A DNA stretch of 20,238 bases, from positions 1 through 20,238 of the IMG/VR virus record IMGVR_UViG_3300005043_000012; one strand, written 5' to 3'. This DNA comes from a virus. Below are positions 1 through 20,238 of the stretch, piece after piece. A program made the position numbers and the translations under genes. The notes beneath the pieces are model-generated. The model was given only the letters and a program-made list of their open reading frames with translations, was not told where the DNA came from and ran no database searches. Numbering within the stretch: the first letter of the stretch is position 1; each line of letters opens with the position of its first letter.

Positions 1-1
1 A

Positions 2-244
2 ACTCATTTATGGATAGCTGTATATGATAATGACGTTAAAGTAAACTTAAACCACGATGTGGGTGGAAGTACTTGGGATAAGTCAAACGCATGGATGGAT
101 GAGGTTAAGATAAAAAAGGATTCAGCTATTGTATCGTTACAATTAGGGAATGTTCGGTTAGACTTTGGAGATACGTTAGGCGTTGAGATCGACAAGAGCC
201 AGGATGCGACATTTAGTTTGTACGGTTACGAAGAAGATATATAA
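2..244 (+). CDS. C-terminal part of a probable virion structural protein (5' end outside window)
   Basis: The reading frame is open from the first complete codon at base 2 to the TAA at 242-244. An internal GTG at 59 lies in the same frame but is not a believable start, because open, protein-like sequence continues upstream to the window edge. The visible 80 residues are hydrophilic and look beta-rich, with two Trp residues near the start and an acidic end (EEDI). I do not recognise a family. It sits just before the small structural protein, tail terminator and tail tube genes, so a head or head-tail connector role is inferred from gene order only. Confidence 0.6.
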   Translation, partial: THLWIAVYDNDVKVNLNHDVGGSTWDKSNAWMDEVKIKKDSAIVSLQLGNVRLDFGDTLGVEIDKSQDATFSLYGYEEDI

Positions 245-263
245 AATTATAAAATAGAAAATT

Positions 264-581
264 ATGTTAACGAATATAGATATATTTAAGAAACAAGTAA
301 ACACAGGGGTAAATGCTAATGCAAGCAGCACTACCACACCCATAGTTACAGAAAATGCAAAATACATTGGTCTTTTTGTGAAAGGATCTACAGGAGCACA
401 CGCGACTCACGTTGTAACATGTCAGATTTTTGACGGTGTTAATTGGTGGGACTCTGCTCATTCTGTTACTGGCGAAGGGTTTTTAGATAATGAACTTTGT
501 GTATGTGAACAGGTTAGAGCAAAAGTAACAACCTCAGAAGGCGCTACATCAACAGTAGATATAACAATTATAATTAAATAA
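264..581 (+). CDS. Small probable virion structural protein
   Basis: A 105-residue protein, rich in Thr, Val and Ala, with alternating hydrophobic residues that suggest beta strands and no membrane segment. It contains a Cys-x-Cys pair (CVC) near residue 80 and a Trp-Trp pair near residue 61. Its TAA shares a base with the next ATG (TAATG), so the tail terminator gene is probably translated by coupling. The start follows an A/T-rich leader without a Shine-Dalgarno site, as expected for Bacteroidota. Position between the head end and the tail genes suggests a head-decoration or connector role, but no family is recognised. Confidence 0.6.
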   Translation: MLTNIDIFKKQVNTGVNANASSTTTPIVTENAKYIGLFVKGSTGAHATHVVTCQIFDGVNWWDSAHSVTGEGFLDNELCVCEQVRAKVTTSEGATSTVDITIIIK

Positions 582-1015
582 TGATTAAACCACTACCAGA
601 CAAATGGGTTCGTAAAGCTATATTTACACAGTTAAATAATATAGTAGTTGATGGTAACACAATACCCTGTAAAGATACAAGGGTAACGGGTAACAACATA
701 CCACAACACTACATTTTAATGACTACTCAAACAAACCAAGTAGACAAAGCGAATAAGTGCGAGTTCTTTTGGGATAGTAGCATATTATTAGATATTGTAA
801 CAACTTACAGGGGAACAGGAAACACAGGGAGCAGGGATTTAGCTGATGATATACTAGACGAAGTAAGGAATTTAACAAACAATTTAGTGTTAGATGTTTC
901 TAGTGGTTTAGAGGTTTTTATACAAACACAAGATTTCCCAAACGACATAACAACAATAACAGCAAACGAGAATATATTTAGAAAATTTATGCGGTTAGAA
1001 TTAACCATTAAATAA
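581..1015 (+). CDS. Putative tail terminator / tail completion protein
   Basis: A 144-residue protein directly upstream of the tail tube gene, the usual place for the siphovirus tail terminator, which caps the tail tube and joins it to the head. The N-terminus (KPLPDKWVRKAIFTQL) is a helix followed by strands. A middle helix (SRDLADDILDEVRNL) and a final strand motif (FMRLELTIK) fit the alpha/beta layout and the closing basic strand common in tail terminators (gpU or gp17-like folds). This assignment rests on size, position and general pattern rather than on a diagnostic motif. Translation is probably coupled to the preceding gene through TAATG. Confidence 0.55.
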   Translation: MIKPLPDKWVRKAIFTQLNNIVVDGNTIPCKDTRVTGNNIPQHYILMTTQTNQVDKANKCEFFWDSSILLDIVTTYRGTGNTGSRDLADDILDEVRNLTNNLVLDVSSGLEVFIQTQDFPNDITTITANENIFRKFMRLELTIK

Positions 1016-1026
1016 TCGTATATTGC
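996..1026 (+). promoter_or_regulatory. Candidate promoter for the tail tube gene
   Basis: TATATTGC at 1019-1026 resembles the Bacteroidota -7 element TAnnTTTG with one T missing. The same TAnnTTGC form occurs at the two best early promoters in the window (13443 and 19668), and the flank ATCGTATATT is shared with the promoter at 17308. The -33 region reads TTA rather than TTG, so the match is weak there. The tail tube protein is needed in many copies, so a dedicated promoter would make sense. Confidence 0.35.
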
Positions 1027-1055
1027 AATAATTTTAATTAAAATAAATACAAATT

Positions 1056-1502
1056 ATGAGTACATTTATTCCAGGTGACGGGCTTGTTCTTTACATACAT
1101 GACGGTTCTATTTATAGACCAGTTGCGTGTTTAACATCGAATAGCCTTTCTGAAACAAGAAACATTATTGAATCACAGACAAAGTGTAGCCCAGGTCTTA
1201 TTGAGAAAACTGCTGGCTCGTATGTTTATGAAATACCTATGGAGGGTCAATACATCGACACTACATCTGTAGGCGCAGAAGTAACAAAGGCTTCACATGA
1301 TTACCTTCATACTCTTATAGTGGCTGGTGGTACTGAGACGTGGAAAATGGACACGGGTCTAGCTGATACAGTAGCTTACTACGGTACTGCTATTCTTCAG
1401 GATTTAGAGTTGACCGCCCCATCGGGTGACGAAATAGCAACATTCTCAGCTACTTTATCAGGAAGCGGTGCAATTGTTACAGTTGACCCTATTGTTCCTT
1501 AA
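1056..1502 (+). CDS. Major tail tube protein
   Basis: A 148-residue protein of the TP901-1/lambda-type tail tube class, whose hexameric rings stack to form the non-contractile tube. The N-terminal stretch around residues 11-33 (Y13, G17, Y20, P22, C25-L26-T27, S32-E33) and the C-terminal beta-rich part ending in an F-S-A-T-L-S-G-S-G motif fit this class. Gene order (terminator, tube, chaperones, tape measure) strongly supports the call. It is related to a second, longer protein encoded at 6338, which keeps the same N-terminal residues without gaps. It has its own candidate promoter at 1019 and an AT-rich 5' leader. Confidence 0.8.
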   Translation: MSTFIPGDGLVLYIHDGSIYRPVACLTSNSLSETRNIIESQTKCSPGLIEKTAGSYVYEIPMEGQYIDTTSVGAEVTKASHDYLHTLIVAGGTETWKMDTGLADTVAYYGTAILQDLELTAPSGDEIATFSATLSGSGAIVTVDPIVP

Positions 1503-1518
1503 GAACTAAACAAAGCAA

Positions 1519-1538
1519 ATTAAACTAAAATTAAACTA
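1519..1538 (+). repeat. Duplicated leader 9-mer before the tail chaperone gene
   Basis: ATTAAACTA occurs twice (1519-1527 and 1530-1538), the second copy ending 1 nt before the ATG at 1540. It resembles the AAAACTAA leader found before the early genes and probably acts as an A-rich translation initiation region, since there is no Shine-Dalgarno site. Confidence 0.4.
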
Positions 1539-1539
1539 C

Positions 1540-1899
1540 ATGAATAAAATAAATTTAACGATTAATAAAAGGAAATTAACATGCTCTTTTGGTTTGGGCT
1601 TTTTAGGTGAGTTAATAGGTAACCTAGGTGTGCCAATGAACGATCTTGAGAGAGAATTATCATCTAACCCGTTTAAATACGTTCCAATACTTATTTTTAC
1701 ATCGGCTAAATATACTCTAATGAGAAAAGGAGAAGAGGCAGATTTTACTGCACTTGAGATAGCGGATGATATAGATGAAGATGGCGGTTTAAATGGCGAC
1801 AAAGTTATTTCTTTTATGCAAGCTTTTTATAACTCTTTATCAAAGGATGTTCCAGTAGATGAAGACAACGGTAAAACAGATAAGAAGGAAAAAAAGTAG
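1540..1899 (+). CDS. Tail assembly chaperone, short form (gpG-like)
   Basis: A 119-residue protein located between the tail tube and tape measure genes, where siphoviruses encode a pair of tail assembly chaperones that coat the tape measure before tube polymerisation. It has a hydrophobic N-terminal half (residues 8-45), an acidic middle (EIADDIDEDGG) and a lysine-rich end. The last codons before the TAG form the heptamer A AAA AAG in the zero frame (1890-1896). The following gene lies exactly in the -1 frame, so a fraction of ribosomes should continue into it to give a longer fusion of about 229 residues. Confidence 0.75.
   Translation: MNKINLTINKRKLTCSFGLGFLGELIGNLGVPMNDLERELSSNPFKYVPILIFTSAKYTLMRKGEEADFTALEIADDIDEDGGLNGDKVISFMQAFYNSLSKDVPVDEDNGKTDKKEKK
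1890..1896 (+). other. -1 programmed frameshift slippery site (A AAA AAG)
   Basis: The codons read GAA AAA AAG TAG, giving an X XXY YYZ heptamer immediately before the zero-frame stop. After a -1 slip, translation resumes at GTA (1896), continues through nine open codons to the in-frame ATG at 1923, and ends at 2228. This is the arrangement of lambda G/GT and many other siphovirus tail chaperone pairs. A short GC-rich hairpin (AGGGG 1931-1935 with CCCCT 1946-1950) lies about 35 nt downstream, farther than the usual stimulatory structure. Confidence 0.75.
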
Positions 1900-1922
1900 A
1901 TTGGGCTAAAGATGTTATATCT

Positions 1923-2228
1923 ATGGCTCTAGGGGAGTTAAAATGCCCCTCGTTAGATTATGTTTACGCTATGACATGGGCTGAGTTTAGAATTAGACTT
2001 TACGCATATGACAGAGAAGATAAATCAAACTGGTACAAGGTTCGTGAGATTGCATACGCTTCTATGTATGGTAGTCATGTATCTATTAAGGGTAAGAGAT
2101 TACCTACTAAAGATAAGTTCATGCAGTTAGAGCCTAGAAAAGCAATTAAACAAAGTGAACGTATGGCAGCTAGAATAAAAGAGGTTCAAGAAGAGTACCA
2201 CAGACAAAAACAATTATTAGATGGCTGA
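1923..2228 (+). CDS. Tail assembly chaperone, -1 frameshift extension (gpT-like)
   Basis: From the ATG at 1923 this region encodes 101 residues, but the frame is open back to 1896 and the nine upstream codons (VDWAKDVIS) read smoothly into it. The region is therefore most likely the T part of a G-T fusion made by frameshifting at 1890-1896. It begins with a W-x2-D-V pattern and contains several aromatic residues (YAMTWAEFRIRLYAY), followed by a basic, helical, Glu/Lys/Gln-rich end. In known systems the T part contacts the tape measure. Its stop overlaps the tape measure start by 8 nt. No leader resembling those of its neighbours precedes the internal ATG, so independent initiation there is doubtful. 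Confidence 0.7.
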   Translation: MALGELKCPSLDYVYAMTWAEFRIRLYAYDREDKSNWYKVREIAYASMYGSHVSIKGKRLPTKDKFMQLEPRKAIKQSERMAARIKEVQEEYHRQKQLLDG

Positions 2229-4161
2229 ATTTAGCGTACAGATTGGAGGAGACACAGCCAAGTTAAAAAAAGCTGTTGAAGATGCTGCGAAGGCTTTGCA
2301 ACAATTCGGTAAAGAGGCGAGCGACTTAAACGGACAACTTAAAAAGAACGCTATTGCAACAGCTAACCTATCAAAACAAACGGAAGATTTAAACAGAGAC
2401 TTTAAGGCTGGCGTAATATCGGAAAATGCTTTCGGTAGAGGCTTGTTAGAGGTAGCTAGTGCGGAAAGAAAACTAGCGGCTGATAGTACCGCTTTATCTT
2501 CTAGGCTTAGTCAAGTAAACAAGGCGGCGAGCCAATTAGGTAATAAGGGTTTAAAAACAGTTGGTAAAAGTGCTGCAAACGCTGTGCCTTCAATGACCTC
2601 ATTTTCACAAGTTATACAAGATGCGCCTTTTGGGATTCAAGGGGTTGCGAATAATATAACACAATTAACCATGCAGTTTGGTAACTTATCCACTAAATTA
2701 GGGGGCTCGAAAGCTGCGTTAAAAAGTATGTTGGCGACCTTGACAGGCCCAGCTGGTATATTACTTGCCGTTTCCGTTGTTACTTCTTTAATGTTAGTTT
2801 TTAGCCGTTCTTTATTCAAGACTAAAGACAAAGCAAAGGCGCTAAAGGAAGAACAAGAGAAGTTAACAAAAGCATTAAAAGATTACGAGGATCAATTAGA
2901 CGCGGTAACAAAAACCCAGTTAATAGGGGGTAGAGCTTCTGCTTCTGAATTGACCAATTTAAAGCTGCTTAAGGTACAAACTCAAGATACTACAAGAGAC
3001 ATAGGGCATAGAAGAAAGGCGTTAGGAGAATTACAAAAGCTTTATCCTTCTTACTTTAAGAACTTAAGTACAGACATAAAAGATCAAAGACAACTAGGTT
3101 TTGCATTTGAGAGGTTAATATCTAGAATAGGAGACTTAAACAAGGCGAAGGCTGCGGCTGGACTGATTGCCAAGAACCAAAGAAAGCTAACCTTATTAGA
3201 AATACAAAGAGATCAAAAACTTGCTGAATTAGTAAAGCTTGGTATTGCTAAAGATAAAGCAAAGGCTAAATCTCTTATAATAAAAAGTAAAGCATCTGAG
3301 AAATACAACGCGAAACAAAAAGAGTTTCAAGAGGTATTAAACCAGATAAATCCTTTATTAAAGAAAAACGCTGAACTTATACAAATAGTTAGGGAGTCTG
3401 GCGGGGTTGTTCCTATAGACTTTGAAGTAAAAGAGTTTAGACCAGAGAACGTGAAAGCCTTTAAGGTTTCCGCTTCGGAGGACATTGTTGGTCTTGATGC
3501 TATAATTAAAAACTATTCTGATAGGATAGATTCTAGAGGGATTAAGCTATCAAAGCAGTTCACAGATTCAACAAAATTAAGTTTAGGGGGTATAAGCACC
3601 GAAAGCGTTGATATAGCTTTTGAGTTGCTAAAAATGAAGTTAGCCAGGTTAAGCGAAGAACTTAACGCAACAATAACTCAATCTATTGCGCCCACATTCA
3701 TGAATTTAGGTGATGCCATCGGTAGTGCCTTAGCAGAAGGGGCAAACGTTTTAGACGCTGTAGGTCAGTCTATTGTTGGTAGTTTAGGCGGTTTGTTATC
3801 GGCTATGGGTCAAAAGTTAATAGAGTTAGGTACTGCGGCTGTTTTGGCTGGTACTGTTGTTAAACTATTTGGAACTATAGCGGGTATTGGCGCTGGTATT
3901 GCTGCTATTGCGGGTGGTGTTATATTGTCTGCGGTTGGTTCGTCTCTTAGTTCAAGTCAACAAAGCGGAGGCTCTAAGACTACAGGGGTAGGCGGCGCGT
4001 CAACATCATCAAGAAGATCAGGCGGCGGTGGCGGTGGATTTGCTTCTGGCGGCGGTGGAACTGTTGTATTTGAAATAGCTGGTACTAAATTAGTAGGCGT
4101 ATTAAGTCGTACACTAGATAGGAATAAATCTTTAGGGGGTAGCTTAAGAATAACTACTTAA
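2221..4161 (+). CDS. Tail tape measure protein
   Basis: The 646-residue product is the longest in the window and follows the chaperones, as tape measure genes do. It is helical and Ala/Lys/Leu-rich at the N-terminus (residues 10-115). A segment at residues 127-149 (FSQVIQDAPFG, then NNITQL) matches a pattern I associate with Bacteroidota tape measures. A membrane-like segment spans about 177-195, then comes a charged coiled-coil region, and a second long hydrophobic stretch lies at about 535-573. The end has a Gly/Ser-rich linker and a closing FEIAGTKLVGVL motif, also common in Bacteroidota phages. At the usual ratio of about 1.5 angstrom per residue the tail would be near 100 nm. The stop overlaps the convergent lipoprotein stop at TTAA. 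Confidence 0.9.
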   Translation: MAEFSVQIGGDTAKLKKAVEDAAKALQQFGKEASDLNGQLKKNAIATANLSKQTEDLNRDFKAGVISENAFGRGLLEVASAERKLAADSTALSSRLSQVNKAASQLGNKGLKTVGKSAANAVPSMTSFSQVIQDAPFGIQGVANNITQLTMQFGNLSTKLGGSKAALKSMLATLTGPAGILLAVSVVTSLMLVFSRSLFKTKDKAKALKEEQEKLTKALKDYEDQLDAVTKTQLIGGRASASELTNLKLLKVQTQDTTRDIGHRRKALGELQKLYPSYFKNLSTDIKDQRQLGFAFERLISRIGDLNKAKAAAGLIAKNQRKLTLLEIQRDQKLAELVKLGIAKDKAKAKSLIIKSKASEKYNAKQKEFQEVLNQINPLLKKNAELIQIVRESGGVVPIDFEVKEFRPENVKAFKVSASEDIVGLDAIIKNYSDRIDSRGIKLSKQFTDSTKLSLGGISTESVDIAFELLKMKLARLSEELNATITQSIAPTFMNLGDAIGSALAEGANVLDAVGQSIVGSLGGLLSAMGQKLIELGTAAVLAGTVVKLFGTIAGIGAGIAAIAGGVILSAVGSSLSSSQQSGGSKTTGVGGASTSSRRSGGGGGGFASGGGGTVVFEIAGTKLVGVLSRTLDRNKSLGGSLRITT

Positions 4162-4409
4162 TTACAATTGTATATTTTGTATTTTATTAGTCTATTACCG
4201 TTATATGTTTTATCGAATATATCACCATTCAAAGAACAAAGTATTGATACATTTATTGTGTTAATTAAGATATGCGTACCTATTGAACTAACTTGATATA
4301 GTTTCTCTGTACAGTTACAGTCTAAATTTGTTTCTTCGGGTTCTGGAAAAACCGTATCTTTAGAACAGCTAATAAACATTATAATGGCAATAAATAGTAA
4401 TTTTTTCAT
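4158..4409 (-). CDS. Small lipoprotein, likely phage moron
   Basis: This is the only convincing gene on the minus strand. The 83-residue product begins with a short lipoprotein signal (MKKLLF, a hydrophobic core, then I-S-C with lipidated Cys15), followed by S-K-D as is typical of Flavobacteria. The mature part contains Cys31, Cys33, Cys58 and Cys82, which could form two disulfides, and would be anchored to the periplasmic side of a membrane. It is inserted between the tape measure and hub genes, which are usually adjacent, and has its own promoter-like site. This pattern fits a moron expressed from the prophage or early after infection; superinfection exclusion is one possible role but is inference. 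The family is not recognised. Confidence 0.75.
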   Translation of the reverse strand: MKKLLFIAIIMFISCSKDTVFPEPEETNLDCNCTEKLYQVSSIGTHILINTINVSILCSLNGDIFDKTYNGNRLIKYKIYNCN

Positions 4410-4432
4410 AATATTGAAGTTTTTAGTTTATA

Positions 4433-4440
4433 TAAAGATA
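4433..4440 (-). promoter_or_regulatory. Candidate promoter of the minus-strand lipoprotein gene
   Basis: Read on the minus strand, TATCTTTA lies 23 nt before the ATG and differs by one base from the Bacteroidota -7 element TAnnTTTG. No clear TTG is visible at the -33 position. An AAACTAA stretch resembling the early-gene leader lies between this element and the start codon. The 46-bp gap to the divergent hub gene is otherwise AT-rich. Confidence 0.35.
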
Positions 4441-4455
4441 CATAATTTTAAATAA

Positions 4456-6309
4456 ATGGCTGAGAAGTACTTTTTAGAATACAACGATACAGAGAACATC
4501 GTACACAGATTAGAGATTTCTAGCACTACTTATGTAGGGTCAACTACTGAGATAAGCGGCTCTGTTATTATGGACTATGCCGAAACAGATGACGCTATTG
4601 AGGCTATAAGAGGAAAGGGGTTAAGAGTCGAATTAGAAGCTAGTACTTCATTAACTTTTGATGATTTATACTCTGAGGTCGATAGAACATGGAGCGTAGT
4701 ATATAAAAGAGACAGTATTATTCTATTTAATGGGTGGTTAGATAGTGATGGATTATTCGAGGACTTTGTGTCCGATCATTGGATTCTATCTTTAAGCTGC
4801 GTTGATGGCTTAGGCTATTTAAAAGACTTATCTTATGTAGATAGTTCGGGGATTACTTTCTCAGGTAAGCAAAGTCTATTAGAAATAGTAGTTAATTGTT
4901 TAGCGAGAACAGGAGTAGACCAAAACATTAATACAAACATTGATATATATTACGAGGGTTTAGCTACTACTTTGGATATAATGGATAACGTTTATTTTAA
5001 TGCTAATAGATTCGTTAAGGACGACAACGAGACAATAATGAGTTGTGACGAGGTGTTAAGAAGTGTATTAGAGCCTTTTGCGGCTTGTATTACAACCTTT
5101 GAAGGTGAATGGTACATATATAAACCAAATCAGATATTTTCAGACAGTACACCCACTTTCTTTAGGTATGACAATGACGGAGTGTCATTAGCGCCAACGA
5201 CAAAAACAGTTGATATTGCATACAATTTAGGTAGTCAAGTAGATTCTTTCTTTCCTCATCATTGTAACGCAAACCAAAGATTAGAGAACGACAAAAGCAT
5301 CGGTGCTTATAGAATAAGTTACAAATACGGATTAGTTCAATCTTTATTATCAAATATACTTTTAGAGAATATACTTGGTGTTATAGACGAGTGGAGTATT
5401 GATAGCTTCACAAATCTAACCTTTAACGCTTCTAATTTAGGGGTAGATTTAGAGACTATCGCGGATGGCTCTGATGTTAAAAATATGACTTCCGATTTAA
5501 TAAGTTTAAGTGCAAACGATCAGTTATCTTATACTTATAGATATAAAGTTATTGAGAATAATAAAATAGGGGGTTTTATCGATCCTGGAGAGACTCAATA
5601 CAAGATAATTTTAACAGACGGGTTAACAACTTACTATTGGAACACCTCAGATTGGGCGCTGTTTAATGTGATGCTAAAAACCCCAATAGGCAATTTAGGG
5701 CAAGTAACCAGTCAAACGGTTAACTTAACACCTTTGCCAATTGCGGGAGATTTAACCTTTGAGATACATACATCTATAAAAGACGCTTTGGCTACTAGCA
5801 CATCTGTAGTTCATTTACAGGAGGTTTCTATATCTCCAATTGAGTCAAACACAAATATAAAAGGAGAGTTTCACACGTTCCAAAGAGAGGACAATCCTAG
5901 TGCAAACATTAAAGACACTAAAGAAGTAAGCAACGGCGATAATCCTTCTGATGTTTATTACGGTACAATATACAAGACAGACGAAACAACCCCAACAGAT
6001 TTCTGGTTTAGAAAAGGGGTTACAGAATCTAAAGCATTGTTGCAAATAATGGGAGAGGAAACATTAAGGCTAAATGCAGCTACCAAGAGACTGTTTAGCG
6101 GCTCTGTTTTCGGTTATATTCCTTACCTTAGTTTAGTTAACATAAACAATGTAACAGGTAAGTTTATGCCTATAGCTTATAGCTACGACACAAAGGCTAA
6201 CATTACAGAGTTTGAGTTTAAGCAGATATACGGTGATGAGTTAACAGATATACTCTACGAACTTACTTTGGACTTTGGCAATACTGTTAAACCAACTATA
6301 AAAGGATAA
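4456..6309 (+). CDS. Tail tip / distal tail or baseplate hub protein
   Basis: A 617-residue protein that directly follows the tape measure (apart from the inserted lipoprotein gene), the position of distal tail and tail-associated hub proteins. The N-terminal 130 residues read as strands, with W-S-V-V-Y-K-R-D, F-N-G-W-L-D and L-S-L-S-C-V-D-G-L motifs. I associate this pattern with the first large tail-tip protein of Bacteroidota phages and phage-derived tails. The middle section (about 140-330) has W-Y-I-Y and other aromatic beta motifs, and the C-terminus has a strand-rich fold with FEFKQIYGDEL. No enzymatic motif such as a peptidase or lysozyme is seen. It probably forms the ring or hub that links tube and receptor-binding proteins. 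Confidence 0.7.
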   Translation: MAEKYFLEYNDTENIVHRLEISSTTYVGSTTEISGSVIMDYAETDDAIEAIRGKGLRVELEASTSLTFDDLYSEVDRTWSVVYKRDSIILFNGWLDSDGLFEDFVSDHWILSLSCVDGLGYLKDLSYVDSSGITFSGKQSLLEIVVNCLARTGVDQNINTNIDIYYEGLATTLDIMDNVYFNANRFVKDDNETIMSCDEVLRSVLEPFAACITTFEGEWYIYKPNQIFSDSTPTFFRYDNDGVSLAPTTKTVDIAYNLGSQVDSFFPHHCNANQRLENDKSIGAYRISYKYGLVQSLLSNILLENILGVIDEWSIDSFTNLTFNASNLGVDLETIADGSDVKNMTSDLISLSANDQLSYTYRYKVIENNKIGGFIDPGETQYKIILTDGLTTYYWNTSDWALFNVMLKTPIGNLGQVTSQTVNLTPLPIAGDLTFEIHTSIKDALATSTSVVHLQEVSISPIESNTNIKGEFHTFQREDNPSANIKDTKEVSNGDNPSDVYYGTIYKTDETTPTDFWFRKGVTESKALLQIMGEETLRLNAATKRLFSGSVFGYIPYLSLVNINNVTGKFMPIAYSYDTKANITEFEFKQIYGDELTDILYELTLDFGNTVKPTIKG

Positions 6310-6324
6310 TCAATAAAAAAATAG

Positions 6325-6332
6325 TATCTTTG
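6325..6332 (+). promoter_or_regulatory. Possible -7 promoter element before the second tube-like gene
   Basis: TATCTTTG is a perfect match to TAnnTTTG and ends 5 nt before the ATG at 6338. If used, the transcript would be nearly leaderless. No TTG is found 19-21 nt upstream, so the element may be chance in AT-rich DNA. Confidence 0.3.
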
Positions 6333-6337
6333 AACAA

Positions 6338-6859
6338 ATGAACGAATTTATAAACGGCGCAATAAGAATATTATACTTTAAAATAGGTGAGAATTATTTG
6401 CCCATTGGATGCCTTACCGATAATACGTTTTCAGAGTCAGCTACAATGCTGCCAACCACTACAAGAGATAACTCTAATGGTTGGGAAAGCTCAAGACCTA
6501 CAACACAAAATTATAACATAGAATTTAGTGGCTTAGTAACAAAAGATTACTTTCAGACTGATAAAGTCACATACAATCAAATAAGAAGTTTAAAGAGAGA
6601 AAGAACGCTGGTAGATTGGCGTATCTCTGTAGGTGATGGTAATTTCGACTATGGTAGTGCTTATTTAGAATCTGTATCAGATGAATCCATAATTGACGAG
6701 AACGTGTCTTTTAGTGGGGCTATGGTTGGATTTGGTGAGCCTATAAACGAGTTTGATAGTATATTCTTTACTTACAAAGAGTTTGTAGAGGCTAACGGTG
6801 GTACATTATCTAGTGTAAATTGTACTAAAATATTTATAGAAAGATTAATAACAGGATAA
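6338..6859 (+). CDS. Tail-tube-like structural protein (paralogue of the major tail tube protein)
   Basis: A 173-residue protein that aligns without gaps to the tail tube protein over residues 11-33: 11 of 23 positions are identical by eye, including L12, Y13, G17, Y20, P22, C25-L26-T27, N29 and S32-E33. A later block with Y-G-S-A-Y-L and V-S-F-S-G-A matches Y-G-T-A-I-L and A-T-F-S-A-T in the tube. It has about 30 extra residues at the C-terminus. Position after the hub gene suggests that it forms a specialised ring or adaptor near the tail tip, or supports the fibres. A decoy or second tube isoform is possible. The function is inferred. Confidence 0.65.
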   Translation: MNEFINGAIRILYFKIGENYLPIGCLTDNTFSESATMLPTTTRDNSNGWESSRPTTQNYNIEFSGLVTKDYFQTDKVTYNQIRSLKRERTLVDWRISVGDGNFDYGSAYLESVSDESIIDENVSFSGAMVGFGEPINEFDSIFFTYKEFVEANGGTLSSVNCTKIFIERLITG

Positions 6860-6860
6860 A

Positions 6861-7880
6861 ATGGCGGGAATATACAGTAAATTAAAGGTGGCATTTGGTA
6901 CAGGTTTCGGTGTAGGGGTTAGTAGGTTGTTTAACTTACTACCATTATTAGGGGCTTTAGATTACACGGTGACAAGATCGGGGACGAACGCAACGAGAAC
7001 AAATAGCACCGGAGTAGTTGAAACAGTAGCGGCAAATGTGCCGAGGGCTGATTTTTCAGACTTTGGATGTAATACATTGCTAACAGAAGCGGCTACAGTA
7101 AATCTATACGTTAGCCCTGCGATACTAGCAACACAAAACGTAACTACAGTACTAGACACTTACACGGTATCATTTTACGGAACAGGTACGATTACCTTTT
7201 CGGGTACTTTTGTAGGTTCTTTGGTTGGTACAGGTATAAGCGACAGGGTTACTTTAACTTTTGCAGCTACAGCGGGAACGCTAACAAGTACGGTAACGGG
7301 AACAGTAACAAACGCACAGGTAGAATTACAAACGTATGCGACTAGCTACGTGGTAGGCACAAGGGCTAAAGATGATATAAGCGGCTACGAAGATGTTTCT
7401 ATCTTTAATGATGATAAAGGAATATTATTTTTACATACTAATATGTTTGCAGATGATACGGAAGATATGTTTATCTCTGTTGCTGATGACGAAAACACAA
7501 ACTTTAGGTTAAGAAAGAAAAGCGCGGATAATGATAAGTTATTTTATGAACGATACGAAAGCGGTGTAGATGTTAGTTTAGAACACGAACCACATTCTTT
7601 ACAGGAGTTTAATAAAATTGCTTTATTCTGGAACTTTCCAGTAATGGAGTTATGGGTGAACGGTGTCTTAAGAGATACTAATTCTAGTTATACACAAATA
7701 ACAGGGAATGTGCTAAAGTCTATTGATTTTCATAGCGGTGCTGCTTCTGGAGTGAATAACTATAAAGGAAAAACACTAGAAACATGGTATTCTGATGATC
7801 CAACAATTGATTTATCTATTGAAACATCTTTTGTAACATTAGAAGACTTGGTTAACAATTTTAAATATACAACTATATAA
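6861..7880 (+). CDS. Tail fibre / receptor-binding protein with lectin-like domain (copy 1)
   Basis: A 339-residue protein, low in charge and rich in Thr, Val and Ser. Residues 35-82 contain a recurring phage fibre motif: a Thr/Arg-rich strand, N-V-P-R at 59-62, then L-L-T-E and N-L at 73-82. Residues 145-165 contain a second common element (A-Q-V-E-L-Q-T-Y-A-T-S-Y-V). The C-terminal 180 residues resemble a concanavalin/LamG-type jelly roll with L-W-V-N-G-V-L. It is related to the next gene, with V-P-R at the same residue numbers. It shares TAATG with that gene. It is most likely a fibre or tip protein that binds surface glycans; the ligand is unknown. Confidence 0.65.
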   Translation: MAGIYSKLKVAFGTGFGVGVSRLFNLLPLLGALDYTVTRSGTNATRTNSTGVVETVAANVPRADFSDFGCNTLLTEAATVNLYVSPAILATQNVTTVLDTYTVSFYGTGTITFSGTFVGSLVGTGISDRVTLTFAATAGTLTSTVTGTVTNAQVELQTYATSYVVGTRAKDDISGYEDVSIFNDDKGILFLHTNMFADDTEDMFISVADDENTNFRLRKKSADNDKLFYERYESGVDVSLEHEPHSLQEFNKIALFWNFPVMELWVNGVLRDTNSSYTQITGNVLKSIDFHSGAASGVNNYKGKTLETWYSDDPTIDLSIETSFVTLEDLVNNFKYTTI

Positions 7881-9127
7881 TGGCTAAAGTATTAGAATTA
7901 GGAAAGGGCGGGGACTTTCATATAAAAGAAGGAGGTTTACTAGCTCACCAAGAATTAACAAACGGCAGGTTTGTTCCGCAGCCTTTTGATGTTAACAGAG
8001 GTAGTTTAGCTACTTTTATAGGGTCTAATGGATTAGTGCAAACAGCAGCAAATAATGTACCTAGAATTGAAACAAAAGACAGCAATAAGCACCTTATAAC
8101 AGAGCCACAAAGCACAAATTTAGTTTTACAATCTCAGGAGTTGGAGACTGTATGGGGAAAGGAAAGTACAACGGCATTAGACAATGTGACGACCTCTCCT
8201 GACGGCGCAATAAACGCATCAAAACTAACTTGTGATATTAGCTCTGCTAATCACAGAATAAGAACAAATGTCCCTGTAGATATTGGATTGAATAATACTA
8301 TGTCGGTTTATCTTAAAAAGGGATCGGGGGCTAACTCTCCTGATAACATTCTTATATCGGGGGGTTCAGGGTTTGATTTTGCAATAAACGTAAATGTATC
8401 AAATGGCGTAATTAATGCCGTAAAAGGAGCTGTATCAGATGAGAAATCAGAAAGTTTAAAAGATGGTTGGTATAGATTCTCTTTTATGGCGGCGGCAACA
8501 TCAACCACGTCAGGTGGTCAATTTAGAATCGTTTTTGTAGATAACTCTACAAGTCAAGTATCTTCATCTTTTTCTTATAATGAGACAAATAGCGGTGTAG
8601 ATATTTTTATATGGCAAGCTCAATTCGAGCAAAACATACTAACATCTACTATAGTCACATCTGGCGTAATAGCGACAAGACTAAAAGACCAGGTAACAGG
8701 GGCGGGGTATTCGACAACATTTAACAGTTTAGAGGGGGTTTTAAATATTAAGGTAGCTGCATTAAGTTCTACAAATGAGGGAGCTAGATACATAACTTTA
8801 AGCGATGGAACGGTAAGCAATGTAATATCTTTATTCTTGACAGGTACGGACACGATCGGGGTTTTAATTTTTAACGGGTCTTTACTGTGGAGTACATCAA
8901 CGACCGTTCCAGATTTAACCGCGTTTACTGAAATATCATTAAAATATAAAGTCAATGATTTCGGGCTAAAGATTGATGGGGTTGAAGTTGCCACAAATAC
9001 AAGTGGCGCAACATTCGCGGCGGGTACTCTAACCACACTTAGTTTAAATAATGGGATTGCGGGTACTACGGAGTTTTATGGTAAAACTGAGTTTATAAAC
9101 ATTTTTGATTCAGCAACAGACTATTAA
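7880..9127 (+). CDS. Tail fibre / receptor-binding protein with lectin-like domain (copy 2)
   Basis: A 415-residue protein. It shows the same fibre motif as its upstream neighbour: N-N-V-P-R at 58-62, then L-I-T-E-P-Q-S-T-N-L at 72-81, which is close to the widespread phage motif L-L-L-E-P-x-S-T-N-L. A middle jelly-roll domain (about 85-260) includes W-Y-R-F-S-F and F-I-W-Q-A-Q-F-E-Q, as in carbohydrate-binding modules. A C-terminal LamG-like domain (about 275-410) includes L-K-I-D-G-V. It probably forms the distal host-recognition fibre. Compared with copy 1 it has an additional binding module, so the pair looks like an old duplication followed by domain gain or loss. Confidence 0.7.
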   Translation: MAKVLELGKGGDFHIKEGGLLAHQELTNGRFVPQPFDVNRGSLATFIGSNGLVQTAANNVPRIETKDSNKHLITEPQSTNLVLQSQELETVWGKESTTALDNVTTSPDGAINASKLTCDISSANHRIRTNVPVDIGLNNTMSVYLKKGSGANSPDNILISGGSGFDFAINVNVSNGVINAVKGAVSDEKSESLKDGWYRFSFMAAATSTTSGGQFRIVFVDNSTSQVSSSFSYNETNSGVDIFIWQAQFEQNILTSTIVTSGVIATRLKDQVTGAGYSTTFNSLEGVLNIKVAALSSTNEGARYITLSDGTVSNVISLFLTGTDTIGVLIFNGSLLWSTSTTVPDLTAFTEISLKYKVNDFGLKIDGVEVATNTSGATFAAGTLTTLSLNNGIAGTTEFYGKTEFINIFDSATDY

Positions 9128-9129
9128 TT

Positions 9130-9390
9130 ATGATGCATAAAAAATACGAGTTTCCAACAAAGAAACTATTAAACAGTAAATTAAAAGGATTGGATTTGTC
9201 AAACGAGCCAATAGTTTTAAACAAATTAACAATAGAGCAAGGTGTTTACAATGGTGAAGAAGTTGTAAAAGAGCCTGTTTTTTCAAAGGGGTATTGTGTT
9301 GATGTTGTTTGGAGTACAGAAGTTCCCGAAGACTGGAACGAATACGAAATACACCCAAAGAGTCCAAAGCACGTTATAGCACATGATTAA
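9130..9390 (+). CDS. Hypothetical protein after the tail fibres
   Basis: An 86-residue hydrophilic protein with no signal or membrane segment. The C-terminal half contains W-S-T-E-V-P-E-D-W and H-P-K-S-P-K-H. A second in-frame ATG follows immediately at 9133. It overlaps the next gene by 8 nt. A small protein between fibres and lysis genes could be a fibre chaperone or adaptor, but nothing in the sequence proves this. Confidence 0.6.
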   Translation: MMHKKYEFPTKKLLNSKLKGLDLSNEPIVLNKLTIEQGVYNGEEVVKEPVFSKGYCVDVVWSTEVPEDWNEYEIHPKSPKHVIAHD

Positions 9391-9631
9391 TAAACTAATT
9401 CCTAAAACAGACAAACTAAAACACTTCTATTTATGGAGTATATTTTTAGCTGTTTGTTTATCGTTAACAAATGATATAAAATCACATTGTTTATGTATAG
9501 GATCGGCTATATTATGGGAGGTTTACCAGAAGTATATCAAAAAAGGAAAGAACACGCTTAAAGAAATTATAATGGATATCTTTTTCGGTGGTGTTTTACC
9601 TGTGCTATTACACTTAATTACAAAGATATAA
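9383..9631 (+). CDS. Small membrane protein, lysis region
   Basis: An 82-residue protein with hydrophobic segments at about 15-30, 36-48 and 63-80. Polar residues in a recognisable pattern (K13-H14-F, E46-x2-Q-K-Y, D65-x2-F-G-G) resemble small DUF2279/VanZ-like phage membrane proteins with a K-H-F start and an E...D core. It overlaps the preceding gene by 8 nt and lies upstream of other membrane genes and the holin, so a role in lysis or envelope modification is plausible but unproven. Confidence 0.55.
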   Translation: MINKLIPKTDKLKHFYLWSIFLAVCLSLTNDIKSHCLCIGSAILWEVYQKYIKKGKNTLKEIIMDIFFGGVLPVLLHLITKI

Positions 9632-9658
9632 GAAAGTTAACAATTAATTATATATACA

Positions 9659-9751
9659 ATGAGAGATTTTTACAAGATGCCAGAGGGCGACGAAGACGAC
9701 ACCGATTTAACAGGTTCAGGTAATTCTGATCCAGACAAAGAGGAGAAGTAA
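9659..9751 (+). CDS. 30-residue acidic microprotein
   Basis: ATG at 9659-9661 to TAA at 9749-9751; the next gene's ATG follows with no gap. The peptide starts M-R-D-F-Y-K-M-P and then becomes strongly acidic (EGDEDDTD), ending in K-E-E-K. It fills the space between two membrane genes exactly, and the AT-rich leader before it resembles other starts here. Function is unknown. Confidence 0.45.
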   Translation: MRDFYKMPEGDEDDTDLTGSGNSDPDKEEK

Positions 9752-10099
9752 ATGAGTAGAACAAGATTGAAATATTATATTGGAATTATTGCGGTGTTTG
9801 TAATTGGGGGATTGCACGTATTGTTTTTTGACAATAACAGCAAATATGATGTTTACTTACTGTATAATCACAAAAGGTATTTAACCAATATACTTTATGA
9901 TATTTCAGTCTTGTTTGATTTTTCTGTGTTAACATATTTTTTAATAAGATTGGATAAGGTTGTTTTTAAGCCTTTATTTATAATTTCACTATTAACCTGG
10001 ATAAGCTATTTTGTTAATTACAATCAACTTGGTAGTTTACTTTTAATCCCTGCATATCTAGTTTTGGCTAGAAGGCATTACAAAAAGACATTAAAATGA
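9752..10099 (+). CDS. Four-helix membrane protein
   Basis: A 115-residue protein with four likely membrane helices at about 9-26, 48-65, 72-89 and 91-106, and a basic C-terminus (R-R-H-Y-K-K). It starts directly after the stop of the 30-residue ORF and overlaps the next gene by ATGA, so these genes form one translationally coupled string leading to the lysis genes. It could be an accessory holin or antiholin; no family is recognised. Confidence 0.6.
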   Translation: MSRTRLKYYIGIIAVFVIGGLHVLFFDNNSKYDVYLLYNHKRYLTNILYDISVLFDFSVLTYFLIRLDKVVFKPLFIISLLTWISYFVNYNQLGSLLLIPAYLVLARRHYKKTLK

Positions 10100-10374
10100 A
10101 AAATGAAGTAAGATTTGGACATTTATTGACCCTAATGGCGATTCTCGTTATTCCGTTTGGAATATGGGTTAAAAACGTAGAAGTTAGATCATCTAACCAT
10201 AGCGCAAAAATAACGCAGAACAGTAAAGATGTAATCAAGGCTGTAGAAGAGGTTAAATATATAAGAGAAGATGTTAAAGTTATTCAGGACAAGCAGAATG
10301 TACACTACATAAACATACTTAAGGAGATAAGTGCTTTACGAGTAGATATGCAAAACAAGAAAAACAGAGACTAA
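10096..10374 (+). CDS. Membrane-anchored coiled-coil protein, possible holin accessory or spanin-like
   Basis: A 92-residue protein with one N-terminal membrane segment (about 9-25) followed by a charged helix (about 40-88) with heptad-like hydrophobic spacing, ending in K-K-N-R-D. This topology is found in i-spanins and in XhlA-like holin partners. Upstream coupling is by ATGA and downstream by TAATG. No lipoprotein o-spanin is visible beside it, so the role is inferred from topology and its place in the lysis cluster. Confidence 0.55.
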   Translation: MKNEVRFGHLLTLMAILVIPFGIWVKNVEVRSSNHSAKITQNSKDVIKAVEEVKYIREDVKVIQDKQNVHYINILKEISALRVDMQNKKNRD

Positions 10375-10802
10375 TGAAAAGAGTTATTTTACCTAGAATT
10401 TGGAGAGACGATAATCAATCTACAGGGGCATTAATGGTAGTTGATGATAACGGACAGCCTTTATTTATTAATCCATGCGTAGAAAGAGGATGGCAAGACA
10501 ATCAAAGAAACATAAGTTCTATACCTGAAGGCGAATACCCTTTAGTATGGGAGTATTCAGATAAGTTTAAAAGGATGCTATGGGAGATAAAAGACGTTCC
10601 TAATAGAAGTGAATGTAAAATACACCCCGTTAATTTCTCAAGAGACTTAAACGGCTGTGTTGCTCCAGGGCAAGATTTAGTTGATATAGACAAAGATGGT
10701 TACATGGATGTAACTGATAGCAGAAACACTCTTAAGAAGTTTCACAAAGCTCTTGAGGGAATGACTGAAACAACAATACAAATAATTGATTTATACGTAT
10801 AA
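10374..10802 (+). CDS. DUF5675-like protein, candidate cell-wall-active lysis protein
   Basis: A 142-residue protein with the pattern I associate with DUF5675: G-A-L near residue 18, G-W-Q-D-N-Q-R-N-I-S-S-I-P-E-G-E-Y at 39-55, then K-I-H-P (His84) and L-N-G-C-V-A-P-G (Cys95). The His then Gly-Cys arrangement recalls the L,D-transpeptidase (YkuD) active-site motif H-x-n-S/T-x-G-C, which suggests a peptidoglycan peptide substrate. The family is not biochemically established as far as I know. It sits just before the holin, where an endolysin is expected, and no other endolysin candidate is visible in the window. Confidence 0.65.
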   Translation: MKRVILPRIWRDDNQSTGALMVVDDNGQPLFINPCVERGWQDNQRNISSIPEGEYPLVWEYSDKFKRMLWEIKDVPNRSECKIHPVNFSRDLNGCVAPGQDLVDIDKDGYMDVTDSRNTLKKFHKALEGMTETTIQIIDLYV

Positions 10803-10804
10803 TT

Positions 10805-11275
10805 ATGGCGATACCAATATTAGGACTTATAGGAAACATTTTAGGAATAGGTAAAGGCGTACTAGAAAGAAAAGCAAAGTTAAAAGAGTTAAAGCAATTA
10901 CAAGGGCATGAAATTGTAAAGGCTGAGACTAAAGCAATTGTTGATAGGGTTTTAAACAACACAGAGAGCGACAATAGCATTGATTTAATAACAGCAAGAA
11001 ATAAGAAATACACTTTAAAGGATGAAGTAGTAACCTACTTATTCTTAACCCCTGTAGCAATTGCAGCGGTTACACCTTTTATAATAGCTTTTAAGGATAG
11101 TTCTTGGACTAAACTCAATGACTATACAAAAGAATCTTGGCAGAGCTTAAACGAGTTACCAGACTGGTACATGTATGTATTGATTGCAGTTGTAGTTGAT
11201 GTACTAGGATTTCGTAGCTTTATGCGTAAGGCAATGGACAAGTGGACGAACAAGTTTAACATAAGAAAGCAATAA
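10805..11275 (+). CDS. Holin of the 3TM (GTA-holin-like) type
   Basis: A 156-residue protein. A short hydrophobic N-terminus (residues 2-15) precedes a charged helix (20-50). Then K-D-E-V-V-T-Y leads into a membrane segment (75-95), a polar loop with several Trp residues, P-D-W-Y-M and a second membrane segment (121-137), followed by V-L-G-F-R-S. The K-D-E, P-x-W-Y and G-x-R-S signatures fit the 3TM holin superfamily, which makes holes in the inner membrane at lysis. It is the last late gene, followed by two terminators. Confidence 0.75.
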   Translation: MAIPILGLIGNILGIGKGVLERKAKLKELKQLQGHEIVKAETKAIVDRVLNNTESDNSIDLITARNKKYTLKDEVVTYLFLTPVAIAAVTPFIIAFKDSSWTKLNDYTKESWQSLNELPDWYMYVLIAVVVDVLGFRSFMRKAMDKWTNKFNIRKQ

Positions 11276-11308
11276 TTAAAATATTTTCACTATATTAGCA
11301 CCAGCATA

Positions 11309-11350
11309 CTAACACGGCTATTCTTTTTAGTCAATATGTGTTAGCTTTTT
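11309..11350 (+). terminator. Hairpin terminator 1 after the late genes
   Basis: CTAACAC (11309-11315) pairs perfectly with GTGTTAG (11338-11344), followed by C and five Ts. An inner 5-bp stem (GGCTA with TAGTC, one G-T pair) is possible inside the loop. It comes 34 nt after the holin stop. Confidence 0.55.
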
Positions 11351-11374
11351 GGTTAGTTTTTCATAGCAATTTTT

Positions 11375-11413
11375 ACCCGACTAGGTTTTTAGTTTTACTA
11401 GGTCGGGTTTTTC
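11375..11413 (+). terminator. Strong intrinsic terminator 2 separating late and early regions
   Basis: ACCCGAC (11375-11381) pairs with GTCGGGT (11402-11408), extended by TAG/CTA past a bulged C, and is followed by a T-run. This is the most GC-rich hairpin in the intergenic region. It lies just before the early promoter/operator at 11431, so it insulates early transcription from late read-through. Confidence 0.8.
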
Positions 11414-11430
11414 TTTGCCTATAATTAGGA

Positions 11431-11450
11431 TATATAAATATATTTATGTA
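11431..11450 (+). promoter_or_regulatory. Early operator copy 1 (20-bp near-palindrome)
   Basis: TATATAAATATATTTATGTA. The central 14 bp (ATAAATATATTTAT) is a perfect palindrome; with its flanks, 18 of 20 positions are symmetric. The same 20 bases occur at 13423 and 19650. The TA at 11449-11450 begins TAAATTAG, a weak -7 element. The -33 TTG is not clear in this copy. It controls the unit that starts at 11496. Confidence 0.7.
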
Positions 11451-11495
11451 AATTAGCATATTCTTAGTACTGAAACTAAGATAAAAACTAATAAC

Positions 11496-11912
11496 ATGAT
11501 TGAAAAAACAAACGCAACAGATGAGAATATTGTAAAGTATTTCAACACACTTAATAAGTTGTATGAAGTATTACAATTGACTGACAGAATATCCATGAAT
11601 AAATTTAGTGAACAAAACAACGTTACGAAAAATTTAAGTACAGTCTTACAAAAAGGGGGTGTAATAAATTGCCTTGCAAAAGGTCGTGGTTCAAGATGGG
11701 AATGGACTTCTATAGCTCCAACTAGAGAAATGTCTGTAAAAGTATTAAAAGAATTATCTAAATTAAACCCAGAAAGACCAGGGGTTAGAGGTGGTAAAAG
11801 AGAGGGGGCTGGAAGAAAAAGTAAATCATTCGAAAACAGATACTTAGACAGCTATACTATTAAGTTATTTTTTGGCTTAATTAAAATTAATATTAAATTA
11901 AACTACAACTAA
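11496..11912 (+). CDS. First early protein: HTH-like domain plus basic tail, possible regulator
   Basis: A 138-residue protein. Residues about 15-80 form helices with a winged-helix-like pattern (K-F-S-E-Q-N-N-V-T-K-N-L-S-T-V-L, then G-G-V-I and a W-x-W). After this comes a basic, Gly-rich motif (GGKREGAGRK, about 100-109), frequent in phage DNA-binding proteins. The C-terminus has a short hydrophobic patch (I-K-L-F-F-G-L-I-K-I). It is the first gene after operator copy 1 and carries the AAAACTAA leader. A role in transcription control, possibly acting on the operators, is inferred from the domain pattern and position. Confidence 0.55.
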   Translation: MIEKTNATDENIVKYFNTLNKLYEVLQLTDRISMNKFSEQNNVTKNLSTVLQKGGVINCLAKGRGSRWEWTSIAPTREMSVKVLKELSKLNPERPGVRGGKREGAGRKSKSFENRYLDSYTIKLFFGLIKINIKLNYN

Positions 11913-11917
11913 ACATT

Positions 11918-12148
11918 ATGGCACAGGTAACAGTATTTCAAGTAGGGGAATTGAATGTAGAACAAACACAAGAACAAATTGTAAAATTAATAGAAGAGAG
12001 TGATTATTTTATTCCTCTAACCAAGGTTATATTCAATACATCTACAATATATTCTGGTGGCTCTAAATCTATAACAACTAAGGACGACGGGAGAAGAGAG
12101 AATATTTTAGTAGATAAGAAACATATAATACTAATAACTAATAATTAA
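11918..12148 (+). CDS. Small early protein, unknown
   Basis: A 76-residue protein with no membrane segment or known motif. It starts 6 bases after the previous stop, with an AACTAAACATT leader before the ATG that resembles the other early leaders. Its helix (E-Q-T-Q-E-Q-I-V-K-L-I-E) followed by beta strands suggests a compact alpha/beta fold. It is probably co-transcribed with the two genes around it. Confidence 0.6.
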   Translation: MAQVTVFQVGELNVEQTQEQIVKLIEESDYFIPLTKVIFNTSTIYSGGSKSITTKDDGRRENILVDKKHIILITNN

Positions 12149-12161
12149 TAAAACTAATAAC

Positions 12162-12707
12162 ATGAAGATTAAAAAACAACAATTAAAACACATTTACGAA
12201 GTATTAGACAAGGAGAATATATCCTACCTACAGGAGACAATGAGCGAGTGGTTTCCTAAACTATTTAAAGAAACTAAATCTCTTACAGGGTGGCATAAAT
12301 GGATAGGTAATAATAAAGCAATAGGGTTTATAAGTAAAGAGCCTACATCTGATTGCTATGTGTTTGATTATTTGACTAACGATGACACAAATGATTATGA
12401 TAGTTTACATAAATCTTATTTAATACCAGCCACAGACAAAGAAGTAGAAGACGCTTTAATAAAAGAAGCTAAGAAGAGAGGGTTTAAGAGAGGGGTTGCT
12501 TTTACTAACTCACCTTTTTTAGATTGTCTTAAATCAGAAGTATATACTTTATGTAACGAAGTAAGTAATCGAGGTTACAAATATGATTATGGAAAATTAT
12601 ATTTTGATGAATGGACTTTATTTAGTAACGGAAAATGGGCTACAATAATAGAAACCATCACAAAAGAACAAGCAGAAAAGGAACTAGGTAAAACCATAGT
12701 AGACTAA
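12162..12707 (+). CDS. Early protein of unknown function
   Basis: A 181-residue soluble protein. Features include W-F-P-K-L-F, W-H-K-W-I-G-N-N-K-A-I-G-F, a conserved-looking P-A-T-D-K-E-V-E-D-A-L-I-K-E-A-K-K-R-G-F block (about 89-109), and a C-terminal strand with W-T-L-F-S-N-G-K-W-A. I recall similar proteins in flavobacterial phages and prophages but no function. The start has AAAACTAATAAC before ATG, identical to the leader at 11496. It ends in TAATG, shared with a 48-residue ORF. Confidence 0.6.
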   Translation: MKIKKQQLKHIYEVLDKENISYLQETMSEWFPKLFKETKSLTGWHKWIGNNKAIGFISKEPTSDCYVFDYLTNDDTNDYDSLHKSYLIPATDKEVEDALIKEAKKRGFKRGVAFTNSPFLDCLKSEVYTLCNEVSNRGYKYDYGKLYFDEWTLFSNGKWATIIETITKEQAEKELGKTIVD

Positions 12708-12853
12708 TGAAAGATAGAATACAAAAACTAAATCAAGAGAGAGACAAGGTTTACGCAAGGATGTTAAATACAAAGGGAACTAATGTATATAAGTATCACA
12801 AAGATATGTTTAATAGATTATCATCTAGAATAATTCAATTAAAACTACAATAA
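12707..12853 (+). CDS. 48-residue basic helical protein
   Basis: ATG at 12707 overlaps the previous TAA (TAATG) and the ORF ends with TAA at 12851-12853. The product is highly charged, rich in Lys, Arg, Gln and Asn (MKDRIQKLNQ start, RIIQLKLQ end), and looks like a single or double helix. The coupled start and the close fit between neighbours support it as a real gene. Function is unknown. Confidence 0.55.
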   Translation: MKDRIQKLNQERDKVYARMLNTKGTNVYKYHKDMFNRLSSRIIQLKLQ

Positions 12854-12854
12854 A

Positions 12855-13028
12855 ATGGAATTAAGAACAATAATAACAGATACGGACGAAAAGATTATTT
12901 TAGAGTATGAAGGTTTTTTATATTCTCCTACTGATTTTATAATTTACAACGGACATCAATACTGTAATAATATTTACTCTGACGTAATAGAATATCAAAA
13001 GATAACAAGACATATTGTTATACAATAA
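12855..13028 (+). CDS. 57-residue small early protein
   Basis: ATG at 12855, one base after the previous stop, to TAA at 13026-13028. It reads as beta strands with many Ile and Tyr residues (F-L-Y-S-P-T-D-F-I-I-Y-N-G) and one Cys. The spacing and the leader AACTAAACACA for the next gene suggest a continuous gene string. No family is recognised. Confidence 0.5.
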   Translation: MELRTIITDTDEKIILEYEGFLYSPTDFIIYNGHQYCNNIYSDVIEYQKITRHIVIQ

Positions 13029-13037
13029 CTAAACACA

Positions 13038-13208
13038 ATGAACACAGAACACACATTACTAAAAGGGGCAAACAATTCAGGCGGCATAACTTACATTAAA
13101 TATTGTTTAGACGTACAAGATATATTGCCAATTAGAATTAACTTTCTATTAGAGTTCACAAACATATACAGCATTAACTATTACGGAATAATCACAAACA
13201 AAAACTAA
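13038..13208 (+). CDS. 56-residue small early protein
   Basis: ATG at 13038 to TAA at 13206-13208. Its leader AACTAAACACA is a variant of the early octamer. It is a beta-rich peptide with G-G-I-T-Y-I-K-Y-C-L and a hydrophobic end. The stop codon lies inside the AAAACTAA leader of the next gene, so the two ORFs share regulatory sequence. Function is unknown. Confidence 0.5.
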   Translation: MNTEHTLLKGANNSGGITYIKYCLDVQDILPIRINFLLEFTNIYSINYYGIITNKN

Positions 13209-13210
13209 AG

Positions 13211-13402
13211 ATGGAAAACATAAACTACCACGGGATGCAGATAACCGCAAAGGAAAGAGAAATAACGCTAAGTTGTTGGTTCTACCAATACCCTCCAGAA
13301 CACGTTAAAAGTATTATATATTACATGCGAGAGAATAGTGTTGACTGGATAACTAGGGATCAACTATCGGACTTTTACGAAGGCGCTGAATTTAATAATT
13401 AA
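13211..13402 (+). CDS. 63-residue early protein
   Basis: The start has AAAACTAA two bases upstream. The protein is mostly helical with three Trp residues, one Cys and an acidic end (D-F-Y-E-G-A-E-F). It includes A-K-E-R-E-I-T-L-S-C-W-F-Y-Q and I-T-R-D-Q-L. It is the last gene before operator copy 2. No function is recognised. Confidence 0.55.
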   Translation: MENINYHGMQITAKEREITLSCWFYQYPPEHVKSIIYYMRENSVDWITRDQLSDFYEGAEFNN

Positions 13403-13419
13403 AATAAACAAGATAAACC

Positions 13420-13450
13420 TTGTATATAAATATATTTATGTATATATTGC
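13420..13450 (+). promoter_or_regulatory. Early promoter with operator copy 2 in the spacer
   Basis: TTG (13420-13422) and TATATTGC (13443-13450) fit the Bacteroidota promoter pattern (TTG, about 20 nt, TAnnTTTG with one T missing). The 20-nt spacer, 13423-13442, is exactly the near-palindrome TATATAAATATATTTATGTA. A protein bound there would cover the whole spacer and block RNA polymerase. It drives the gene at 13471 and, probably, the string up to the recombination genes. Confidence 0.75.
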
Positions 13451-13470
13451 AGCATCTTAAAACTAGAACA

Positions 13471-13611
13471 ATGGAAAAAACACTAAAACTAATCAATAAA
13501 TTATTAGACTTAACAGGTACATGTGCAAACACTAAAGTACATAATGACCTAATAGAAATTAAAAGCACTCTATCAGAAGAGTTATCAGAAATAATTAAAC
13601 AAATAAGATAA
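13471..13611 (+). CDS. 46-residue helical early protein
   Basis: The correct start is the ATG at 13471; a frame-open TTG at 13420 lies inside the promoter/operator and is not used. The protein is a Lys/Glu/Leu-rich amphipathic helix (M-E-K-T-L-K-L-I-N-K-L-L) with a second helix (E-E-L-S-E-I-I-K-Q-I-R). Its leader is AAAACTAGAACA, a variant of the early octamer. It is first in its transcription unit, which often marks an immediate early regulator, but no DNA-binding motif is seen. Confidence 0.6.
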   Translation: MEKTLKLINKLLDLTGTCANTKVHNDLIEIKSTLSEELSEIIKQIR

Positions 13612-13739
13612 TGTTTAACCACGACCCTAGAAACCCATCAAACTACACAGGTACAGTATCCTGTTGTTTATGTGATGCAGAATACCAAGACGATGAAACC
13701 CACTATTGCAAAGAAAACGACAATGAAACAGGAGTATAA
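13611..13739 (+). CDS. 42-residue Cys-rich, zinc-finger-like protein
   Basis: ATG at 13611 shares a base with the previous TAA (TAATG). The protein has Cys18, Cys19, Cys21, His31 and Cys33 (S-C-C-L-C ... H-Y-C), which could bind one zinc ion, and an acidic C-terminus. It overlaps the next short ORF by 17 nt. It may be a small DNA- or protein-binding factor. Confidence 0.5.
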   Translation: MFNHDPRNPSNYTGTVSCCLCDAEYQDDETHYCKENDNETGV

Positions 13740-13836
13740 GAACTTTATGCCCACACCGACAGTCATTTACATTAAGCACGCAAAGAAGAACGGAACAACA
13801 CAAGTATTAATTAGAACACAGGAAGAGCATGAGTAA
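13723..13836 (+). CDS. 37-residue possible small protein
   Basis: ATG at 13723 to TAA at 13834-13836. It overlaps the Cys-rich ORF (17 nt) and the start of the regulator gene (8 nt). It would encode a basic peptide with a short strand (P-T-V-I-Y-I-K-H-A) ending in E-E-H-E. Without it there would be a gap of about 90 nt between genes that are otherwise tightly packed, which supports it. The evidence is only size and packing. Confidence 0.35.
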   Translation: MKQEYKNFMPTPTVIYIKHAKKNGTTQVLIRTQEEHE

Positions 13837-14074
13837 GAACCACGAATTAGACCTAACAAACGCTATAGAGCGATACAATGAAGAAGGTAATGACAAATAC
13901 GAGATGTCTATAGATAGAATACATAAGACACTATTAAAAAAAGGTATTAAAATAACATACGGAACTTTACTAAACTACAACGGTACAGGATCACAACAAG
14001 CACCAAGAGCATTTGAAGTACTAAACATTATTTGCGACATACTAAAAGTAACGCCTAACGAACTATTAAAATAA
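13829..14074 (+). CDS. Cro/C1-family-like HTH regulator
   Basis: An 81-residue protein. Residues about 27-80 fit an XRE/Cro-C1 helix-turn-helix: I-D-R-I-H-K-T-L-L-K-K-G-I-K-I-T-Y-G-T-L-L-N-Y then A-F-E-V-L-N-I-I-C-D-I-L-K-V-T-P-N-E-L-L. The final L-x-V-x-P-x-E-L-L is typical of this family. It is too small for an autocleaving repressor. It is a prime candidate to bind the three early operators, one of which lies about 400 bp upstream of it. It would act in the cytoplasm as a dimer on palindromic DNA; that link is inference. Confidence 0.65.
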   Translation: MSKNHELDLTNAIERYNEEGNDKYEMSIDRIHKTLLKKGIKITYGTLLNYNGTGSQQAPRAFEVLNIICDILKVTPNELLK

Positions 14075-14095
14075 AACTATTTAAAACTAAACGAA

Positions 14096-14701
14096 ATGAA
14101 TAAAACACTGCGAGAAATACAAAAGGAACTAAAGAAGGAGATGCCTTTTAAGTGGCGTGTTCAATCTTTCAGTAAACAAAAAGCACAAGCAACCTGTGTT
14201 GCATACATTGACAGTAGAGGCGTTCAGGACGTTTTAGATGCAAATTGTGAATGGTCGGATAGATACTACGAAGAAAACGGAATGTTATTTTGTGAGATTA
14301 CAATTTATGCAGACGGTAGAGAATACAAAAGAAGCGATACAGGAAGCGAAAGCAATGTAGATAAACAAAAAGGTCATAGCTCAGACGCTTTTAAAAGAGC
14401 AGCGGTTAAATTCGGTGTAGGTAGGTTCTTATACTCTTTAGATATAAAGTATTTAACAGCTAGCGAAAAGAAAACAACAAGTAATTATCCTTTTGTAGTA
14501 GACAATAACGGTGCAAGAGTTTGGGATTTAGCCAAGCACATTAACGGAGCACCAAAGCCAAGCAAAGTTATGAAGCCCAGCGAGAAACTAAAAGCGTGTA
14601 AAACATTAAAAGAATTACAAACTGTTTACACGGGGTTAGCAAGAACAGAACAGACTGCAATGGCTGGATTAAAAGACGAACTTAAGTTAACACTAAAATG
14701 A
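14096..14701 (+). CDS. Rad52/Sak-type single-strand annealing protein
   Basis: A 201-residue protein with the clear signature of the Rad52/22 (Sak) family: V-A-Y-I-D-S-R at 35-41 followed by Q-D-V-L-D, then dG-x-E-x3-R-S-D-T-G at 74-83 and K-G-H-S-S-D-A-F-K-R-A-A-V-K-F-G-V-G-R-F at 92-111. The C-terminal part (about 155-200) is a separate helical domain with K-x-C-K-T-L-K-E-L. Such proteins form rings on single-stranded DNA and anneal complementary strands during phage recombination-dependent replication. It has the AAAACTAA leader and overlaps the next gene by ATGA. The expected length is usual for the family. Confidence 0.85.
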   Translation: MNKTLREIQKELKKEMPFKWRVQSFSKQKAQATCVAYIDSRGVQDVLDANCEWSDRYYEENGMLFCEITIYADGREYKRSDTGSESNVDKQKGHSSDAFKRAAVKFGVGRFLYSLDIKYLTASEKKTTSNYPFVVDNNGARVWDLAKHINGAPKPSKVMKPSEKLKACKTLKELQTVYTGLARTEQTAMAGLKDELKLTLK

Positions 14702-14928
14702 TTAAACCTGACGACGAGCAAACTTTTAACATAACGTTCAAGACAACAAACGAAGGTTACAGTTATATCCTTAATTGGTTAAAGCATCACACAGAATTAA
14801 TATCTGATAGGGTGCTACCTGATACGGACGATCTTTACGAGTCTAACGAATCATTTAGGGCTATACTTAAAAAGATTAAGAAGGATAAAGACATTAGAGA
14901 TAGTATAATTAACAAACAAAACAAATAA
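14698..14928 (+). CDS. Small protein coupled to the annealase
   Basis: A 76-residue protein with an acidic N-terminus (K-P-D-D-E-Q), an F-N-I-T-F-K-T strand, a helix, then a Lys-rich helix (A-I-L-K-K-I-K-K-D-K-D-I-R-D). It overlaps the annealing protein gene by ATGA, so expression is linked and a recombination accessory role is possible. No homologous family is recognised. Confidence 0.6.
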   Translation: MIKPDDEQTFNITFKTTNEGYSYILNWLKHHTELISDRVLPDTDDLYESNESFRAILKKIKKDKDIRDSIINKQNK

Positions 14929-14932
14929 CATC

Positions 14933-15025
14933 ATGAACAAAAGAAAAGCAAAAAAACTATTTCACTATGTATTAGGAGTAGGATTATCATTATCATTCGC
15001 AATAGAACTAATTAAAAATCTGTAG
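14933..15025 (+). CDS. 30-residue single-helix membrane peptide
   Basis: ATG at 14933 to TAG at 15023-15025. A basic N-terminus (MNKRKAKK) precedes one hydrophobic helix (V-L-G-V-G-L-S-L-S-F-A-I). It ends in I-K-N-L. This looks like a small inner-membrane peptide with its N-terminus in the cytoplasm; small phage peptides of this type can modify host proteins or the membrane. The evidence is hydrophobicity and the tidy fit between neighbours. Confidence 0.45.
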   Translation: MNKRKAKKLFHYVLGVGLSLSFAIELIKNL

Positions 15026-15027
15026 TC

Positions 15028-15162
15028 ATGAGTTTATACGCCTATTGTAAAAAAGCAAGTGATGGAGAACAAAATTCCCATTGCAATAATAAATGCATGG
15101 CTTGCGTAATTCACATTACGAAAAAAAAAGCAACTATGGATGAACGATTTAATAAACAGTAG
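15028..15162 (+). CDS. 44-residue Cys-rich peptide
   Basis: ATG at 15028, two bases after the previous stop, to TAG at 15160-15162. It contains Cys7, His18, Cys19, Cys23 and Cys26 (H-C-N-N-K-C-M-A-C) and could bind zinc or a metal cluster. A run of nine A bases inside the ORF (15121-15129) encodes a Lys-rich stretch and could be a slippage point. The family is unknown. Confidence 0.45.
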   Translation: MSLYAYCKKASDGEQNSHCNNKCMACVIHITKKKATMDERFNKQ

Positions 15163-15188
15163 CTTAAAAGATACAAAAACTAAACACA

Positions 15189-15752
15189 ATGAAAAACATA
15201 ATAGCAAATAGAGTAATAGAATTAACAGGTGTTGATGTATTTAAAAAGACAAATCAAAAAGAGTATACACAGGCAAGGAGCTTATTATTTTCTTCATTAA
15301 AAGAAGTGTGTAAAATGACCGACAAACATATTTGTGATTTTAGCAAGCAAAACGGTCTAAAAATAAATAGGTCATCAATTACCCTGTGCCGAAATAAATT
15401 TAATTTATATTGCAAAAGTAATATAGAATTAAAAGACTATTACAATTCTATTGTTTTTGAAGATTATAAGGTAAGTAAAACGGAATTACTTAAAAGATTA
15501 TCGGAATCTAAAAGAACCTTAAAGAAAGTAAGAAGAAGAAACGACTATTTAGAATCAAAGATTTTAGAGTGTACAAACGAAACAGTATTTACAAACGAAA
15601 CATTGATCGAATTAGTTAAAAATGTGCCCGAAGAAAAAACAAAACTTGTTTACGATAGATTAAATCTATTTATTAAAAGTTGGGGATGGAAAGATAAAGC
15701 ACTACCAAACGCTTGCAAAACTTATGAGTGCGGATCAATAAGAGCTTTTTAA
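15189..15752 (+). CDS. Putative DNA-binding protein with DnaA-like helical N-terminal domain
   Basis: A 187-residue basic protein. Residues 1-75 are helical (R-V-I-E-L-T-G-V-D-V-F, then R-S-L-L-F-S-S-L-K-E-V-C-K-M-T-D-K-H-I and I-N-R-S-S-I), a pattern like the DNA-binding domain IV of DnaA. Residues about 95-135 form a basic coiled coil (K-R-T-L-K-K-V-R-R-R-N-D-Y). The C-terminus has W-G-W-K-D-K-A. It carries the AAAACTAA leader and ends in TAATG before the NinB-like gene. A role in replication initiation or origin binding is possible but the DnaA similarity is weak by eye. Confidence 0.5.
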   Translation: MKNIIANRVIELTGVDVFKKTNQKEYTQARSLLFSSLKEVCKMTDKHICDFSKQNGLKINRSSITLCRNKFNLYCKSNIELKDYYNSIVFEDYKVSKTELLKRLSESKRTLKKVRRRNDYLESKILECTNETVFTNETLIELVKNVPEEKTKLVYDRLNLFIKSWGWKDKALPNACKTYECGSIRAF

Positions 15753-16168
15753 TGCGCTACGATCTAAAAAACGATAAAGAAAGGTGTAATGCTGAAACTA
15801 AATTTAAACACGCTTTAAAGGAGGGTAAAGCAATCGAGTTAAAAGAGGTTAGAAAAACCCGTAGTATAACTCAAAACAGCGCATTACACCTTTACTTTAC
15901 GTTTATAGCTTATGAATTGAACAACTTAGGGTTAGAATTTCGTTACGAGGGCTTAATTACTAAAGGATTAACAAGTAGGTACACGGACAACATAGTAAAA
16001 GAGTTTATTTGGAAGCCTATACAAAACGCTTTATTTGATATTAAAAGCACTACCAAGTTAGACACTAAAGAGATTAACGAAATCATTGACGTAATTACAA
16101 AGTACTTCGGAGATAAAGGAATAACGGTTGACTTTCCAAGTATAGAATCATTAACAAATAAAAACTAA
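15752..16168 (+). CDS. NinB-like recombination protein
   Basis: The best start is the ATG at 15752, which shares a base with the preceding TAA; an upstream in-frame GTG at 15728 would overlap the previous gene by 25 nt and is less likely. The 138-residue product has I-E-L-K-E-V-R-K-T-R-S-I-T-Q-N-S-A-L-H at 28-46, the hallmark of NinB (PF05772), followed by a helical middle and a final motif with D-K-G-I-T-V-D-F-P. NinB/Orf proteins bind single-stranded DNA and help exchange annealing or recombinase proteins. It fits with the Sak gene upstream. Confidence 0.75.
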   Translation: MRYDLKNDKERCNAETKFKHALKEGKAIELKEVRKTRSITQNSALHLYFTFIAYELNNLGLEFRYEGLITKGLTSRYTDNIVKEFIWKPIQNALFDIKSTTKLDTKEINEIIDVITKYFGDKGITVDFPSIESLTNKN

Positions 16169-16171
16169 ATT

Positions 16172-17008
16172 ATGAATGTATTAAGTTTATTTGACGGTAT
16201 GAGCTGCGGACAAATAGCATTAGAACGGGCAGGTATTAAAGTAGATAAGTACTTTGCCGCTGAAATAAAAAAACACGCTATAGAAGTTACACAACATAAT
16301 TATCCAAACACTATACAGTTAGGAGATGTTACAAAAGTAAAAAGCAAAGACTTGCCTAAAATTGATTTATTAATTGGTGGTAGTCCGTGCCAGGACTTTA
16401 GTCGGGCTAATAAAGAAAGAAAAGGGGTTGAAGGTAGTAAAAGTAGTTTGTTTTTTGAATACGTAAGATTATTAAAAGAATGTAAGCCTAAATACTTTTT
16501 ACTTGAAAATGTAATAATGAGTGATTATAATTATTGGTTTATATGTAACGAAATGGATTGTGAACCCGTTAGACTTTGTGGGAGTTTAGTTAGTGGCGCT
16601 TTAAGGGATAGGTTATATTGGACAAATATACCCCCTTTTAGTCACGATATAACAGGGAGGTTGATAAGTCAAATTACGCAACCTAAAGACACATTAACAA
16701 CATTACAAAGTGTTTTAGATAGTGGTATTTCAAAAAAAAGGAAACATACCTGTTTAAATACATCTTCTGGAGTAGGTGGTAAACAAGAGTATTTAAGACA
16801 CCGTAATAATACGACTGGTATGATTACGTTAATATATGAAAATGACGGAACAGTAAGGACTGTAAACCATAACGAACTAGAAAAATTGCATAATATTCCA
16901 GAGGGTTACACATCTATTTTAAACCAAAGAAAAGCAGGTGACTTAATAGGTGACGGTTGGACTGTAGATATTGCTACTCACATATTTAAGAACATCAACA
17001 ACAATTAA
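16172..17008 (+). CDS. Orphan C5-cytosine DNA methyltransferase
   Basis: A 278-residue protein with the ordered motifs of C5-MTases: motif I L-S-L-F-D-G-M-S-C-G (4-13), motif IV G-G-S-P-C-Q-D-F-S with catalytic Cys73, motif VI L-L-E-N-V (E112), motif VIII R-D-R-L-Y-W (145-150), a target-recognition region at about 155-225, and motifs IX-X ending in G-D-G-W-T-V-D. The layout around motifs VI-VIII resembles phage and Dnmt3-like enzymes. It transfers methyl from S-adenosylmethionine to cytosine. No restriction nuclease gene is adjacent, so it probably protects phage DNA or marks it for expression or packaging. It carries AAAACTAAATT before ATG. Confidence 0.9.
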   Translation: MNVLSLFDGMSCGQIALERAGIKVDKYFAAEIKKHAIEVTQHNYPNTIQLGDVTKVKSKDLPKIDLLIGGSPCQDFSRANKERKGVEGSKSSLFFEYVRLLKECKPKYFLLENVIMSDYNYWFICNEMDCEPVRLCGSLVSGALRDRLYWTNIPPFSHDITGRLISQITQPKDTLTTLQSVLDSGISKKRKHTCLNTSSGVGGKQEYLRHRNNTTGMITLIYENDGTVRTVNHNELEKLHNIPEGYTSILNQRKAGDLIGDGWTVDIATHIFKNINNN

Positions 17009-17028
17009 CAATGTTTTAAAACTAAATT

Positions 17029-17301
17029 ATGAAAACACCAACAACACAATTACAACAAGTATTATCCCACTTAATAAAAGAAGGTAGGGTATCAATTAAA
17101 CAATTCTTTTACCTCCCTGCTTTTCGCACTAGAGTATCAGATTTAAATTTAAAACATGGTTTAATATTAGATAGCTCAGAACGAGAGAAGGGAAAGAACA
17201 TACACGGTAACACGTACAGCTTCCCAATTCACAAGCTGCCAACCGATCAGAAAAAGAGAGCTATTGAATTATATCAAGAATTAACTTGCTCAAGTAAATA
17301 A
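17029..17301 (+). CDS. Winged-helix DNA-binding protein
   Basis: A 90-residue protein. Residues 5-65 fit a winged helix: T-Q-L-Q-Q-V-L-S-H-L, a turn, F-R-T-R-V-S-D-L-N-L-K-H-G (recognition helix, about 32-44), then a wing with Lys/Asn and N-T-Y-S-F. The pattern R-x-S-D-L-x4-G is common in phage replication and regulatory HTH proteins. It shares the leader AAAACTAAATT with the methyltransferase gene. It is followed by the structured region at 17286. It is a second candidate regulator for the early operators or the leader RNA promoter. Confidence 0.6.
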   Translation: MKTPTTQLQQVLSHLIKEGRVSIKQFFYLPAFRTRVSDLNLKHGLILDSSEREKGKNIHGNTYSFPIHKLPTDQKKRAIELYQELTCSSK

Positions 17302-17315
17302 TTATCGTATATTTG
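17286..17315 (+). promoter_or_regulatory. Bacteroidota-type promoter (TTG-N19-TATATTTG)
   Basis: TTG at 17286-17288 and TATATTTG at 17308-17315 are separated by 19 nt, matching the TTG/TAnnTTTG consensus. This is the best promoter in the window. The TTG lies within the end of the preceding gene. Initiation would be about 17320, at the start of the structured leader. Confidence 0.75.
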
Positions 17316-17319
17316 CGAT

Positions 17320-17415
17320 GTAGTTGCCTTTCGACATTATAGCAACTTAACAATATTAACATAAGCCTTATAATGAATGTAGAAGTCGGAAGCTACAGGA
17401 TTTATAAGGTTTTTT
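17320..17415 (+). ncRNA. Candidate small RNA or attenuating leader
   Basis: Directly downstream of the promoter, AGTTGC (17322-17327) pairs with GCAACT (17342-17347). An AU-rich linker follows, then CCTTATAA (17366-17373) pairs with TTATAAGG (17402-17409), with an inner hairpin TGTAG/CTACA (17378-17382, 17393-17397), and a run of six Ts. The result is a compact RNA of about 95 nt with its own promoter and an intrinsic terminator before the next ATG at 17428. It could be a stand-alone small RNA, or a leader that controls read-through into the replication genes. No known RNA family is recognised. Confidence 0.45.
17366..17415 (+). terminator. Intrinsic terminator upstream of the replication cassette
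   Basis: An 8-bp perfect stem (CCTTATAA/TTATAAGG), extendable by a G-T and two A-T pairs, encloses a 28-nt loop with its own 5-bp hairpin, and is followed by TTTTTT (17410-17415). It lies 12 nt before the next ATG, so it must be bypassed or be partial for the downstream genes to be transcribed from the 17308 promoter. Confidence 0.6.
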
Positions 17416-17427
17416 GTATTAAATATT

Positions 17428-17601
17428 ATGGGAACAATAGTAAGATTTTTAATTGAAATTGCAGCAATACTTTTAATATATTATGCTTTTAATGATAATA
17501 TAGATCATAAAATACACTCTAAAGCATGGTGGAAACAGTTAGGTTTAATAGCGTTGGCTATAACTATTATAAAGATTAACTACGGTAATTCTTTAACGTA
17601 A
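17428..17601 (+). CDS. 57-residue two-helix membrane protein
   Basis: ATG at 17428 to TAA at 17599-17601. Two hydrophobic segments (about 3-20 and 36-50) flank a polar loop with D-N-I-D-H-K-I-H and W-W-K, so it is probably a hairpin membrane protein. Its TAA overlaps the next ATG (TAATG), which supports translation and coupling to the replication gene. It is the first gene after the candidate leader RNA. The family is unknown. Confidence 0.55.
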   Translation: MGTIVRFLIEIAAILLIYYAFNDNIDHKIHSKAWWKQLGLIALAITIIKINYGNSLT

Positions 17602-18197
17602 TGGCTAAAGATAAAAAATCATTTCTAATATATTGTGATATAATAAAATCAATAGACCATTTCACAAATGAAGAAAAGGGTATATTATTCCAGCATTTAC
17701 TTGAATACGTAAACGATATGAATCCTGTTTTAACTGATAGGCTAATTCTAACAGCCTGGAAACCAATAGAGAACCAACTAAAGAGAGACTTGCAAAAGTA
17801 CGAATCTGTACGTAAACGCAACAGCGAAAACGCTCTAAAAAGGTGGGGTAAAAAAGATACCAAAGAATGCGACCGCATAGAGTCGGATACCAAAAGTACC
17901 AGAAATGCCGATAATGATACAGATAATGATACAGATAAAGATATATCTATTAAAATAGATAACAGTAATTATAAAAAAATAGTTTTATCTGATTCTCAGT
18001 TTATGGAGATAACAGCAATGCAAACAAAAACCAACTTTGATACTGTTATAAAATACCTTGACGAATACGAAAATCATTTAATCAGAACAAGTGAGCAAAA
18101 GAAAAACATAAAAGACTTTAAATCGCATTTCACTAATTGGATTAATAGACAAGATATTAAAAAAGTAATTAAGCACGTAAAACAAAGATATGTATAA
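17601..18197 (+). CDS. DUF6291-like replication protein
   Basis: A 198-residue protein. The N-terminal 75 residues (K-D-K-K-S-F-L-I-Y-C-D-I, then E-E-K-G-I-L-F-Q-H-L-L-E-Y-V-N-D, A-W-K-P-I-E-N-Q-L-K-R-D-L) match DUF6291, common in Bacteroidota phage replication modules. A low-complexity linker (about 100-118) contains Asp/Asn/Thr repeats from three 12-bp units. The C-terminal half includes F-D-T-V-I-K-Y-L-D-E-Y and F-K-S-H-F-T-N-W, like a DnaT/DnaD-type helicase-loading tail. With the helicase two genes downstream it probably recruits or loads the helicase at the origin; that role is inferred. Confidence 0.65.
   Translation: MAKDKKSFLIYCDIIKSIDHFTNEEKGILFQHLLEYVNDMNPVLTDRLILTAWKPIENQLKRDLQKYESVRKRNSENALKRWGKKDTKECDRIESDTKSTRNADNDTDNDTDKDISIKIDNSNYKKIVLSDSQFMEITAMQTKTNFDTVIKYLDEYENHLIRTSEQKKNIKDFKSHFTNWINRQDIKKVIKHVKQRYV
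17910..17945 (+). repeat. Three 12-bp tandem repeats encoding an acidic linker
   Basis: GATAATGATACA occurs twice exactly (17910-17921, 17922-17933), followed by a diverged third unit (17934-17945). They encode Asp/Asn/Thr residues that link the two halves of the replication protein. The in-frame 12-bp unit means copy number can change linker length without frameshift. Confidence 0.7.
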
Positions 18198-18633
18198 CCT
18201 AGATAAAGCACTAAACAGACTCGCATGGCGATTTACTAACAAAAAAGGGTTTACTCCTGGTGAAGAAGATTTAAACGCCTTAAACACGCTTATTTCGTGG
18301 ATTAACCGCCAAGAGTCAGAAGCTATAAAAAACAATCAGTTATTTGCAAAGTTGTACATTTACAATCTTAACCAATCAATTAGGTATTTTGAAGCGAGTG
18401 TGTTTGATGACATACCACAAAAAGAGGTTAGCCGATTATTAGACTTACCATTAAAAAACTATTACAGCGCATTTCATAAAGAGCTACAAAGCAACAATAT
18501 TACTAGAGTAGTTGAAAATAAGAATATTCCTAAAGAAGATATATTAAAAGAGTTAGAAGAAAAATACACTTTAGAAGAGTGTACAAAGCAACTCGATAAA
18601 ATGATTAACGAGGCATTAAATAGATTCAGTTAA
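18190..18633 (+). CDS. Unknown protein of the replication cassette
   Basis: A 147-residue, mostly helical, charged protein. It overlaps the previous gene by 8 nt and is followed one base later by the helicase gene, so it is part of the same operon. The middle (about 60-110) has repeated aromatic residues (Y-I-Y-N-L-N-Q-S-I-R-Y-F) and the C-terminus is Lys/Glu-rich (K-E-L-E-E-K-Y-T-L-E-E-C). It may be a helicase partner or loader, judged only by its position. Confidence 0.55.
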   Translation: MYNLDKALNRLAWRFTNKKGFTPGEEDLNALNTLISWINRQESEAIKNNQLFAKLYIYNLNQSIRYFEASVFDDIPQKEVSRLLDLPLKNYYSAFHKELQSNNITRVVENKNIPKEDILKELEEKYTLEECTKQLDKMINEALNRFS

Positions 18634-18634
18634 C

Positions 18635-19642
18635 ATGAGTAGACCATTAATAAAACTAGACAACGAATACAAAGTAAATGATTTTGATTATAAAAACCAT
18701 ATAGTAAATTCAAATACTATTAACTCAGAGTTAGACGACTTCATTACGGGTAAAATACCACAGGGTTTTAAATGTGGGTTTGAAGTGTTAGACGATCACT
18801 TTCAATGTAAAAAGAATGAGTTTTATATCTTGACAGGTAAAAAGGGGCGTGGTAAGACAACGATAAACCAAGCTCTACAAATTATGTACAGCCTTGCAAA
18901 CGGTTTGATTTGGGTTGTAGCGTTCCAGGAGAATAGCCATTGGTCTATGAAACTTAACTACATGAATTATTTACTAGGCGAATATGCAACAGATGTAAAA
19001 AGAAACAATATAACAAAGTATAATTTAGCTAGTGACTGGATAGATAAACACTTTATATTCATTCAAGTAGAAGACATAAGAACGGCTACAGAAGTAGCAA
19101 AGGGAATAATTGAAAACGGTACAGATGTACACGCCTTACTACTTGATCCTATCAACTCATTTAAAAACGGTTGGCAAGATACGGGCAACGGTTATGCCGA
19201 TGGTGTAGTTGCTGGTTTAGAATTACTTAATTTTAGTAAAGAATTTTGTTCTGTACATATCTCACAACACCCAAACATGGCGGGGCAAAGACAAGAGGGG
19301 GCGGTTACAAGCTACCAAGCAGAAGGGGGTTGGTATTTAAACAAAGCTAGTTTTACTTATGTATTACACCGTGAAAAAGGGAGTTCAGAGAATCAATTAA
19401 TTGTTGAGAATGTAAGAAACAAACATACTGGGGGTTCTGAAACAGAAGCGGACAATCCCGTTATAATAGACTGGAGTCCAATAGGTATAGACCTAAGAAA
19501 AGTATTTGGATTCGAAACAGAAAAGGACGTTATACAGCAGCTAGTAAGAAAGTACAATCCTTTAAGCGTAAAAGAATCAAAGCCAATACCCACCGCCTCA
19601 CTAGACCAAGCATTTGGAGACAACAAAAAAATAGTATTTTAA
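18635..19642 (+). CDS. DnaB-like / RecA-fold replicative helicase
   Basis: A 335-residue protein with a RecA-type ATPase core: Walker A G-K-K-G-R-G-K-T at 68-75, a strand with W-V-V-A-F-Q-E-N (the H1a region, E99), Walker B A-L-L-L-D-P at 167-172, a Q/H motif with V-H-I-S-Q-H-P-N at 207-214, and a candidate arginine region N-V-R-N-K-H-T-G-G at 259-267. The length fits a C-terminal DnaB domain without the N-terminal primase-binding domain, as in some phage SF4 helicases. It probably forms a hexamer that unwinds phage DNA at replication forks. No primase is seen in the window. Confidence 0.8.
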   Translation: MSRPLIKLDNEYKVNDFDYKNHIVNSNTINSELDDFITGKIPQGFKCGFEVLDDHFQCKKNEFYILTGKKGRGKTTINQALQIMYSLANGLIWVVAFQENSHWSMKLNYMNYLLGEYATDVKRNNITKYNLASDWIDKHFIFIQVEDIRTATEVAKGIIENGTDVHALLLDPINSFKNGWQDTGNGYADGVVAGLELLNFSKEFCSVHISQHPNMAGQRQEGAVTSYQAEGGWYLNKASFTYVLHREKGSSENQLIVENVRNKHTGGSETEADNPVIIDWSPIGIDLRKVFGFETEKDVIQQLVRKYNPLSVKESKPIPTASLDQAFGDNKKIVF

Positions 19643-19644
19643 TG

Positions 19645-19675
19645 TTGTGTATATAAATATATTTATGTAGATTGC
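19645..19675 (+). promoter_or_regulatory. Early promoter with operator copy 3 in the spacer
   Basis: TTG (19645-19647) and TAGATTGC (19668-19675) are separated by 20 nt. The operator TATATAAATATATTTATGTA (19650-19669) fills almost the whole spacer and its last TA is the start of the -7 element. It begins 8 nt after the helicase stop and directs the genes at 19698 and beyond. Confidence 0.75.
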
Positions 19676-19697
19676 GTAAGAATTTAAAACTAAGATT

Positions 19698-20003
19698 ATG
19701 ATAATTACAAAAGAACATCAGGAGGCAATGGTAAATAATTACAGAAACAAAGGACATAACGAATCTGAATGTATGGGCTTTGTTGACGGTATGAATGCAA
19801 TGTTTGAATTAGTAAGCAATAAAGACGCTATTAAAATTGACAAGAGATATTATAGACAATCGTTTTTAGATTGGATGGAAAAGTACTTTGTTTACGACCC
19901 AATAACTTACGGTTATAAATCTAAGCACAACAAGACAAGGCATACTTTGGGTATGTTGAGAAAAGATTATAAAAAGGCAATGCTTGAATCAGCTTTTAAT
20001 TAA
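19698..20003 (+). CDS. Early protein of unknown function
   Basis: A 101-residue protein that is first in the third early unit, with the leader AAAACTAAGATT before ATG. The same leader and the first codons ATGATA recur at 20035. It has an acidic and Met-rich N-terminal half (E-C-M-G-F-V-D-G-M-N-A-M-F-E-L) and a basic C-terminal half (Y-K-S-K-H-N-K-T-R-H, R-K-D-Y-K-K-A). No family is recognised. Confidence 0.6.
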   Translation: MIITKEHQEAMVNNYRNKGHNESECMGFVDGMNAMFELVSNKDAIKIDKRYYRQSFLDWMEKYFVYDPITYGYKSKHNKTRHTLGMLRKDYKKAMLESAFN

Positions 20004-20034
20004 AAATTAACTAACAATAACTAAAACTAAGATT

Positions 20035-20235
20035 ATGATATTTACAGAATGTTGCCATTGTGACGAACCAATTATTTACGGATATGAATCAGGTGATAGG
20101 GGCGCTGGTGGGTTTGTAGAGATAAAGTGTGAGAAGTGTAAAGAAAGTAACTTTATAGAATTAGTTTCTATTGGTGGCGAAACAATGACAAAGGAATCAT
20201 TTTGGAAAAAGCACCCTAACGCAAAGAAAAACTAA
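20035..20235 (+). CDS. Small zinc-ribbon-like protein
   Basis: A 66-residue protein with a Cys-rich start (Cys6, Cys7, Cys9: T-E-C-C-H-C-D-E-P) and a second pair C-E-K-C at 32-35, consistent with a zinc ribbon whose two knuckles are about 25 residues apart. The middle is Gly-rich and the C-terminus is basic (F-W-K-K-H-P-N-A-K-K). It may bind nucleic acid or host protein. It is preceded by AAAACTAAGATT, and its stop lies in another AAAACTAA (20228-20235), which suggests that a further gene starts just beyond the window. Confidence 0.65.
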   Translation: MIFTECCHCDEPIIYGYESGDRGAGGFVEIKCEKCKESNFIELVSIGGETMTKESFWKKHPNAKKN

Positions 20236-20238
20236 CAA

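Follow-up and report, generated by a model that had tools for sequence, protein, structure and literature searches.

Introduction

The operators bound by CI and Cro in lambda, 434, P22 and TP901-1 are short palindromic sites in early promoters, and a Cro/C1-type protein is encoded in the region that they regulate. Phage-specific promoters can also be repeated as identical units, as in class III of T7, where identical elements of 20-odd bp recur ahead of operons. Operators and stoperators of the mycobacteriophage L5 type are numerous, near-identical and scattered, and they lie mostly in one orientation relative to transcription (PMC6550527). Stoperators have an asymmetric site, to which a monomer binds, and they influence elongation as well (PMC9283540). 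Little work exists on the control of early genes in phages that infect Flavobacteriia. The sigma-A -7 box of Flavobacterium psychrophilum reads TAnnTTTG, and a separate motif of this species, SM5, reads TAnnTTGY (PMC9723704).

We analyzed a stretch of viral DNA of 20,238 nucleotides (IMG/VR record IMGVR_UViG_3300005043_000012; hereafter the window), which probably belongs to a bacterial virus infecting Flavobacteriia. The window has three exact copies of the 20-mer TATATAAATATATTTATGTA on its plus strand (sites A to C), and five (A to E) are present in its relative G001 (IMGVR_UViG_3300023222_000045, 35,618 bp), which we take to be complete because it has a 144-bp terminal direct repeat. Cro and CI operators are palindromes of about 14 to 20 bp that overlap early promoter elements. 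The 20-mer is such a palindrome, and it overlaps early promoter elements, as assigned by consensus, in 3/3 copies of the window and 5/5 copies of G001; a Cro/C1-type protein is encoded in one of the units concerned. Whereas the sites of lambda, 434, P22 and TP901-1 are clustered and graded, those described here are single, identical and scattered over the genome, and no divergent CI gene, integrase or lysogeny region was recognized among the G001 proteins scanned, which are part of the total. The 20-mer shares a scattered distribution and one orientation with the L5-type sites. Unlike stoperators, it is palindromic and confined to promoters, with five sites in all; symmetry at 9/10 dyad positions, together with the placement of every copy near a promoter and none elsewhere in the transcribed region, rules out that these are stoperators. 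In contrast to T7 class III promoters, the 20-mer is flanked by host-type -33 and -7 elements, and no phage RNA polymerase was recognized. The -7 boxes behind it fit the sigma-A and SM5 motifs of flavobacteria, and the 20-mer is part of neither (PMC9723704).

An operator shared among early promoters is a familiar kind of control that is hardly described in this virus group. The 20-mer and its clade appear to be undescribed in the literature that we searched; in line with the original prediction, which knew of no description of this operator, our searches returned no described operator for phages of Flavobacteriia. Five identical palindromes embedded in promoters, with a Cro/C1-like candidate binder nearby, make a small and tractable system.

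Results

A palindromic 20-mer occurs three times between genes of the window

The original prediction placed exact copies of the 20-mer upstream of genes at 11431, 13423 and 19650, and we confirmed all three:

11431..11450, plus strand: site A (copy 1), after the lysis-module terminator and before gene 11496; same place in G001 and in the partial relative L015
13423..13442, plus strand: site B (copy 2), exactly between TTG and TATATTGC
19650..19669, plus strand: site C (copy 3), final TA shared with the -7 box; same place in G001 and in the partial relative L016

Each copy is intergenic, and the next start codon follows at 45, 28 and 28 nt (copies 1, 2 and 3, respectively). Non-coding DNA makes up 5.3% of the window, so that placement of all three between genes has a chance probability of about 1.5e-4. 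No further site was found in the window at up to three mismatches. AT-richness had been considered an unlikely source of three exact 20-mers, and the statistics agree: at this tolerance, matches to the 20-mer on both strands numbered 6, compared with a mean of 0.08 and at most 2 in shuffles, and no word of 14 or more nucleotides was present three times in any of 200 third-order Markov simulations of the window.

The 14-bp core, ATAAATATATTTAT, is a perfect palindrome, as had been noted, and pairing extends to 9/10 dyad positions of the full 20-mer, which is made up of the half-site TAYATAAATA, inverted with zero gap. Among the AT-rich 20-mers of the window, 3 of 462 pair at 9/10 positions, and all three are the copies described here. 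Among 750 AT-rich 20-mers tested in G001, six pair at 9/10, five of them copies of the same element. We rejected a role as an RNA hairpin, which would have only -1.9 kcal/mol, with the site upstream of the predicted transcription start.

The 20-mer lies in promoters and is separate from the core promoter

Promoters were assigned by consensus, and the following elements were read from the sequence:

11375..11416, plus strand: terminator-like hairpin and T run just 5' of site A; kept in G001
11449..11456, plus strand: weak -7 box of site A, TAAATTAG; kept in G001 and L015
13420..13450, plus strand: site B promoter, with TTG at 13420-13422, N20, and TATATTGC at 13443-13450
17286..17315, plus strand: early-side promoter-like site without the 20-mer before the replication genes, with TTG at 17286 and TATATTTG at 17308-17315; also in G001
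19645..19675, plus strand: site C promoter, with TTG at 19645-19647, N20, and TAGATTGC at 19668-19675

Copies 2 and 3 had been proposed to fill the 20-nt spacer between TTG and TAnnTTGC. This is exactly the case for copy 2. The spacer of site C likewise measures 20 nt. Here, however, the 20-mer is shifted 2 nt to the right, and its final TA doubles as the initial TA of the -7 box. A full TTG and a -7 box 20 nt apart are present at sites B, C and D, whereas sites A and E are without the -33 TTG. The -7 boxes behind the same 20-mer are of several types, with TAnnTTTG at D and E, TAnnTTGC at B and C, and TAAATTAG at A. When the five sites of G001 were compared with each other, they had little in common beyond the 20-mer and the nATT of the -7 box. 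At site B, the window reads TTG-20mer-TATATTGC and G001 reads TTGTG-20mer-GATTGC, such that the 20-mer has moved by 2 nt while TTG-N20-TAnnTTGC is kept. Because of the several -7 types and the 2-nt slide at site B, we conclude that the 20-mer is an element separate from the core promoter. The promoter-like site before the replication genes and the G001 late promoter ahead of the terminase are both without it.

Two other short sequences recur nearby. The leader TAAAACTAAnATTATGA is repeated before start codons of the window (11484, 12150, 19685, 20022 and others), which agrees with the A-rich start contexts of Flavobacteriia that have no Shine-Dalgarno sequences. Between the lysis genes and site A, ATATTTTCACTATATTAGC is present once in the window (about 11281-11300) and twice in G001 (L004:2163 and 2314), and it resembles a promoter end with a TATATTAGC box.

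The sites recur at the same places in one viral clade

Sites A, B, C and D of G001 lie along the early strand. Site E, on the opposite (minus) strand, lies ahead of an early-type gene and in the interval that separates a MuF-like head gene from the prohead protease, and the presence of the 20-mer with such a gene in the structural region fits trans-acting control. All five G001 copies are intergenic and close to promoters, and the random occurrence inside genes that would have spoken against the prediction was not found in related genomes. Among partial relatives, L015 has sites A and B, L016 has C and D, and L013 and L014 have E. Overlaps at 100% identity join two of these contigs to the start of the window, L013 over 2,103 bases and L014 over 99. 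Because these two contigs carry site E, the window phage, or a near-identical one, probably has this site beyond the contig edge and hence at least four sites, judging from the overlaps. The original idea of an early regulon with three sites thus stands in its essentials, with a promoter-embedded palindrome common to early units and at the same places in relatives, but the number of sites was too low, given D and E.

The relatives are 77-93% identical over aligned segments, yet the five copies stay exact, in a comparison that rests on one near-complete relative, G001. The flanks of orthologous sites are also conserved between genomes, so this comparison by itself does not single out the 20-mer.

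A scan of 2.9 million viral contigs found the 20-mer in ten stretches, which represent this one clade plus three unrelated single matches (L010, L012 and L018). We regard these three as probable chance matches; each is a single copy, and only L010 has a TAnnTTTG box. In L010 (2818-2837, minus strand), an unrelated phage, the 20-mer lies directly before CATTTG (a TACATTTG box), downstream of a terminase gene, which may reflect chance or independent use. Perfect-palindrome variants of the site in IMG/VR were single and scattered, with no -7 box behind them. By structural proteins, the nearest cultured phages are Flavobacterium phage 11b and Cellulophaga phage phi10:1 (37-40% identity). Neither of these, nor Polaribacter phage P12002L, Olleya phage Harreka_1 or Flavobacterium phage tooticki, has the 20-mer or a comparable promoter repeat. 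A DNA search of the phage collection gave nothing beyond 41-bp matches to two Cellulophaga phages, and wider relatives found through tail protein 4456 were too short or too distant to reach site A.

First genes are exchanged behind constant promoters

The following genes lie behind the sites:

11496..11912, plus strand: first gene behind site A, 138 aa; absent from G001 and replaced in L015
13471..13611, plus strand: first gene behind site B, 46 aa; the first gene in G001 is 35% identical and of the same family
13829..14074, plus strand: 81-aa protein of the Cro/C1 helix-turn-helix (HTH) type; leading candidate binder, within the site B unit
19698..20003, plus strand: first gene behind site C, 101 aa; in G001 and L016, unrelated genes take its place

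At sites A, C and E, the promoter and leader are kept up to the start codon while the first genes are swapped. Behind site A, the window encodes the 138-aa protein, whereas a pentapeptide-repeat protein takes this place in G001 and yet another protein does so in L015; site C has three unrelated versions and site E two arrangements. In the more distantly related G002, an early gene is similar to the G001 gene behind site E (38% identity, 1e-9). One possible, tentative reading is that the module of promoter, operator and leader serves as a standard socket for exchangeable early genes, and that the site E cassette has moved, operator included, to the opposite strand within the structural genes. 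If so, any gene placed behind the module would join the regulon at once. Gene swapping behind constant promoter-operator modules offers a tangible model for the acquisition of accessory early genes that stay under one control.

A Cro/C1-like protein is the best candidate binder

The proteins at 11496, 13829 and 17029 had been named as possible binders, and they fared differently. The 11496 protein is ruled out as the needed binder, with no homolog in G001, which has five copies, and a replacement in L015; it had no Pfam or PHROG match. The 17029 protein is 43-44% identical in G001, but its predicted fold is unreliable (pLDDT 43), and a related protein is present in G002, a phage without this operator. 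The 13829 protein is the best candidate, from its sequence and modeled fold. It matched Pfam HTH_26 with an E-value of 2.4e-4 and 21.7 bits, just below the curated cut-off of 22. Its model, of middling confidence (pLDDT 69), has five helices (residues 9-18, 28-37, 44-49, 61-72 and 76-80), and the top structural matches are all XRE-type (Z 5-6.8; rmsd 2.5, 63 residues), including TP901-1 CI, lambda CI and P22 c2. The G001 counterpart, 44-47% identical, is also in the site B unit. IMG/VR protein scans with the 13829 or 11496 protein alone found no relatives, and a two-row alignment of the 13829 protein found G001 only; the phage collection gave no match. G002 likewise encodes an HTH_26 protein, here behind a different promoter repeat that is present twice. 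The case for the 13829 protein is circumstantial, and the sub-threshold profile match and the middling model confidence count against it. So does the comparison of the window and G001 proteins, which are only 44-47% identical: when aligned by inference with 434 repressor, they differ at several presumed contact positions of the recognition helix, although the operators are identical.

The 20-mer as a candidate operator for joint early repression

From the sites, their identity and palindromy, their placement in promoters, their recurrence in relatives and their restriction to one clade, we infer protein binding, repression, the 13829 protein as binder and the timing of control. We assign a probability of about one half to the reading that the 20-mer is the operator of a phage-encoded dimeric repressor, most likely the 13829 protein, that shuts the early units together. 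The candidate dimer would bind the 20-mer in the spacer of sigma-A-like or SM5-like promoters and bar RNA polymerase from the promoters of early accessory gene units, which would all be closed together, probably after the first minutes of infection. The 13829 protein, made from the site B unit, would limit its own synthesis through site B. No integrase or divergent repressor was recognized in the scanned part of the G001 proteins, which favors a switch that times lytic growth over one that governs lysogeny. The copies are identical and all point one way, which counts against a repressor because a homodimer needs no fixed orientation.

This fixed orientation, with a near-fixed register to the -7 box, is what would be expected if a phage activator, or a modifier of RNA polymerase, bound the 20-mer and turned the promoters on, by MerR-like spacer distortion or as a middle-promoter box. 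Sites A and E, without TTG, may need such help. Sites B, C and D, however, have TTG and a -7 box at 20 nt and no obvious need of it, and the 2-nt slide at site B is hard to accommodate for an activator that touches polymerase. No MerR-like or sigma-like gene was recognized among the proteins scanned with Pfam, which are part of the total, and we consider activation rather unlikely. We hold it quite unlikely that duplication has simply spread a strong early promoter sequence and that no protein is dedicated to binding the 20-mer. Every copy is in a promoter, AT-rich spacers could aid melting, and identical copies could be recent; but the palindromy goes beyond AT content, the 20-mer is common to differing -7 boxes and slid at site B, five exact copies are kept in relatives that are 77-93% identical, and the cultured flavobacterial phages examined have no such promoter repeats.

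Two further explanations are less probable than these. The 20-mer could be the site of a regulator of the host, either exploited by the phage or acting to silence it. Against this, among 84,980 bacterial and archaeal genomes the exact 20-mer followed by NATT gave one match, in Streptococcus, which we took as chance; this search was for exact matches and would miss degenerate host sites. We regard a host regulator as improbable. The repeated promoter pieces could instead serve mainly as seams for homologous cassette exchange, helped by the Erf-like annealing protein encoded at 14096. The unrelated first genes behind A (three versions), C (three) and E (two), with promoter and leader kept, would suit exchange at seams, but a stretch of 20 bp is short for recombination, genes are commonly replaced at other borders as well, and both the palindromy and the fit to promoters are left unexplained. 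Exchange may be a consequence rather than the function of the repeats, and as their main role we find it very improbable.

Other repeats and a gene within the tail region

In G002 (L022/L023; oriented positions 8895 and 15522), another promoter repeat, TTAATTATTTGTATATATAAA, of 21-32 nt is common to two early promoters. It is possibly a second operator type, with the HTH_26 protein near the first copy; elsewhere, the repeat pair gave single matches only, in three unrelated contigs. Intergenic regions of G003 and G004 (for example, G004 oriented positions 25226, 27195 and 28461) have many TTACnTAnAACGTATnnGTGTAAG-like pieces, which form a dispersed repeat family. In the window, a small lipoprotein-like gene (4158-4409, minus strand) lies inside the tail genes on the opposite strand; it is 92% identical in G001 and may be a moron or encode a surface exclusion protein.
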